A DNA stretch of 64,000 bases from Streptomyces uncialis. GTDB taxonomy: Bacteria; Actinomycetota; Actinomycetes; Streptomycetales; Streptomycetaceae. Position 1 is the first letter of the stretch. Each line of letters begins with the position of its first letter. The DNA lies in contig NZ_CP109583.1 of the NCBI RefSeq assembly GCF_036250755.1, positions 1,550,001 through 1,614,000 on the forward strand, in the 5' to 3' direction. A program made the position numbers and the translations under genes. Below are positions 1-64,000 of this stretch, one piece after another. A model generated the notes under the pieces. It was not told where the DNA came from. It worked only from the letters and a program-made list of their open reading frames with translations, and did not search any database.

Positions 1-917
1 AGGCCTGCGGGATCTGCCACAGCGACGCGGCGTTCGTGGAGGCCGCGGTACCGGGCATCCGGTTCCCGCTGGTCCCGGGACATGAGATCGCCGGACGTAT
101 CGAGGAACTGGGCGAGGGGACACAGAGCGACTGGCAGGTGGGCGACCTGGTGGCGGTGGGCTGGTTCGGCGGCAGCTGCGGCCATTGCCCGCCCTGCCGA
201 CAGGGCGACTTCATCGTCTGCGAGAACCTGAAGGTCCCCGGTTGGGCATACGACGGCGGATACGCCGAGACCGTGATCGTCCCGGTCGACGCGCCGGCCC
301 GGGTCCCGGACGCGCTGGGCGCCGCCGAGGCCGCGCCGCTGGCCTGTGCCGGGGTGACCACGTACAACGGTCTGCGGCGGGGCTCGGCCCGGCCCGGTGA
401 TCTGGTCGCGGTGCTCGGCATCGGCGGTCTGGGCCATCTGGGGGTGCGGTACGCGGCCGCCATGGGCTTCGAGACCGTCGCCATCGCCCGTGGACCCGAC
501 AAGGCCGACTTCGCCGAGGCACTCGGCGCGCACCACTACATCGACAGTACGGCCGGCACCCCCGTCGCGGACGCGCTGCGGTCGCTCGGCGGCGCCAGGA
601 CCGTACTGGCCACCGCGGCCAACTCCGACGCCATCGCGGCGACCGTGGAGGGGCTCGCGCCCCGTGGCGAGCTGGTCGTCATCGGCCTGGACAGCGAGCC
701 GCTGGGGATCAGCCCGGCACAGCTCATCATGTCCGGCAGGGTCGTGCGTGGCCATCCGTCCGGCACCTCGCGGGATGTGCAGGACACGCTCGCCTTCAGT
801 GCCCTGCACGGCATCCGCGCGATGACCGAGACCGTACCGCTGGACGACGTGGACGAGGCGTACCGGAAGATGCTCTCCGGCGCCGCCCGCTTCCGGATGG
901 TCCTGACCACCGGCTGA
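1..917 (+). CDS. Zinc-dependent alcohol dehydrogenase (5' end outside window)
   Basis: Medium-chain, zinc-binding alcohol dehydrogenase that would oxidise an alcohol or reduce an aldehyde with NAD(P). The frame is open to the left edge and already reads the catalytic-zinc motif GICHSD, so the start is missing and the ATG at 36 is internal. Visible are the GHE motif, the four-cysteine structural zinc lobe (CGHCPPC then VCEN) and the GIGGLG dinucleotide-binding turn. It converges with the cyclophilin gene across a 65-bp gap. The substrate cannot be told from sequence. Confidence 0.9.
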   Translation, partial: ACGICHSDAAFVEAAVPGIRFPLVPGHEIAGRIEELGEGTQSDWQVGDLVAVGWFGGSCGHCPPCRQGDFIVCENLKVPGWAYDGGYAETVIVPVDAPARVPDALGAAEAAPLACAGVTTYNGLRRGSARPGDLVAVLGIGGLGHLGVRYAAAMGFETVAIARGPDKADFAEALGAHHYIDSTAGTPVADALRSLGGARTVLATAANSDAIAATVEGLAPRGELVVIGLDSEPLGISPAQLIMSGRVVRGHPSGTSRDVQDTLAFSALHGIRAMTETVPLDDVDEAYRKMLSGAARFRMVLTTG

Positions 918-982
918 CCTCACCTGTGATGTCCGCCGGAGCGCCGCAGGGGCGGTCCGGCCGGTGGACGGCGTGCCGTGAA

Positions 983-1471
983 CTAGTCGAGGCGCTTCGC
1001 GGAGAGGATGAGGACCGGCTCGACCGGGACGTCCGCCATCCCCTTCGACCGCGCGGTCCGGACGCCCGCGATCTTATCGACCACGTCCATTCCCTGGGTG
1101 ACCTCGCCGAACACCGCGTAGCCCACGTCGCTGCCCGGGTCGAGGAAGCCGTTGTCACTGTGGTTGACGAAGAACTGCGCGGTCGCCGAGTGCGGGGCGC
1201 TGGTGCGCGCCATCGCGACGGTGCCGCGACGGTTCTTCAGGCCGTTGGATGCCTCGTTCTGGATCGGGTCCCTGGTGTCCTTCTTCCGCAGGTCCCGGGT
1301 GAGCCCTCCGCCCTGCACCATGAAGCCGGGGATGACCCGGTGGAAGACCGTGTCCGTGTAGAAGCCCGAGTCGACGTACTGGAGGAAGTTCGCCGTGGTG
1401 ACCGGCGCCTTCTCCTCGTCGAGGCTGATCACGATCTCTCCGAAGGAGGTGGACAACAGAACCTGCGTCAT
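983..1471 (-). CDS. Cyclophilin-type peptidyl-prolyl cis-trans isomerase
   Basis: 162-residue single-domain cyclophilin that isomerises X-Pro peptide bonds, probably in the cytoplasm because no signal peptide is seen. Catalytic-site motifs are clear: [14 protein letters not shown] with the active-site Arg and Phe, then [11 protein letters not shown] and a GYAVFGEV turn. The ATG at 1471 puts the first strand ([14 protein letters not shown]) right at the N-terminus as in family members; the longer reading from 1657 adds low-complexity sequence and is rejected. Housekeeping folding role inferred. Confidence 0.9.
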
Positions 1472-1670
1472 ACGAGCACTCCATGCGTCTGACGGATGAT
1501 CACCACACTCTAGTCGCGCCGGTCCCACCACCCGCAGGACCGTGTCCGGGGTGGCTGTCGTGCCGTGCCGGTGGGCTCCACGTCGTGCTGGTCGCGTCGC
1601 CGTCAGCCGCGTCCCTGCCTCCGCCGCCGGAGGGGCTGACAGCGACGTGGCCGGCACGACGACGAGGTCT

Positions 1671-1988
1671 TCATCGCTCGTCGGCGACGACGAACCGCTC
1701 GACTCCGGTGTCGGTGAGCGAGTCGAGGGAATCCAGCTGGGTCGCGGCGACGACGAGCAATTCGTACTCCGTCCGCAGGACGGGGAGCCGGTGGTGCTGG
1801 ATCACCAGTCCGATCTCGTCCAGCGCCGAGTCGGACTCGCCGTTGTCCACCAGGTCGACGACGGACGACAGCGCGCTGACGACCTGGTGCTGTTCCGCCA
1901 GGCGGCGGGCGATGCTTCTGGCGACCGAACGGACGATCGTGCCAGGCGGGTCCAGCGGAGGTCTTCCGGGTGGGGTCGGCGGGCTCAT
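1671..1988 (-). CDS. Small hypothetical protein
   Basis: 105-residue acidic protein with a proline-rich N-terminus followed by a probably helical region ([22 protein letters not shown]) and a segment rich in Glu, Asp and Leu. No family recognised. Start chosen at the ATG at 1988; an earlier in-frame start at 2117 would translate the 20-bp tandem repeat and is unlikely. It lies downstream of, and is co-directional with, the MFS gene. Real coding status is only moderately supported. Confidence 0.5.
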
Positions 1989-2070
1989 GTACGGAAACGC
2001 TCTCTGTCCGTAGGGAACGGGCGGTGCTCTGGTGGCGGTGGGGACGGGCGTCCGGCCCGGAGCGGGTGTG

Positions 2071-2130
2071 AAGGCACCGGTAGCGGGTGGAAGGCACCGG
2101 TAGCGGGTGGAAGGCACCGGTAGCGGGTGT
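2071..2130. repeat. 20-bp tandem repeat, three copies
   Basis: Three head-to-tail copies of aaggcaccggtagcgggtgg at 2071, 2091 and 2111; only the last base of the third copy differs. The array sits in the short gap between the MFS stop and the small hypothetical gene. Confidence 0.95.
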
Positions 2131-2148
2131 GGGGCACGGTGGAGCGTT

Positions 2149-3426
2149 TCACGCGGCCTTGGAGAGGGTGGACCCCCTGTCCGTCCGGGGCAGCGGCCGG
2201 ACGGATGTCGCGGGTCCGGTCACCGCTCGTCGTACGTCGTCGCGTGGCCACAGCAGGAGGGCGGCGACGGCGCCGACCACGGCGAGCGCCGCGAGGACGG
2301 ACCAGGTGAGGCCGAAGCCGGTGTTGGTGCCGAGCCATCCCGCGACGGGGTAGGTGATCAGCCAGGCCAGGTGCGACAGGGAGAACTGGGCCGCGAACGT
2401 CTCGGGGATCGCGTGCGGTTCGACGGAGGCACGCAGGACGCTGCCGGTCGGTGTGACGATCAGCGCCATACCGACGCCGATCACGGTCCAGACGACGGCC
2501 GTTCCGGTCCATGTGGCCAGGCCGGACGCCATGAGGGCCACCGCGGCGATCGTGCCGCCGACGAGTACTCCGGCCCCGGTCATCATGACGGTGCGGGCGG
2601 CGATCCGGTCGAGTACGCGGGGCAGTACGACGGCCGCCAGGAGGGTTCCGCCGCCGGAGGCGGCGAGCATCCAGGCGACGTCCGACTGCGAGCCGCCGAG
2701 CTCGTCACGGACGTAGTTGACGGTGTTGACGACGACGATCGATCCTGCCGCCGCGACCACGAGATTGAGCGCCATGACGCCGCGCAGCCGCGGTGTCCGG
2801 AGGAAGGTCCTGGTCCCTGCCGCCATCTTGTCCCACGCCCGGGTGTGGCTGCTGGGGCGGGCGTCGGGGACCCGCGTGAACAGGATGAGCGCGGCGGAGA
2901 GGAGGAACCCGACGGAGGTGCCCAGGAACAGCGAGTCGAAGCTCATGAACGCCAGGGCGACCGCCGCGAGTACGGGACTGAGCAGGCTCTCCATCGTGTA
3001 GGCGGCCTGGGAGGCGGCCAGGGCACGTGTGTAGTCGGACTCATCGGTGACGATGTCGGGGATGACGGCCTGGAACGTCGGGGTGAACGCCGCCGACGCG
3101 GCTTGCAGCAGACCGATCAGGACGTAGATGTGCCAGACCTCGCTGACGAGCGGCAGTGCCAGGACCACTCCGGCGCGCACCACGTCGAGGAGGACCAGGA
3201 GAGTCCTTCTGGGGAAGCGGTCGACGTACGCGGCGGCGAGGGGGGCTATGACCACGTACATGAACATCTTGACGGTCAGGGCGGTGCCGAGGACGGTGCC
3301 GGCGCGCGGGCCGGCGAGGTCGTAGGCGAGCAGTCCGAGGGCCACGGTCGTCAGTCCGGTGCCGAACAGGGCGATGATCTGTGCGCTGAAGAGGCGGCGG
3401 TAGTCACGGATGGCGAACAGGCTCAT
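2149..3426 (-). CDS. MFS transporter (probable drug/metabolite exporter)
   Basis: 425-residue major facilitator protein in the inner membrane. It starts directly with an RDYRRLFSAQ segment and the first membrane helix, and about ten to twelve hydrophobic helices can be counted, with the basic DRFPRRT loop between helices 2 and 3 typical of the family. Ribosome site GGAAGGAA precedes the ATG. It follows the AhpD-like gene on the same strand but a strong hairpin (3453-3486) separates them, so co-transcription is probably partial. Substrate unknown; most similar in look to the drug or siderophore exporter subgroup. Confidence 0.85.
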   Translation of the reverse strand: MSLFAIRDYRRLFSAQIIALFGTGLTTVALGLLAYDLAGPRAGTVLGTALTVKMFMYVVIAPLAAAYVDRFPRRTLLVLLDVVRAGVVLALPLVSEVWHIYVLIGLLQAASAAFTPTFQAVIPDIVTDESDYTRALAASQAAYTMESLLSPVLAAVALAFMSFDSLFLGTSVGFLLSAALILFTRVPDARPSSHTRAWDKMAAGTRTFLRTPRLRGVMALNLVVAAAGSIVVVNTVNYVRDELGGSQSDVAWMLAASGGGTLLAAVVLPRVLDRIAARTVMMTGAGVLVGGTIAAVALMASGLATWTGTAVVWTVIGVGMALIVTPTGSVLRASVEPHAIPETFAAQFSLSHLAWLITYPVAGWLGTNTGFGLTWSVLAALAVVGAVAALLLWPRDDVRRAVTGPATSVRPLPRTDRGSTLSKAA

Positions 3427-3452
3427 GGCGTGTTCCTTCCAGGTCCGGGCGG

Positions 3453-3486
3453 TGGGGCACGGCCTCGGCGCGGAGGCCGTGCCCCA
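3453..3486 (-). terminator. Intrinsic-terminator-like hairpin
   Basis: Perfect 14-bp stem (tggggcacggcctc / gaggccgtgcccca) with a 6-nt loop, immediately downstream of the AhpD-like gene stop at 3508 and upstream of the MFS start. No U-tract, as is usual in high-GC actinomycetes. Confidence 0.6.
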
Positions 3487-3507
3487 CAGAAGGCGGCCAG
3501 GATGTCT

Positions 3508-4038
3508 CTAGTCATCGGCGCCGCTCCCCGGGGTGAGGCCGGCGAGGAGGTTGAAGGCACCGGTGAGGATGTTGAGTGCGACGACGCCGACGACGTCGGC
3601 TATCGCGCGGTCGCTGTAGCCGTGCTCACGCAGCGCGATGACCTGTTCGTCGGTGATCGACGTCGGCTCGCGGTACACCTGGAGGGCGAGGGTGATGATC
3701 GCCGCGATCGCGGGATCGGCCGAGGTGCCCGTACGGGCCCGCTCGATCTCCAGCTCGTCCACTCCCAGCCTGCGGGCGGCACTGACATGCGCGTCGAGAC
3801 ACAGTCCGCAGCCCTGGAGTACCTGGACCGCGATCGAGATCCGTTCGCTGACCGCGCGGTCGAGTTTGGCTCGCCCCATGGCCCGGCTGAGCTGTAGATA
3901 GCCGCCCAGGACGGCGGGCGAGTGCGCCATCGTGGAGACCATGTCGCCTACCTGGCCGTGCCGGGAGACCAGCTCGGCGAGCAGGTCGCGTGAGGCGCCG
4001 ACCGCGGTATCGGGTGTGAGGCGGGTCAGGCGGGTCAT
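3508..4038 (-). CDS. Carboxymuconolactone decarboxylase / AhpD-family protein
   Basis: 176 residues with the AhpD core: a Glu-containing helix (SERISIAVQVL) followed by QGCGLCLDAH, the CxxC redox pair with the downstream His expected for alkylhydroperoxidase-like proteins. Likely acts in the cytoplasm in peroxide or thiol redox chemistry. Start set at the ATG at 4038; an in-frame upstream ATG at 4158 would add a repetitive proline tail translated from the pyrimidine-rich spacer. The MFS gene lies next downstream. Confidence 0.88.
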   Translation of the reverse strand: MTRLTRLTPDTAVGASRDLLAELVSRHGQVGDMVSTMAHSPAVLGGYLQLSRAMGRAKLDRAVSERISIAVQVLQGCGLCLDAHVSAARRLGVDELEIERARTGTSADPAIAAIITLALQVYREPTSITDEQVIALREHGYSDRAIADVVGVVALNILTGAFNLLAGLTPGSGADD

Positions 4039-4283
4039 GACGGTCCTTCCGGTACGGGGATCTTCCGGGGCGACGGGGATGTCCCGGGGGCGGGGCTTCC
4101 CGGGGGCGGGGTGTGCCGGGGGCGGGGTGTGCCGGGGCGGCGGGATGTCCCGGGGCACGGATGTTCCAGTGCGGCGAGGTGTCCCGGGGGGCCGGGTGCC
4201 CCGGGGGCGGCGGGGCGCTCGGGGAGTCGAGCGCCCCTCGGCCGTGTGCTGCTCGCGGCGGCTGATCGGTGATGCCGACGCGG

Positions 4284-5123
4284 TCAGTGGTGTGCGTGGT
4301 GGCCGGTGTGCTCGGTTGCGGCCGGGGTCGCCGCTTGCGCGCGGGAGGCGGTCCCGGTGGTCCGCACGGTGAACTCGGCGGTCCGGACGACGTCGTCGTG
4401 CTGGAAGTCCAGGTAGAGGCGGTACGTGCCGCCCGACGGCGCGACCGCCATGAAGGTGATCCGGGGCCCCGGCTCGGTGGTGCCGTCACCGGGCTCGCCG
4501 TCCGGGTGGACGTGGAGATAGCCGAGGTCCCCGACCCGCAGCGCCACCAGATGCCCGTACGCGGCCAGGTAGGGCTGGAGGTCGGTGACGGGGTGCCCGT
4601 CCCTGCTGACGGTGAGCGTCAGATCGCTCGCCTCGCCGGGTACGAGTTCGCCGTCGAGGGTGACGGTGTACTCGCCGACGCGGGCGGTACGGGTGTCCTC
4701 GGAGATCGGCTGCGGGTCGTACCGCCCGGCGACCGATACGTCGATCCCCAGCGTCATCGTCCCGTCGTGGCCGGTCGGGTGGATGTCGGCGAAGAGTCTC
4801 CAGGCCCCCGGCTCCAGGGCCAGCTCGACGCTCCAGGTGCCGCTCCCGTCCCGCACCGGGTGCACATGCTGGAACCCGGTCGTGTCGCGCCGGACGGCGA
4901 TGAGGTGCAGTTCCTTCCCGTGCTCGGGCGTGAACGCGGTCACCGGCTGTCCGTCGGGACCGGTCACCCGGAAGGTGACCGTCCGCACCCCGGCCGGAAG
5001 GATCGTCGCGTCGAGCTCAAGGGTGTAGCCGTTCTCGGAGACCGACAGCCCACCGGGACGGGCTCCGCCCTGGCCGCTGTGGCCGCTGTGACTGGTCATG
5101 TCGTGGCCGGAATGGTTCTTCAT
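4284..5123 (-). CDS. His-rich metal-linked protein (probable copper-responsive)
   Basis: 279 residues. The N-terminus has a Met/His cluster (MKNHSGHDMTSHSGHSG) and the C-terminus ends in His-rich HTGHHAHH; between them lie beta-rich repeats with paired His motifs (HLIAV, FQHVHPV, YLHVHPDG), each followed by a FADIHPTGHD or LDFQHDD-like stretch. No signal peptide or membrane helix is evident. ATG at 5123 chosen because GGTGGAGA sits just upstream and the longer start at 5228 overlaps the promoter. Copper linkage is inferred from the His/Met content plus the CsoR-like operator in its promoter. Function as chaperone or sink is not established. Confidence 0.7.
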   Translation of the reverse strand: MKNHSGHDMTSHSGHSGQGGARPGGLSVSENGYTLELDATILPAGVRTVTFRVTGPDGQPVTAFTPEHGKELHLIAVRRDTTGFQHVHPVRDGSGTWSVELALEPGAWRLFADIHPTGHDGTMTLGIDVSVAGRYDPQPISEDTRTARVGEYTVTLDGELVPGEASDLTLTVSRDGHPVTDLQPYLAAYGHLVALRVGDLGYLHVHPDGEPGDGTTEPGPRITFMAVAPSGGTYRLYLDFQHDDVVRTAEFTVRTTGTASRAQAATPAATEHTGHHAHH

Positions 5124-5225
5124 CGTGTCTCCACCTGTGCGATGCGTGTGTGTCGCGTGCCGTGCCATCAGTCGTCGTGAAATCAGTCGTCGTGCGTTGC
5201 CCCTGTCCGGGACATTCACCATAAC

Positions 5226-5254
5226 CATATACCCCCTGGGGGTATTTCCGTCAG
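5226..5254 (-). promoter_or_regulatory. Promoter with CsoR-type palindromic operator in its spacer
   Basis: Reading the minus strand, a -35-like CTGACG and a -10-like TATATG are separated by exactly 17 bases, and the spacer is filled by the perfect palindrome ATACCCCCAGGGGGTAT (5229-5245, 8-bp arms around one base). GC-tract inverted repeats of this kind are bound by CsoR-family copper repressors. This placement would block RNA polymerase when the repressor is bound. No csoR gene is in the window. Confidence 0.7.
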
Positions 5255-5493
5255 GGGTTTTTCGACGGATGGCATGTCATCACGGATTCCCGCACCGGGA
5301 GTCGCGCCGCGCCCCGCGACCCCGGAACCGCGCCCACGGGGTCGGGCCTGTGGGGCCCGCCCTCGGAGCCGGACCCCGCTACCGGCGGCGGCCGTCCCGC
5401 CACGGACGGTGCAATCAGATGTCCTCACCATCGGGATGTTCCGTGTATCTTCGACCCTGAAAGACGGCGGAGAGACATGAGGGGAACGCGCGG

Positions 5494-6684
5494 ATGGTGC
5501 GGTTGACCCGGGCTCAACAGCAGGAGCGCACGCGCGCGGCGGTACTCGACGCGGCGCGGGACGAATTCATCGAGCGCGGGTACCCGGCGGCGAAGGTGGA
5601 CGGGATCGCCGAGCGGGCGGAGCTGACGCGTGGCGCGGTGTACTCGAACTTCCCGAGCAAACGCGCCCTGTATCTGGCGGTGCTGGTCGACATGGTCGAG
5701 CACGACGTCACCGCGGAACATCACGCCGACGCGCTCCCGCCACCCGCGGCGCCCTCCGCCTCGTCCGTCACCGACGCGTTGGGTGCGTTCGCCCGGACCT
5801 GGCTCGAACGCATGCCCCTGGCCGACGGTTCCCCCTCCCTGGGTCGGTTGCACCCCGGTTCCCCGGCGGGGGTTCTCGACGACGAACCGATCCGCGACGC
5901 GTTCGGACAGCTGACCCGTGTCGAGGCGCTGCTGCTGGCGCTCGCCCTTGAGTCGTACGCGCCCGCCGACGCGTCGTCCGGGCGGCAGGTCCGGCGGGCC
6001 CGACTGGTGCTGAGGCTGCTGGACGGGCCGGGGGCCTCGGCGAATCCGGCGCTCCAGTTCGGCGATCCCTTCGACATCGTGCTGGCCTGCGCGCATCTGG
6101 GCGGGCTCGACCTCGCCGACGAGTGGGACCCTCCGCACCTGCCCTACGTCCGGCCGGCCCGGGCCTGCCGGGACCGTTGGGCACCGCCGCCGGAGCTGCG
6201 GGACCTCCTCACGCACCGGCCCGTCGGCTTCACCGGGGACGGAGTGATCACGTTCCTCGGCACCCACCGCCTGGAAGCCGCCGAGGAGGCCGTCCGCGCC
6301 GCACGGACCGGTGACCGGATCACCGTGGCCGTCACGACGGCGGACCCGGCCGAGACCGGCCGCCTCGTGCAGCTGAGGGCCGGTGACTTCGCGCGCTGCC
6401 TGCGGCGGGTGTTCGAGCCCGGCGCCTGGCCGCGGCTGCGCCTCGTCCTCGACGAGGGCGGCCTGCTGGCGTCGGCGGCGGGCGTACCGGACGCCGACGA
6501 CGACACCGAGTACGCGGTTCGTGTGCGGGACGGCGATATCGTCGCCCGGGCCGGGGGACGTGGTGCCGCCCATGCGGCGGCCACCTTCGGTCTCCCCACC
6601 GCGGCGGACTCCCCCGTCGCCCCCGACGGGACGCCGTCCCCACCGTCCGGACGCGGTCACCGCACCCCTGGAGCCACGTCATGA
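5494..6684 (+). CDS. TetR-family regulator with long C-terminal domain
   Basis: 396 residues, much longer than the usual ~200. The N-terminal ~60 residues are a canonical TetR DNA-binding domain (VLDAARDEFIERGY, then GAVYSNFPSKRALY). The remainder is a large acidic region of no clear family, with HLGGLDLADEWDPP and a later beta-rich part. Its TGA overlaps the ATG of the next gene (ATGA at 6681), implying translational coupling and a shared function. Probably a local regulator of the winged-helix/PPDK-like genes. Confidence 0.85.
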   Translation: MVRLTRAQQQERTRAAVLDAARDEFIERGYPAAKVDGIAERAELTRGAVYSNFPSKRALYLAVLVDMVEHDVTAEHHADALPPPAAPSASSVTDALGAFARTWLERMPLADGSPSLGRLHPGSPAGVLDDEPIRDAFGQLTRVEALLLALALESYAPADASSGRQVRRARLVLRLLDGPGASANPALQFGDPFDIVLACAHLGGLDLADEWDPPHLPYVRPARACRDRWAPPPELRDLLTHRPVGFTGDGVITFLGTHRLEAAEEAVRAARTGDRITVAVTTADPAETGRLVQLRAGDFARCLRRVFEPGAWPRLRLVLDEGGLLASAAGVPDADDDTEYAVRVRDGDIVARAGGRGAAHAAATFGLPTAADSPVAPDGTPSPPSGRGHRTPGATS

Positions 6685-7313
6685 CCCGGCCCGGCCCGTC
6701 CCACGCGACCAGCACCGAACTGCTGGTGCTGCACACCCTCCGCTGCGTCGGTGTCTCCGGGCTGTCCAGGGTGGCCGGAGCGACAGGGCTCGCCGAGTCC
6801 GACACCGAGTCGGAACTGATCGACCTCGCCTTGGCCGGACTCGTCACCCGCACCTCGGGCGACTTCGGCGGATGGGGACTCACGGAGGACGGCCGGGTCG
6901 CGGACGCCGAGCGGATCGCCGACGAGGTCGCGGCAGCCGGAGCCCGGCCCCGGCTCACCGCGGCGTTCGATCGGTTCCTGCTCCTCAACCCCGAGTTGCT
7001 CGACCTCTGCACGTCATGGCAGACCCGCACCATGGGCGGCACCATGACGATGAACGACCACAGCGACCCCGCGTACGACGCCCAAGTGCTGGACCGGTTC
7101 ACGGAGTTCCACCGGCGTGCCGAGCCCGTCTGCGCCGAGCTGTCCGCGGCGCTTCCCCGCTTCCAGCGCTACGCCGTGCGGCTGGGCGACGCCCTCGCCC
7201 GGGCGCGGGCCGGCTCCCTGGAGTACGTGACGGACAGCACCTCGTCGTACCACACCGTGTGGTTCCAGCTGCACGAGGACCTGCTGACCACCCTCGGTAT
7301 CCCACGCCACTGA
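6681..7313 (+). CDS. Winged-helix-like regulatory protein, PPDK-associated
   Basis: 210 residues. The first ~75 look like a winged helix (LLVLHTLRCVGVSGLSRVAGATGL, then ALAGLVTRTSG and GGWGLTEDG, where helix-recognition and wing residues are plausible). The C-terminal part has conserved-looking WQTRTMGGTMTMNDHSD and a YHTVWFQLHEDLL helix. Overlaps the TetR gene by 4 bases; the PPDK-like gene follows after 141 bp. I recognise the gene order but not a named family; a regulator or accessory factor of the phosphotransfer protein is likely. Confidence 0.65.
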   Translation: MTRPGPSHATSTELLVLHTLRCVGVSGLSRVAGATGLAESDTESELIDLALAGLVTRTSGDFGGWGLTEDGRVADAERIADEVAAAGARPRLTAAFDRFLLLNPELLDLCTSWQTRTMGGTMTMNDHSDPAYDAQVLDRFTEFHRRAEPVCAELSAALPRFQRYAVRLGDALARARAGSLEYVTDSTSSYHTVWFQLHEDLLTTLGIPRH

Positions 7314-7324
7314 ACCGCGACTCC

Positions 7325-7387
7325 TCACCCGTCACCCGTCACCCGTCACCCGTCACCCGTCACCCGTCACCCGTCACCCGTCACCCG
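7325..7387. repeat. Heptamer tandem repeat, nine perfect copies
   Basis: The unit tcacccg is repeated nine times without error (63 bp), in the 141-bp spacer between the winged-helix gene and the PPDK-like gene. Each unit adds 7 bases, so copy-number change would alter spacing in the presumed transcript. Confidence 0.97.
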
Positions 7388-7454
7388 CGATGGTGCGCAT
7401 CGGCGCGGGACTTGCGGCCGAGCCCGCGAAGGCGAACGCAGAGATGACCACGCG

Positions 7455-9104
7455 ATGACCTGGATTCACCCGCTCTCGCCCGAGGTCGAGGAGAGCGTGG
7501 AAGTGCTCGGGGCCAAGGCGCACGGTCTCGTCGTGCTCCGCCGTCTGGGACTGCCCGTGCCGCCGGGCTTCGTGATCAGCACAGAGGTGTGCCGCGCCTT
7601 CCTCCGCGCCGGACGACTGCCGAGCGGCTTCGGCGCCCAACTGGCGGCAGCCGTGGCCGACCTCGAAGCCGTCACACATCGCAGGCTCGGCGGTGCGGAA
7701 CGGCCGCTCGTGTTGTCCGTCCGCTCCGGCGCCAGTGTGTCCATGCCCGGCATGATGAGCACCGTCCTCAACCTCGGGCTCACTACCAGGGCGACCACCG
7801 CTCTGGCCGACGAGACGGGCGACCTTCGGTTCGCGCTCGACTCACGGCTGAGGTTCCTGACCGGCTTCGCCTCCGAGGTTCTCGGCGTGGGCCCGGCGAC
7901 CTTGGCGGGCGTCGATCGTGCGGCCGCCCGACAGAGCACCAGCACCAGCAGCCGTCTCACCGACGCGATCCATGATGTCGAACGGCTCATCGCGGAACGC
8001 GGTGGCGACACCGTGTCCGAGGACGCCACCCGGCAGTTGGAGTCGGCCGTGACAGCCGTGTTCTCGTCATGGAACACACCCCGCGCGAAGGCCTACCGCG
8101 AACTGCACGGCATCCCGCACGACCTCGGCACCGCCGTGACCGTCCAGTTGATGGTGTTCGGGAACCGTGACCAACACAGCGGTACGGGGGTCGCGTTCAG
8201 CCGCGACCCCAGCACCGGCGAGCATGTCCCGTTCGGTGAGGTCATGTTCGGCCGCCAAGGTGATGACGTCGTCTCGGGCACCTCGCTGACCGGTCCCCTG
8301 AGCGAACTCGCCGACCGGGAACCCGCCATGTGGACGCGTCTGCTGTTCGCCCTGACGCGGCTGGAGGAGCACTATCGAGACGCGTGCTACGTCGAGTTCA
8401 CCTTCGAGGCGGGCGAGCTGTGGGTGCTTCAGGTGCGACCCGGACGATTCGTCGGGCGCGCGGCGGTACGCGTCGCGGTCGACCTCGCCGACGCGGGCGC
8501 GATCCGGCGCGACGAAGCGCTGCTCCGCGTCTCACCGCACCACCTCGCCCAGCTGCGTACGCCTCGGATCGCGGCGACCGGACCCGGGGCCGTCTTCACC
8601 CGAGGGCTGGGCGCCTCCCCCGGAGTCGCTGTCGGCCGAGTGGCGACCACCGCCGACAGCGCGGTACGGCTTGCCGCACGAGGACCGGTCGTCCTGATAC
8701 GGCCGGAGACCTCCCCGCTCGACATGCACGGCCTGGCCGCCGCCTCCGGGGTGGTCACCGCTCGCGGCGGCCCGGCCAGTCACGCGGCCGTCGTGGCGCG
8801 CTCGCTGGGGAAGCCCGCCGTCGTGGGTGCCGCGGGTCTCACCGTGGACCCCGTCGGCGGCACCGTCCGGGCAGGCGGACGTACCCTGCCCGAGGGCACC
8901 CTCGTCGCACTCGACGGGACGAGCGGAGAGGTCGTCGTCGGCGAACCTCGCGTCACCACGTCCTCGGCCGACCCTCAGCTGCACCGCTTGCTCGCCTGGG
9001 CCGACGACATCACGGCCGACGAGCCCACGGGCCGCACCGAACCCGAACGCCTCACCGCGGCCCAGGCCGTCCTCCGCCGAACCGGCCGAGCAGCGACAGG
9101 CTGA
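7455..9104 (+). CDS. PPDK-like phosphotransfer protein lacking the C-terminal barrel
   Basis: 549 residues matching the N-terminal ~510 of pyruvate phosphate dikinase. Seen in order: the ATP-grasp part (GLPVPPGFVIST near 30, SVRSGASVSMPGMM near 95, GNRDQHSGTGVAFSRDPSTG near 235, VLQVRPGR near 325) and the swivelling phosphohistidine domain with TARGGPASHAAVVAR (near 440; His is the phospho-acceptor). The protein then ends; the ~360-residue PEP/pyruvate TIM barrel is absent and is not encoded downstream. It could phosphorylate its own His from ATP but needs another acceptor. Weak ribosome site before the ATG at 7455. Confidence 0.88.
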   Translation: MTWIHPLSPEVEESVEVLGAKAHGLVVLRRLGLPVPPGFVISTEVCRAFLRAGRLPSGFGAQLAAAVADLEAVTHRRLGGAERPLVLSVRSGASVSMPGMMSTVLNLGLTTRATTALADETGDLRFALDSRLRFLTGFASEVLGVGPATLAGVDRAAARQSTSTSSRLTDAIHDVERLIAERGGDTVSEDATRQLESAVTAVFSSWNTPRAKAYRELHGIPHDLGTAVTVQLMVFGNRDQHSGTGVAFSRDPSTGEHVPFGEVMFGRQGDDVVSGTSLTGPLSELADREPAMWTRLLFALTRLEEHYRDACYVEFTFEAGELWVLQVRPGRFVGRAAVRVAVDLADAGAIRRDEALLRVSPHHLAQLRTPRIAATGPGAVFTRGLGASPGVAVGRVATTADSAVRLAARGPVVLIRPETSPLDMHGLAAASGVVTARGGPASHAAVVARSLGKPAVVGAAGLTVDPVGGTVRAGGRTLPEGTLVALDGTSGEVVVGEPRVTTSSADPQLHRLLAWADDITADEPTGRTEPERLTAAQAVLRRTGRAATG

Positions 9105-9117
9105 CCGCACGCACGAC

Positions 9118-9150
9118 GGCGCGCGGAACGCCCCTCCGGTTCCGCGCGCC
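9118..9150 (+). terminator. Terminator hairpin after the PPDK-like gene
   Basis: Perfect 12-bp inverted repeat ggcgcgcggaac / gttccgcgcgcc with a 9-nt loop, starting 14 bases after the PPDK-like stop. Confidence 0.75.
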
Positions 9151-9309
9151 GCCACGTCAACTGGCCTGGTGTGTGCGGGGTATGGGCCCGACCGGCGTTG
9201 ACAAGCCGTGCCACCACCGCGTTGAGTTGCCCGCGCGATGGTCCGGTCCGGGAGCATCGCGGTGCCCAGGTCCGCTGCGGCACTTCGAGAGTCCGGGAGG
9301 GGAACCCCG

Positions 9310-9465
9310 ATGGAGCTTCGATTCATAGCCGGGCCGGTGAGCGTGGGGGCAGGGGGCGTGGCGCTGGCCTTCGCGGACGTAGCCGTCGGGTGGTGGATCG
9401 CGTGGACCGTCTGCGCGCTCGTCACGGCCGCCTCGGTCGCGTACATGATCCGGCTCAGCCGCTGA
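9310..9465 (+). CDS. Small membrane protein (51 aa)
   Basis: MELRFIAGPVSVGAGG followed by two closely spaced hydrophobic stretches, the second ending in a basic YMIRLSR tail: a one- or two-helix membrane peptide. Strong ribosome site (gggaggggaa) precedes the ATG at 9310, which favours it over the upstream start at 9238. Isolated between hairpins; function unknown. Confidence 0.65.
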   Translation: MELRFIAGPVSVGAGGVALAFADVAVGWWIAWTVCALVTAASVAYMIRLSR

Positions 9466-9639
9466 ACCGGATGCCGGGTGCGGGGTCGCCCCGCGATATG
9501 GGTAGCTGTGCGGCGCGGGCGGGAGCAGTGTTCCCGCCCGGGTCGGCGCCGGTTCGGCCGGTGGGTGGAGGTCCGAACACCATTGCGGTCCGGACTGGTT
9601 GAGCACCTGGTCACGCGACCGCGAGAGACCTCGTACCGC

Positions 9640-10272
9640 TCACCCCACCCGCACGCGCCGTGCGTCCACCTCGGCGAGCACGCGGTCGATCCGGTGCGAC
9701 CTGCGCAGCAGGGCCGGTGCCTTCGCCCCGGCCAGGGCGAGAAGGGTGACGGGGAGCGGGCGGCCCGCCAGTACGGCCAGGGCGACCGTCCAGGGCGGTA
9801 TCCCGGCCAGCGCGCACATCACCACGGCGGCCCGGGGCGTCCACGGCAGCAGCGCGAGAGCGGCCAGCGCCCAGCCGCCGTGGCGCTCCACCAGCCCGGC
9901 GACCTCCCGTAGTTCCGCCCGGCCCGGCGCGACGGCGCCCACCGTGTCCAGCAGCCAGGGTCCGGCCGCGTGGACGGCGGTCGCGACCAGGAAGGCTCCC
10001 AGTACCGACGCGGCGACGAAGGTCAGGGCGATCACCCGCCAGCGCCGGGGATGGAGCGCCGACAACCCGATGAGCAGCATCTGGTTGGGCAGGACCGGCA
10101 GTACGTAGTCGCTCAGCGGGAAGACACCGAGCGCCGGAAGGAACCACCGCCGGTGCGCGGCCCGGTCCAGCCGCAGCAGCAGCCGCACCGTGCGGGTGGC
10201 GGAGTTCTCCCGGGCGGCGGGAACGGGAGCGCCGGGGGCCGGATCGGGGACGGGGGCCAGGGGCTCAGCCAT
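9640..10272 (-). CDS. DedA/VTT-like small integral membrane protein
   Basis: 210 residues with a Pro/Ala-rich cytoplasmic N-terminus, a LPNQMLLIGLSALHPRRWRV segment and further helices (FVAASVLGAFLVATAVHAAG; WALAALALLPWTPRAAVVMCALAG; VALAVLAGRPLPVTLLALAGA). The layout resembles VTT/YqaA-like membrane proteins, but the diagnostic motif is not certain. Start overlaps the SDR stop by 8 bases, so it is co-translated with the SDR gene. Transport or lipid-related role inferred only. Confidence 0.6.
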   Translation of the reverse strand: MAEPLAPVPDPAPGAPVPAARENSATRTVRLLLRLDRAAHRRWFLPALGVFPLSDYVLPVLPNQMLLIGLSALHPRRWRVIALTFVAASVLGAFLVATAVHAAGPWLLDTVGAVAPGRAELREVAGLVERHGGWALAALALLPWTPRAAVVMCALAGIPPWTVALAVLAGRPLPVTLLALAGAKAPALLRRSHRIDRVLAEVDARRVRVG

Positions 10273-11014
10273 GGCGCAGGGACCGGTATCCCAGCGACGG
10301 TGAGAGGCGCATCAGGGACGGCAGGAGGCGCGCCTTGCCGACGTAGATCTCCGTCCGGTCCCGGCGGATGCCCTCGATCACCGCGTGTGCCGCCTGCGCC
10401 GCGCTGATCTTGCCCCGGCCCCGGCCACGCGTCATATCGGTGTCCACGAGCGGGAGGACCGCGTCGATCACCCGGATGTGCGGCGCCCCGTCCTCGCACT
10501 GGTAGCGCAGCGACCGCGTGAACGTCCGCACCGCCGACTTGGCCGCGCAGTACACGGGTGCCGAGGGCTTGGGCACGATGGCGAGTCCGCTGGTGATGTT
10601 CACGATCGCGGCCTCGGAACGGCTGCTGAGATGGGGAAGCAGCCCGGTGGAGAGGGAGATGACGGCGTCCAGATTGACGGCGAGTTCCCGCCGGAGCAGC
10701 GGTCGTGAGGCGCGCGGATCGGCGGTGAGGAAGTCGCTGGGGTTCTGCACTCCGGCGTTGTTGATGACGACCGAGAGTCCGGGGTGGCGGCCGGGCAGTT
10801 CATCGCCGAAGGTGTCGACCGCGTCCGGATCGGAGAGATCGACCACCTCGGCGGACACCCGGTCGCCGTACTCGGCTTGCAGGGCCACGAGGGGTCCGGG
10901 CGCGCGGCCCACGGCCACCACATGCGCGCCGAGCCCGACCAGCTGCCGGGTCATCTCCCTGCCGATGCCGCGCGCCCCGCCGGTGACGAGCACCGTTGTG
11001 CCGGTGAGCTTCAT
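10265..11014 (-). CDS. Short-chain dehydrogenase/reductase (DltE-like)
   Basis: 249 residues. TGGARGIG nucleotide-binding turn at ~11-18, NNAGV near 85, catalytic Ser in NITSGL and YCAAK (YxxxK) near 155: a complete classical SDR active site using NAD(P)H. The tail with a GKARLLPSLMRL helix is typical of the DltE-like subgroup. Its ATG overlaps the AraC stop codon (ATGA at 11011-11014), and its stop overlaps the membrane gene, giving a three-gene operon araC-like - SDR - membrane protein. Substrate unknown. Confidence 0.88.
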   Translation of the reverse strand: MKLTGTTVLVTGGARGIGREMTRQLVGLGAHVVAVGRAPGPLVALQAEYGDRVSAEVVDLSDPDAVDTFGDELPGRHPGLSVVINNAGVQNPSDFLTADPRASRPLLRRELAVNLDAVISLSTGLLPHLSSRSEAAIVNITSGLAIVPKPSAPVYCAAKSAVRTFTRSLRYQCEDGAPHIRVIDAVLPLVDTDMTRGRGRGKISAAQAAHAVIEGIRRDRTEIYVGKARLLPSLMRLSPSLGYRSLRHG

Positions 11015-12066
11015 GCGGTCCTTCTCCTCGCTGCTTCATGGGTACGGGCCGTCGTCCGCGCGTCGGGGCCCGTCCGCACACCCGTCGGCGCATCCGTCCA
11101 CTCACACGTCCGCTCGTCCGGTCGCTCGTCCGGTCGCTCGTCCATGTCGGACACCGTGTCCGGGCCGGGTCGCCGGAACGCCGACCTGTAGGCCGCCGGT
11201 GTCATCGCGGTGCGGAGCCCGAAGTGGCGGGTGAAGTGCGGCTGGTCCGCGTAGCCGCAGGCGAATCCGATGACGCCGATGCTGTGGGCGCTCCGCAGGA
11301 GCAGCGCCGCGGCGGCCTCCGTGCGGAGCTCGCCGAGGAGTCCGGTGAAGCCGCCGTCACCCGCCAGCCGCCGTTGGAGGCTCCGCACCGGCAGGCCCAG
11401 TTCGGCGGCGAGGGCGGCGAGTGTCCAGCGCCGGGCGAGATCGGCGCCGAGCAGTTCCCGGGTGCGTGCGACAGCGTCCGTACCGGCCCGCGCCGGGCGC
11501 GGGTGCACGGGTGGTGCGGTGCCGGACCAGGTGAACCGCCAGAGCCCGCCGCCGTGACCGGGCGGTGCCGCCGTGACGGTGCCGTCGGCGAACACAGTGG
11601 TCGGCTCCCCGTACCCGGCGCCGACGACGAGATCCCGGGCACCGGTCAGCGGCAGCAGCGCGGTCAGTACGCCGAGAACGACCGCGTCCTCGGCGGGTTC
11701 GGGCGGTTCCATGGGGGGTCCCACATGCTCGGCGACGAGATGTCCCGTACCGGATTCCCGTACCACCACCCGGTGCCGTGAGTGGGTGAACCGCTCCAGC
11801 CGCTGCCACCGGGCGAACAGGTCCCCCGGGCCGACCGCGCTCAGCAGCGCGGACACGGCCGGGTCGGACGGGCTGGCCGGCATCAGTGAGCCTGCCCGCA
11901 GCAGCGGCAGCAGCCCGTGATCGCGCGCCACGTCCCTCAGGAACCGCCGCTTCGCCTCGAACGGCAGCAGCGCCCCGCCGCCCCCCGGAGCGACGACCCG
12001 GATGCCCTCACCTGCCAGCGCCCGCTGGACCAGCGCCACCAGTCTGGCGCTCGCGAACTCGTCCAT
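11011..12066 (-). CDS. AraC-family transcriptional regulator
   Basis: 351 residues. The C-terminal ~100 residues carry two helix-turn-helices (WTLAALAAELGLPVRSLQRRL and IGVIGFACGYADQPHFTRHF), and the N-terminal ~230 form an Arabinose-type or OruR-like sensing domain. Start ATG at 12066 has a GAAGGAG site; the start at 12153 has none. Coupled to the SDR gene, which is its likely target along with itself. Confidence 0.85.
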   Translation of the reverse strand: MDEFASARLVALVQRALAGEGIRVVAPGGGGALLPFEAKRRFLRDVARDHGLLPLLRAGSLMPASPSDPAVSALLSAVGPGDLFARWQRLERFTHSRHRVVVRESGTGHLVAEHVGPPMEPPEPAEDAVVLGVLTALLPLTGARDLVVGAGYGEPTTVFADGTVTAAPPGHGGGLWRFTWSGTAPPVHPRPARAGTDAVARTRELLGADLARRWTLAALAAELGLPVRSLQRRLAGDGGFTGLLGELRTEAAAALLLRSAHSIGVIGFACGYADQPHFTRHFGLRTAMTPAAYRSAFRRPGPDTVSDMDERPDERPDERTCEWTDAPTGVRTGPDARTTARTHEAARRRTA

Positions 12067-12167
12067 GACCAGCGCTCCTTCCGTCCTCACCGCGTCTTCC
12101 GGACACGTTAGGCGGGTTGACGGAAGGTGTCTTGAACGATCGCGCCACCGCATCGGAGGTCCTGCCG

Positions 12168-12177
12168 GGTACGTACC
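12168..12177. promoter_or_regulatory. Short palindrome upstream of the AraC-family gene
   Basis: Perfect 10-bp palindrome ggtacgtacc about 100 bp upstream of the AraC start and just past the parE stop. A possible operator, unsupported by a second copy. Confidence 0.25.
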
Positions 12178-12193
12178 TCCGGAGCAGTGGGGC

Positions 12194-14308
12194 TCAGGTG
12201 TCGATGCGGGAGCGGTCCAGGGTGGCGGCGGAGCTGGTGATGAACTCCTTGCGCGGGGCGACCTCGTTGCCCATGAGCAGGTCGAAGACCGACTCGGCCG
12301 AGTCCAGATCGCCGATGTTGATCCGGCGCAGGGTGCGGAAGCGGGGTTCCATGGTGGTCTCCGCCAGCTGGTCGGCGTCCATCTCGCCGAGGCCCTTGTA
12401 GCGCTGGATCGAGTCCTTGTATCGGACCTTTCGGCGCCGGTACTCCAGCAGGGTCTGGCGCAGCTCGTTGTCCGAGTAGGTGTAGACGTACTTGTCCTGG
12501 CCCTTCTTGGGCTGGACGAGTTCGATCCGGTGCAGTGGCGGCACGGCAGCGAAGACGCGGCCCGCAGCGACCATCGGACGCATATAGCGCTGGAACAGCG
12601 TCAGCAGCAGGCAGCGGATGTGCGCGCCGTCCACATCGGCGTCCACGAGCAAGATGATCTTCCCGTACCGGGCCGCGTCCAGGTCGAAGGTACGCCCCGA
12701 ACCCGCTCCTATGACCTGGATGATCGCCCCGCACTCGGCGTTCTTCAGCATGTCCGAGACGGACGACTTCTGGACATTGAGGATCTTGCCCCGGATCGGC
12801 AGCAACGCCTGGAACTCGGAGTTGCGGGCCAGCTTCGCCGTACCCAGCGCCGAGTCACCCTCCACGATGAACAGCTCACTGCGCTCCACATCGTCACTAC
12901 GGCAGTCCGCCAGCTTCGCCGGCAGCGACGACGACTCCAGCGCCGTCTTCCGACGCTGCGCCTCCTTGTGCTGACGAGCCGCGATCCGGGTCCGGGCAGC
13001 CGCGACGATCTTCTCCATCACGGCACGGACCTGCTGTTTGTCGTCCCGTTTGGTGGAGGTCAGATAGGCCTTGAGCTCCTTGGCGACGACGGCCGCGACG
13101 ATCCGGGTGGCCGCCGAGGTACCGAGGACCTCCTTGGTCTGGCCCTCGAACTGCGGCTCGGCCAGCCGTACGGTGACGACCGCCGTCATGCCCTCCGTCG
13201 CGTCGTCCTTGGCCACGTCGTCCTCGGCCACGCGCAGCAGCTTCGTGGCGCGCAGCACCTCGTTCACGGTCTTGGTGACCGAGCGTTCGAAGCCGGAGAG
13301 GTGGGTGCCGCCCTTGGAGGTGGCGATGATGTTCACGAACGACTTCACGTTCGTCTCGTAGCCCGTGCCCCAGCGCAGGGCGATGTCCACACCGAGCTCG
13401 CGGGTGACCTCGGTGGCGGTCATATGGCCGCGGTCGTCGAGGACCGGGACGGTCTCCTTGAAGCTGCCCGTGCCGGTGAGACGCAGGACGTCGCAGACCG
13501 CCTTGTCCTGGGCGAGGTATTCGCAGAACTCGCCGATCCCCCCGTCGAAGCGGAAGGTCTCCTCGGTCTTGCCGGACCCTTCCAGGGCGCGCTCGTCGCG
13601 GACGACGATCGTCAGACCGGGGACGAGGAATGCCGTCTGGCGGGCGCGCTGGTGGAGCGTGTCCAGCGTGAGCTCGGCGTCCTTGAGGAAGATCTGCCGG
13701 TCCGCCCAGTAACGCGTCCGGTTCCCGGTGCCGTTCGCGTTGCGGCTCCGCACCTTCCGCTTGCGCAGCCCTCCGCCGGGGGTGAAGTCGGCGTCCTCAC
13801 CGGGTCCGGAGTAGTGGCCGGGCACGCCGCGGCGGAAGCCGATCAGGTAGGTGTGGCCCACCCGGTCCACTTCGACGTCGAGGCGGGCCGAGAGGGCGTT
13901 GACGACGGAGGCGCCGACCCCGTGCAGTCCGCCGGAGGCCGCGTACGAGCCGCCGCCGAACTTGCCGCCGGCGTGCAGCTTGGTCATGACGACCTCGACC
14001 CCGGAGAGGCCGGTCCGGGGCTCGACGTCCACGGGGATGCCGCGGCCGTTGTCGCGGACCTCCACGGAGGAGTCCTCGTGGAGGATCACCTCGATGTGGT
14101 CGCAGTACCCGCCCAGGGCCTCGTCGACGGAGTTGTCGATGATCTCCCAGAGGCAGTGCATCAGGCCACGGGTGTCGGTCGACCCGATGTACATACCGGG
14201 CCGCTTGCGGACGGCCTCCAGTCCTTCGAGGACGAGCAGGTGCCTCGCGGTGTAGTCGGAGCCGTCTCCGGCCGGGGTGCGGGGACGGGCGGAAGGCGGG
14301 GTGCTCAC
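12194..14308 (-). CDS. parE: Topoisomerase IV subunit B (ParE/ParY type)
   Basis: 704 residues with all type IIA B-subunit motifs: GHKL ATPase (GMYIGST, EIIDNSVDEA, VRDNGRGIP, GGLHGVGASVVNALS), transducer and TOPRIM ([24 protein letters not shown]) and the C-terminal KGLGEM. The residue aligned to E. coli GyrB Arg136 is kept as Arg (DVEVDRVGH). GTG at 14308 chosen for a TGGAG site and because it gives the usual ParE N-terminus. It lies 91 bp downstream of the gyrB-like gene on the same strand and no parC is nearby. Streptomyces homologues are called parY; a second, resistant copy is likely. Confidence 0.9.
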   Translation of the reverse strand: MSTPPSARPRTPAGDGSDYTARHLLVLEGLEAVRKRPGMYIGSTDTRGLMHCLWEIIDNSVDEALGGYCDHIEVILHEDSSVEVRDNGRGIPVDVEPRTGLSGVEVVMTKLHAGGKFGGGSYAASGGLHGVGASVVNALSARLDVEVDRVGHTYLIGFRRGVPGHYSGPGEDADFTPGGGLRKRKVRSRNANGTGNRTRYWADRQIFLKDAELTLDTLHQRARQTAFLVPGLTIVVRDERALEGSGKTEETFRFDGGIGEFCEYLAQDKAVCDVLRLTGTGSFKETVPVLDDRGHMTATEVTRELGVDIALRWGTGYETNVKSFVNIIATSKGGTHLSGFERSVTKTVNEVLRATKLLRVAEDDVAKDDATEGMTAVVTVRLAEPQFEGQTKEVLGTSAATRIVAAVVAKELKAYLTSTKRDDKQQVRAVMEKIVAAARTRIAARQHKEAQRRKTALESSSLPAKLADCRSDDVERSELFIVEGDSALGTAKLARNSEFQALLPIRGKILNVQKSSVSDMLKNAECGAIIQVIGAGSGRTFDLDAARYGKIILLVDADVDGAHIRCLLLTLFQRYMRPMVAAGRVFAAVPPLHRIELVQPKKGQDKYVYTYSDNELRQTLLEYRRRKVRYKDSIQRYKGLGEMDADQLAETTMEPRFRTLRRINIGDLDSAESVFDLLMGNEVAPRKEFITSSAATLDRSRIDT

Positions 14309-14348
14309 GCGTTCGCTCCAGGTACAGAGGATGGGTGGGTGACGCGGC

Positions 14349-14372
14349 CGGGGCCCGCGAGCGCGGGCCCCG
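14349..14372 (-). terminator. GC hairpin between gyrB-like and parE-like genes
   Basis: Near-perfect 10- to 11-bp stem (cggggcccgcg / cgcgggccccg) with a minimal loop in the 91-bp gap. It could attenuate read-through from gyrB into parE. Confidence 0.5.
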
Positions 14373-14399
14373 TACCGGAAAGACGCGACTGCCGTGGGC

Positions 14400-17212
<2,813 letters not shown>

Positions 17213-18112
17213 ATGACCACCGGGAGTACCGCGGAGCCCCGACCCGCGATCGATACCGCACTGGCCAGGCGCCTGGTCGACGCGCAGTTCCCGCAGTGGG
17301 CCGAGCTGCCTCTCAAGCTGCTCGACCCGGCCGGTTCGGACCATGTGATCCACCGGCTGGGCGACGACCTGTCCGTCCGGCTGCCCCGCCACGCGGGAGC
17401 CATCGGACAGGCCGCGAAGGAGACGGAGTGGCTGCCCAGGCTCGCTCCGCATCTGCCGTTGGCCGTCCCGGTGCCGGTGGGGGTGGGTGAGCCCGGCTTC
17501 GGCTATCCGTGGCCGTGGGCGGTGTCCCGCTGGCTGGACGGCGAGGTGGCGACCGTCGGGGCGTTGGGCGACTCGCCCGGGGCCGCCGTCCAACTGGCGG
17601 AGTTCCTCGTCGCCCTTCAGTCGTTCCCGCCCGCGGACCTCCAGGTCGGGAACGCTCGCGAGGACCTGATGGGTGAGCCCCTGGCCGACCGGGACCGTGA
17701 TACGCGGGCGGCGATCGCGGAGGTCGGCGGTACGTTCGACGCCGCGGCCATGACCGAGCTGTGGGACGCGGCGCTGAGCGCCCCCGGATGGGACCGCCCG
17801 CCGGTGTGGTTCCACGGCGACTTCCACACCGGCAACCTGCTGACCCGCGACGGCCGCCTCAGCGCGGTCATCGACTTCGGCGGGCTGGGCATCGGCGATC
17901 CGGCGTGCGACCTGATCATCGCCTTCACCCTGATGTCCGCCAGGAGCCGCGCCGCCTTCCGTACCGCGCTCGGCGTCGACGACGCGACCTGGACCCGGGG
18001 CCGTGGCTGGGCCCTGGCCACCGGCCTGAACGCCTACACCTGCTACGCCGCCGTCAACCCCCGCGTCGCCGCGCAGACCACCCGCCAGATCACCGAGGCT
18101 CTGAACGGCTGA
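17213..18112 (+). CDS. Aminoglycoside phosphotransferase (APH)-family kinase
   Basis: 299 residues. Shows the APH catalytic loop WFHGDFHTGNLL (Asp and Asn present) near 205 and the metal-binding VIDFGGLGIGDPACD near 222, with an N-terminal lobe ending in PWPWAVSRWLDG hinge. Such kinases phosphorylate antibiotics or small hydroxyl/amine substrates with ATP. Start ATG at 17213 has CAGGAG just upstream. It is divergent from gyrB/parE and may belong to the same resistance locus, but many Streptomyces APH-family proteins have metabolic roles. Confidence 0.85.
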   Translation: MTTGSTAEPRPAIDTALARRLVDAQFPQWAELPLKLLDPAGSDHVIHRLGDDLSVRLPRHAGAIGQAAKETEWLPRLAPHLPLAVPVPVGVGEPGFGYPWPWAVSRWLDGEVATVGALGDSPGAAVQLAEFLVALQSFPPADLQVGNAREDLMGEPLADRDRDTRAAIAEVGGTFDAAAMTELWDAALSAPGWDRPPVWFHGDFHTGNLLTRDGRLSAVIDFGGLGIGDPACDLIIAFTLMSARSRAAFRTALGVDDATWTRGRGWALATGLNAYTCYAAVNPRVAAQTTRQITEALNG

Positions 18113-18170
18113 TCGACCGAGGAGAGCGCCGTCCGGCCCCTGCTCGACCAAGGGCGGGCCGAGGAAAGGA

Positions 18171-18554
18171 TCATGAGGTGGCGAGTGCCGTCCAGAAGGC
18201 GTGGTGGTGGTCGGCCGCGAAGTCGGTGCGCCCGGCGCGGTCGGACGCGAGCCGCTGCACATAGGGATCGCGGGTCGTGAACCGCTTCCATCCGGGCAGG
18301 CCGTGCCCCGTCATCTGCCCGGTGGCCGCGAACCGGCTCCAGTGGCCGATCACCGTGTCCGACAGCCTGGCCTGCGTGGTGTCGAGCGGCTCGAACAGGT
18401 CGTTGTCGAACAGGTAGGCCAGGTCGACCATATGACCGGTGCCGAGCGAGAAGCTCGCCGGTCGCGGCACGCTCTTGACGTACGGGGACTCGGCCTCGGC
18501 GAAGTCATAGGCGTGGACGGGGGTGTGGTGGGCCATCGCGCGCTGGGTGTCGAG
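18171..18554 (-). pseudogene. Carboxylesterase type B, C-terminal remnant
   Basis: About 127 residues matching the C-terminal part of type B carboxylesterases: TPVHAYDFAE, LGTGHMVDLAYLFDN with the catalytic-His region, LSDTVIGHWSRFAATGQ and LPGWKRFT. The catalytic Ser motif and N-terminal ~350 residues are absent; upstream of ~18555 the reading stops making sense and a TetR remnant begins on the other strand. Product of an internal deletion; not functional. Confidence 0.75.
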
Positions 18555-18561
18555 CGCCGCG

Positions 18562-18807
18562 CCGGAACTGCGTGCGCAGGTTGCCGCCGGGCTGCGGCAG
18601 GGACGCAGCGGCATGGCGCGCGAGGTCACCGGCGGCGTCGAGAGCGAGCTCTCCGAAGCGACGATCCGCACCCTCGGCTCGGTACAGCTCGCCCTCGTCA
18701 GCGGCCTGATGATGCAGCACCTCACCGACCCCGACTCCGCGCCTACCGCCGACGAGGTGCTGGAGGGTCTGCGGGCGCTGGCCGCCCACCTGCCCGAGAA
18801 GGCCTGA
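18562..18807 (+). pseudogene. TetR-family regulator, C-terminal remnant
   Basis: About 81 residues resembling a TetR ligand-binding C-terminus (ELRAQVAAGLRQGRSG, TLGSVQLALVSGLMMQHL, ADEVLEGLRALAAHL). There is no helix-turn-helix: the 5' half is missing exactly where the esterase remnant ends. See the deletion-scar finding. Confidence 0.7.
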
Positions 18808-18910
18808 GGCCCGTCCCCTGGGCGCCGTCGCACCACCGTGCCACGCCCCCCGGGCCCGTCCCACGTCCCACGTCCCACGTCCCCGGATGAACGACGGCGA
18901 CGGGACGGGC

Positions 18911-18955
18911 GGCCCGACCGGGTTCGGCCCGACCGGGTTCGGCCCGACCGGGTTC
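18911..18955. repeat. 15-bp tandem repeat, three copies
   Basis: Three perfect copies of ggcccgaccgggttc at 18911, 18926 and 18941 in the non-coding gap between the TetR remnant and the secreted-protein gene. Confidence 0.95.
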
Positions 18956-19036
18956 GGTGAAGCCGCGCGACGACGGTCCCGAGGACGGCAACCGCCTTCC
19001 GGGGAAGGGCGCCCCGCGCGGTGCACGCACAGCAGA

Positions 19037-19074
19037 TCGCGGTGGTCCCGCCTGCGCGAGCGGGACCACCGCGA
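19037..19074. terminator. Strong bidirectional terminator hairpin
   Basis: Perfect 15-bp stem tcgcggtggtcccgc / gcgggaccaccgcga with an 8-nt loop, 69 bases past the secreted-protein stop and between convergent coding units. Confidence 0.8.
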
Positions 19075-19142
19075 CTTCGTCCTTCTCAACGGGACCCAGG
19101 TCCGCCGCGCCCTTCAGCGGGAGCGGTCCGCCTGCCCGCCGG

Positions 19143-19607
19143 TCAGCCCCGGCCGTAGACGACGGCCCTCGTCGTGTCCTTGTAGGTGTTGTTGAGGGTG
19201 ATCTCGCTCCACGCCTCGTTGGCCTCGCCCGCCGCCAGCGGCCGGGTGGGGCCGTAACAGGCGAGACGCTGCCCGGAGAGGAACCTCGTCTTGTGGCAGG
19301 ACGCGTTCGTCCCGTGGGTGTGGATCACATGCGCGGCGAGGTCCACCGTGACCGTGGCCGGAGCGTTGTTCACCACCACGGCGACGGCCTGGTAGGTGTT
19401 GTTGGCCGGGTTGCGGAAGATGCAGGTCTGCATCGCGACATTGTTCGACGCGTAGTGGGTGGTCGTCTGGCCGCAGGTCTGGTTGGGGCCGTTGGAGACG
19501 AACGGCTGCCAGTACGGCGCGGCCACCGCCGGACTCATCCCCAGACTGAGCGCTCCCACTGCCATGGCGCCCGCTGCCGCTGTCTTGACCCACGTGCTCC
19601 GGAACAT
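19143..19607 (-). CDS. Secreted hypothetical protein
   Basis: 154 residues with a classical signal peptide (MFRSTWVKTAAAGAMAVG, hydrophobic core, cut likely after SPAVA). The mature part is small, Asn/Thr-rich and contains four cysteines (QTCGQ, QTCIF, ASCHK, LACYG) likely forming two disulphides. GAGAGGGG precedes the ATG at 19607; a longer reading from 19751 destroys the signal peptide. No family recognised. Confidence 0.8.
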   Translation of the reverse strand: MFRSTWVKTAAAGAMAVGALSLGMSPAVAAPYWQPFVSNGPNQTCGQTTTHYASNNVAMQTCIFRNPANNTYQAVAVVVNNAPATVTVDLAAHVIHTHGTNASCHKTRFLSGQRLACYGPTRPLAAGEANEAWSEITLNNTYKDTTRAVVYGRG

Positions 19608-19633
19608 CACAAAGCCCCTCTCGAATGGCGATG

Positions 19634-19664
19634 AGCATATGACTGACGAATACACGGATGTCAG
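19634..19664 (-). promoter_or_regulatory. Possible sigma-70-type promoter of the secreted protein
   Basis: Minus-strand CTGACA (-35-like, 5 of 6 matches to consensus) and TATGCT (-10-like) are spaced 19 bases apart, ending about 27 bases before the ATG. The spacing is slightly long, so moderate confidence. Confidence 0.4.
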
Positions 19665-19892
19665 CGGTCGGGAGCTAACCACCTGCGGTTCAGAAGCGAC
19701 AAGGGCGCCTCGGAGCCTCGTCCGGAAGCCGTTTCGACCTGGCGCTCCCACCGCGGGGATGTCGAGACGGTCCGGCGTTCCGGAGCGCGGAGAGCCCCCA
19801 GGGCCGTAGCCCCAAGGGATCTCGCGCTGTTCCGCCGCACGGACGAGGGGGCCGGCCGAAGCCCGCGCGGAGACCTGCCGACCGACGATCCG

Positions 19893-20192
19893 TCAGCGCC
19901 ATTCGGGCGGGATGCCGCCAAGTTGGGTGAGGAGGTCCCAGTCCTTGGGACGCAGGCTCGGGGAATGCCAGCGGGCACCGTTGCCGACCCAGTAGCCGCG
20001 GTAGTTCCGGATGCCCTGGAGCCCTTCCCAGGTGCCCGGCTCGCCCATGTCGCCGATGCCGGATTCCGTACCGCAGCAGGAGCAGATCCCGGCGGTCGGC
20101 CAGCCGGACTCCCAGGTCAGCCCGTCCTCCCCGTAGCCGCAGATCCGGCAGTGCTCCTCGTCCATGTCCATACCCGGGTCCGTTCGTTCCAT
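19893..20192 (-). CDS. Small zinc-ribbon-like hypothetical protein
   Basis: 99 residues with two CxxC pairs near the N-terminus (CRICG and CSCCG), spaced like a small zinc ribbon, followed by Gly/Trp/Tyr-rich sequence (IRNYRGYWVGNGARWH) and a DWDLLTQLGGIPPEW C-terminus. Start ATG at 20192; the upstream reading to 20507 is not supported. Family unknown. Confidence 0.65.
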   Translation of the reverse strand: MERTDPGMDMDEEHCRICGYGEDGLTWESGWPTAGICSCCGTESGIGDMGEPGTWEGLQGIRNYRGYWVGNGARWHSPSLRPKDWDLLTQLGGIPPEWR

Positions 20193-20442
20193 CGCGGCAG
20201 CGTAGACCGAGGTCAGGAGCGCGGACGATCGAATTCCGCGACGGCGGACCGGGGTCGGGTCCGGCAGGCCGGGTCTTTTCCCGTCCTCGGGCGCACCATG
20301 CGTGGAAGCCGGGGTTTGCCTTCGTTCGTGTACAACCTCACGATTTTCGGCTGATCGGGCCGGAGGGCCGCCGGATAGTGGAGGCGACCGGTGGGACACG
20401 TCCCCGGTCCACCTACCCACCTGGAAGCAGAGGTGTTCCGTC

Positions 20443-20970
20443 ATGCCCACCACCGAGGCCGTCGCCCGAGCGCAGCTCGTGTTCACGCTCTTCGACGCCG
20501 ACGGCAACGGCTACCTTGAGCCGGCCGACTTCGATCTGATGGCCCGCCGGACGGTCGACGCCCTGCCGGCCGCCAAGGAGGAGGCCGGACAGGCGCTGCT
20601 CGACGCCTTCCGCGGGTACGGCGCCACCTTGACGGCGGAACTTGACGCGGACGGCGACGGGCGGATCAGCCCTCAGGAGTTCACGGCGGTCGTCCTGGAG
20701 CCGCAGCGGTTCGACGGGGCCGTGGACGTGTTCGCGGACGCGCTGGCGGAGCTGGGCGATCCGGACGGCGACGGACTGGTCGAGCGGCCCGACTTCCTCG
20801 CGCTGATGGTCGCCATCGGGTTCGAACCGGCCAACATCGAGGCCCTGTTCGACGCCTTCGCCCCGGTGGAGGGCGACCGGGTCCCGGTCGCCGTATGGGC
20901 GGACGGCATCCGGGACTACTACCGGCCCGACAGGGCGGGCATCGCCGGGGACCGTCTCGTCACAGGCTGA
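20443..20970 (+). CDS. EF-hand calcium-binding protein (calerythrin-like)
   Basis: 175 residues with three good EF-hand loops: DADGNGYLEPADF (~18-30), DADGDGRISPQEF (~68-80) and DPDGDGLVERPDF (~105-117), each with acidic positions 1, 3, 5 and Glu/Asp at 12; a degenerate fourth helix pair follows. Cytoplasmic calcium buffer or sensor as known in Streptomyces. ATG at 20443 after AGAGGT; the earlier start at 20302 is not supported. A very strong hairpin follows. Confidence 0.88.
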   Translation: MPTTEAVARAQLVFTLFDADGNGYLEPADFDLMARRTVDALPAAKEEAGQALLDAFRGYGATLTAELDADGDGRISPQEFTAVVLEPQRFDGAVDVFADALAELGDPDGDGLVERPDFLALMVAIGFEPANIEALFDAFAPVEGDRVPVAVWADGIRDYYRPDRAGIAGDRLVTG

Positions 20971-21043
20971 GCCACGTGTGAGCGCCGACGACCGCGCGGT
21001 AGGGGTACGGACGGGCGGTCGGCCGCCGTCAGGGCCTTCCCGG

Positions 21044-21092
21044 CCCGGGGGGCTCACCCAACGCGTCCTCTGCGGTGGGTGAGCCCCCCGGG
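21044..21092 (+). terminator. Strong terminator hairpin
   Basis: Perfect 17-bp stem cccggggggctcaccca / tgggtgagccccccggg with a 15-nt loop, 74 bases after the EF-hand stop and between convergent genes. Confidence 0.85.
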
Positions 21093-21225
21093 CGGCGGGC
21101 CGACGGAGTCCCATGAGCGGAGCGTCGCGTACCGAACCGGGCGCTCCGCAGCGGACGGGCAGGGATGAGCACCCCGTACCGGACCGTCGAGTCGCCCGCC
21201 CCGGGTCGGCCCCGCAGCAAACGGC

Positions 21226-21749
21226 TCAGCCGATCCAGACCAGCAGGCCTTGGCGGAGACGGGCCGCCGTCCGGAAGAAGGCGGCGAGATCCTGGTACGC
21301 GACCGCCACGTCGTCCAGCCGCGGCCCGGGGTCGGAGCCGCCCGCGTAGGGGTAGGTCCCCGCGTAGGGGTAGGTCCCCGCGTCCGCCAACTCCGCCGGG
21401 GTGACCCGCTCGACGAGTCCCTCCGGGTGATCGCCGCCATCGCCCCGGCGGCGTCCCGCACCCGCTCCGGTCGGATCATCCGGGGCGCTCCGTACCCCCA
21501 GTCCTCCGCGCCGGGAATCTCCTCCTCGCCGTGCACCACATTCACCTCGACACCCCGGAGCCTGAGCAGACGCTCCAGCGTGTGCCACATCTTCCCGGTG
21601 CTGTGGAGGCGGCTCCCAGGGGCCGGTCTGCCGTCACCCGGCTCCGCGGCCATGCGCTCCTCGACGAACTCCCGGGCCCAGTCGGGATGCAGAACGGCCC
21701 GGTTCAGCTCGGCGGGGGTGAGGCGGACATACTTTCCGACCATGCTCAT
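21226..21749 (-). pseudogene. DUF1877 (YfbM-like) protein, one-base frameshift
   Basis: The 5' frame reads MSMVGKYVRLTPAELNRAV, the TGKMWHTLERLL motif and GYGAPRMIRPERV as in DUF1877 proteins, then loses sense near 21427; the neighbouring frame continues with PEGLVERVTPAELADAG and the terminal LAAFFRTAA...LLVWIG. Restoring one C in the CCC run at 21425-21427 joins the frames into ~174 residues. An 18-bp duplication also adds a second TYPYAG. Either a true pseudogene or a sequence error. Confidence 0.8.
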
Positions 21750-21855
21750 GGCCGAATCGTAGGAACCGCCACTGACATCGACACCGGCAGGCGGGTTCCG
21801 GCGACACCCTGGGTCCCGCCGCACAGGGACCTGGGACGCGCCGCACAATGAACGG

Positions 21856-23301
21856 ATGACGTACACCGAGGACGCGGCCACCGCGTATGCCTGGGCGGTG
21901 CTCGGAGGCCGGGGCAGGCTCGTCGAGAGGGTGCGCTTCGAGGGGGCGGGCGCTGTCCTGCCGTCGCGTCTGCCGGTCCGGGAACTGGCGCGCGCCTGTG
22001 TGGGGGTTTCGTCGCTGGCGGCGGCGGAACTGCTGGCCCTGCGCAACGGCGTGCCGGTGCCCGCGGTGCGGGTGAACGAGGCGGCGGTGGCCACCGCGTT
22101 CGTGAGCGAACGCCATCTGAGGATCGACGGCCGGGCTCCGACCTCCTTCGCCCCGCTGTCCGGGTTCTGGCAGACGTCCGACGGATGGGTGCGCACCCAC
22201 GCCAACTACCCGCACCACCGGGCCCGGCTGCTCGACGCGCTGGGTATCGCGGACACGGGACCTGACCAGACGCTGGTGGGTGTGCTCGCGAAGGAACTGG
22301 CATCGCGTCCGGCCCTGGAGGTCCAGGAAACCGTCTACGCGGCGGACGGCCTGGCCGTGGCGGTGACTCCCGCACCCACACCCGCAACCGGCACCGGGCC
22401 TACACCCGCACGCGGCACCGGCACCGGACCCGCACCCGCACCCGCACCCGCGCCGACATCCGACCGGCCCGCTCTGGTCGAGGCGCGGCGTGCGGGTCGG
22501 AGCAGCCCCCGGCTGCTGACGCCCGCGTCCGTGCCCGCCCAGGGGGTGCGGGTCCTGGACCTGACCCGCGTCATCGCCGGTCCCGTAGCGACCCGCACCC
22601 TGGCGCTGCTGGGCGCCGACGTGCTGCGCGTGGACGCCCCGCGACTCCCCGAGGACGCGGACGCCCACGCCGACACCGGCATGGGCAAACGCTCCACGCT
22701 GCTGGATCTCGCGGCCCCCGGTGACCGGCGCGTCTTCGAGGGCCTTCTGAGCGAGGCGGACGTCGTGGTGACCGGCTACCGGCCCGGCACCCTGGACCGG
22801 CACGGACTGGCCCCCGACGCACTCCTGGCCCGGTATCCCGGCCTGATCGTCGCGCAACTGTGCGCCTGGGGGTGGTCCGGCCCCTGGGCCGGGCGCCGCG
22901 GTTTCGACAGCCTGGTCCAGGCCGGTACCGGTATCGCCGCGATCGAGGCCACGGCCGACGGCCGCCCCGGCGTACTGCCCGCGCAGGCGCTGGACCACGG
23001 AACCGGGTATCTGCTGGCCGCCGCGGTCCTGCGCGCACTGACCGACCGCCAGGCCACCGGTGACGGGCGGCAGCTCCGCCTCTCCCTGTCAGGCACGGCC
23101 TCCTGGCTGCTGCACGGCGTCCAGCCCACTCCCGTACAGGGCCACTTCGGCCGTGACGACCCGGCCGCCTGGCTCACCGAGACCGAATCGCCGTACGGTC
23201 TGCTGCATCACGTCCTGCCCCCGGTCCACTACGACGGCGCACCCGCGAACTGGGACCGCGCATCGAGCCGCTGGGGAAGCGATCGGCCGAACTGGGCCTG
23301 A
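21856..23301 (+). CDS. Family III (CaiB/BaiF-like) CoA-transferase
   Basis: 481 residues. The C-terminal half shows VRVLDLTRVIAGPVATRTLALLGADVLRVD, the ADVVVTGYRPGTLDRHG and HGTGYLLAAAVLRAL motifs of class III CoA-transferases; the N-terminal half is a second, diverged copy of the fold. Between them is a Pro/Thr/Ala linker (~165-200) translated from a tandem acccgc tract. The catalytic Asp is not confidently placed. Would move CoA between acids. A terminator hairpin follows. Confidence 0.8.
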   Translation: MTYTEDAATAYAWAVLGGRGRLVERVRFEGAGAVLPSRLPVRELARACVGVSSLAAAELLALRNGVPVPAVRVNEAAVATAFVSERHLRIDGRAPTSFAPLSGFWQTSDGWVRTHANYPHHRARLLDALGIADTGPDQTLVGVLAKELASRPALEVQETVYAADGLAVAVTPAPTPATGTGPTPARGTGTGPAPAPAPAPTSDRPALVEARRAGRSSPRLLTPASVPAQGVRVLDLTRVIAGPVATRTLALLGADVLRVDAPRLPEDADAHADTGMGKRSTLLDLAAPGDRRVFEGLLSEADVVVTGYRPGTLDRHGLAPDALLARYPGLIVAQLCAWGWSGPWAGRRGFDSLVQAGTGIAAIEATADGRPGVLPAQALDHGTGYLLAAAVLRALTDRQATGDGRQLRLSLSGTASWLLHGVQPTPVQGHFGRDDPAAWLTETESPYGLLHHVLPPVHYDGAPANWDRASSRWGSDRPNWA

Positions 23302-23310
23302 ACAAGGGCA

Positions 23311-23334
23311 ATATGTCCGGCTGAGCCGACATAT
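23311..23334 (+). terminator. Terminator hairpin after the CoA-transferase gene
   Basis: atatgtc / gacatat stem extended by ggc / gcc around a 3-nt loop with one bulged C, starting 10 bases after the stop. AT-rich for this genome. Confidence 0.6.
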
Positions 23335-24018
23335 CCCCGTGGTCCCTGGCCAGCCCCCAGGCGGGATGGCCGGACGCTGTGGCGGACGATGCGTACTGAC
23401 GGCGGAAGCCGTTGCCCACGGCGTTCCGGCGAACTGGATGAATTCGGCGCGACCGCCAGATGTCTCCATGACGGACTTCGGCATCCGTGAGGACGGCCTT
23501 CGGTACCCCTCCAGGTGGGCGAAGTCCGAGTGCGGGAAGCCTTCCCCCAGTACGCCTCGGGGGCAGCCGCCGGGTGACTCGTCCGTCCGCCCGGCCCGGA
23601 TCGGCCTCCCCAAGGCCGTCCCCCGTCGGCATGCACTCCATCAGGTGCGCCGCAGCGGCTCCTGACCCGTCCCGCCGCCGTCCGACGGTCCGGTCGGCAC
23701 TGGGCGTGCCCGCGCAACACGTTCAACACGCTCGCCGGAGGGGACCGCGATTACTCCGACGACCGCGGGCACGCCAAGAGACATGACCCGAACGAGATGC
23801 CCGGCGAGGTGAACGCGCCGCCGCGCCGGTCGGGGGCGCCGGGCCGCAGGTACGTCGGTCACGAGGCCGTCGCGGCAGGGCCGCCTGATGCGGCGCCGAT
23901 ATCAACAGCGTTGGTGCGCGACGGAGTTCCCTCCCGAGCGCGGCCCGTCGCGCCGCCCCTCGATCGCCGGGGCTCTCCGTCCACCGCCCGCGCAGCCACC
24001 TCAAGGAAGGCGCTCCCC
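23335..24018. other. Intergenic, no supported gene
   Basis: About 680 bp between the CoA-transferase terminator and the dehydrogenase GTG. Open frames on both strands have no recognisable domain and overlap one another. The dehydrogenase ribosome site (AAGGAAGG) is at the right end; promoter not identified. Confidence 0.5.
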
Positions 24019-25185
24019 GTGCCGCATCCGAGCACCGCCGAATCCACCCGTCCCCTCGCCTCCCCCGCTGTGTCCGACACCCTTGATCTCGCGGAAAGGA
24101 TCTTCGCCCCGGGCACGGCGGGGGTACGAGGCCCCGCCCACGAACAGGTACTGCTGTGCCAGGACCGTACGGTGGGGCTGAAGGCCGTCGTCTCCGTCCA
24201 CTCCACCGCACTGGGCCCCGCCCTCGGAGGCACCCGGTTCCACGCGTACGGCAGCAGCGCCGACGCCGTGCTGGACTCCCTGAACCTCGCCCGCGGGATG
24301 TCGTACAAGAACGCCCTCGCCGGCCTGCCCTACGGCGGCGGGAAAGCCGTCATCATCGGTGACCCCGCCCTGCTCAAGACTCCCGGGCTCCTGCACTCCT
24401 ACGGCCGTTTCGTCGAGTCCCTGGCAGGCCGGTACGTGACCGCCTGCGACGTGGGCACCGACACGGCCGACATGGATGTCGTCGGCGAGGAGACGGATCA
24501 TGTCGTCGGGCGCTCTCCCGCTGCCGGAGGCGTGGGGGATCCTTCGGCGGCCACCGCGTACGGGGTGCTCCAGGGGATGCGTGCCTGCGCGGCGGTGCGC
24601 TGGGGGGAGCCGCATCTGCGCGGCCGCCGGGTGGGCGTCTGCGGCCTGGGCAAGGTCGGTCAGCACCTTGTTGGGCTGCTGACCGAGGCGGGGGCGACGG
24701 TGCTGGCGTCCGACATCCGCGCCGACGCGGTCGCGCGTACCCAGGTGAGGTTCCCCGAGGCCAGGATCGTCGCCGACGCCAAGGCGCTGCTCGACGCGGA
24801 GATGGACATCTACTCGCCCTGCGCACTGGGCGGAGCGCTCGACCGGGTGGCCGTGAACAGGCTGCGGGCGCCCGTTGTCTGCGGCGCCGCCAACAATCAG
24901 CTCGGCTACGCCGGGGCCGAGGAGCGGCTGGTCGACCGGGACATCGTCTACGCGCCGGACTACGTCGTGAACGCGGGCGGCGTCATCCATGTCGCGCGGG
25001 AGTACAGCGGATGCTCCGCGACCCGGAGCCCCGACCGTGCCCGTGCCCGTGCCCGTGAACAGGTGGACCCGATCTACGCCACGACCCTGTCGATCCTCAC
25101 GGCCGCGGCCGACTCGGGCGCCTCGCCCAGTGCGGTGGCCGACGATCTCGCGGAGAAGCGGATGGCGTCCCCGCCGCGGACCTGA
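24019..25185 (+). CDS. Valine/leucine/phenylalanine dehydrogenase-like enzyme
   Basis: 388 residues resembling actinobacterial valine dehydrogenase, which interconverts branched or aromatic amino acids and 2-oxo acids with NAD. Motifs: [29 protein letters not shown] (catalytic Lys), [14 protein letters not shown] (catalytic Asp), GLGKVGQHL Rossmann turn and [12 protein letters not shown]. The C-terminus has an unusual Arg-rich insertion ([12 protein letters not shown]). GTG at 24019 follows AAGGAAGG; the longer start lacks support. Only 36 bp before the decarboxylase gene, so one operon. Confidence 0.85.
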
Positions 25186-25221
25186 ACCCGTCCGGTACGA
25201 CGACCAACGAAGCAGGTACCC

Positions 25222-26832
25222 GTGAACACTGTCCGGCAGGCCACCCATGAACTCCTCAGGCACCACGACATGCGTGTCATCTTCGGCAACCCCGGCAGCA
25301 CCGAACTCCCCTTCCTCGCCCACCTTCCGGAGGACTTCAGCTACGTGCTGGCGCTCAACGAGTCGACCGCGACCGCCATGGCCGACGGATACGCCCAGGC
25401 CACCGGCCGTCCGACCCTGGTCAATCTGCACACGGCAACCGGTCTCGGCAACGCCATGGGTTCCCTGGTCAACGCCTCCGGGGCCCGAAGCCCCGTGGTG
25501 GCGCTGGCCGGGCAGCAGGTCAGGGCCGCCCTGCCCACCCCGGCCCTGCTCGTCAACCGGGGCCCGCTCGCACTGGCGCAGGGCGCGGTCAAGCACACCG
25601 CCGAACCGGCACGGGCCGAGGACACTCCCGAGATCCTCGGCCAGGCGATCCTGCGCGCGGCCCAGGCGCCGTCCGGGCCCGTCTGCGTGTCGGTCCCGAT
25701 GGACGACTGGGACCGGTCGCTCGATCCGCCGTCCGAAGAGGCCCGGTACGAAGCCCACCACAGGGCGCGTACGAGCGACAGCGTGCCTGCCCCGGACGCG
25801 CTCAGCGATCTGGCCCGCCAGCTCGCGGAGGCCCGCGCACCGGCCCTGATCGCGGGCCCTGAACTGGACACCGAGGCGGGATACACCGCGGTGGTGGCAC
25901 TGGCGGAGCGGCTGGACGCGCCGGTCTGGCTCCCCGCTTTCACGCCCCGGGCGGGCTTCCCCAGCGCACACGCAGCCGCGCGCGGCCCCTTGCCGTCCGC
26001 CGCGGACGAGGTGGCGGACACCCTGGCCGGACACGATCTGGTGCTGGCGCTGGGTGCCCCCGTCTTCACGTACTACCAGTGGACGGGAGGCCCGCCGGTG
26101 GCTCCGGGGACCCGCCTGGCGCAGATCACCTCGGACCCCGAGGAGGCGGTCCGCTCGGTCACCGGGAGTTCCTGCCTCGGATCGCCGGTCGCCGCCGCCG
26201 GGACGCTCGACCGTCTGCTGGAACGGAGGGGCCACCGGCCGCGGAACGGGGCCATGTGTCGTCCGCGCACGAGTCCCACCCCGAAACCCGCCCTGGCCCC
26301 GGAGGGCGTCCTGCACGACGGCGAGGTCTTCGCCACACTCGCGAAGGTGCTGCCCGGGGACGCGATCGTCGTCAACGAGGCGGCCCAACAGCTGCCCGCC
26401 TACTGGCGGTCGGCGGCCAGTTCGCGTCCCGGCAGCTTCTACTTCACCGGCGCGGGCGGTCTGGGCTTCGGTCTGGCCGGTGCCGTCGGCGTCCAACTGG
26501 CCTGCCCTGAGCGTCCGGTGGTGGCCGTCATCGGTGACGGCTCCGTCCAGTACACCCTCCAGGCTCTGTGGACCGCCGCCCACTACCGGATACCCCTCAC
26601 CGTCCTGGTGCTGGACAACAGCGAGTACGGGATACTCAAGAACTGGGGCCGGACGCTGGGCACCGGTCCGGTGCCGGGGCTGGATCTGCCCGGCATCGAC
26701 ATCATGGGGCTGGCCACCGCCTACGGCGTCACGGCGGAGCGGGCGCACTCCCCCAATGAGCTCAAGAACCTCCTCAGCGAGACGATCGGCGCGCCGGAGC
26801 CGCACCTGATCCATGTCCCGCTGGCGTCGTAG
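25222..26832 (+). CDS. ThDP-dependent decarboxylase, benzoylformate decarboxylase-like
   Basis: 536 residues. Near the N-terminus: FGNPGSTELPFL and LALNESTATAMADGYAQAT (the ThDP-activating Glu), then VNLHTATGLGNAMGSLVNA with the His matching His70 of benzoylformate decarboxylase. The C-terminal ThDP motif is GDGSVQYTLQALWTAAHY...NSEYGIL. Such enzymes decarboxylate aryl or branched 2-oxo acids to aldehydes. Pairing with the upstream dehydrogenase suggests amino acid to 2-oxo acid to aldehyde (or the reverse logic). An MdlC orthologue is possible but unproven. Confidence 0.85.
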   Translation: MNTVRQATHELLRHHDMRVIFGNPGSTELPFLAHLPEDFSYVLALNESTATAMADGYAQATGRPTLVNLHTATGLGNAMGSLVNASGARSPVVALAGQQVRAALPTPALLVNRGPLALAQGAVKHTAEPARAEDTPEILGQAILRAAQAPSGPVCVSVPMDDWDRSLDPPSEEARYEAHHRARTSDSVPAPDALSDLARQLAEARAPALIAGPELDTEAGYTAVVALAERLDAPVWLPAFTPRAGFPSAHAAARGPLPSAADEVADTLAGHDLVLALGAPVFTYYQWTGGPPVAPGTRLAQITSDPEEAVRSVTGSSCLGSPVAAAGTLDRLLERRGHRPRNGAMCRPRTSPTPKPALAPEGVLHDGEVFATLAKVLPGDAIVVNEAAQQLPAYWRSAASSRPGSFYFTGAGGLGFGLAGAVGVQLACPERPVVAVIGDGSVQYTLQALWTAAHYRIPLTVLVLDNSEYGILKNWGRTLGTGPVPGLDLPGIDIMGLATAYGVTAERAHSPNELKNLLSETIGAPEPHLIHVPLAS

Positions 26833-26850
26833 CGCGGAGAGGGAGCGGGA

Positions 26851-26868
26851 GGGCGGGTGAGCCCGCCC
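26851..26868. terminator. Bidirectional terminator between convergent genes
   Basis: 7-bp stem gggcggg / cccgccc with a 4-nt loop in the 57-bp gap between the decarboxylase stop and the stop of the regulator on the other strand. Confidence 0.6.
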
Positions 26869-26889
26869 CGGGCCCGGTCGGACATCGGC

Positions 26890-28245
26890 TCAGCCCTCCC
26901 GCTGCTCGCTGAGGAGCGCTCCGACGGTGGCGTTCGAGCGGTACGGGATGAACTCGTGCCGTAGTTCGGACCTGGCGGCGTCCACGCTGCTGGACTGGAG
27001 ACCCGCTCCGGTCGCCAGGAATTCCCGCCAACTGCCGCATGCCTCCTCGACATGCCCCGTCCGCAGCGACAGCTTGGTACGGACCGCGTGGGTCAGAGCA
27101 TGGCCGCGGCGGTCGTCGGGATGCCGGTGCCGGGAGGAGGCGGACAGCGCCTCGATCGCGCCCTTGACATCGCCGAGTCCGCGCAGCGTCTGGGCGCGCT
27201 GGAACTCCAGGGCCGCCCTGGGATACACCTGGAACGGGTCCCCCGTCGCGCGGCTTTCGCCCGCCGCCCGGTCGGCGTCCTTCAGGACCTCCAGGGCGTC
27301 GCGGCCCCTTCCGACGGCCGCACGCGCGACCGCGAGCTGTGCCGCGACGAACGCTCTGGTCGCCGGTGGGCACCGCGCGGGCAGCGCGGCATAAGCGTTC
27401 TCGCCGTACCGCACGGCCTTCTGCCGGTGGTTGAGGGCCAGTGCCTGGCTGCTCATCGCGCGCAGGATCACCGCCCAGGTGCAGACATCGTCGGCTTCGT
27501 CGGCGAGCCGGAGCGCCGCGACGTAGAAGAGCTGTGCCGCTCCGTGGAATCCGCTGTCGCTGTGGATACGCGCTCGCACGAACACCAAGTGGGCCGCCTC
27601 GGTGAGCAGTTCCCTTCGGACCTTCTCCTTGGCGGGCCTGTTCAGCCAGGGCACGAGATCATCGGCGAGGAAGGCCGCGAGGGCGGCGTCGGCATGGCCG
27701 CCGCCGTGCAGGTCCAGCCCGGTCGCGAACACCCGCACGGCGGTCCTGAGCGAGGCGACTTCCGCGCGCCCCGCCGGCGGCCCGGCGGTACGCACGCCGG
27801 ATCCCGTCCGGCGCGCCGCGGACTCCCGCCATCGAGGCTTGCCATGGTCGGCCGCCAGATAGGGAGACTGCTGAAGGGGCAGGCGGTACACGGGGTCGGC
27901 GTCCGTGCTCGTCAGTTCGGCGAGACGGGCGACTGCCCCGGCCCGGCCGCGGGGGCCGATGAGCCCGGCCCGCCGCGCGCTGCCGTCGGGGAAGCCCGCC
28001 ACCGCCGCGGTGATGCTCCGGCCGAGCTTGCGGGAGAGCACTTCGGCCACCAGGTCGGGCACCGGATGACGTGGCCGTGCCCCCGCCAGCCAATGGGCGA
28101 CCGAGGTCCGGTCGTACGACAGTGCCCGGCCGATTTCCGCGCCCGCGCTGTTGACAGCGCGCGCGAATGCCGCCGAGGTCCATGCGGCCTCGGCCAGCAG
28201 AGCTCGCAGCCTGTCATTGGGGACGCGTTCACTCGCCAACGCCAT
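26890..28245 (-). CDS. Streptomyces-type HTH/TPR regulatory protein
   Basis: 451 residues. An N-terminal helix-turn-helix-like segment (LRALLAEAAWTSAAFARAVN, then YDRTSVAHWLAG) is followed by a disordered linker and helical TPR-like repeats (AQLFYVAALRLADEADD, KAVRYGENAYAAL, AARAAVGRGRDALEVL). This architecture is common in Streptomyces regulators of development or secondary metabolism. ATG at 28245 sits right after GGAGG, while an in-frame TTG six bases further on has ideal spacing and could be the true start. Confidence 0.75.
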   Translation of the reverse strand: MALASERVPNDRLRALLAEAAWTSAAFARAVNSAGAEIGRALSYDRTSVAHWLAGARPRHPVPDLVAEVLSRKLGRSITAAVAGFPDGSARRAGLIGPRGRAGAVARLAELTSTDADPVYRLPLQQSPYLAADHGKPRWRESAARRTGSGVRTAGPPAGRAEVASLRTAVRVFATGLDLHGGGHADAALAAFLADDLVPWLNRPAKEKVRRELLTEAAHLVFVRARIHSDSGFHGAAQLFYVAALRLADEADDVCTWAVILRAMSSQALALNHRQKAVRYGENAYAALPARCPPATRAFVAAQLAVARAAVGRGRDALEVLKDADRAAGESRATGDPFQVYPRAALEFQRAQTLRGLGDVKGAIEALSASSRHRHPDDRRGHALTHAVRTKLSLRTGHVEEACGSWREFLATGAGLQSSSVDAARSELRHEFIPYRSNATVGALLSEQREG

Positions 28246-28858
28246 CCTCCACGGACCCGTTGGGTTCAGGCATCGGCCACGGTCCCGGACCGGACCCGAT
28301 TCCACTGATACGGACAGATGTTCCCCTGCCCCTGGCGGGCAAACGAGGGCGCTCCCCTCGCCTTCCGGCGCACTCCCGGTCTGCGCCCTCCCGAAGGATC
28401 TGGTGCCGGTGGGCGAGGGCGCGATCCACGAGTGCCCACGTCCAGGAGAGTGGCCCGCCGGTGGGCCTGCGCCGGGTTCCGCCGACGTGGGCAGGCATCC
28501 GGTACATGAACGATCCCTTCATGTACGGACTGGCTTTCGGGCGCTCCGGCGATCCACGCGCCACCTCGTCCAGCGAACCCCCCAGGGCATGTCCCGAAGT
28601 CCAGTTCGCCAGTGCACCCGCAGCGGCAGGGACCGCGTGCGCCTTGACGCGCGATGAGCGCCCCGCCCCGCCGGACGACGAGAGCCGACTCCCGGCGCCC
28701 GCCTGAGCCCGCGCCCGCCGACACTCGTACCACCTCGGGAGGACCGGGCCCCTCCCCGCGAGTCCACCCCGAGTTCAGCGCGTCGCGGTGGAGGCGGCCT
28801 CCAGCCCGCAGAAGGCAGGGCCTCCGTGCCGACATCGCCACTACTCGGTGGTACCGTG
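28246..28858. other. Intergenic, no supported gene
   Basis: About 610 bp between divergent regulator genes. Several overlapping open frames exist on both strands but none shows a domain or a good ribosome site. Must carry the promoter for the HTH/TPR gene. Confidence 0.5.
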
Positions 28859-28889
28859 TAGTGGTACTCGGTGCTACGCAGTACCGCTA
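28859..28889. promoter_or_regulatory. Probable PadR operator
   Basis: Imperfect inverted repeat TAGTGGTACT - 11 nt - AGTACCGCTA (9 of 10 arm positions pair), ending 20 bases before the PadR ATG and overlapping a further GGTAC repeat just upstream. Position and symmetry fit autoregulation by PadR. Confidence 0.55.
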
Positions 28890-28909
28890 GGACCCGGGGA
28901 GGACTCGCG

Positions 28910-29236
28910 ATGGACGACCTGACGGAGATGCTGAAAGGCACGCTCGAAGGGTGCGTGCTCGAAATCATCGGCGGCGAGGAGACCTACGGGTACGCCATCA
29001 CCCGTCAGCTGAACGAGCTCGGCTTCGCGGACGTCGTCGAGGGGACGGTGTACACCATCCTGCTGCGACTGGAGCGGAACAAACTCGTCCAGGTGACGAA
29101 ACGGCCGTCCGGGGTGGGTCCGCCGCGCAAGTTCTACGCGCTCAACGACGCCGGACGCGAGGAGCTCGCGAAGTTCTGGGCGAAATGGCAGTACGTCTCA
29201 TCACGCATCGACAAGCTCAAGGAGGGCGGGAGATGA
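28910..29236 (+). CDS. PadR-family transcriptional regulator
   Basis: 108 residues: a compact PadR winged helix with MLKGTLEGCVLEIIGG, ETYGYAITRQLNELG, VVEGTVYTILLRLER and the wing FYALNDAGREELAKF. GGGGAGGA ribosome site before the ATG at 28910. Its TGA overlaps the next ATG. Likely represses the DUF1048 and ABC-exporter genes downstream in response to a toxic ligand, as in other PadR-DUF1048-ABC clusters. Confidence 0.92.
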   Translation: MDDLTEMLKGTLEGCVLEIIGGEETYGYAITRQLNELGFADVVEGTVYTILLRLERNKLVQVTKRPSGVGPPRKFYALNDAGREELAKFWAKWQYVSSRIDKLKEGGR

Positions 29237-29589
29237 ACTTCTGGGAGACCGTCACAGGCAGTGATCTCACCAGGGACTGGCAGGCGTTCGAGGCCCGGGC
29301 CGAGGCCCTGCCGGACGACTACCGGGCGGCGTGGGAACAGATCAAGGGCCACCTCCATCCCCATGGGGACTTCACCGGCCGCAACCTGATGCCGATCCTC
29401 GACGCCGCCCTGGGGCTGCTCGAAGAGACGGCGGCGGACGGGCAGAGCGTCCATGAGGTCCTCGGCGACGACATCCGGGGCTTCTGCGCGGCGCTCGCCG
29501 GTGGAGAGGGTGCTCGAACCTATCGCGACCGGTGGCGCGAGCAGTTGAACAGGAACGTCGCCAGGAAACTGAGCCGGCTGGGAGGCTGA
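29233..29589 (+). CDS. DUF1048-family protein (first copy)
   Basis: 118 residues, helical: WQAFEARAEALPDDYRAAWEQIKGHL followed by MPILDAALGLLEETAADGQSVHEVLGDDIRGFC, the DUF1048 hallmark. Overlaps PadR by 4 bases. Role unknown; the family travels with PadR regulators and ABC exporters. Confidence 0.88.
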   Translation: MNFWETVTGSDLTRDWQAFEARAEALPDDYRAAWEQIKGHLHPHGDFTGRNLMPILDAALGLLEETAADGQSVHEVLGDDIRGFCAALAGGEGARTYRDRWREQLNRNVARKLSRLGG

Positions 29590-29590
29590 C

Positions 29591-29920
29591 ATGGGCATCC
29601 AGGACATCATCGAGGGCAAGAAGCAGTGGCGGGCACACACGGCGCGGGTCAAGGCGCTCCCGCCGGACTACCGGATCGTCTACAAGGAGATGCAGAAGTA
29701 CCTGTTCAAGGTCGGACCGGTCGACCTGCCCGACGGGCCCCTGCTCCCCGGGATCGTCGACTTCTTCGAGGAAGGCGCCGCCGAGGGCAAGGGCGTCCTG
29801 CAACTCATCGGCAACGACGTCGCCGCGTTCTGCGACGACCTGGTCAAGGACTCACGCACCTACGCGGACATCCACCAGGAGTCCATCAGCAGGGACCCCG
29901 CCGGTACGGCCGAGAAGTAG
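29591..29920 (+). CDS. DUF1048-family protein (second copy)
   Basis: 109 residues, paralogous to its neighbour: KALPPDYRIVYKEMQKYLFKVG and VDFFEEGAAEGKGVLQLIGNDVAAFCDDL. Starts one base after the first copy's stop, so translation is coupled. The DUF1048 pair may act as a heterodimer (inference). Confidence 0.88.
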   Translation: MGIQDIIEGKKQWRAHTARVKALPPDYRIVYKEMQKYLFKVGPVDLPDGPLLPGIVDFFEEGAAEGKGVLQLIGNDVAAFCDDLVKDSRTYADIHQESISRDPAGTAEK

Positions 29921-30244
29921 CACCCGTCCCCGCACGCAGTGGACGCAGCGGCCCGCACGCGCGGGTTCGTTCACCTCTGCGCGGCCGCCTCGGCGCGGCG
30001 TGACCAGGCACGAGCCGACCGGCCGCCGGAAGTCGCCACGGACCCTGTCCGCCGGGGTTGTCGACCAGGGCGGCGACACCCGGCTCAGCCCTGCCCAACC
30101 CCCTGGCGAGCAGATGTCCGGCGCCGGGCCGCCCGACCCCGTCGCCCACCACAACACGACTGACGTGCGGTACGGCAGTCACTCGATCCGGGTTCCGCAC
30201 GTCTCCACTCCCCCTGTGTCTCCAGCCTCCGGAAGGAAGCCCTC
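29921..30244. other. Spacer before the ABC exporter genes
   Basis: 324 bp with no gene. Read-through from padR is possible, but the length would allow an own promoter; none is convincing. A strong ribosome site (GGAAGGAAG) lies at its end. Confidence 0.5.
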
Positions 30245-31285
30245 ATGCCTCCATCTGTCATGCCCACACCCAGAAAGGGTGACGGCCGTCCGTCGCCGGC
30301 CGCCGTCCGAGCCGTCGGGCTGCGCAAGTCGTACGGTGAGAAGGCCGTCCTCGACGGTATCGATCTGCGCATCCCGGCCGGGTCCGTGTTCGCGCTGCTC
30401 GGCCCGAACGGCGCCGGGAAGACGACCACCGTCAAGATCCTGTCCACGCTCATCACCGCCGACGCCGGTGATGTGCGCGTGGGCGGTCACGACGTGGCCG
30501 CCGACCCCCAGTCGGTCCGTGCCGCGATCGGTGTCACCGGACAGTTCTCCGCCGTGGACGGCCTGATCACCGGCGAGGAGAACATGCTCCTCATGGCGGA
30601 CCTGCACCACCTGTCCAAGAACGAGGGACGGCGGGTGGCCGCCGAACTCCTGGAGCGCTTCGACCTGGTAGAGGCCGCGAAGAGGCCCGCCTCGGCCTAC
30701 TCCGGCGGGATGAAGCGCCGGCTCGACCTCGCCATGACGCTGGTCGGCAGCCCGCGGATCATCTTCCTCGACGAGCCGACCACCGGCCTCGACCCCCGCT
30801 CCCGTCACAACATGTGGGGCAGCATCCGCGGCCTCGTCGCCGACGGCGTCACCGTCCTGCTCACCACCCAGTACCTGGACGAGGCGGACGAACTCGCCGA
30901 CCGCATCGCCGTGCTGAACGACGGAAGGATCGCCGCCGAGGGCACCGCCGAAGAGCTCAAGCGGCTCATACCCGGCGGGCACATCCGCCTCCGCTTCAAC
31001 GACCCGGCCGCGTACCGTTCCGCCGCCGACGCCCTGCGCGAGGTCATCCTCCCCCGAGCTCTCGGCTCCGCCCGGCCAGGGGGCGTCCCCGACGACGAGG
31101 CACTGTCGCTGTCCATCGCCAGCGACGGCAGCCAGCGCGAACTGCGCTCCGTTCTCGACCGCCTCGACTCCGCAGGCATCGAGGCGGACGAGCTCACCGT
31201 CCATACCCCCGACCTCGACGACGTGTTCTTCGCCCTGACCGGCCCGGCCGGCGTCCCCGACCAGCCGACGGAGAAGACCCGATGA
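30245..31285 (+). CDS. ABC exporter ATP-binding protein, DrrA-like
   Basis: 346 residues. Walker A GPNGAGKTTT (~60), the Q-loop in VTGQFSAVDGLITGEEN, signature YSGGMKRRLDLAM, Walker B IIFLDEPTTGLD and the switch TTQYLDEADEL. The C-terminal ~100 residues form the DrrA-type extra domain (VHTPDLDDVFFALTG). Energises the permease encoded by the next gene, whose ATG overlaps this stop. Family known for export of daunorubicin-like drugs. Confidence 0.92.
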   Translation: MPPSVMPTPRKGDGRPSPAAVRAVGLRKSYGEKAVLDGIDLRIPAGSVFALLGPNGAGKTTTVKILSTLITADAGDVRVGGHDVAADPQSVRAAIGVTGQFSAVDGLITGEENMLLMADLHHLSKNEGRRVAAELLERFDLVEAAKRPASAYSGGMKRRLDLAMTLVGSPRIIFLDEPTTGLDPRSRHNMWGSIRGLVADGVTVLLTTQYLDEADELADRIAVLNDGRIAAEGTAEELKRLIPGGHIRLRFNDPAAYRSAADALREVILPRALGSARPGGVPDDEALSLSIASDGSQRELRSVLDRLDSAGIEADELTVHTPDLDDVFFALTGPAGVPDQPTEKTR

Positions 31286-32073
31286 GCTCCCTGTCCCTCG
31301 CCGTCCGCGACTCGCACACGATGCTGCGCCGCAACCTCCTGCACGCATGGCGCTACCCGTCCGGAACCCTGAACCTGCTGCTCACGCCGATCATGATGCT
31401 GCTGCTCTTCGTCTACATCTTCGGCGACGTGATGAGCGCCGGCATCGGCGGCGGCGGCGCGAACCGCTCCGACTACATCGCCTACATCGTTCCCGGCCTG
31501 CTGCTGATGACCGTCGGCAGCACCGTGATCGGGGCCGCGGTGTCCGTCTGCGTGGACATGACCCAGGGCCTCACCGCCCGATTCCGCACGATGGCGATCC
31601 ACCGGAGCTCCCTGCTCGTCGGGCATGTCGTCGGCGGCGTGTCGCAGTGCATGATGAGCGTGGTCCTCGTCGGCGCCGTCGGGGTGGCCATGGGCTTCCG
31701 GTCCACGAACGCCACGGCACTGGAATGGATCGCGGCGTTCGGGCTGATCACGCTGTTCGCCCTGGCGCTCACCTGGATCGCGGTCGGGATAGGCGCGGCC
31801 AGTCCGAACCCGGAGGCAGCGGGGAACATGGCGATGCCGCTGATCCTCCTGCCGCTCGTCTCCAGCGCGTTCATCCCGGCCGGTACGATGCCGGGCTGGT
31901 TCCGGCCGATCGCCGAGTACCAGCCCTTCACCCCCGCCATCGAGACCCTCCGCGGCCTCCTTCTCGGCACCGGGATCGGCGACAACGGCTGGATCGCGAT
32001 CGCCTGGTGCGTCGGCCTGATCGCGCTCGGCCACCGCTGGTCGACGGCGCAGTTCAACCGCGACCCGAAGTAG
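31282..32073 (+). CDS. ABC exporter permease, DrrB-like
   Basis: 263 residues with six hydrophobic segments. Contains HTMLRRNLLHAWRYPSG before helix 1, and the ABC-2 membrane motif MPLILLPLVSSAFIPAGTMPGWFRPIAEYQPFTP. ATG overlaps the ATPase TGA (31282-31285). With it forms a drug-type exporter in the cytoplasmic membrane. Confidence 0.92.
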   Translation: MSSLSLAVRDSHTMLRRNLLHAWRYPSGTLNLLLTPIMMLLLFVYIFGDVMSAGIGGGGANRSDYIAYIVPGLLLMTVGSTVIGAAVSVCVDMTQGLTARFRTMAIHRSSLLVGHVVGGVSQCMMSVVLVGAVGVAMGFRSTNATALEWIAAFGLITLFALALTWIAVGIGAASPNPEAAGNMAMPLILLPLVSSAFIPAGTMPGWFRPIAEYQPFTPAIETLRGLLLGTGIGDNGWIAIAWCVGLIALGHRWSTAQFNRDPK

Positions 32074-32153
32074 CCGGCCCACGCCGGTAGCGCCCTCTCC
32101 TCCCACCTCGACCTCGCCCGAGCGGCGTCAGCTCCGCCCCGCAACCCCGTCGA

Positions 32154-33365
32154 TCAGCCTTGCTCGCAGTGATCGGGGCTGTGGACGGCAGGTGCCCGGG
32201 CCTTGCGCAGCTGGGTGACCGGCACCGCCGGGGCGAGTGCGAGTGCGATCACTCCCACGAGCAGCAGGGCCGGCCACACGCCCGATCGGTCGATGATGAT
32301 TCCGGCCCCTGCGGCTGCCAGCGAGGCACCGAGGTTCAGCGACGTGTTGATCCATGTCGAGGCTTCCGTCCGGCTGGTCTCCGGAACGATGGTGTCGGCG
32401 ATGAGGTACCCCGTGATCAGGCAGGGGGCGAGGAAGAATCCGACGAGGGCGAGGCCCGCGCCGAAGAGGACCAGGGCGTCCAGCCGGGAGACGAGCACCG
32501 AGGCGAGCCCCATGCTGACGCACAGGGCGAACAGCCTCTCGCCGATTCCGCCTTTGAGGTTCAGATGCCCGTACAGCAGACCTCCGAGAGCGCTTCCGCC
32601 GGCGAAGGCCGCCAGGAGCCAGCCCGAGGCCGCGACCGCGTCGTGTTGCGCGGCGATGGCCGGCGCTGCGATCTCGGCGGCGCCCAGGACACCGCCGACG
32701 CCGAGGATGACGACCAGCACCCTGACGAATCCGGGCCGGCGCAGCGGACGGTCCCCCCGCGCGACACTGCCGCCCGTTCCACGCAGTGCCCCCGACGACG
32801 CGCTGGACGTCATCGCGGCGGTGCCGAGGGAGACCGCTGCCGCGGTCACCCAGAGCCCGGTGCTGGGAGAGCTGACCACGATGACCGCGGTGATGACGAC
32901 GGGACCACCGACGAAGAGGAGGTCCTCGGCCACCGCGTCGATGCTGAACGCCTTGGTCCGCTGATCTCCGGGTGTCGTGAGCGACGCCCAGATCGTCCGC
33001 ATCGCCGCCCCCAGGGGTGGCGACGTCAGTCCGATCACCGCACTGAGAACGGAGAACCAGACATCGGCGACCCCCTCGGCCCGCGCGAGGAACGCGAGAG
33101 CGGTGAAGCCCGAAGCCTGGCCCGTCGCCATCGTGTTGAGCGCGATGCGCTGACCGGCCCGGTCGACGGCCCGGGCCCGCCAGGGAGCGGCGACGACGTT
33201 GGCGATGCCGAACGCCGCGGTCGCGAAACCGGCCTGTGTGTACGAACCCGTGCTTTCCTGGACGGCGAGGAGGAGAGCGAGGCCGCCCATCGCGAGAGCG
33301 GACCGGCCGATCAGGGCGGGGAGAAAGGCGCGAAGCGCACCAGGAAGCAGAAGCACTGCGAACAC
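32154..33365 (-). CDS. MFS transporter
   Basis: 403 residues with about twelve membrane helices. N-terminal half includes FATAAFGIANVVAAPWRARAVDRAGQRIAL, the loop 2-3 MFS signature variant, and the C-terminal half has GERLFALCVSMGLASVLVSRLD. GTG at 33365 is preceded by TTGGAGC. It converges with the DrrB-like gene. Probably an efflux protein; substrate unknown. Confidence 0.82.
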   Translation of the reverse strand: MFAVLLLPGALRAFLPALIGRSALAMGGLALLLAVQESTGSYTQAGFATAAFGIANVVAAPWRARAVDRAGQRIALNTMATGQASGFTALAFLARAEGVADVWFSVLSAVIGLTSPPLGAAMRTIWASLTTPGDQRTKAFSIDAVAEDLLFVGGPVVITAVIVVSSPSTGLWVTAAAVSLGTAAMTSSASSGALRGTGGSVARGDRPLRRPGFVRVLVVILGVGGVLGAAEIAAPAIAAQHDAVAASGWLLAAFAGGSALGGLLYGHLNLKGGIGERLFALCVSMGLASVLVSRLDALVLFGAGLALVGFFLAPCLITGYLIADTIVPETSRTEASTWINTSLNLGASLAAAGAGIIIDRSGVWPALLLVGVIALALAPAVPVTQLRKARAPAVHSPDHCEQG

Positions 33366-33899
33366 GGAGAAGCTCCAATGATGTGCGGCCGCCGCCGTGG
33401 GCGCGACCGCCAGGAATCCGACGGCTTGCAGAGTCCGGAGGGCAGGGGGAGCAACACCCTCGACGGATCAGAACCTGGACGGGAGAGATCCAGGACCGTC
33501 AGATGAACATCACGATGAGCACCCGGAAACGTTAGCAGGCAGCGGTCTTCTCGCCCGCGGGAGAAGCCATGCCCGTGACCTCACCGGCCGTCACATCGAG
33601 CGAGGACCCGCTCGCCCTAAGGGGCGGGGCACCAGGGGGTGTTCTCCGGGTGCGGGTGGGTCTCAGGCAGTGCGCGGGCTGGGCGCGGGCGTGGAAACGG
33701 GTGGAGCCGGTGATGGAGACGCCGGATTCGTCGCCCGGGCTCGGAGCGAGAGGTGCGGAGGTGCGGAGGTGCGGACGGTGACCGGGGTGTCCAAGGGCTG
33801 CCCTTGTGCGGCACCGGTCGCAGCCGTGCGGCGACGGTCCCCGGAGGACATCGAGGCGTTCGGACGGACGGACGGTCCGCGTTCACCGGGAGGGTCGGC
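33366..33899. other. Intergenic, no supported gene
   Basis: About 530 bp between the P450 stop and the MFS start, both minus strand. Contains ggtgcgga repeated three times near 33757-33778. No gene recognised. Confidence 0.5.
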
Positions 33900-35138
33900 T
33901 CACCGCGCCGCGCGGCCCGGGGGGCGCAGCAGAACGGGCAGGGCGAGGACGTCGTTACCGATGAACGACGGCTGCGGGTCCGGAGCGTTCCCCTCGTCCG
34001 CGAGCGCGATGTCCGGGAACCGGTCGAAGAGGGCGGGCAGCGCGATGGCGGCCTCCAGCCGGGCGAGCGGGGCACCGAGGCAGTAGTGGATGCCGTGCCC
34101 GAAGGCCATATGGTCCCTGTCCGCACGGTCGATCCCGAAGCCGTGCGCGGCGTGGTGGAACGACGGGTCCCGGCCGTGCGCCCCGAACCCGATGAGAATG
34201 GCTGCCCCGGCCGCTATGGTGACGCCCTCGCCGAGATCGATGTCACGAAGCGCGAACCGCAGCGGAAGATGGACGACCGGCGGATGGAGCCGCAGGGTCT
34301 CCTCGATGGCATCGGCCCAGCGGGCGGGCTCGGCCAGGATCGCGCTCAGCTGCCGGCGGTGGGTGAGAAGCGCCCGGACCGCGTTCCCGATCAGCGCGAT
34401 CGTGGTCTGGCTCCCGGCGCCGATCATCAGAAGCAGGGTGGAGATCAGCTCCGTCTCGGTGAGCCGGTCACCCTCATGGGCGGCGAGCAGCAGACTGGTC
34501 ATGTCATCGCCGGGCTCCCGCCGCTTCGCCTCCACGAGACGGCTCATGACGGTGATCAGCCCGCTCGCGACGCGCTCCGACTCCTCCTGGGGGACATCGG
34601 TGGCCAGGATCGCGTCGGCGACAGCGAGCACGGCGGGGCGCTGGTCCTCGGGAACGCCGAAGAGATCGCAGATCACACGGGTCGGCACACTGTGCGCGAA
34701 GTGCGCCCGCAGATCCACTGCCGCGCCGTCCTCCAGAGCCTCCAGACCGTCCAGGAGGTCGGTGACGACGGACTCGATCGAGGGCCGCAGGGACGCCATG
34801 CGCCGCGGTGTGAAAGCGGGGCCGATCAACCTCCGTAGCCGGGTGTGCTCGGCCCCCTCGGAGGTGGCCATGGAGCGGACGTCGATCCAGGGGGAGAGCC
34901 AGGGGACGGCGCCCGGCTGGTAGCCGGTCCAGGCGCCACGGGCGTTCCTGGTGACATCGGGATGGGTGACCAGCCGCCTGACGACATCGCCGCGCGTGAC
35001 GGACCAGGCGATGACGTTCTGGGGCAGCCGGACCCGCACGGCGGGCCCGGTGGCGCGGAGTTCCTCGATCTGCTCGTACAGCCGGTCACCTCCGTCGCTG
35101 TCGAGGACCGGGACGGCAGCCTCGTGGCTGGTGGTCAT
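33900..35138 (-). CDS. Cytochrome P450
   Basis: 412 residues, soluble bacterial class. Heme-ligand motif FGHGIHYCLGAPLARLE with Cys353, K-helix EETLR (279-283), and I-helix GAGSQTT (~240-246) in which the usual acidic residue is Gln and the Thr remains. Oxygenates a small substrate using electrons from ferredoxin; no ferredoxin gene is adjacent. ATG at 35138 has CGGAGGTG; an upstream start at 35381 adds basic noise. An orphan P450, possibly linked to a conservon elsewhere or to secondary metabolism. Confidence 0.92.
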   Translation of the reverse strand: MTTSHEAAVPVLDSDGGDRLYEQIEELRATGPAVRVRLPQNVIAWSVTRGDVVRRLVTHPDVTRNARGAWTGYQPGAVPWLSPWIDVRSMATSEGAEHTRLRRLIGPAFTPRRMASLRPSIESVVTDLLDGLEALEDGAAVDLRAHFAHSVPTRVICDLFGVPEDQRPAVLAVADAILATDVPQEESERVASGLITVMSRLVEAKRREPGDDMTSLLLAAHEGDRLTETELISTLLLMIGAGSQTTIALIGNAVRALLTHRRQLSAILAEPARWADAIEETLRLHPPVVHLPLRFALRDIDLGEGVTIAAGAAILIGFGAHGRDPSFHHAAHGFGIDRADRDHMAFGHGIHYCLGAPLARLEAAIALPALFDRFPDIALADEGNAPDPQPSFIGNDVLALPVLLRPPGRAAR

Positions 35139-35505
35139 AGGACACCTCCGGTCACGCGGGGGCGCCCGTCGACGGGAGCGGCCACGCTGGCGCGGTCTCC
35201 CGGGCGCCGGGTCGCGCCGGTGCGTGGATGGATACTTCGCGGCAACGACGGGGAATCGGTACCGGGGATTGTGCTGCGCCCGCACAGGATCGCAAAGAGG
35301 GAAATCGGCCTCTTGTCTGGTTTCTGAGCCGATTTCAGGATTGCTCGACCGTCTGCACGTCCACCGTTGGGCACGGTTCACGGAGACGACGTGCGGGAGC
35401 CGTCTCCGGGCAACGCGGCGAGCCCCTCAGCCCGGCCGTCCGGCCCGCCCCCGGAAGACGCCGCTGGACCGCGTGGTCCCCAAACGGTCCCCAAGACATG
35501 CGGAA
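35139..35505. other. Upstream region of the P450 gene
   Basis: Non-coding. Holds the P450 promoter on the minus strand, but no clear -10/-35 pair can be fixed. Ends at the tRNA terminator. Confidence 0.4.
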
Positions 35506-35535
35506 AGGCGGTACCGGATTTCTCCGATACCGCCT
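35506..35535 (-). terminator. tRNA-Pro terminator
   Basis: 13-bp stem (one C-A mismatch) aggcggtaccgga / tccgataccgcct with a 4-nt loop, beginning 20 bases past the tRNA 3' end in the direction of transcription and followed by TT. Confidence 0.7.
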
Positions 35536-35555
35536 GCGACCTGCGTAGATGCAAG

Positions 35556-35629
<74 letters not shown>

Positions 35630-35754
35630 CTGCTCGTCTGACCTGGGGTTTCCCCTGGCTGAACGCGCAGGGAAACAATACCGCACTCCGGAGCGTGGTC
35701 GCGCACTCCTTTTCCGCTTGACCCCAAGCGCTCTTGAGGTTGCATGGTGTCGGT

Positions 35755-36477
35755 ATGACGACTGCGACGGGCGCCGAGGGGCGCGACACGGCCGGGGCCG
35801 GTTACGGATTCGGGGACCTCGACCGGCTCATGGGGCTGCTGACCGGGGACGAGAAGCACGGTCCGGCCGCCACCTCCACACTGGACGCCCTGTGGGTGCT
35901 GTACGACCGGGTGCTACGGGTCTCCCCCGCGACCGCCGACGCACCGGAGCGGGACCGCTTCCTGCTGTCCAAGGGGCACGGGCCCATGGCGTACTACGCG
36001 GTACTGGCGGCGAAGGGGTTCGTGCCCGTGGAGTGGCTGCCCGGGTTCGGCGCGTACGACTCGCCGCTCGGCCATCATCCGGACCGGATGCTGGTGCCCG
36101 GGGCCGAGATCGGCAGCGGATCACTGGGGCACGGCCTGCCGCTCGCGGTGGGCACCGCGCTCGGGCTGCGGGCACGGGGGCTGACGGACCCCGCGGTCTG
36201 GGTACTGGTCGGGGACGCGGAGCTGGACGAGGGCAGCAACCACGAGGCGATCGCCTTCGCGGGCCCCGCCGGGCTCGACCGGCTGCACACCGTGGTGATC
36301 GACAACGCGTCCGCCAGGTACGGCCGTCCCGGCGGGATCGCCGCCCGTTTCGAGGCCGGAGGGTGGTCGGCGGTGACCGTCGACGGCCGTGATCACGAGG
36401 CCCTGTACGCCGCTTTCACCGCCCCGCACCCCGGGCGCCCGCACGCGGTGATCGCCCGCGTCGACCCCCGCAGCTGA
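35755..36477 (+). CDS. Transketolase, N-terminal (ThDP-binding) subunit
   Basis: 240 residues corresponding to the pyrophosphate-binding half of transketolase: SKGHGPMAYYAVLAAKG, the GSGSLGHGLPLAVGTALG turn, and a ThDP motif VGDAELDEGSNHEAIAFA. The partner half is the next gene, 20 bp away, so a split transketolase heteromer is implied. Start ATG at 35755; a GTG six bases earlier is possible. A housekeeping-type fused transketolase presumably exists elsewhere; this split form often serves special sugar pathways. Confidence 0.88.
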   Translation: MTTATGAEGRDTAGAGYGFGDLDRLMGLLTGDEKHGPAATSTLDALWVLYDRVLRVSPATADAPERDRFLLSKGHGPMAYYAVLAAKGFVPVEWLPGFGAYDSPLGHHPDRMLVPGAEIGSGSLGHGLPLAVGTALGLRARGLTDPAVWVLVGDAELDEGSNHEAIAFAGPAGLDRLHTVVIDNASARYGRPGGIAARFEAGGWSAVTVDGRDHEALYAAFTAPHPGRPHAVIARVDPRS

Positions 36478-36497
36478 GCACGGAAAGGATCATTCTG

Positions 36498-37478
36498 ATG
36501 GACACGATGCGTGACCGCTTCGCCCCGGTCGTCTCCGCACTGCTGGACGAGGACCCCAGGGTCGCGGTCGTCCTCGCCGCGATCGGGGTGGACGGCTTCG
36601 TGGAGGCCGCCCGCCGCCACCCGGACCGGGTGATCGATGTCGGGATTCGCGAACAGCTCCTCATCGGCACGGGCGCGGGACTGGCGCTGGCCGGGCTGCG
36701 GCCCGTCGTCCACACCTTCGCGAGCTTCCTGGTGGAGCGGCCGTTCGAGCAGGTCAAGCTGGACTTCGGGCACCAGGGTGTGGGGGGCGTGCTGGTCAGC
36801 GCGGCGGGCTCCTTCGACTGGCCGTCCGGGGGGTTCACCCATATGTCACCCGGGGATGTCGCGCTGATGGACACCCTCGACGGCTGGACCGTGCACGTCC
36901 CCGGCCACCCCGACGAAGCCGAGACCCTGCTCAGGCACGCCGTCGCCGCGGGCGACGACAAGGTCTATGTACGGCTGTCGGTCCAGTCCAACGCGGCGGC
37001 GTTCCCCGTGGACGGACGGGGGTTCCACCTCGTGCGGGAGGGCGGCCGGGGTGTGGTGCTCGCCGTCGGCACCATGCTGGACCACGTCCTGGCGGCCACG
37101 GAGGGCCTGGACGTCACGGTGCTGTACGCCACGACCGTGCGCCCCTTCGACGCGCGGACCCTGCACCGGGCCGCGCTGGCCGCCACCGGTGGGACGGGGA
37201 CCCCGGACGTCGTGGTCGTGGAGCCGTATCTGGCGGGAACCTCGACCGCCGCCGTGGCGGAGGCCCTGGTGGAGGTGCCGCACCGGGTGCTCGGGCTGGG
37301 CGTGGGCCGCCGTGAGCTGCGCCGCTACGGCACGATCGAGGAGCATGTGGCCGCGCACGGGCTGGACGCCCGCTCCCTGCGCGAGCGGATCTCCGGATTC
37401 CTCGGCACCGGCGGTTCCGGGAACGGTCCTGGCGGAGGTTCCGGTGGAGACACCGGTGAGGAGTCCGTACGAGACTGA
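36498..37478 (+). CDS. Transketolase, C-terminal subunit
   Basis: 326 residues: the pyrimidine-binding half with DVGIREQLLIGTGAGLAL (activating Glu), HTFASFLVERPFEQVKLD and SPGDVALMDTL, then a Gly/Ser-rich tail. Completes the split enzyme with its upstream neighbour; preceded by GGAAAGGA. Converges with the MFS gene. Confidence 0.88.
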   Translation: MDTMRDRFAPVVSALLDEDPRVAVVLAAIGVDGFVEAARRHPDRVIDVGIREQLLIGTGAGLALAGLRPVVHTFASFLVERPFEQVKLDFGHQGVGGVLVSAAGSFDWPSGGFTHMSPGDVALMDTLDGWTVHVPGHPDEAETLLRHAVAAGDDKVYVRLSVQSNAAAFPVDGRGFHLVREGGRGVVLAVGTMLDHVLAATEGLDVTVLYATTVRPFDARTLHRAALAATGGTGTPDVVVVEPYLAGTSTAAVAEALVEVPHRVLGLGVGRRELRRYGTIEEHVAAHGLDARSLRERISGFLGTGGSGNGPGGGSGGDTGEESVRD

Positions 37479-37554
37479 GATCCGGCCGCCGGGCACAGGT
37501 CGTACGGCTTCGTACGGGTTCGTATGACGCGGGGGCGCCTCCTGGACCGGCTCC

Positions 37555-37616
37555 GACCGGTCGCGGTGCCGGGCCCTACCGGTCGCGTTCGGGGCTTACC
37601 GGTCGCGGTCCGGGGG
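37555..37616. repeat. Degenerate ~20-bp repeats in the convergent gap
   Basis: Three imperfect copies of an accggtcgcg-centred unit between the transketolase stop and the end of the MFS gene. Confidence 0.6.
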
Positions 37617-39212
37617 GCAGCCGTCCGCCGGGCTCTTGTCCCACTTGCTGTCGCCCCCGGACGCCCCGCACGCGGCGGCCGACCGGTCCGTCGCCGTGCC
37701 GGGTGTGCCGGTGGCCGCCGCGGCGGGGTCGACCGGGCCCAGCGGGGCGACCGGGCCGCCCGAGGTGACCGGACCCGGTGCCGGATCGGCGCGTATCAGC
37801 CCGCGGATCGCGGGTACCGACAGCAGCGCGACGGGGACGAGCAGGGCCATGCCTCCGCCGAAGAGCAGCACCGCGTCCGCTCCTCCGCCCTGGGCGGAGG
37901 CAGCGGGACCGGCGAGGGCCTGCCCGACGGGCACCATGGCGAGGGAACCGGCGACGTCGTACGCGTGGATGCGGTTCAGCACATCGGGCTGGACCTGGGT
38001 CTGCACGCTGGTCGCCCACATCACGCCCCAGAACGACAGCCCCGTGCCCGCGACGACGGCTCCGGCGCACATGGCGCCGACCCCGAGGTTCGCGCCGACC
38101 GTCGCCGGGTGGGCGGCGAAGGCGAACAGCGCGATGCTTCCGGCCCGGAGCATGTGCCGGGGCCGCAGCCGCAGGGCGAGCAGCCCGCCGATCACCGTTC
38201 CGGCGCCGAGGGCGGAGCTCACCAGGCCGTACGCGCGGGGGCCGTGGTCCTGGATCACCTCGGTGGCCACCAGGGGCACGGCCGGTCCCGCCACGGTGAT
38301 CATGTAGACGCACCAGATGGCGATGACGCCCCACAGCCAGGTGCGGGCCCGGAACTCCCGCCAGCCCTCGACCAGATCGCTGCGGAAGCCCGAGGTACGG
38401 GCACGGTCGGCGGGATCGGGGCCCGGTATCCGCAGGAGGAGCAGGCATGCCGCGCTGAGCGCGTAGGTCCCGGCGTGCGCGACGAAGACACCGCCCGCCG
38501 AGGAGAACGCGACGAGCAGTCCCGCGAGGGCGGGGCCCGCGAGATGGGCCACGGACTCGGCGACCCGGATCGCGCCGTTCGCCGCCTGGACGTCGGAGGC
38601 CAGCCGGGGCACCGTACTGGCGACGCCGGGCTGGAAGATCGCGGACGCGGCGCCGTTCACCGCGCCGATCACACATATCTGCCAGAGCACGACATGCCCG
38701 GCGAAGAAGAGGCCGGCGGCCAGTGCCTGGGAGACGAGACGGACGACATCGGAGCCGATCATCAGCAGCCGGGTGCTGAAACGGTCCGCGAACACCCCGC
38801 CGAAGATGACCAGCGCGGCGAAGCAGCCGACGGACGACCCCATCGCGAGCCCGACCGCGCCCGTGCCGTACCCGTGCTGGAGGAGGCCGGCCGCGAGGGC
38901 GACCGGAAGCATGGTGTCGCCGAGTTTGGCGACGGCACGGGCGGTGAAGAACAGACCGAAGTTCAAGGACCAGATGCTGGGGCCGCCGTGGCGCCCCTTG
39001 CCGGACAGCGGACCGCCCCGGCGTCCCGGGCCACCGCCCGCGCCGCGTCCGCCGAGCAGTCGTGGCCGACCGGACCGGCCACCGCCGGCAAGCCGCCCTG
39101 GGGAGCCGCCGGTTCGGCCCCGCCGGGCCGTCCCGTCGCCGTCCGCCCGTGACACCCATGACGCCCGAGGCACCCGACCGCCCATGGGCCTTACCGCAGA
39201 TACTCCGGACAT
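37596..39212 (-). CDS. MFS transporter
   Basis: 538 residues. After a basic, low-complexity N-terminus come about twelve helices beginning SIWSLNFGLFFTARAVAKLGDTML, with the helix 2-3 loop FADRFSTRLLM, and a Gly/Pro/Ala-rich C-tail. Looks like the TMEffluxPrtein (enterobactin-exporter-like) group. Start ATG at 39212 follows GGGGAGG; a GTG at 39224 is the alternative. Substrate unknown. Confidence 0.8.
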   Translation of the reverse strand: MSGVSAVRPMGGRVPRASWVSRADGDGTARRGRTGGSPGRLAGGGRSGRPRLLGGRGAGGGPGRRGGPLSGKGRHGGPSIWSLNFGLFFTARAVAKLGDTMLPVALAAGLLQHGYGTGAVGLAMGSSVGCFAALVIFGGVFADRFSTRLLMIGSDVVRLVSQALAAGLFFAGHVVLWQICVIGAVNGAASAIFQPGVASTVPRLASDVQAANGAIRVAESVAHLAGPALAGLLVAFSSAGGVFVAHAGTYALSAACLLLLRIPGPDPADRARTSGFRSDLVEGWREFRARTWLWGVIAIWCVYMITVAGPAVPLVATEVIQDHGPRAYGLVSSALGAGTVIGGLLALRLRPRHMLRAGSIALFAFAAHPATVGANLGVGAMCAGAVVAGTGLSFWGVMWATSVQTQVQPDVLNRIHAYDVAGSLAMVPVGQALAGPAASAQGGGADAVLLFGGGMALLVPVALLSVPAIRGLIRADPAPGPVTSGGPVAPLGPVDPAAAATGTPGTATDRSAAACGASGGDSKWDKSPADGCPPDRDR

Positions 39213-39356
39213 CGCTGCCCGCACCCCTCCCCCCGGACCTGCCCGATGGGCACGGCCCGGCTCCCCCGATCCGTCGGTCCCCTGACAACACGCGGAGCCC
39301 CCGACCCCCTCACACGATCATCGCAGCCGGACCCGCCCCGCCGAAAGCGATTTCCC

Positions 39357-39713
39357 TCACTGCGAGGCGAGGCCCAGACCGGGGTGGGCCTCCAGCAGGC
39401 GGTGCGGAGCGGCCTGCCGCCAGGAGTCGGCGAGGATGTCCGTCAGTTCACCGTCGTCCTCCAGGGCGGACAGCCGCACCCGGACCCAGGCGGAGAACGC
39501 CTCATGGTCCGCGACCCAGAACTTCCCGGGCTCGGCCAGCACCAGTTCGTCCCGCTCGGCCTTGGGGCAGCGCACGGCCATGGAGGTCTCCTTCTCCGGG
39601 AGGGTGGCGAACATCTTGCCCGCGACCCGGAACGTGGGCATGCTCCAGGCGGTCTTCTCCGTGGTGTCCGGGAAGGAGAGGGCGATACGGCGTACATCAT
39701 CAGCGTCCGGCAT
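39357..39713 (-). CDS. MmcQ/YjbR-family DNA-binding-like protein
   Basis: 118 residues: DDVRRIALSFPDTTEKTAWSMP, FRVAGKMFATLPEK, and VADHEAFSAWVRVRL, the pattern of the MmcQ/YjbR fold. Start ATG at 39713; upstream reading crosses a 15-bp repeat. Family function poorly defined. Confidence 0.85.
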   Translation of the reverse strand: MPDADDVRRIALSFPDTTEKTAWSMPTFRVAGKMFATLPEKETSMAVRCPKAERDELVLAEPGKFWVADHEAFSAWVRVRLSALEDDGELTDILADSWRQAAPHRLLEAHPGLGLASQ

Positions 39714-39773
39714 GCGAAGAACCGTAACCAACAGCACTGACAATCGCTCTCCGGGCGTCGGCCGACCGCCGGG

Positions 39774-39818
39774 CGCGGTGCGGGGCGGCGCGGTGCGGGG
39801 CGGCGCGGTGCGGGGCGG
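39774..39818. repeat. 15-bp tandem repeat, three perfect copies
   Basis: cgcggtgcggggcgg at 39774, 39789 and 39804, in the gap between the MmcQ/YjbR start and the GNAT stop. Confidence 0.95.
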
Positions 39819-39823
39819 GGACG

Positions 39824-40495
39824 CTACGCGTACGGAGCGCCCGTCCGTGCGCCGGACGCTCCCCGCGGTGCACCGGGGTCCGTACCACCCACGGCCGCCC
39901 CCGCCCCCGCTGATGCCGCGATCGCTTCCGCTCCCCCGCCCACGCCCGCCGCGCCGGTCCGCTTGTAGTACAGCGTCGTCGGGTGCAGCTTCCCGTACGG
40001 GTCGGCCGCGTAGTCGGGGATGGTGCCGGCGCGCTCCCAACCCGCCGCGCGGTACAGGCGCTCGGCCGGGCTGCCGGTCTCCGTGTCGAGGTGGAGCAGC
40101 CGGGCCCCGCGCCGAGCGGCGCCCTGCTCCGCGGCGGTGAGCAGCGTACGGCCGAGGCCCTGGCCCCGGGCGCGGCGATGGACCATCAGTTTCACGATCT
40201 CCGCACGGTGTCGGCCGTTGGGTTTGTCACCGAACCGGACACCGATCGTGCCGGTCACCCCTTCGGCGTCCCGGGCCATCCAGACGGCGAGCAGTCCGGA
40301 ATCGACGGCGGACGCCTGGTCGCGCCAGAACTCGGCGGCGCCCGTACGGTCCAGCGACTCCAGGAAGCCGAGTGAGGCGCCCGCGTGGACGGTGTCCAGC
40401 AGGAGGTCCGCGAGCGGACCGGCGGCGGCGAGGAGTTCGCCGCCGGTGCGCAGCCGGCTCACGTCCGCGGTCACGGCGGTACGACCACCCGTCAT
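39824..40495 (-). CDS. GNAT-family N-acetyltransferase
   Basis: 223 residues. Acetyl-CoA-binding motif A RRARGQGLGRTLLTAAEQGAARRG near 110-135 and the C-terminal LHLDTETGSPAERLYRAAGW (motif B). Overlaps the XRE-cupin stop by 4 bases (ATGA at 40492-40495), so the pair is co-translated. Substrate unknown; an aminoglycoside- or polyamine-like target is possible. The C-tail is Gly/Ala-rich. Confidence 0.88.
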   Translation of the reverse strand: MTGGRTAVTADVSRLRTGGELLAAAGPLADLLLDTVHAGASLGFLESLDRTGAAEFWRDQASAVDSGLLAVWMARDAEGVTGTIGVRFGDKPNGRHRAEIVKLMVHRRARGQGLGRTLLTAAEQGAARRGARLLHLDTETGSPAERLYRAAGWERAGTIPDYAADPYGKLHPTTLYYKRTGAAGVGGGAEAIAASAGAGAAVGGTDPGAPRGASGARTGAPYA

Positions 40496-41133
40496 GGCAG
40501 CACCACCACCAGCGTGTAGCGCGCGGCGCCAGGTCCGGGGCAGGTGAAGCGGGTCGCTCCCCGTACCCGGAACCGCAGGCAGTCGCCCGGGCCCAGCCGG
40601 TGGGCCGTTCCCTGCACGGTGATCTCCAGCGTTCCCTCCCGCACCCAGACATGCTGTTCGAGCCCCGGCACGGGCGGCCGGTCGTACCGCAGGTCGGCGC
40701 CGGGGTCGAGGCGCCCTTCGACCAGTTCGGCACGGAAACCCGGCTGGGGCGGTGAGACGGAACGCCGTACGAAGCCGGAGTCCGGGTCGGTCCACACGGC
40801 CTGGTCGTCGGCGCGGACGAGTTGCGGGGCCAGCGCCTCGACCTCGCCGAGGAGCTGGGACATCGTGCGGCCGTGGACGGCGCAGAGCCGGTTCAGCAGG
40901 GCGGCGGTGGGGCTGATCTCGGCGCGTTCGGCCCGCGAGAGGGTGGAGCGGCTGATCCCGGTGCGCTCGGCGAGCTCTCCGAGCGACCAGCCGCGCTCGG
41001 CGCGGAGCTCGGCCAGCCGGATCGCGAGCCGCGCGTCCACGTCGTCGGCGCCGTCCGGGATGCCGGGGGTGCTCTCCGTGTCGGGGACGCCGGGAGCGGT
41101 GTGGGGGTCGCCAGACCCGGACGCTTGTTTCAT
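40492..41133 (-). CDS. XRE-family regulator with cupin domain
   Basis: 213 residues: an XRE HTH (LAELRAERGWSLGELAERTGISRSTLSRAER) near 40-80 and a C-terminal cupin (LEQHVWVREGTLEITVQGTAHRLGPGDCLRFR). The start codon abuts a perfect palindrome that carries the -10 box, so it is probably leaderless and self-repressed. The cupin likely senses a small metabolite linked to the GNAT partner. Confidence 0.9.
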   Translation of the reverse strand: MKQASGSGDPHTAPGVPDTESTPGIPDGADDVDARLAIRLAELRAERGWSLGELAERTGISRSTLSRAERAEISPTAALLNRLCAVHGRTMSQLLGEVEALAPQLVRADDQAVWTDPDSGFVRRSVSPPQPGFRAELVEGRLDPGADLRYDRPPVPGLEQHVWVREGTLEITVQGTAHRLGPGDCLRFRVRGATRFTCPGPGAARYTLVVVLP

Positions 41134-41154
41134 ATTCGGGATCGTATCCCGAAT
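41134..41154 (-). promoter_or_regulatory. Leaderless promoter with embedded operator
   Basis: Perfect inverted repeat ATTCGGGAT - ACG - ATCCCGAAT read on the coding strand. It contains TACGAT as a -10-like box, and the ATG begins right after the palindrome (7 bases past the box), where a transcription start is expected. No ribosome site is present. Confidence 0.7.
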
Positions 41155-41383
41155 GCGGGACGCCGGAAAGCGGATTTCGCCTCACCCGGCCATGGGCCGG
41201 CCCATCGCCTGCCACGTGAGCCGATCCGGCCCGCACGTCCGGGCTCGCACGTCCAGCCCGTGTGTCCAGCCCGTGTGTCCAGGCCGCACGTCCAGCCCGC
41301 AGGCTGCCGCGCCCGGCACCGGCCCGCCGATCCCGATCACGCCCCCGCCCCGCTCCGTCACCGCTACGGCCGCGCAGCCGCGC

Positions 41384-42301
41384 CTACCCGGCTGTCTCGT
41401 CCACCGGTGCCGCGCTGCCCAGGGCCGCCAGGACCGGACGGATCAGCGGATGCTCCTCCGCGCCGCAGCGCACCGCGGCGAACACCCGGCGGGTGGGCGC
41501 CGCCCCGTCGACCGGGCGTACGGCGACCTCACCGAGGTCCGTCCCGCGCAGCGCCGAGCGGGGCACGAGGGCGACCCCGGCGCCCGCCGACGCGAGGGCC
41601 ACCACCGCGCGGAAGTCGTCGGACTGGTGCTCAAGGCGGGGCTGGAACCCCGCGTGCTCGCAGGCCAGGACCACCACGTCATGGCAGGGGTTGCCCGGAT
41701 AAGGGCCGATCCACGGGTCCTTGGCCAGCTCCGCGAGCGGAATCCGCCCTGCGCCGGCGAGCCGGTGGGCCAGGGGCACCACGGCGTCGAAGGGCTCCAC
41801 GTAGAGGGGCAGCCGGGTCAGCCGGGGGTCGTCCGCGCCCGGGGCGCCCCGGTACTCGACGGCCACCGCGATGTCGACCTGCCGGTCCAGGACCATCGTG
41901 AGGCTGGCGTCGCCCTCGGCGTCCTGGACCCGGACCCCGATCCCCGGGGCCAGCACCGCGAGCCGGGTGAGGGCGGGGGCGACCACCAGACCGATCCCCG
42001 TGGCGAAGGCGGCGACGGTGACCGTGCCCGCCGCGCCCGAGCCGTACGCGGCGAGTTCGGCCTCGGCGCGTTCTAGCTGGGCGAGCACGGCGTGGGTGTG
42101 GCGCAGCAGGATCTCGCCCGCCGGGGTGAGCCGGACACCCCGCGCGCCGCGGTCGACGAGCCGGTGCCCGGTCTCCTGCTCCAGGGCGGTGAGCTGCTGG
42201 GACACGGCGGACGGGGTCAGATAGAGCGCGGCCGCGGCGGCGGTGACCGTCCGGTGGTCTGCCACCGCGCGCAGGATGTGCAGCCGCCGCGCCTCGATCA
42301 T
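41384..42301 (-). CDS. LysR-family transcriptional regulator
   Basis: 305 residues with the N-terminal LysR HTH (LHILRAVADHRTVTAAAAALYLTPSAVSQQLTALE) and a periplasmic-binding-protein-like effector domain. It is followed upstream on the same strand by kbl, 96 bp away. May regulate threonine degradation, or another local operon; direct evidence is lacking. Confidence 0.9.
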   Translation of the reverse strand: MIEARRLHILRAVADHRTVTAAAAALYLTPSAVSQQLTALEQETGHRLVDRGARGVRLTPAGEILLRHTHAVLAQLERAEAELAAYGSGAAGTVTVAAFATGIGLVVAPALTRLAVLAPGIGVRVQDAEGDASLTMVLDRQVDIAVAVEYRGAPGADDPRLTRLPLYVEPFDAVVPLAHRLAGAGRIPLAELAKDPWIGPYPGNPCHDVVVLACEHAGFQPRLEHQSDDFRAVVALASAGAGVALVPRSALRGTDLGEVAVRPVDGAAPTRRVFAAVRCGAEEHPLIRPVLAALGSAAPVDETAG

Positions 42302-42397
42302 GTCCGTGCCTCGCTCATACGGGTGATTCTCGCAGGAGCGAGGGCCGGCCCGGACGACGGACAGCTCAGCCGGCAGCCGGGGCAGGCGCCGGACGGC

Positions 42398-43627
42398 TCA
42401 GACCGCCGAACGCTCCCGCGCCAGCTCCGCGCGGGCGGCCACGAACGCGTCGACCGCGTGGTCGACGTCCTCGGTGGAGTGCGCCGCGGAGAGCTGGACC
42501 CGGATGCGGGCGCGGCCCTGGGGGACAACCGGGTACGAGAAGCCGATCACGTACACGCCCCGGTCGAGCAGCAGTTCCGCGATACGGGCGGCCTCGGCGG
42601 CGTCCCCGATCATGACGGGCACGATGGGGTGGTCCCCGGCGAGGATGTCGAAGCCCTCGGCCGTCATCCGCGAGCGGAACAGGGCGGTGTTGTCGGCGAG
42701 CCGGGTCCGCAGGTCGTCGGCGGACTCCAGCAGGTCGAGGACCGTGAGGGAGGCGGCGGCGATGACGGGGGCGAGTGTGTTGGAGAAGAGGTACGGGCGG
42801 GAGCGCTGGCGCAGCAGGGCGACGATCTCGGCGCGTGCGGCGACATAGCCGCCGGAGGCTCCGCCGAGTGCCTTGCCGAGGGTGCCGGTGATGATGTCGA
42901 CGCGGTCGGAGACACCGTGCAGGGCGGGGGTGCCGCGGCCACCGGGTCCGGTGAAGCCGACGGCGTGCGAGTCGTCGACCATGACCATGGCGTCGTAGCG
43001 GTCGGCGAGGTCGCAGATGGCGTCCAGGGGTGCCACGTAGCCGTCCATGGAGAACACGCCGTCGGTGACGATCAGTCGGCGCCGGGCGTCGGACGCGTCC
43101 TTGAGCTGCTGCTCCAGGTCGGCGAGGTCGCGGTTGGCGTAGCGGAAGCGGCGGGCCTTGGAGAGCCGGATGCCGTCGATGATGGAGGCGTGGTTGAGGG
43201 CGTCGGAGATGACGGCGTCCTCCGGGCCGAGCAGGGTCTCGAAGACGCCGCCGTTGGCGTCGAAGCAGGAGGAGTACAGGACGGTGTCCTCCTGGCCGAG
43301 GAACGCCGACAGCCGGGCCTCCAGTTCCTTGTGGACCTCCTGGGTGCCGCAGATGAAGCGGACCGAGGCCATGCCGTAGCCCCAGCGGTCGAGCGCGCGG
43401 TGGGCGGCGGCGACGACATCGGGGTGGTCCGCGAGGCCCAGGTAGTTGTTGGCGCAGAAGTTCAGCACCTCGCGGACGGCGGGGGTGTCCTCGCCCGGCC
43501 GGGCGCCCGCGACGACGCCCACCGTCGCGGACTGCGGGGTGCCGATGACGCGTTCGGGCTTGTGCAGTCCGGCGGCGCGGATCTCGTCGAGGGTGGCACG
43601 CAGGTCGTCACGCACGGAGTCGAACAT
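42398..43627 (-). CDS. kbl: 2-amino-3-ketobutyrate CoA ligase (glycine C-acetyltransferase)
   Basis: 409 residues, alpha-oxoamine synthase family of PLP enzymes. [12 protein letters not shown] and [21 protein letters not shown] are diagnostic; the PLP Lys lies in GTLGKALGG, and [10 protein letters not shown] carries the PLP-binding His. Cleaves 2-amino-3-ketobutyrate with CoA to glycine and acetyl-CoA, following Tdh. ATG at 43627. In the tdh-kbl operon, separated by 259 bp with a 19-bp tandem repeat. Confidence 0.95.
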
Positions 43628-43710
43628 GGTCCGGTCCAGTCCTTCGGGTCGGTGAGCTCGGGTCAATGGCTCGGGTACGGGGGAAGCCGCGGGGACGGCT
43701 CGGGAGTGAG

Positions 43711-43878
43711 CGGGTGCGGGGGCGCGGGAGGGGTGCGGGGGCGCGGGAGGGGTGCGGGGGCGCGGGAGGGGTGCGGGGGCGCGGGAGGGGTGCGGGGGCG
43801 CGGGAGGGGTGCGGGGGCGCGGGAGGGGTGCGGGGGCGCGGGAGGGGTGCGGGGGCGCGGGAGGGGTGCGGGGGCGCG
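43711..43878. repeat. 19-bp G-rich tandem repeat, about nine copies
   Basis: A 19-bp unit (aggggtgcgggggcgcggg) recurs without error; the t of ggtgc falls at 43715 and then every 19 bases to 43867, i.e. nine times. G-tracts of 3-5 are on the plus strand, so it can form G-quadruplexes; the tdh-kbl transcript is C-rich there. Confidence 0.95.
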
Positions 43879-43886
43879 GTGCGGGC

Positions 43887-44915
43887 TCAGTCGGTCCAGT
43901 CGAGGATGATCTTGCCGCCGCGGCCGCTCGCGGCGTCCTCGAACGCCGCCTCGTGGTCGCGGTAGCCGTAGCGGCCGGTGATCACCGGGGCGAGGTCGAG
44001 CCCGCCTTCGAGCAGGACGGACATGGCGTACCAGGTCTCGAACATCTCACGGCCGTAGATGCCCTTGACCGTGATCATCGAGGTGACGATCCGGGACCAG
44101 TCGACCGCGAACTCCTCGGCGGGCAGGCCGAGCATGGCGATCCGGCCGCCGTGGGTCATGTTGGCGATCATGTCGCGCATGGCCTCGGGGCGGCCGGACA
44201 TCTCCAGGCCGATGTCGAAGCCCTCGCGCAGCCCGAGCTGCCGCTGTCCGTCGGCGATGGTGGACGTGCCGACGTTCAGGGCGAGGCTGACCCCGATCTT
44301 CCGGGCGAGTTCGAGGCGTTCCTCGCTGATGTCGGTGATGACGACATTGCGGGCGCCCGCGTGCCGGGCGACGGCGGCGGCCATCAGCCCGATGGGTCCG
44401 GCCCCGGTGATCAGTACGTCCTCGCCGACCAGCGGGAACGACAGGGCGGTGTGCACGGCGTTGCCGAACGGGTCGAAGATCGCGGCGACATCGAGGTCGA
44501 CGGGGACCCGGTGCACCCAGACGTTCGCGGCGGGCAGGACCACGTACTCGGCGAAGGCGCCGTCCCGGCCGACCCCGAGGCCGACCGTGGCGCGGCACAG
44601 ATGGCGCCGACCGGCCTGGCAGTTGCGGCACTTGCCGCACACGAGGTGTCCTTCGCCGCTGACGCGGTCGCCGGGGGTGATGTCCTGGACGTCGGGGCCG
44701 GTCCGTACGACCACGCCGACGAACTCGTGGCCGAGCACGAGGGGGGTGCTGATGGTCCGCCGGGCCCAGCCGTCCCAGGCCCGGATGTGGAGGTCGGTGC
44801 CGCAGATCCCGGTGCGTTCGACCTTGATGAGGACATCGCCGGGACCGACGGCCGGTTCGGGGACGTCCATGAGCCGCAGCCCCGGTTCCGCCCGGTCCTT
44901 GACCAGTGCCTTCAT
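43887..44915 (-). CDS. tdh: L-threonine 3-dehydrogenase
   Basis: 342 residues, zinc-dependent medium-chain dehydrogenase. [16 protein letters not shown] and the GHEFVG motif with structural-zinc cysteines [15 protein letters not shown] are complete; [18 protein letters not shown] is the NAD-binding turn. Oxidises threonine to 2-amino-3-ketobutyrate for Kbl. ATG at 44915 follows AGGGAGC. Confidence 0.95.
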
Positions 44916-45225
44916 CGCCACGGCTCCCTGTCGTCGTCGCACACCCCGGTACGGCACGGCGGGGTTTCGCCGTTCCGTGCGGGGTGGAGGGGCGGCAGGG
45001 GCGGGCGGTTGCGGGCCTCGACTGCCGACACGGTACGAATCTGCCGTACGGCGCGGCCGGGGTCCATCGAGGATTTCTTAAGCGCCCTCGCAGGTTTCCT
45101 TCAGGCCGGTCCCTTCAGGCCGGCTCCTCAAGGACAGTCCCTCCAGGCCAGGGGGACGGAGCAGCCGCTCAGACGGGGTTGCCGGGGGCCGTGCGGCGAC
45201 GGGGTGCGGGACCGGCTGCCCCGGG
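44916..45225. other. Promoter region of tdh-kbl
   Basis: 310 bp between tdh and the GAF gene stop. Direct repeats ccttcaggccgg at 45098 and 45112 (14 bp apart) may be a regulator site. No gene. Confidence 0.4.
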
Positions 45226-45807
45226 TCACAGCAGGCCGTCCTCCCGGTGGCGGATCTCGTCCGCCAGTTCCGCGGCCATGGCCTTGATGGTCTCCAGTCC
45301 GGGCCGTCCCCAGGGGCGGGGTTCGGTGTCCGCCACGCTCACGGTGCCGAGCGCGATCCCCGTCCGGTCGATGAGCGGGGCGCCCAGGTACGAGCGCACC
45401 CCGGTGTCGTCGACCACGGGGTTCCCGGCGAACCGGGGATAGTCGCGGACGTCCCCGAGGACGAGGGCCTTGCGCCGGACGACGACGTACGGGCAGAAGC
45501 CGCGGTCGCGCGACATCCGGCGGCCCGGGGCCGAGCCCTCCGGGCCGGGCGCGGCCCCGAGCGCCCGGGACGAGCGGCCGTCGGGGGTGTGCAGCCCGGA
45601 CAGGAACTGCTCGTGCTCGTCGATGAAGTTGACGAGCGCGAACGGGGCCCCGGTGACCTCGGCGAGCCGGTCCGCGAACCGGTCGAACACCGGGTCGGGC
45701 GCGCTGCCGAGGCCCAGCGCCCGCAGCCGCCGGGCCCGTTCGGGCGCCTCCCGGTCGACCGGGGTCATCAGGAAGGGCAGCGGCCGGACGGCCGGCTCGT
45801 ACCTCAT
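45226..45807 (-). CDS. GAF-domain protein, fifth gene of the conservon
   Basis: 193 residues with a GAF domain (FALVNFIDEHEQFLSGL, then DRGFCPYVVVRRKALVLGDV and SYLGAPLIDRTGIALGTVSVAD). ATG overlaps the cvnD stop by 4 bases (45804-45807), so it belongs to the conservon operon. Likely a small-molecule sensor feeding into the GTPase switch; ligand unknown. Confidence 0.88.
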   Translation of the reverse strand: MRYEPAVRPLPFLMTPVDREAPERARRLRALGLGSAPDPVFDRFADRLAEVTGAPFALVNFIDEHEQFLSGLHTPDGRSSRALGAAPGPEGSAPGRRMSRDRGFCPYVVVRRKALVLGDVRDYPRFAGNPVVDDTGVRSYLGAPLIDRTGIALGTVSVADTEPRPWGRPGLETIKAMAAELADEIRHREDGLL

Positions 45808-46403
45808 GTACGTGCCTCGTGCCCCGCCGGGTGCGCCGGGGCGTAGGCGATGAGGTGCTGGACGAGCGTGAGCAGGGTCTGGACCCCGGAGCTGGAGATC
45901 CGCGCGTCGCAGCGGACGACGGGCACCTCCGGGTCCAGGTCGATGGCCGCGCGGACCTCGTCGGGGTCGTAGCGGTGGGAGCCGTCGAACTCGTTGACGG
46001 CGAGGATGAAGGCCATCCCCCGCTGTTCGAAGAAGTCGACGGCGGGGAAGCACTCCTCCAGCCTGCGGGTGTCCGCGAGGATCACCGCGCCGAGCGCGCC
46101 TTCGGAGAGTTCGTCCCACATGAACCAGAAGCGTTCCTGGCCGGGGGTGCCGAACAGGTACAGGACGTGTTCCGCGTCCAGGGTGATCCGGCCGAAGTCC
46201 ATGGCCACGGTCGTCTGGGTCTTGTTCTCGACCCCCTCCAGGCTGTCGGTCGCCGCGCTGACCGTGGTGAGGAGTTCCTCGGTGCTCAGCGGCGCGATCT
46301 CGCTGACGGCACCCACGAAGGTCGTCTTGCCGACCCCGAAGCCTCCCGCGACCAGGATCTTGAGCGCTGTCGGGAAGGGGTCAGAGCTGTCGTCGTAGTC
46401 CAT
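45804..46403 (-). CDS. cvnD: Conservon GTP-binding protein CvnD
   Basis: 199 residues, Ras-like GTPase: Walker A VAGGFGVGKTTFVGAVSE, switch II-like LFGTPGQERFWFMWDEL and the base-recognition VNEFDGSHRYD where NKxD is VNEFDG. Starts inside the cvnC stop. GTP-driven switch of the conservon. Confidence 0.95.
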   Translation of the reverse strand: MDYDDSSDPFPTALKILVAGGFGVGKTTFVGAVSEIAPLSTEELLTTVSAATDSLEGVENKTQTTVAMDFGRITLDAEHVLYLFGTPGQERFWFMWDELSEGALGAVILADTRRLEECFPAVDFFEQRGMAFILAVNEFDGSHRYDPDEVRAAIDLDPEVPVVRCDARISSSGVQTLLTLVQHLIAYAPAHPAGHEART

Positions 46404-46758
46404 CGAGCACTGCCTCCAGAAGGGACCGGTCCGTGGGGTTGTGGAAGAGGGCGGGCGGTTTCATGGTGAGCGCCCCGCAGTCGACCAGGTCGGAGAGCAG
46501 CACCTTGGTCACGGCCACGGGCAGCCGGAGCTGGGCCGCGGCCTCCGCCACGGAGACGGGGCCCGCGCACAGGGCGAGTGCCTGGGCGTGTTCGGGGCCG
46601 AGGTAGCCGAAGGGGGTGGCGCCGGTGCTCATCACCTGCGACATCAGGTCCAGCGCCGTCGTGGGACGGGTGCGGCCGTTGCTCACCGTGTAGGGGCGGA
46701 CCAGGCGGCCCGCCGCCTCGTCGAGCCATGGACCGTCCTTCGGCGCGACCACGCTCAC
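46381..46758 (-). CDS. cvnC: Conservon protein CvnC (DUF742)
   Basis: 125 residues with the DUF742 pattern RPYTVSNGRTRPTTALDLMSQVMSTG and SVAEAAAQLRLPVAVTKVLLSDLVD, a winged-helix-like fold. Overlaps cvnB by 4 and cvnD by 23 bases. Confidence 0.95.
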   Translation of the reverse strand: MSVVAPKDGPWLDEAAGRLVRPYTVSNGRTRPTTALDLMSQVMSTGATPFGYLGPEHAQALALCAGPVSVAEAAAQLRLPVAVTKVLLSDLVDCGALTMKPPALFHNPTDRSLLEAVLDGLRRQL

Positions 46759-47195
46759 GGCCTCATCGCCGGGGAGTCGACGCGGACGGAGGACAGCCGG
46801 GGGGCGGTCGCCAGATAGGGCCGGACGCTCTTGACCAGCATCGCCATCTCGTAGCCGAGGACGGCGGCGTCCGCCTCCCGACCGGCGAGGACCGCGAGGC
46901 AGGTGCCTGATCCGGCGGTGGACACGAACAGCAGGGTGGCGTCGAGTTCGACGACCACCTGCCGTACGTCCCCGCCGTCGCCGAAGCGGGCACCGGCGCT
47001 GCGGCCGAGGGAGTAGAGCCCGGACGCCAGCGCGGCCATGTGGTCGGCGCCGTCCGGGTCGAGGCCGTGCACCGACTTGACCAGACCGTCGGAGGACAGC
47101 AGGACCGCGCTGCGGGTGTGGGGCACACGCTGGACCAGACCGCTCATCAGCCAGTCGAGATCGGATGCCTGGCCGGTGTGCGCGTCGCTCGCCAT
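46755..47195 (-). CDS. cvnB: Conservon roadblock/LC7 protein CvnB
   Basis: 146 residues: roadblock/LC7 domain with LDWLMSGLVQRVPHTRSAVLLSSDGLVKSVHGLD, implicated as GTPase-activating partner for CvnD. ATG at 47195. Second gene of the operon. Confidence 0.95.
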   Translation of the reverse strand: MASDAHTGQASDLDWLMSGLVQRVPHTRSAVLLSSDGLVKSVHGLDPDGADHMAALASGLYSLGRSAGARFGDGGDVRQVVVELDATLLFVSTAGSGTCLAVLAGREADAAVLGYEMAMLVKSVRPYLATAPRLSSVRVDSPAMRP

Positions 47196-47356
47196 GGTGG
47201 ATGGACTCCTTGGGGGTGCGGGGAAGGCGGAACGGGGTGGGGGCGGCTCGTGCGAGGGGCGGGCGGGGCCGTGGGCGGAGACCCGGGCGGGTCCGGCCCG
47301 GGCGGGCGGGTCCTGGGACGGGGGTGGGGGTCCCGGGCGGACCCGGGCGGCCGGGG

Positions 47357-50088
47357 TCAGCCGCCGGGCGCGGGGTCGTGACGGGCGGCGAGGTCGTGGA
47401 CGGGCGGGTCGTGGGGGTGGCGGCCGGGGGTGCGGGCGCCGGGGAGCGTGCCGGGGGCGGCGGTGAACGTGCCTGTGGCGAAGTCGCTCACGGTGAGGTC
47501 GTGGATGGGGGTCCGGGTGACGGCGGGCAGCTCATGGGCGGGCACGTCGAGTGCGGTACGGGGGCGGGAGCCGACGGCGGATGCCGTGGGGGCGGACCCG
47601 TCGTGGCGCCGCGGGCCGGGCCGGGTGGGCTCGGCGGGGAGGGTGTGCGGGGCGGGGAGCGGATGCGGGGCCGGGAGGCTGTGCGGCGCGGCGGATGTGC
47701 CGGGTGACGCGCCGGGAGCGACGGCGGCCGTGGGGGGCCGGTCCTGGTGCCGGGTGGACTGCTGGGCCTCGGCGAGACCGACGCCGCGCTGGAAGGCGGC
47801 CATCAGCCCCGGGTCGTGGTCGGCAGGTTGTTCGGCGTCGGGGCGCCGGGGGCCGGGCGCTTCGCGGAGCTGGGGCGCGAGGTGCTGTTGCGCGCGCCGT
47901 TTGGGGAGGTCGGGGCGGTCCTCCGTACCGCGTGCGGCGCTGCGGGGGGCCAGGCGGGCGGTGGGGCGCTCCTCGACGAAGCCCCCGGCGCCCTCGCCGC
48001 CCTGAACGCCCGCGACGCCTTGGACGCCCTCGACGGACGGCTCGCCCTGGCCGAGGCCAACGCCGACACCGAGGCCAACGCCGACGCCAACTCCGGCTCC
48101 GGCTCCGGCTCCGGCTCCCAGGGCGGCGGCGGTACCGAAGGCCGCGGGGACCGGGCCGCCCGTTCCGGTGCGGTGGTCGGCGGGGGGTGCCGCGTGGGCC
48201 GGGCGGGGGCGGAGGTTGTCGCCGGGATACGCGGCACGGTCGGCGCGGACGTGTCCGGAGGGGGACGCGGTGGGATCGGGGCGGGGGACTTCGGGGGCGG
48301 GGGCGCGGTCGGGGCGGACGGCTACGGGACCGGTCGGTGCGCGGTCGGGCCGGAAGCCCTCGGGGACATACGTCGCGCGGTCCGGGTCGACGTCCCCGGG
48401 AGTGTGCGCGGCTCCGCCGGGACGGGGCCCCGGGACGGCTTCGGCGGGGCCCGGCCGTACGGCGCGGGTGTCGCGGACCGGGAGGGGCGCGGGGCGGCCC
48501 GATCCGTGCGGGCGGGGCGGCGGGGCGGTGAAGGCGTCGGCCGCCGGGGTGCCCGGATGGGTGACGGTGTGTCCCGCCGCCTGAGGGCCGTCGGGGGCGG
48601 GGGGCTCTCGGCGCCGGCAGCGGCGTCACCGTGGCGCAAGGGCCGGTCGCCGCCGCCCGGGTCGGCGGCGGGGAGGGAACGCGGCCCGGCCTGCGCGGGC
48701 CGGGGCACGCGTACGGCCGCGTCACCGCCTCCGGGCCGGGGCACGCGTACGGCCGCGTCACCGGCGGGCCGCGGGGCGGTCACGGCGCGGTGCTGCCCGG
48801 CCGGTGCGGCGGGTCCGCCGGAGGTGGTCCGCAGGGTCGGGGGGTTCTCGCCGCCGGGGCGGGTGCGGGACCCGGGGTCGTCGTCGGAGCCGAGGAGTTC
48901 CTGGGGCAGGACCAGTACGGCCTGCACGCCTCCGTAGATATTGCTCTGGAGACGGACCGCGATCCCGTGCCGGTGGGCGAGCTGGGAGACGACGAGCAGC
49001 CCGATCCGGCCGTCCTGGAGCAGGCTCGCCACATTGACCTGGTCGGGCGCGGCGAGCAGGGCGTTCATCCGTGTCTGTTCGGACGGCGGCATCCCGAGGC
49101 CCCGGTCCTCCACCTCGACGGCGACCCCGGAGGTCACCGGCGCGACCCGGAGCAGGACCTGGGTGTGCGGGGCGGAGAACACCGTGGCGTTCTCGACGAG
49201 TTCGGCCATGAGGTGGACGACATCGGCGACGGCGTGGCCGCGGACGGTGCCCTCGATCGGGGGGACGAGCCGCACCCGGGAGTACTGCTCGACCTCGGCG
49301 ATCGCGGAACGCAGCACCTCGTGCAGGGACACGGGGGTGCTCCACTGGCGCCGGGACACAGCGCCGCCGAGGACGGCGAGGTTCTCGGCGTGGCGGCGGA
49401 TACGGGTGGCGAGGTGGTCGACGTGGAACAGGCCCTTGAGGAGTTCGGGGTCCTCGACCTCGTTCTCCAGTTCGTCGAGGATCGAGATCTCGCGGTGCAC
49501 CAGGGACTGAAGGCGGCGGGCCAGGTTGACGAAGACCTCCACCTTCTGTTCGCTGCCCGCCCGGCCGGACAACTGCGCGGCCCGGTGGACGGCCTGCACG
49601 GACGCGTCCTGGGTGTGCGCCAGTTCCCGGGCGAGCCGGTCGAACTCGTCGCCGTCCGCCATGCCGCGTGGCGCGGCGGTGCGCGTGGGCGGGGTCTCAC
49701 CGCGGCGCAGGGCCTCGACCAGTGAAAGGATCTCGGCGCGGTTGCGGGCGCTGGCGCGGCGCAGCGAACCGAGCCGGTCGCCGAGGGCGGCGGCGGCGCG
49801 GTCGGCGGCGATCGCGGCGATGACGAGTCCGGTGACGGTGACCGCGACGGCTCCGGCCAGCACGGCCCACAGCGTCGGCCCGGCGGGCACGGCGGACGCC
49901 CGTACGGTGAACAGCACGGCGGCGGTGGCGCTGAGGGCCACGGCGACGGCGGGGAGCACCGCGATCCGCAGCAGTTGCGCGCGTATGTGCGACTCGGGCA
50001 GCGGGCGGGCGGGGCCGCCGGCGGGTCTGCCGTGCCGTCCGCCCTCACGGCGGTCTGCGCGTACGGCCGGTGCGCGAAGGTGTGACAT
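47357..50088 (-). CDS. cvnA: Conservon sensor kinase-like CvnA, with one apparent frameshift
   Basis: The first gene of the conservon. Frame one (50088 to ~48605): two membrane helices near 45-105, a HAMP-like region, DHLATRIRRHAENLAVLGG dimerisation part, and a HATPase (HLMAELVENATVFS, EVEDRGLGMP, GRIGLLVVSQLA). Near 48602 the frame is lost in a G6 run; the next frame carries the conserved tail PKRRAQQHLAPQLREAP and MAAFQRGVG to the stop at 47357. Adding one G restores ~910 residues. A real null or phase variant, or a sequence error. Confidence 0.85.
48698..48764. repeat. ~30-bp direct repeat inside cvnA linker
   Basis: Two near-identical ~30-bp copies (core ggccggggcacgcgtacggc) 36 bp apart, translated as GDAAVRVPRP twice in the Pro-rich linker. 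Confidence 0.8.
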
Positions 50089-50347
50089 CAGCGTCCTTGA
50101 GGTGTCCGTCTGGGCTGCCGTGCGCGTGGCGGAGCGCGGTCGCCGGTTCCGTTCGGATCGGGCCGGGTCGCACGCTCCGGCAAGTGACCCGGCGACCACA
50201 CACCGTAGTCGGCAAGTCGGGCCACGCGTCGCATGGTTCGTGAAGTCCGGCGGACAACGTCCCGCTCTGGTATGAGGCTTCGCATGGCCGTCCGAAATCG
50301 GATGTGGACGGATGTTCGGGTGCGGGGTGCCGGGGCCGGGCGCGCCG

Positions 50348-51628
50348 TCAGTCGCCGGGCCTGCCGCACAGGTCCTCCAGGGCGAACGCGTCCGCCTGGA
50401 TCTGCAACCGGCGTTCGGCGTCGAGCTGTCCCAGCAGACGGTCCAGCAGCTCGGTGTCCTGCGGCGCCGTGAGGAACTCCAGCACGGCGCGCTGGAAGGC
50501 GCCCCGGAGGGTGGACGGCATCGCGTCCGAGGCGTCGAAGCACAGTTCGTCCGCCTCGCGGAACAGTCGCAGGACCGCCTTGGTGCCGGGGGTGAGCGGG
50601 TCCGGCCCCGCCGTGCCGTCGGAGAAGAAGGGACGCTCCACGGGCAGGGCCGCGGCGGCCCATTCGTCGCGCGTCCTGCGGTCGATGAACTGTCTCAGCA
50701 GCTCCCAGGCGGCGTCGCTCGGGGTGAAGACGGCCGCCATGTCACCGGACACCTCGTGAAGCTTGCGGTGGTCCGGCAGTCCGGGGACGACATCCGGCGT
50801 GGGGGCGGGCATGACGTCGTCCCCGTAGTGGCGGCGGATGAACGAACCCTGGTGCTCCAGCGCGCAGTCACCCCGGTTGAGCAGGCCCCACCGCCCGTCG
50901 CCCAGGCTCTCGAAGGGGGTGAAGACCGCCTTCGGGCCCGCCTTCGGACCGGCCGCCACCAGCAGCTCGCGCCACTCCTGCCACGCCCGCTTCACCTTCG
51001 TGTCGGTCCAGGCCAGTTCGCCGGTGGCCCAGTCGGTGTACACATCGGGGCCCTGCCGCTGGAGCAGCAGGTCCTCGATCCAGTCCGTGCCCGGCCAGCC
51101 GGAGGTGGCGCCCGACGCCATACCGAGACACCAGCGGGCCGGACCGGTGGCCTGCTCCCCGCCGTCACGGCGCCACACGATGCTCTTCAGATCCACCCGG
51201 ACCGGCACCCAGTACGTGTGCTGCCGCTGCTCACCGTCCTTGTTCCGTACGGTGATCCGGGGGCCCCACGGTCCGAACGACGCCGACGCGAGACCGTCGG
51301 GCAGCGGGTGCGCGTCGCCGTCACGGGCGTACTCGGCGAGCTCGCCCTGGCCGTTGAGGATCGCGACATCGGGGGGTGAGTCCGTGCGCAGCTGCGCCAC
51401 CAGCGTCTCGCGCAGCGAGCGGGTGCCCTCGTAGACGTAGCGGACCCCGGTCCGTTCGGTGATCTTCGCGAGCATCGCGACGAAGGACCGTTCCTCGCCG
51501 TCCGTCCAGGGGCCGAGGACGACCAGGGTCGGCTCCTCCCGGTCGGCGCAGCCCGCCGTGCCGAGCACCGGCCCGGCGAACAGACAGCCCGCCAGGACGG
51601 CGCGGAGCAGGGCGCGTACGGTCCTCAT
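50348..51628 (-). CDS. Solute-binding lipoprotein, sensor partner of the PknG-like module
   Basis: 426 residues. Signal peptide MRTVRALLRAVLAGCLFAG ends in a lipobox-like GTAGC, then an extracytoplasmic binding-protein fold (VVLGPWTDGEERSFVAMLAKITE, RTDSPPDVAILNGQGELAEY, GDDVMPAPTPDVVPGL). No ABC permease or ATPase genes adjoin. Its start overlaps the membrane-protein stop (51625-51628). It plausibly presents a ligand to the membrane sensor, as GlnH does beside PknG (inference). Confidence 0.85.
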   Translation of the reverse strand: MRTVRALLRAVLAGCLFAGPVLGTAGCADREEPTLVVLGPWTDGEERSFVAMLAKITERTGVRYVYEGTRSLRETLVAQLRTDSPPDVAILNGQGELAEYARDGDAHPLPDGLASASFGPWGPRITVRNKDGEQRQHTYWVPVRVDLKSIVWRRDGGEQATGPARWCLGMASGATSGWPGTDWIEDLLLQRQGPDVYTDWATGELAWTDTKVKRAWQEWRELLVAAGPKAGPKAVFTPFESLGDGRWGLLNRGDCALEHQGSFIRRHYGDDVMPAPTPDVVPGLPDHRKLHEVSGDMAAVFTPSDAAWELLRQFIDRRTRDEWAAAALPVERPFFSDGTAGPDPLTPGTKAVLRLFREADELCFDASDAMPSTLRGAFQRAVLEFLTAPQDTELLDRLLGQLDAERRLQIQADAFALEDLCGRPGD

Positions 51629-53235
51629 GCGGTGCGCCAATGGATCTCCAGATGTCTGCGGTTGTAGTGGAAGAGCGTGAAGCCGCAGGCGAGGGTGCCG
51701 GCCGTGCCGAGGGCCAGCGCGAGGACGGCCATCAGGGTCCGTTCCTGGGGGTGGGTGTGCCGCAGATGCGCGGCGAGCCGTGTCCCCTCGTCCTCGATCG
51801 CGGCGCCGGTACGGGTCTCGCGTTCGATCTCCTCGCCGATGCCCCCGCCGGCGACCCGCTCGACCTCGATCGCCGCGAGCCGGTCGACGGTGCGCCCGAC
51901 ATACGCCTGGGCGGTGTGCTGCCCGGCCGCGCCGAACGCCAGCACGACCAGGACCAGGAGGACGGGTGTCGCGAGCAGGGTCAGCACGACACCGCGCACC
52001 CGGAGCCTGCGATGGACGAAGTCCAGGGTGCCGACGAGCAGGAACACGAGGAACAGCGCCGCCAGGACGGCCGCCGACGCCGCCCCCGCCGCCGGTCCGC
52101 CCCATCCCGAAAGTTCCCGGGCGTCGGCGCGCAGTTCCGCCTCCAGGGTCCGGATGCGGTCGAGCACGGCGGTGGAGTCCGGGGCGCCCCGTCCGTCGCC
52201 CAGCAGGCCCGCCGCGGTCTCCAGTCCGGCCCGGCGCAGCCCGGTGTTGCTGTGGTGACGGCTGTTGGCCCAGTTGATGAAGTCGTCGTAGGCGACGACG
52301 AGCCCCGACACCACCCGGACCTCCTGCTCCTGCGAGCGGTGCAGGGCGCCGGTCAGCGCGGCGTTGTTGAGGCTCTGGGACGCCTCGGTGATCAGGGACG
52401 GATAGCGCTCCCCGAGGCCGACGAGGTCGGTCTGGGGCAGCGGCTCGCCGTCGTTCGCCGCGAGCCGCCGTTCGGCCTCGGCCCTGGCGAGGGTCAGCGA
52501 GACACGTGCGTGGGTCAGTTCGACGAGGGCGGGGGCGTAGCGCTCGCGGAGCTGTTCCGTCCGGTCGTGCAGGGTGAAGTACGAGGTGGCCGCCAGGCCG
52601 AGGACGGTGAGCGCGACGGCGGGCAGCAGCAGCATCCGGGTGAGCAGGAACCGGCGGGTGGACGTGGACACCGAGACGGTCGTGGCCCTTGAGCCGGTTC
52701 TCGGGGCGGGCGCCGGGTCGGGTGACGGGCGACGCCCCGACGACCACCACCACAGGGCCTGCCCGGTCGGCCTTCGCGGGGCGGTGGGTCCGGTCGCGGG
52801 CACGGCGGCACGCGGGGCGGGCGCGGCTACGGGCGACTCGGGCACGGGGTCGTTCGGCGGGGGGTCGTTCGGCGCGGGGTCGGGGGCCGTTCGGTGGCCG
52901 GTGGCCGGTCCGGGTCCGGGGGCCTCGGGTGCGGGGTCGGGGGTCGGTTCGGGTCCGGGGGCCGGTCCCGCGTCGGCGGCGGCTCCGGGCGTCCGCTCCC
53001 CGGGGTCGGCCTGCGAGGGCACCGTCCTCGTGTCCCGTGGCCGCGTGCCGGACCGCTGCGTGCCGCCCGTTCGCGGGCCGGGCGGGGCCGGGTCCTCGAC
53101 GGCCGGGGCCTGCTGCTCCGCTCCGTCAGGTATACCGTCCCCGGGCGTCGCCGTCGTCGGGGGCGCCTGCCCGGCGGCCGGGGGCCGGGGGTCCGGGGCG
53201 GTGGGCGGATGGCCCGGGTCGGTCGTGCCGCTCAT
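51625..53235 (-). CDS. Membrane sensor protein, GlnX-like position
   Basis: 536 residues. A ~190-residue Pro/Gly-rich cytoplasmic N-terminus, helix ~200-222 (LLPAVALTVLGLAATSYF), an extracytoplasmic helical region (~225-385), a helix at ~388-412, further helices near 415-440, and a last one near 505-530 ending in HYNRRHLEIHW. Overlaps both neighbours by 4 bases. Placement between lipoprotein and kinase recalls mycobacterial glnX, but the sequence relation was not tested. Confidence 0.8.
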   Translation of the reverse strand: MSGTTDPGHPPTAPDPRPPAAGQAPPTTATPGDGIPDGAEQQAPAVEDPAPPGPRTGGTQRSGTRPRDTRTVPSQADPGERTPGAAADAGPAPGPEPTPDPAPEAPGPGPATGHRTAPDPAPNDPPPNDPVPESPVAAPAPRAAVPATGPTAPRRPTGQALWWWSSGRRPSPDPAPAPRTGSRATTVSVSTSTRRFLLTRMLLLPAVALTVLGLAATSYFTLHDRTEQLRERYAPALVELTHARVSLTLARAEAERRLAANDGEPLPQTDLVGLGERYPSLITEASQSLNNAALTGALHRSQEQEVRVVSGLVVAYDDFINWANSRHHSNTGLRRAGLETAAGLLGDGRGAPDSTAVLDRIRTLEAELRADARELSGWGGPAAGAASAAVLAALFLVFLLVGTLDFVHRRLRVRGVVLTLLATPVLLVLVVLAFGAAGQHTAQAYVGRTVDRLAAIEVERVAGGGIGEEIERETRTGAAIEDEGTRLAAHLRHTHPQERTLMAVLALALGTAGTLACGFTLFHYNRRHLEIHWRTA

Positions 53236-56200
53236 CGGCGCTCCTCCTCCGCGGGGGTGGGTTGCGTCGTGGCCGGGCCCCGTGTCCAGGGGCGCAGGAG
53301 CCGGTGGCGCGGCTCGCCCCGGTTGTGGGTGAGACCGACGGGCCGGGTGAGGTACGCGTTGTCCACCAGGGCCCCGGCCAGCTCTCGGTAGGCGTCCCGC
53401 GGTGCGGGGGGCACCTGTTCGGCGAGCCTCAGATAGCAGGCCGCCAGTTCCTCGTGCAGATCGCGCACGGTACGGGGCAGCCGGGCGGCCTCGGGGGCGC
53501 CCGCCAGCTCCTGGTGGAGGGCCTGGAGGGGATCGGGCTGCGGCGCCCGTGCCCCGCCCGGCCGGACCCGCACACGGGCGCGTTGCCCGGTGCCGTCCTC
53601 CGCGGGGTCCAGCCGCAGCAGGAGTTCCAGGAGATCGGCGCGCAGCCGTTCCTGCGCGTGCCGGTCGGTGAGGCCCTCCCTCAGGGTCAGCCGGTGCATG
53701 GCCACCCAGGCCCGCGCGGCGGCCTGCGGGGTCGGCCGGGCGTCACCGTCGGGCGGGTCCGCGAGGATGCGCACCATGGCGGTCCGCGCGGCGGTGCGGT
53801 GCCGGGAGTCGGCCGGGACGGCTTCCAGGCAGTCGAGGGCGAGCTGCGGCTTGCCGTGCCCGACATGGATACGGGCCAGCCCGAAGGCGGCGCCGCCGAG
53901 CGCGCGGTTGCGCTGCCACACCGCCCCGTACAGCCGGACGGCTTCCTTCGGGTTGTCCCCGAACTCCTGGCAGTAGCCCATCGCCAGCTTCGGGGCGTAC
54001 TCGCCGGGTATGGCGGCGTTGACCCGGGTGAAGCACTCCAGTGCGGGGGTCACCTCGCCCCGGGAGAGCCACAGCAGTCCGTGGTGCCAGTCGAGCCGCC
54101 AGTCGTGGGCGGCCGGTTCGCCGACGGCCGTCGCCGCCAGGGCCAGCTCCCGTTCGGCACGCCGGAGTTCACGGGCGGCCTCCGCCGGGTGGTCACGGGC
54201 GATCTCCAGATGGAGACGGCAGCGCAGCAGGGCGCGTTCGGGCGACTCCCGCCACACCTCGCTGAGCTGGAGCAGTCCGGCCGGATCGTCGTACGACGTG
54301 CGTTGCAGCTCCGTCCGGTTCCGGTCGGAGTCGTCCGGCCGGGGTACGGGCAGCCCCAGGGCGACCTCGGGCGGGGTCGGCCGGGTGGACGACAGCTTCC
54401 GCTTGCGGTTGCCGCCCTGCCGCCACTGGTCGAGCGGCGGCGCCTTGCCGAGCGCGCCGTCGAGGGCGGCGGGCGCGGTGGCGAAGAGCGGGGACGGCTC
54501 GAACGTCTCCGCGCCGAGCCGCAGTGAACGCAGTTCCCGCAGCACCCCGCGCAGTTGGACCGACATCTCCTCCGCGGAGGCGAACCGCGCGGCGGGCAGC
54601 GGCGCCATGGCGCGCGTCAGCACCCCGCGCAGCGAGGTCGCGCCGAGGCCGGCGGGGTCCTCGGGGGCCCGGTCCAGCAGCTTCTCCAGCAGCTTGCCGA
54701 CGGCGTACAGTTCGGCCGCGACCGTCACCCGGGTGGACAGGCCCGTCTCGGGTGCCCGGTAGGTCACCGGGCCCGGGTCGCCGATCTTCCGTACCCCGGC
54801 GACATCGATCAGCTTGATGCCTTCGCCGCAGTGGATGACGTTGGTCAGGGAGAGGTCGCCGTAGACGAACTCCCGCTCCACATGGAGATAGGTGAGCGCG
54901 TCCAGGATGCGCAGCCCGTACGCGGCGATGAACTCGTGCACCCGGTAGTCGTGGAACGGCGCGACACGGCGTCCGATCTGGTCGGCGACCCAGGCGAGAG
55001 GGGCGCCGTTGGCGAACTCCATCACGATGAACCTGGCGTTGCTGTCCGGGTCCGGATGTCTGGCGTAGTTGAACACCTTGATGATCGCGGGATGGTTGAG
55101 GCTGACCAGCCGCACGCGTTCCGTGGAAGCGGTCTTCTCGGCGTCCGGGTCGGCGGGGTCACGGACCCCCTTGAGGGCGACGGCCCGGTCCTCCAGCATC
55201 CGGTCGTGGGCGAGGTACACCTCGCCGTAGGTGCCCTGGCCGAGTCTGCCGATCACCAGGTACTGCTGATGCAGTTCCTGCCCCCGGGACAGCCCGGGGC
55301 CTGCCGCGCCGTCGCCGGGCTCCCCCGGTTCGGACTCCACGAGGCGGTCCGGACGCCCGACGACGACGTTCGGGAGGTCGGTGAGTCCGTCCGTCGGAGG
55401 CTTCACCACGTACCGCCGTGACGGGTACGGCAGGCGCAGCGCCTGGACGGCGTCCTCGACCTCGGTGCGCAGCCGGAACAGCTCGTACACCACGTCCTCG
55501 GTGTTGCTCAGGACGCCGCCCCGCCGCAAAGCGTCGAGCCTCGCCCGCAGCCGTACCGACACGGGGTCGGGGCCGTCGGGCGCCGGGGCGGGAACCTCCG
55601 GTACGGGATCGGCGCCGCGCGGCGGGGGAGGTTCAGGGCTCTGCGGCGCGGGGTCGGCGCTGTCCGGCGCGGGCGGGGCCGTGGCGGTGCGCCGGACGTG
55701 GCGGACCCGCCGTTCCAGTCCGCCGAGGGCGTTCAGCCTGGCCGCGATGGCGTCCGCGTGCCGCTGGGCCCACCCGGGGTCGAGCAGCTCACGCACCACG
55801 CGCGCCAGCAGCGGGGAGGTGCGTTCACGCAGGACGAGCAGGACACGGCTGTGACCGGGCTCCAGCAGCGCGTGCAGCAGGGGCAGGACCGCGTCCGGCC
55901 GGTGGGCGGCCCGGTCGGCGGACAGGAAGGCGGCGGACAGCGGCGGGCCCTCCTCGGCGATACGCGCGAGGAGGCGGTCGGTACGGGTGGACGGGCGGTC
56001 GCTGTCCAGCGGCCGGTCGGCTCCGGGCGGTCCGTCGGCGTTCGGCGGTCCGTCGGGGGGTGGGCGGTCGCCGTCCGCGTCGGGTGCGCTGTCGGCGTCG
56101 GGTGCGCGGCCCGTCGTGGGTACGGGTACGGGGTCGGGGTCGGAGGCGGTCGGTTCGAGGTCGTCCAGGCCGGCGCGGGCGGCGGTGCGGTCGACGAGTT

Positions 56201-57350
56201 CCGCGGCCGTCCAGCCCTTCGCGTCCAGGGCGATGTCGATGGACCCCGCGCGGGGCTCCACCGGCCCGCCCGGGTCCGCCGGGTCCGGGTAGCGCTCACG
56301 GTCGGCCCGGACGAGCGTAGAACGGACGGCGGCCCAGGCGTCCGGTTCGTCGTCGTGGACGAACGCCAGTTCCACCGGCTCGGCCGCTGCGCCGGCCTCC
56401 CTGACCGGCCGGCCGGACGCCGACGCGCTTCCCTCGGTCGCGCTCCCCCAGGTCAGCGTCGTCCCCTGATGCGTGCCACCGCCATGGCCGGAACCGACGA
56501 CGGTCCCGCCCGCGCCGAGCCACCGGGTCATGAGGTACCGCAGCCCCAGGGCCCGTTCCTGGGCGCCCGGCGGGGTGGCGTCGGCCCGGATCCCACGGGA
56601 GACGGCTCGGGGCCCCAGGACCTTCAGCCCGTGCTCGCCGGGGCGCAGATGCCGGAGGATGGTCTCGGTCGGGATCATGTACGCGTGGCTCAGCGGGACG
56701 GGCACCCGCTCCGTACCGTGCTGGTGCACCAGGATGCCGATGACCCGGCCGGTACGGCTGTGGACCACACCGCTTCCGCTGAAGCCGTGCCGGATCACAT
56801 AGGGGGACGACTCGGGGTCGAGCTGTACCCACTCGGGGTAGAGGCCGGGACCGCCACGGCCCATGATCCGGGCGTTGACGTACTCCCCGCCGATGAGGTA
56901 GTCGGGATAGCCGACGGCGTGCACCTGTTCGTTGCGGGCGGGGATCTGCCGGTGCAGCACGGCGGGCGTCACCCGCAACGGCTCCGCGCCGGGCACCCGT
57001 TCCAGCTTCAGCAGGGCGAGGTCGGCGCTGTAGCCCGGGGTGGGCGGCCTCAGATGCTGGAGGAGGACCCGGGCCGGCAGCCGTCCGGGCGCACCGGAGG
57101 CGGTGGGGAACTCCGCCACCACCCGTTCCAGCGACTCGTACCCGGCGGGTTCCGGGTCGTCGTCCCGGTCGTCGTGTGCCGCCGGAAGGCGCGGCAGCAG
57201 CACCACATGGGCGCAGGTGAGCACATGGCCCCCGGCCAGGAGTACGCCCGCTCCCAGCGGCGGGCTCCCAGGAGCATCCTCCTGGAACAGTCGTACCCGC
57301 CAACCACCTTCGTGTACAGCGGAGTTGGAAGTACCCTCGGGCTCCCTCAT
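53232..57350 (-). CDS. Trypsin-like protease / PknG-like kinase / TPR fusion protein
   Basis: 1372 residues. Residues ~15-230 are a trypsin-like domain with triad His48 (VLTCAHVV), Asp110 (YSADLALLKL) and Ser191 (HGFSGSGV). A variable Asp/Pro-rich middle part (~250-600) follows. The kinase (~697-940) has GRLGQGTYGEVY, Lys727 (VALKGV), catalytic Asp832 in YGDLSLTN (the usual DLKPEN Lys is Ser834) and DVAG at 849. The C-terminal ~400 residues are TPR-like. The layout matches PknG with its rubredoxin replaced by a protease. Start ATG at 57350; no signal peptide. Confidence 0.88.
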   Translation of the reverse strand: MREPEGTSNSAVHEGGWRVRLFQEDAPGSPPLGAGVLLAGGHVLTCAHVVLLPRLPAAHDDRDDDPEPAGYESLERVVAEFPTASGAPGRLPARVLLQHLRPPTPGYSADLALLKLERVPGAEPLRVTPAVLHRQIPARNEQVHAVGYPDYLIGGEYVNARIMGRGGPGLYPEWVQLDPESSPYVIRHGFSGSGVVHSRTGRVIGILVHQHGTERVPVPLSHAYMIPTETILRHLRPGEHGLKVLGPRAVSRGIRADATPPGAQERALGLRYLMTRWLGAGGTVVGSGHGGGTHQGTTLTWGSATEGSASASGRPVREAGAAAEPVELAFVHDDEPDAWAAVRSTLVRADRERYPDPADPGGPVEPRAGSIDIALDAKGWTAAELVDRTAARAGLDDLEPTASDPDPVPVPTTGRAPDADSAPDADGDRPPPDGPPNADGPPGADRPLDSDRPSTRTDRLLARIAEEGPPLSAAFLSADRAAHRPDAVLPLLHALLEPGHSRVLLVLRERTSPLLARVVRELLDPGWAQRHADAIAARLNALGGLERRVRHVRRTATAPPAPDSADPAPQSPEPPPPRGADPVPEVPAPAPDGPDPVSVRLRARLDALRRGGVLSNTEDVVYELFRLRTEVEDAVQALRLPYPSRRYVVKPPTDGLTDLPNVVVGRPDRLVESEPGEPGDGAAGPGLSRGQELHQQYLVIGRLGQGTYGEVYLAHDRMLEDRAVALKGVRDPADPDAEKTASTERVRLVSLNHPAIIKVFNYARHPDPDSNARFIVMEFANGAPLAWVADQIGRRVAPFHDYRVHEFIAAYGLRILDALTYLHVEREFVYGDLSLTNVIHCGEGIKLIDVAGVRKIGDPGPVTYRAPETGLSTRVTVAAELYAVGKLLEKLLDRAPEDPAGLGATSLRGVLTRAMAPLPAARFASAEEMSVQLRGVLRELRSLRLGAETFEPSPLFATAPAALDGALGKAPPLDQWRQGGNRKRKLSSTRPTPPEVALGLPVPRPDDSDRNRTELQRTSYDDPAGLLQLSEVWRESPERALLRCRLHLEIARDHPAEAARELRRAERELALAATAVGEPAAHDWRLDWHHGLLWLSRGEVTPALECFTRVNAAIPGEYAPKLAMGYCQEFGDNPKEAVRLYGAVWQRNRALGGAAFGLARIHVGHGKPQLALDCLEAVPADSRHRTAARTAMVRILADPPDGDARPTPQAAARAWVAMHRLTLREGLTDRHAQERLRADLLELLLRLDPAEDGTGQRARVRVRPGGARAPQPDPLQALHQELAGAPEAARLPRTVRDLHEELAACYLRLAEQVPPAPRDAYRELAGALVDNAYLTRPVGLTHNRGEPRHRLLRPWTRGPATTQPTPAEEERR

Positions 57351-57411
57351 GCTCCATGACAATAGCCAGGAGGGGGGCATTCCACCCCCGTCCCACCAAA
57401 GGAGGACCCTG
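57351..57411. promoter_or_regulatory. Shared divergent control region of the protease-kinase and Trypco2-like genes
   Basis: 61 bp serving both starts. On the minus strand TATTGT lies 8 bases before the protease-kinase ATG, allowing a nearly leaderless start. The plus strand holds the Trypco2-like ribosome site. Confidence 0.4.
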
Positions 57412-57747
57412 ATGGGGCGAATTGGCGGCCGGGGCGAGTCCGACGGCGCGGAGACGGCCGGGCTCGCGGAGGTGATCGGGAAGATCCGTGACGAGCTCGA
57501 ACAGGCGCAGCACGAGGGTTCCCGGAGCAGGCTCCGGTTCCTGGTGGAACGCGTCAACGTCGAGTTCGCGGTGCAGGTCCGCCGGGAGGGCAGCGGGCGG
57601 GGCGGGCTGAGCATCGGTGTGGTCACGGCGGAGGCGGGGGCGGCGGCCTCGCACGAGACCACCCACCGGATCGAGATCGAGCTGAAGCCGCATGACCGGG
57701 ATGACCCGGGAGGGCCGGGGATCAGCGTGGGTGGCCCCCGCAGGTAG
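57412..57747 (+). CDS. Trypsin-co-occurring (Trypco2-like) small protein
   Basis: 111 residues: an N-terminal amphipathic helix (LAEVIGKIRDELEQAQ), a strand pair SRLRFLVERVNVEFAVQVRR, then GGLSIGVVTAEAG and THRIEIELKPH, the pattern of trypsin-co-occurring domain 2. AAGGAGGA ribosome site. Divergent from the protease-kinase, 61 bp between starts, so a shared control region. Likely binding partner or target of the protease. Confidence 0.8.
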   Translation: MGRIGGRGESDGAETAGLAEVIGKIRDELEQAQHEGSRSRLRFLVERVNVEFAVQVRREGSGRGGLSIGVVTAEAGAAASHETTHRIEIELKPHDRDDPGGPGISVGGPRR

Positions 57748-58053
57748 TTCCTGGGCGTCCGTTCCTGGGTGCTGCCTCCTGCTGTTGCTTCGCGGCCTGA
57801 CGGACGCCCTCGCCTTTGCGTCGTTGCCCCTGCGGGGCGCCTTCGCTTGCGCCTTCGGGTTCCTGTGCCGGGCGCACTTGTTCCTGTGCGGGTCGCTCGT
57901 CGGGTGCGCGGTTCCTCGCGCCCCTGGGTACTCGGGGCCGGGCGTACTTGCCGCTGTGCCGTCGCGCGGTGGGTTCGCGCAGTTCCCCGCGCCCCTGTCG
58001 GGGGCGCTGCCTGTCCGGTGCTGTCGGTCGGGTGCGGGTCTGCCCTCGTTCTT
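57748..58053. other. Non-coding region carrying interspersed Streptomyces repeats
   Basis: No gene. Contains two diverged copies (57906-57925 and 57976-58007) of the cgcagttccccgcgcccct sequence found between many Streptomyces genes; the second can fold into a gcgcccc / ggggcgc hairpin. Confidence 0.7.
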
Positions 58054-58082
58054 GCGCAGTTCCCCGCGCCCCTTTGGGGCGC
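58054..58082 (+). terminator. Interspersed-repeat hairpin (third copy)
   Basis: gcgcagttcccc followed by gcgcccc ttt ggggcgc: a perfect 7-bp stem with a 3-nt loop. Often serves as a terminator-like element. Confidence 0.6.
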
Positions 58083-58286
58083 ATCCTGTGGGTTCTTCGG
58101 GGCGGGGCCGGTCGGGATTCTCCGTCCTCGCTCCAACGCGCTCGGTACGGACGTCCAGCGGATGTACTGGTGGCGTCGGAGTCTGCGGGCAGAGATTCCC
58201 GCCCACCCCCTCGCGTGCGTCCTGCGAGTGCGCGTGGAGGGTTCTGCCGGTTCGGGGCGCTGGGTGTGTCGGATACGGAGGTTCCG

Positions 58287-58576
58287 GTGGAGCTGGAGCT
58301 CCGTCATGACCGGACCGAGCTGTACACCAGGGCCGTTCAGCCCGTGCTCTGGCTGCTGATCTTCGGTGAGACCTTCTCCCGCGTCCACGCCATCCCGACC
58401 GGAAGGGTGCCCTATCTCGGCTTCCTGGCCCCCGGCGTCATCGCCCAGTCCGCCATGTTCATCGCGATCTGCTCGTCACCCCGACCCCGCGGTCCGCGCT
58501 GGTCACCGGCAAGGCGTTCGCGGCGCTCGCGGGCACCTTCTGCGCCTCCGCCCTGATGGGGCGCCTGGCCCGCTGA
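58287..58576 (+). pseudogene. ABC-2 permease remnant with internal deletion
   Basis: Reads LRHDRTELYTRAVQPVLWLLIFGETF and VPYLGFLAPGVIAQSAMFIAI as in an ABC-2 export permease, then jumps in a different frame into LLVTPTPRSALVTGKAFAAL, which in intact permeases comes after a ~15-residue segment that is missing here, and ends after LMGRLAR. No start codon or partner ATPase. A decayed fragment. Confidence 0.7.
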
Positions 58577-58577
58577 G

Positions 58578-59771
58578 CTACTGGGCGTCGTCCATCGACG
58601 GCATCAGTTCGCCGTCGCGTACCTTCCCGTCGGCCGTGGTGGGAGTGGTCGGGTCCCCGGCGGGCCGCTGCGACGAGGCGCGCCACCACGGGGTCCCCGG
58701 CACGGCCGCACCCGGCTCGAACGGCTCACCGGGCGCGGGCGACGCCACCCGTGCGCCGATACGGGCGGCGGCGCCCAGGGTGTCCTCCCCCGGCTCGGCC
58801 CAGGGGTGCGGGGCGAGGTTGAACGTGGCCCAGTGGATGGGGAGCATCACGCCCGCCGCCGCGTCGCCGCCCTGGAGGTCGCGATGCGCCCGGACACCCT
58901 CCTCGGGGGTCATATGGATGTCGGGCCAGAAGTCGCTGTACGCGCCGATCTGGATCATCGTGGCGTCGAACGGACCGTGCTCGGCGCCGATGTCCAGGAA
59001 GCCGGGGAAGTAGCCCGTGTCACCGCTGTGGAAGACGCGGTGCGTGTCGCCCGCGACGGCCCAGGAGGCCCAGAGGGTGTTCTGCTGATTACGCAGACCG
59101 CGTCCGCAGAAGTGCCGGGCCGGGGTCGCCGTGAGCGTCAGACCGCCGATCCGGGTGGACTCCTGCCAGTCCAGCTCGCGCAGCCGGTCCGACGACACCC
59201 CCCACCGCTCCAGATGCGCGCCGACCCCGAGCGGGACCGCGAACACCGTGTCCGTCCCGGCGAACCGTCTGACCGTCGGCATGTCCAGATGGTCGTAGTG
59301 GTCGTGGGAGATCACGACGACGTCGACCGGCCCGAGGGCGGCCAGCGGGAGGGGGACGGGATGCAGCCGCCTGGGTCCCGCGAAGGCGAACGGGGAACAC
59401 CGCTCGCCCCACACCGGGTCGAACAGCACCCGGTGCCCGTCGATCTCGGCGAGGACGCTGGAATGGCCCATCCAGGTGATCCGCAGGCCGGTCGCGGGGC
59501 GCTCGGCCAGATCGGCGCGGGTCGTGGGGTGGACGGGGACAGGGCCCGCCGGTGCCCGGCTCAGCCGCTGCTCCTTGTCGAAGTACATCCGCGCGAACCT
59601 GGCCTTGGATCCGGCCAGCGGGGGGCGCACGCCCGTCGGGTTCCGGAAGGAGCCGTCCGCGAAGTGCGGCGACCGCTGGATACGGGCCAGCCGCTCCCCT
59701 GTCGGGTCCGCGCCGAAGGCGGCGGGCCGCAGGGCACGGAACCCGGAGCGCAGGGATCGGGGTGAGGTCAC
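58578..59771 (-). CDS. MBL-fold metallohydrolase
   Basis: 397 residues, metallo-beta-lactamase fold: WMGHSSVLAEIDG, the metal motif VVISHDHYDHLDMPT (HxHxDH), TPARHFCGRG, FHSGDTGYFPGF (Asp ligand) and LPIHWATFN. Resembles the NAPE-PLD / UlaG-like lipid hydrolase group. GTG at 59771 with TGGAGG; an upstream ATG at 59906 is unlikely. Divergent from the AhpD-like gene. Confidence 0.88.
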   Translation of the reverse strand: MTSPRSLRSGFRALRPAAFGADPTGERLARIQRSPHFADGSFRNPTGVRPPLAGSKARFARMYFDKEQRLSRAPAGPVPVHPTTRADLAERPATGLRITWMGHSSVLAEIDGHRVLFDPVWGERCSPFAFAGPRRLHPVPLPLAALGPVDVVVISHDHYDHLDMPTVRRFAGTDTVFAVPLGVGAHLERWGVSSDRLRELDWQESTRIGGLTLTATPARHFCGRGLRNQQNTLWASWAVAGDTHRVFHSGDTGYFPGFLDIGAEHGPFDATMIQIGAYSDFWPDIHMTPEEGVRAHRDLQGGDAAAGVMLPIHWATFNLAPHPWAEPGEDTLGAAARIGARVASPAPGEPFEPGAAVPGTPWWRASSQRPAGDPTTPTTADGKVRDGELMPSMDDAQ

Positions 59772-59974
59772 GGGTGCCTCCAGGTGCGGACGGTTCGGCA
59801 CTCCCATTATGAGCGGCACCGGTGACATCGCTGGTCCAGGCCGGTAGCAGGGGCCCCTGAGGCCCCTCGCGGCCCGGCTCCGGGGCCGCCCGGTCCGGCA
59901 TGTCACATCCGTCGAACCCCGTCCGTCGTACTGATGACACAGACCGCACCGCGTACGCCCGGAAGGTGATCCGC

Positions 59975-60601
59975 ATGGCCCGCATCTCGATGAATCCGCC
60001 CCGTACCCTCCTCAACCGCGCCGTCGAGTGGTACTCGAAACGGACGTACGGGAAGGTTCTGGACCCCGCGAAGGTGCTCGGTCACCATCCACGGGTACTC
60101 CGTTCCGATCTGCGCTTCGAGCAGTCCGTCGCCAAGTGGGACAAGCTCGACCCGGGGCTGAAGGCACTCGCCGAGATGGGGTCGGCGGTGGCGATCGGCT
60201 GCTCGTGGTGCGTGGACTTCGGCTACTGGGAGAGCACCCGCAAGGGCATCGCGCCGCAGAAGCTGCGTGACGTGCCGTCCTGGCGCGACAGCGGTCTGTA
60301 CACACCGCTGGAGCGGGACGTCCTGGAGTACGCCGAGGCGATGACCGCGACCCCGCCGACCGTCGAGGACGGGCTGGTGGAGCGGCTGGTGACCCGGCTG
60401 GGCGAGGCCGCCTTCGTCGAGCTCACCGCCATGGTCGCGGTGGAGAACCTGCGCTCGCGCATGAACGCGGCACTGGGGCTGACCAGCCAGGGGTTCAAGG
60501 ACTCGTGCGAGGTCCCCGCGGCGGTCGGGCGGCCCGTGGGGACATCGGCGGCCGGTACCCCGGAGGCCGGTGGCCCGGGGAGCACGGGCGGACGGGGCTG
60601 A
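59975..60601 (+). CDS. Carboxymuconolactone decarboxylase / AhpD-family protein
   Basis: 208 residues with the CxxC motif CSWCVDFGYWESTRKG after a helix EMGSAVAIG, a typical peroxidase-like core. ATG at 59975 with AAGG upstream; the start at 59900 lacks a ribosome site. A hairpin follows. Role in redox stress inferred. Confidence 0.82.
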   Translation: MARISMNPPRTLLNRAVEWYSKRTYGKVLDPAKVLGHHPRVLRSDLRFEQSVAKWDKLDPGLKALAEMGSAVAIGCSWCVDFGYWESTRKGIAPQKLRDVPSWRDSGLYTPLERDVLEYAEAMTATPPTVEDGLVERLVTRLGEAAFVELTAMVAVENLRSRMNAALGLTSQGFKDSCEVPAAVGRPVGTSAAGTPEAGGPGSTGGRG

Positions 60602-60616
60602 GGGAGCCTTCCGGGC

Positions 60617-60657
60617 GGACCCCGGCCCGGTCCGGGCGTCGCGCCGGGCCGGGGTCC
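60617..60657 (+). terminator. Terminator hairpin after the AhpD-like gene
   Basis: Perfect 14-bp stem ggaccccggcccgg / ccgggccggggtcc with a 13-nt loop, 16 bases after the stop; a smaller hairpin follows at 60656-60678. Confidence 0.7.
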
Positions 60658-60920
60658 GCGGCTTCGGCCGAGCCGCGGTCCGCCGCGGGCCCGGGGCCGA
60701 CCGGCACCGGGGTCCGGTGGGGCCCTGGGGGCGGCGGGGGCCGGTGTGCCGGGGCGGGCGGGTCCCGGGCACCGCGACCGGGCGGGCCGGGCAGGCGGTA
60801 CGGCGGCCGTCCGGCCTGCCCGGTCCCGCCGGGGCGGCGCCGCGCCGTACGATGCCAGCGCCGTCCGGCGGCACACGGCGTCGGCCGTGCGCAGACGCCG
60901 CGACGGCCGCCCCGGAGGCG

Positions 60921-60985
60921 GTCACAAGGCGTGACGGGAGCCGCGAGCAGCCGCGTTGACACATCCCTGACGCGGTCCCGATACT
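60921..60985 (+). promoter_or_regulatory. Sigma-70-type promoter and possible operator of the dehydrogenase gene
   Basis: TTGACA (60956-60961) and GATACT (60980-60985) are 18 bases apart, the best promoter match in the window. A small inverted repeat GTCAC-AAGGC-GTGAC lies 20 bases upstream (60921-60935). Predicted leader to the ATG is about 75 nt. Confidence 0.7.
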
Positions 60986-61066
60986 GACCGGCGATTCAGT
61001 TGCAGGCCGGTCGGCTCGCCCCATCCCTCCTTCGGGCCTCTGATCGCCGTCGCCCCAGGAGTACGC

Positions 61067-62275
61067 ATGCTCAACGCCCTCGCCCCGGACAAGCTCCCGA
61101 CCGCGCCCCTGATATCCCTGACCTGGACCGACCATGTCACCGGCAGCCGCGGCCACCTCGTCGTGGACCGGCTGGTGCGCGGCGTGGCGAGCGGCGGGGT
61201 GCGGATGCGGGAGGGCTGCACGCTGGAGGAGGTCGCCGGGCTGGCGCGCGGGATGACGATGAAGGAGGCCCTGCACTACGACCCCAAGGCGCGGTACGTC
61301 CCGCTGGGCGGCGCCAAGGGCGGGATCGACTGCGACCCCCGGCATCCGGACGCGTACGGCGTGCTCGTGCGGTACCTGCGCGCGATGCGCCCCTACCTCG
61401 AGAGCTGCTGGGCGACCGGCGAGGACCTGGGCCTGACCCAGGACACCGTCGAGCGGGCCGCGGCCGAGGCGGGGCTCACCTCGACGGTGCAGGCCGTGTA
61501 CCCGCTGCTGGACGACGAGGAGGCGGCCCGCGCGCGGCTCACCGACGCGTTCGCCTGCGAGGTGGACGGCATCGGCCTGGACGAGCTGGCCGGGGGCTGC
61601 GGGGTGGCCGAGGCGGTCCTGTCCGCGCTGGACGACGCGCGGATGCCGTACGAGGGCACCCGGGTCGCCCTCCAGGGGCTCGGGACCATGGGCGGGGCGA
61701 CGGCCCGGTTCCTGTCCCAGGCGGGCCTCACGGTCGTCGCGGTGGCGGATGTGCGGGGCACCATCGTCAATCCGGCCGGTCTCGACGTCGAGGCGCTGCT
61801 CGGGGCCCGCGACAGCTTCGGGACCGTCGACCGCGCGGTGCTGCGCGAGGGCGACCGGGAGATGCCGGGCGACGCGTGGCTCGCCGTGGACACCGATGTC
61901 CTCGTCCCCGCCGCGCTCTCGTACGTCATCGACTGCACCAACCAGCACCGGGTGACGGCACGGTGGATCGTGGAGGCCGCCAACATGCCCGTCCTCCCGG
62001 CGGCGGAGTCCCTGCTGACGACGCGCGGGATCGCCGTGATGCCCGATGTCGTCGTCAACTCCGCGACGAACGCCTGGTGGTGGTGGACGCTCTTCGGCGA
62101 CATCGGGGCGGACCCCGACGAGGCGTTCGCGCACATCCGCGGCTCCATGCGGGATCTGATCGCCCGGGTGCTGGCCCGTGCGGAGGCGGACGGCACCGCG
62201 CCCCGTGCCGCCGCCCACGCGCTGGTCGCGGATCTCGTCCCGGAGATCACGGAACGCTTCGGCACCTACCGCTGA
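61067..62275 (+). CDS. Glu/Leu/Phe/Val dehydrogenase family enzyme
   Basis: 402 residues. LVRGVASGGVRMREGCTLEEV, GMTMKEALHYDPKARYVPLGGAKGGIDCDP (catalytic Lys), a GEDLG Asp and ALQGLGTMGGATARFL Rossmann turn mark the family. Interconverts an amino acid and a 2-oxo acid with NAD(P). Distinct from the valine-dehydrogenase-like gene at 24 kb. Own promoter upstream; a TetR gene follows on the same strand. Confidence 0.9.
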   Translation: MLNALAPDKLPTAPLISLTWTDHVTGSRGHLVVDRLVRGVASGGVRMREGCTLEEVAGLARGMTMKEALHYDPKARYVPLGGAKGGIDCDPRHPDAYGVLVRYLRAMRPYLESCWATGEDLGLTQDTVERAAAEAGLTSTVQAVYPLLDDEEAARARLTDAFACEVDGIGLDELAGGCGVAEAVLSALDDARMPYEGTRVALQGLGTMGGATARFLSQAGLTVVAVADVRGTIVNPAGLDVEALLGARDSFGTVDRAVLREGDREMPGDAWLAVDTDVLVPAALSYVIDCTNQHRVTARWIVEAANMPVLPAAESLLTTRGIAVMPDVVVNSATNAWWWWTLFGDIGADPDEAFAHIRGSMRDLIARVLARAEADGTAPRAAAHALVADLVPEITERFGTYR

Positions 62276-62388
62276 CGCCCCGCCGGGGGCGTACCGGGTG
62301 TGTCCGGGCCTTCCGGCGGCGCGGCGGAGTGTCCCGGCTGTCGTCGTGCGCCGACCGGGCAGCACGGGGCAGCCCTTAGGGTGACGGG

Positions 62389-63051
62389 ATGGCCAGGGTG
62401 CGATTGAACGTCAGTGAGCGGCGCGAGGAGTTGTTGCGTGCCGCGATCCAGCAGATCGAGGTACGCGGCGCGGCCTCCGTGCGGATCGCCGATGTCGCCG
62501 CGGCGCTCGGGGTGAGCAACGCGCTGGTGCTGTACCACTTCGCCTCCAAGGAGAAGCTGGTCGCCGCGGCGTTCGCCCACGCGGCGGAGGCCGATCTGGC
62601 CCGGCTGCGGGCGGTACTGGGCCGCCGCACGACCGCGCTGCGCCGGTTGCGCGCGGCCGTCCGCTGGTACGCCCCCACCGGTCAGGCGAAGGGGTGGCGG
62701 CTGTGGATCGAGGGGTGGGCCGTCTCCCTGCGGGAGCCCGCGCTGCGGTCGGTGACCCGGGATCTCGACCAGCGGTGGAAGTCCGCGATCGCCGAGGTGA
62801 TCGCGGAGGGTGTGGACGCCGGGGAGTTCAGCTGCCCGGACCCCGCCGCGACGGCCCTGAGGCTGACCGCGCTGCTGGACGGGCTGGCCGTCCAGGCCAC
62901 GGTCTACACGGGTAGCGTCTCCCGGGCCCGGCTCCAGGCGTGGGTCGACACCGCGCTGGCCCGTGAACTCGGCTTCTCCCCGGAGGCGTTCACCGCGGCC
63001 GTGGCGCAGCCCTCCGCCCGCCCGCCGGCCGGTACCCCGCCCCGGCCCTGA
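62389..63051 (+). CDS. TetR-family regulator (BetI-like)
   Basis: 220 residues. HTH: LLRAAIQQIEVRGAASVRIADVAAALGVSNALVLYHFASKEKLV, then a helical ligand domain with AVRWYAPTGQAKGWRLWIEGWA typical of the BetI-like subgroup. 113 bp after the dehydrogenase, possibly its regulator. Confidence 0.88.
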   Translation: MARVRLNVSERREELLRAAIQQIEVRGAASVRIADVAAALGVSNALVLYHFASKEKLVAAAFAHAAEADLARLRAVLGRRTTALRRLRAAVRWYAPTGQAKGWRLWIEGWAVSLREPALRSVTRDLDQRWKSAIAEVIAEGVDAGEFSCPDPAATALRLTALLDGLAVQATVYTGSVSRARLQAWVDTALARELGFSPEAFTAAVAQPSARPPAGTPPRP

Positions 63052-63127
63052 CGGGGCTCCGGGCGGGGCGGTGAGCCCACCTGGCCGGGCGGTGAGCCCG
63101 TCCGGCAGGGCGGGACCGGGCGGTCGG

Positions 63128-64000
63128 TCAGGTCTGGCGCAGCGGGGTGTAGGTCTCGGCGCTGAGGCCGAAGGTCCAGGCGACGCCCTCGCGGGCCGTG
63201 GCCGTGGCCGGGGGGACCCGCAGCCAGTAGGTGCGGCTGGTGCCGTCCGGCTCCGGGGTGGAGTTGACGACCTCGACCATGACCACGTTCTCGTCGCCGG
63301 GCATCGGTATCGACCAGAGGACGCCCGTCTCGTCCCGGTGCAGGGGGACGGCGCCCGACTCCGCGAGATACCGGTCGTACCCGTAGTGCTCCAGCATCAC
63401 CCGCCGGAGTTCGGCGTTCTCCTCCAGCCGGATGCGGTCGGGGGTGAGCCCGGCCAGTTCCTCCAGGAACTCGCCGGGGACCGGCATACCGCGCCAGGAG
63501 TACAGGGCGAAGCCGTCGGGGTAAGCGAGCGCGGGTCCGTCCGCGCGGTCGAGGCGGCCCGCCTCGTCCCGGTGCAGGGCGCTGGGACGTTCACAGACGA
63601 CGGCGACGTTCTCGTACGGCCACCACCAGCCCGCAGAGCGGGCGACCGCCGCGATCCCGTCCAGGGGACCGTCGTCGGGGTGGTCGAAGGCGCAGAGCCA
63701 GGCGGCGTCCTGCTGGCCCAGGACGGCGTCCAGCAGGAGAAGGCGGACCTCGCTCTCCTCGCGCCCGCGCCGCCGGGCCTCCTCCGCCGGGTCGCCGCCG
63801 GTGCCCTGGCCACCTGTGGCCGTGTCCGTGCCCGGGTCCGTGCCTGCACCGGTCGGCGCGGCGGCGGGTGCGGCCGCCGCCACCGCGTCCTCCACGAGTC
63901 CTTCCCGCAGCCGCTGGGTGAGAGCCTGCGCCGATTCCCAGAGCCCCGCGCCGGTCGTCCCCCAGTGACCGGACCAGCCGACCGGTCCGAGCCGGTCGTG
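63128..64000 (-). CDS. DUF6745-like protein (5' end outside window)
   Basis: Open to the right edge; the 290 residues seen continue GWSGHWGTTGAGLWESAQALT into the GTG at 63895, so that GTG is internal. Contains an Ala/Gly/Thr-rich linker, LLLDAVLGQQDAAWLCAFDHP, a SAGWWWPYENVAVVCERPSALHRDE motif, YSWRGMPVP and LSAETYTPLRQT at the end. Resembles large actinobacterial DUF6745 proteins; function unknown. Confidence 0.7.
   Translation of the reverse strand, partial: HDRLGPVGWSGHWGTTGAGLWESAQALTQRLREGLVEDAVAAAAPAAAPTGAGTDPGTDTATGGQGTGGDPAEEARRRGREESEVRLLLLDAVLGQQDAAWLCAFDHPDDGPLDGIAAVARSAGWWWPYENVAVVCERPSALHRDEAGRLDRADGPALAYPDGFALYSWRGMPVPGEFLEELAGLTPDRIRLEENAELRRVMLEHYGYDRYLAESGAVPLHRDETGVLWSIPMPGDENVVMVEVVNSTPEPDGTSRTYWLRVPPATATAREGVAWTFGLSAETYTPLRQT

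Follow-up and report, generated by a model that had tools for sequence, protein, structure and literature searches.

The window, that is, the whole 64,000-nucleotide stretch of Streptomyces uncialis DNA analysed here, carries on its minus strand three genes, each overlapping its neighbour by 4 bases. The first, K (53232..57350), encodes a fused protein of 1372 aa; the second, X (51625..53235), overlaps K by 4 nt and encodes a GlnX-like membrane protein of 536 aa; the third, S (50348..51628), overlaps X by 4 nt and encodes a solute-binding lipoprotein (SBP) of 426 aa from the SBP_bac_1 family. On the plus strand, divergent from K, lies the gene for a Trypco2 protein of 111 aa (57412..57747), with an RBS-like GGAGG upstream; the intergenic region (57351..57411, no strand) separates the two start codons by 61 bp. 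An initial annotation had proposed this overlapping set of a protease-kinase-TPR protein, a membrane protein and an SBP lipoprotein, and our analysis confirmed it as real. Chance fusion of ORFs was ruled out as the origin of K, since 15 loci of our genome scan have it as a single open frame and the fused kinases form a 100/100 clade. A DNA-level plasmid search with the locus returned a single match, covering 1 percent.

Domains of the fused protein and its partners

K is composed of five recognisable parts: (i) an HtrA-fold trypsin domain (about 15-245) with the triad His48, Asp110 and Ser191; (ii) a middle alpha/beta domain (about 326-557); (iii) the PknG N-terminal motif DGLTDLP (about 654-660); (iv) a kinase domain without Rdx (about 690-945), with K727, E744, D832, S834 at the Lys position, N837 and D849-V-A; and (v) a PknG-type TPR (about 988-1213+), matched by PF16918 at 109.1 bits (cut-off 27). 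The Pfam search found no rubredoxin (PF16919) in K, whose N-terminal motif and kinase follow each other without one, as in C. glutamicum PknG; passages of PMC8546545 describe this domain as missing in corynebacteria also. The proposal that a protease had replaced the rubredoxin of PknG therefore holds only for the absence of the latter: the trypsin, a separate neighbouring gene in split relatives, was added upstream, and the N-terminal motif and kinase were both retained.

The protease domain, whose predicted model is HtrA-like, shares its fold and its Ser-His-Asp triad with the HtrA/Deg proteases (DegS, HtrA1, MamO), and differs from them in having no PDZ domain by Pfam, in being probably cytoplasmic and in being joined to a kinase/TPR module. 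The sole membrane-helix-like window in a hydropathy scan of K lies over the trypsin core; since the scan gives no other membrane helix, the output of K is probably cytoplasmic. The triad is complete in 23/23 aligned proteins, fused and split, and in 66 of the 69 fused proteins among the matches listed, the lowest identities being about 45 percent among the fused and 31 percent with the split proteins. In the other three, P0030 (labelled partial by its source) and P0040 have lost the whole triad with the kinase residues still present, while P0054 merely has a gap at His48. This constancy, together with the predicted fold, suggests that selection acts on a working protease, and the trypsin-type N-terminal domain first read from the sequence, with exactly these three residues, stands.

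The middle domain is harder to place. Pfam matches occur in 1 or 2 of 43 members only and are weak (AAA_22, 0.014; NPHP3_N, 0.054; AAA_16, 0.38), with none in K's own piece. K has no Walker A pattern, and no P-loop was found at the first strand of the domain; among split-type proteins the pattern gives hits in 8/58, which in all 7 inspected lie on another motif. The domain of K may be a decayed STAND core, a tentative reading that draws partly on the order of its motifs; the reference pattern picked out no STAND protein in this genome. A middle-part model derived from split proteins found no match in L006 (a near-copy of the window), L009 or L014, one made from the canonical 430-aa protein found none in K, L089 or L090, and the PDB matches of profile A5 were dominated by its trypsin rows.

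The kinase/TPR part of K matches Mycobacterium tuberculosis PknG (E 3.5e-50 over 513 residues). In the kinase tree, a 100/100 branch places K together with 14 canonical PknG rows and separates this PknG group from 33 other kinase rows, of which two are identical; clustering elsewhere had been named beforehand as refuting, and both the kinship with PknG and the TPR tail are borne out. The tree thins the kinase-alone rows to 14, every second one being dropped, shows L090 as a long branch, and omits rows with fewer than 180 domain residues (cut loci), the second piece of the frameshifted L061, L006 and loci L128-L143. It supports a single origin of the fusion (100/100). In all 16 fused kinase rows, one of them a near-copy of the window, the catalytic-loop Lys is replaced by Ser and the DFG Gly by Ala (Ser834 and Ala851 in K), whereas 55/55 unfused rows compared retain both. 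The missing Lys of the loop DLSLTN, already remarked on in the initial annotation, is thus specific to the fused form among these rows. The VAIK Lys, alphaC Glu, catalytic Asp, Asn and DFG Asp are present in 70/70; the 69 homologs, drawn from a candidate list whose scoring covered the 7990 entries with the most shared words, include one unfused rubredoxin PknG (P0072). These patterns point to fused kinases that would still bind nucleotide and whose catalysis would be changed.

Four membrane helices are predicted in X, whose N-terminal tail is long and rich in Pro. The hydropathy layout of X is similar to that of GlnX, for which passages of PMC9769921 describe four membrane helices and two outer domains in C. 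glutamicum, and a profile comparison of the two gave a probability of 94.9 (E 4e-8, 179 columns). On these grounds X is a GlnX relative, as first thought, despite a weak score with the family model NF058618 (20.6 bits, E 2e-4, under the cut-off of 250), with which the canonical GlnX of the same genome scores 505 bits. S was correctly read as a solute-binding lipoprotein; it is of the SBP_bac_1 family, whereas the GlnH of this genome is SBP_bac_3 (amino-acid type). In the PDB, S matched AcbH weakly (E 0.009), across merely 60 residues.

Fused, split and protease-free sets

A separate, canonical glnX-glnH-pknG operon is present elsewhere in the genome. The set in the window is therefore a paralog, and we rejected the idea that it is this organism's PknG operon. 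Across the 90 loci compared, the set takes three forms: kinase-X-SBP; a split form, Trypco2|trypsin-kinase-vWA-X-SBP; and the fused form, in which trypsin and kinase are a single protein of single origin. Trypsin is borne by 33 loci and absent from 57, and kinase, X and SBP co-occur at system loci in either case, with the following exceptions: in L012 and L020 the contig ends before the SBP, L015 has no X match, in L090, L133-L135 and L142 the membrane protein is unmatched by the X model, and L136 has neither SBP type. Gene starts at these loci come from a simple in-house caller rather than annotation, the thresholds are our own, and the models were seeded from the same sets, so seed-locus scores are high by construction.

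The split sets contain a vWA gene, recognised by Pfam in two and also by model matches, and this gene has a homolog in the vWA gene of the canonical pknG operon; no vWA match was found in 17 fused loci, the window among them. The fused form occurs in 9/199 Streptomyces genomes. The same scan, tuned to the fused type, gave 18 weaker matches that undercount split sets, G013 (split set L090) being unmatched there. The tree, together with the flanking genes that loci share, is consistent with split sets having lost trypsin repeatedly, at least twice, although these events could also be gains, and the split state may have come first.

Trypco2 follows the trypsin. The gene beside K is the only match to PF19631 found in this genome (89.1 bits, cut-off 24.2), and lying 61 bp from K it bears out the divergent Trypco2-like partner first proposed. 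Trypco2 adjoins 23 of the 33 loci that bear trypsin, always on the opposite strand (23/23), and was not found at the remaining 10; at the loci without trypsin it was found at 0/57, but in four of these (L052, L057-L059) the sequence stops short upstream, in the place expected for Trypco2, and its absence there is uninformative. The loci are related and four are repeats (L006 of the window, L128 of L050, L129 of L044 and L131 of L055); without these the counts are 22/32 and 0/54. Chance was ruled out as the cause of the adjacency.

A candidate route from outside ligand to inside protease

We put at about even the chance that K, X and S make up a second, re-purposed PknG sensory system, in which a ligand outside the cell gates an intracellular protease. 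The family-1 SBP lipoprotein would bind the ligand outside the cell and alter the state of X, and X would in turn engage the TPR domain of K, in the way suggested for GlnX and PknG. K would no longer chiefly phosphorylate GarA/OdhI, its kinase module perhaps being mainly allosteric now: this nucleotide-binding module would relay the change via the middle domain to the trypsin domain of the same chain, which would cut a cytoplasmic target, or K itself. Trypco2 is probably a dedicated partner of the trypsin part, as a restraint or a co-factor. A narrower version, in which K is a ligand-gated protease with a pseudokinase as relay, the SBP signal opening the HtrA-type protease via X and Trypco2 restraining it, is put forward tentatively and may well be wrong.

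This arrangement shares with GlnH-GlnX-PknG nutrient sensing, as set out in passages of PMC6069109, PMC8546545 and PMC9769921 for Mycobacterium and Corynebacterium, a lipoprotein SBP, a four-helix membrane relay and a PknG-type kinase with TPR encoded together, and with C. glutamicum PknG the kinase without Rdx. In contrast, the window differs in SBP family, fused protease, catalytic loop, Trypco2 neighbour and gene order (kinase-X-SBP), and the canonical operon co-exists with it. SCO1468 and SGR_4432, Streptomyces Ser/Thr kinases linked to SBPs according to passages of PMC6069109, resemble K by description in that gene linkage, but those passages mention no protease with them. Some Streptomyces appear to carry a second, altered GlnH-GlnX-PknG copy with the sensor exchanged and the kinase joined to a protease, which suggests a route from an outside chemical signal to protein cutting inside the cell. 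If true, proteolysis under the control of an extracellular solute sensor, relayed by a PknG module, would be a signalling output of which we found no description in the literature searched. It would link the study of nutrient sensing by PknG with that of trypsin/Trypco2 modules in conflict systems, two fields so far separate, and the series of kinase alone, beside trypsin and fused, with the loop changing at fusion, offers a testable case of a kinase turning into an allosteric relay.

Kinases without the catalytic-loop Lys can be active, as in haspin and the aminoglycoside kinases, so K may still phosphorylate, and the lineage's core output may be phosphorylation, since protease-free kinase-X-SBP sets are common among the loci compared. 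It is conceivable, if rather unlikely, that K is an active kinase acting chiefly on its own protease part or on Trypco2 and thereby switching the protease on. The catalytic Asp, Asn, VAIK Lys and DFG Asp, kept in 70/70, fit this, as do unfused relatives that retain Lys and Gly and, when split, adjoin a separate trypsin gene, a possible substrate; yet Lys and Gly disappeared together with the fusion, as if phosphorylation in trans had become needless.

We consider it unlikely that trypsin, Trypco2, the STAND-like middle domain and the vWA of split relatives form a suicide or immunity switch resembling the VMAP ternary systems, with an outside or envelope signal as trigger. Passages of PMC7159879 and PMC10907252 describe trypsin/Trypco2 modules in VMAP and related conflict systems, and Trypco2 was first defined, according to the former, next to conflict-system trypsins; a Trypsin_2 domain with an adjoining Trypco2 gene is shared by the K locus and these systems. 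Of 188 matches to the split trypsin protein, the best 120 include, among the distant ones, P0171 (with EAD2, VMAP-M0 and VMAP-C), over the 30 percent of the query that is its trypsin part, and P0143 (with TIR), over 93 percent; the vWA gene of split sets and the patchy spread of the fused form also suit this reading. Against it, the K locus pairs its trypsin with a PknG kinase and an extracytoplasmic sensor, and the term 'solute-binding' is absent from the main text of PMC7159879; MoxR and VMAP domains were not found in the six window proteins scanned, nor was EAD in the proteins scanned; VMAP-C, MoxR ATPase and vWA were not found together, nor any VMAP domain in K, X, S or Trypco2; and PADLOC gave generic kinase and trypsin matches only for seven proteins scanned. 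Since the split-set vWA has its homolog in the canonical pknG operon, a conflict-system origin is not needed for it.

That the protease is a vestige, and the set simply another kinase or pseudokinase sensor, is quite improbable: the two proteins without a triad and the apparent trypsin losses, which may also be gains, speak for it, but the triad persists in nearly all fused proteins and in every aligned fused and split one. Least of all do we credit the original proposal of 2-oxoglutarate/glutamate flux controlled by GarA/OdhI phosphorylation, with proteolysis as a second output, which the kinship of K and X with PknG and GlnX and a GarA/OdhI-like FHA protein in the genome (186 bits, below the cut-off of 200, and not in the set) would suit, but which the SBP family, the canonical operon, the lack of any FHA or PP2C gene within the three-gene set and the lost Lys leave unsupported. 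PknG-like annotations in Streptomyces include systems with other sensors and, probably, with outputs other than GarA/OdhI.

Composition of the set and its kinship with the canonical operon

Three overlapping genes on the minus strand make up the set: K (53232-57350), a 1372-residue protein with matches to Pfam Trypsin_2, Pkinase and PknG_TPR; X (51625-53235), a membrane protein; and S (50348-51628), a solute-binding lipoprotein matching SBP_bac_1. The K/X and X/S overlaps are 4 nt each, and a divergent plus-strand gene (57412-57747), starting 61 bp from K, encodes a Trypco2 protein (PF19631). The arrangement and domains read from the sequence in the initial annotation are borne out. The view of X as a GlnX-like multi-helix protein also held: its match to the NCBIfam GlnX model is weak, but four membrane helices are predicted from hydropathy, as in canonical GlnX, and its alignment matches an alignment of 12 canonical GlnX proteins in a profile comparison (probability 94.9, E 4e-8, 179 columns). 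For GlnX of C. glutamicum, two outer domains and four membrane-spanning segments have been described (PMC9769921).

The S. uncialis genome also carries a canonical operon (L002, G000:C1:6246000-6262000), which exceeds glnX-glnH-pknG: besides glnX (GlnX model, 505 bits), glnH (SBP_bac_3) and a rubredoxin PknG, it encodes a helical protein of roughly 430 residues between glnH and pknG, and PP2C, vWA and FHA genes behind pknG. Matches to GlnX, GlnH, the 430-residue protein, the kinase and vWA recur at L079-L083 and L086-L088, PP2C and FHA having been looked at in L002 only. Genome-wide, PknG_TPR occurs twice and Trypco2 once. As for the suspected FHA substrate, a GarA/OdhI-like protein is present, at 186 bits slightly below the cut-off of 200.

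Beside the set, a HATPase-domain protein (48322-50199, minus strand) is followed by several small same-strand genes, a region (45804-50199) that we take to resemble a Streptomyces conservon, and an ORF at 61067-62275 (plus strand) resembles, by eye, a Glu/Leu-type amino-acid dehydrogenase.

Forms of the set and likely origin of the fusion

A scan of genome contigs gave 59 loci, 56 of them from Streptomyces, and further neighbourhoods were added from other genomes; the locus table holds 90 loci, the window counted, 33 with trypsin and 57 without. Three forms were found: (i) fused, in the window and 16 loci (L006-L019, L022, L130); (ii) split, at 16 loci (L020, L021, L023, L041, L045, L047, L060, L061, L089-L092, L132-L135), with separate trypsin and kinase genes, then vWA, membrane protein and SBP (L020 stops after the kinase); and (iii) kinase-X-SBP alone. 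Kinase, X-type and SBP genes recur in this gene-order survey with or without trypsin. The window-type SBP model matched at 31 of the 33 trypsin loci, the other two stopping at a contig end; canonical GlnH stands at 19 loci, none with trypsin. Among 199 Streptomyces genomes the fused form is present in 9 (trypsin-domain match of at least 56 percent identity, open frame of at least 1222 codons), and weaker trypsin-domain matches in 18 more include split-type proteins, which are undercounted.

The same flanking gene clusters, one inverted, enclose split L041, L047 and L061 and kinase-alone L024-L026, L043 and L046, from which we infer that trypsin and vWA genes were gained or lost in place. At L089 (4340-18639), a kinase and a vWA gene of canonical type are followed immediately by a divergent split set (trypsin, kinase, vWA, membrane protein, SBP) that has Trypco2, as tandem duplication would leave it; two further genes there sit where L002 has PP2C and FHA. 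In another family of the class (L142:7353-14159), kinase, vWA, a weakly GlnX-like protein and a window-type SBP occur without trypsin; the SBP may have been exchanged before the link to trypsin arose. A likely history is that the canonical operon was first duplicated and the SBP then replaced, after which trypsin joined the helical module, with Trypco2 alongside, and last came a single trypsin-kinase fusion with loss of the vWA gene.

The kinase part and the proposed signal path

The kinase falls with PknG, as initially proposed. Among PDB entries it is most similar to M. tuberculosis PknG (2PZI, E 3.5e-50, K residues 685-1197), followed by C. glutamicum PknG (7MXB, E 3e-47), where the aligned region takes in the N-terminal motif DGLTDLP. 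A 100/100 branch in a tree of 88 kinase domains separates the K family, together with 14 canonical PknG rows, from 33 other kinase rows (30 from S. uncialis loci, two of which gave identical sequences, and 3 from MAG loci). The 15 fused rows form a single clade (100/100).

The missing Lys of the DLSLTN loop, seen at the outset, characterizes the fused form among the rows examined: YGDLSLTN and DVA occur in 16/16 fused rows (one a near-copy of the window), whereas all 55 unfused rows covering the region retain the catalytic-loop Lys and DFG Gly. In a second alignment, Ser and Ala stand at these two sites in 69 of 70 rows, the exception being P0072, a rubredoxin PknG; all 70 retain the VAIK Lys, alphaC Glu, catalytic Asp, Asn and DFG Asp. 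The fused kinase lost Lys and Gly with the fusion and retains its nucleotide-binding residues, which suggests that it acts as a relay and not as a normal kinase.

For mycobacteria and corynebacteria, two papers propose signalling from GlnH through GlnX to the PknG TPR domain (PMC6069109; PMC8546545). By homology, the signal should pass from S through X to K, whose new output would be proteolysis. We did not find the system described in paper listings on PknG with GlnX/GlnH, Trypco, SCO1468/SGR_4432 or kinase-trypsin fusions, which is weak evidence of absence as subscription journals were mostly not covered.

At the N terminus, split kinases at L041:10746, L047:10776 and L060:10773 (kinase starts) have a zinc-ribbon-like Cys motif that other family kinases lack; the rubredoxin/zinc part may have been lost stepwise.

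Trypco2 and the trypsin association

Trypco2 accompanies trypsin at 23 of 33 loci (15/17 fused, 8/16 split) and is found at none of the 57 without it, four of which are cut upstream. Since it is linked to trypsin and, in the loci examined, never to the kinase alone, its distribution says that Trypco2 serves the protease. A conflict role for the system is possible, because Trypco2 got its name from neighbourhoods of this kind in VMAP conflict systems (PMC7159879; PMC10907252), and because the split trypsin protein has distant matches in VMAP and TIR proteins. The 2020 eLife paper (PMC7159879) does not mention PknG in its main text.

A motif, GSIDLAVDASGKT, follows trypsin in P0143, P0147, P0152 and P0155, proteins only distantly related to the K system, three of which have a listed TIR domain; the region is apparently a trypsin-linked domain without a name.
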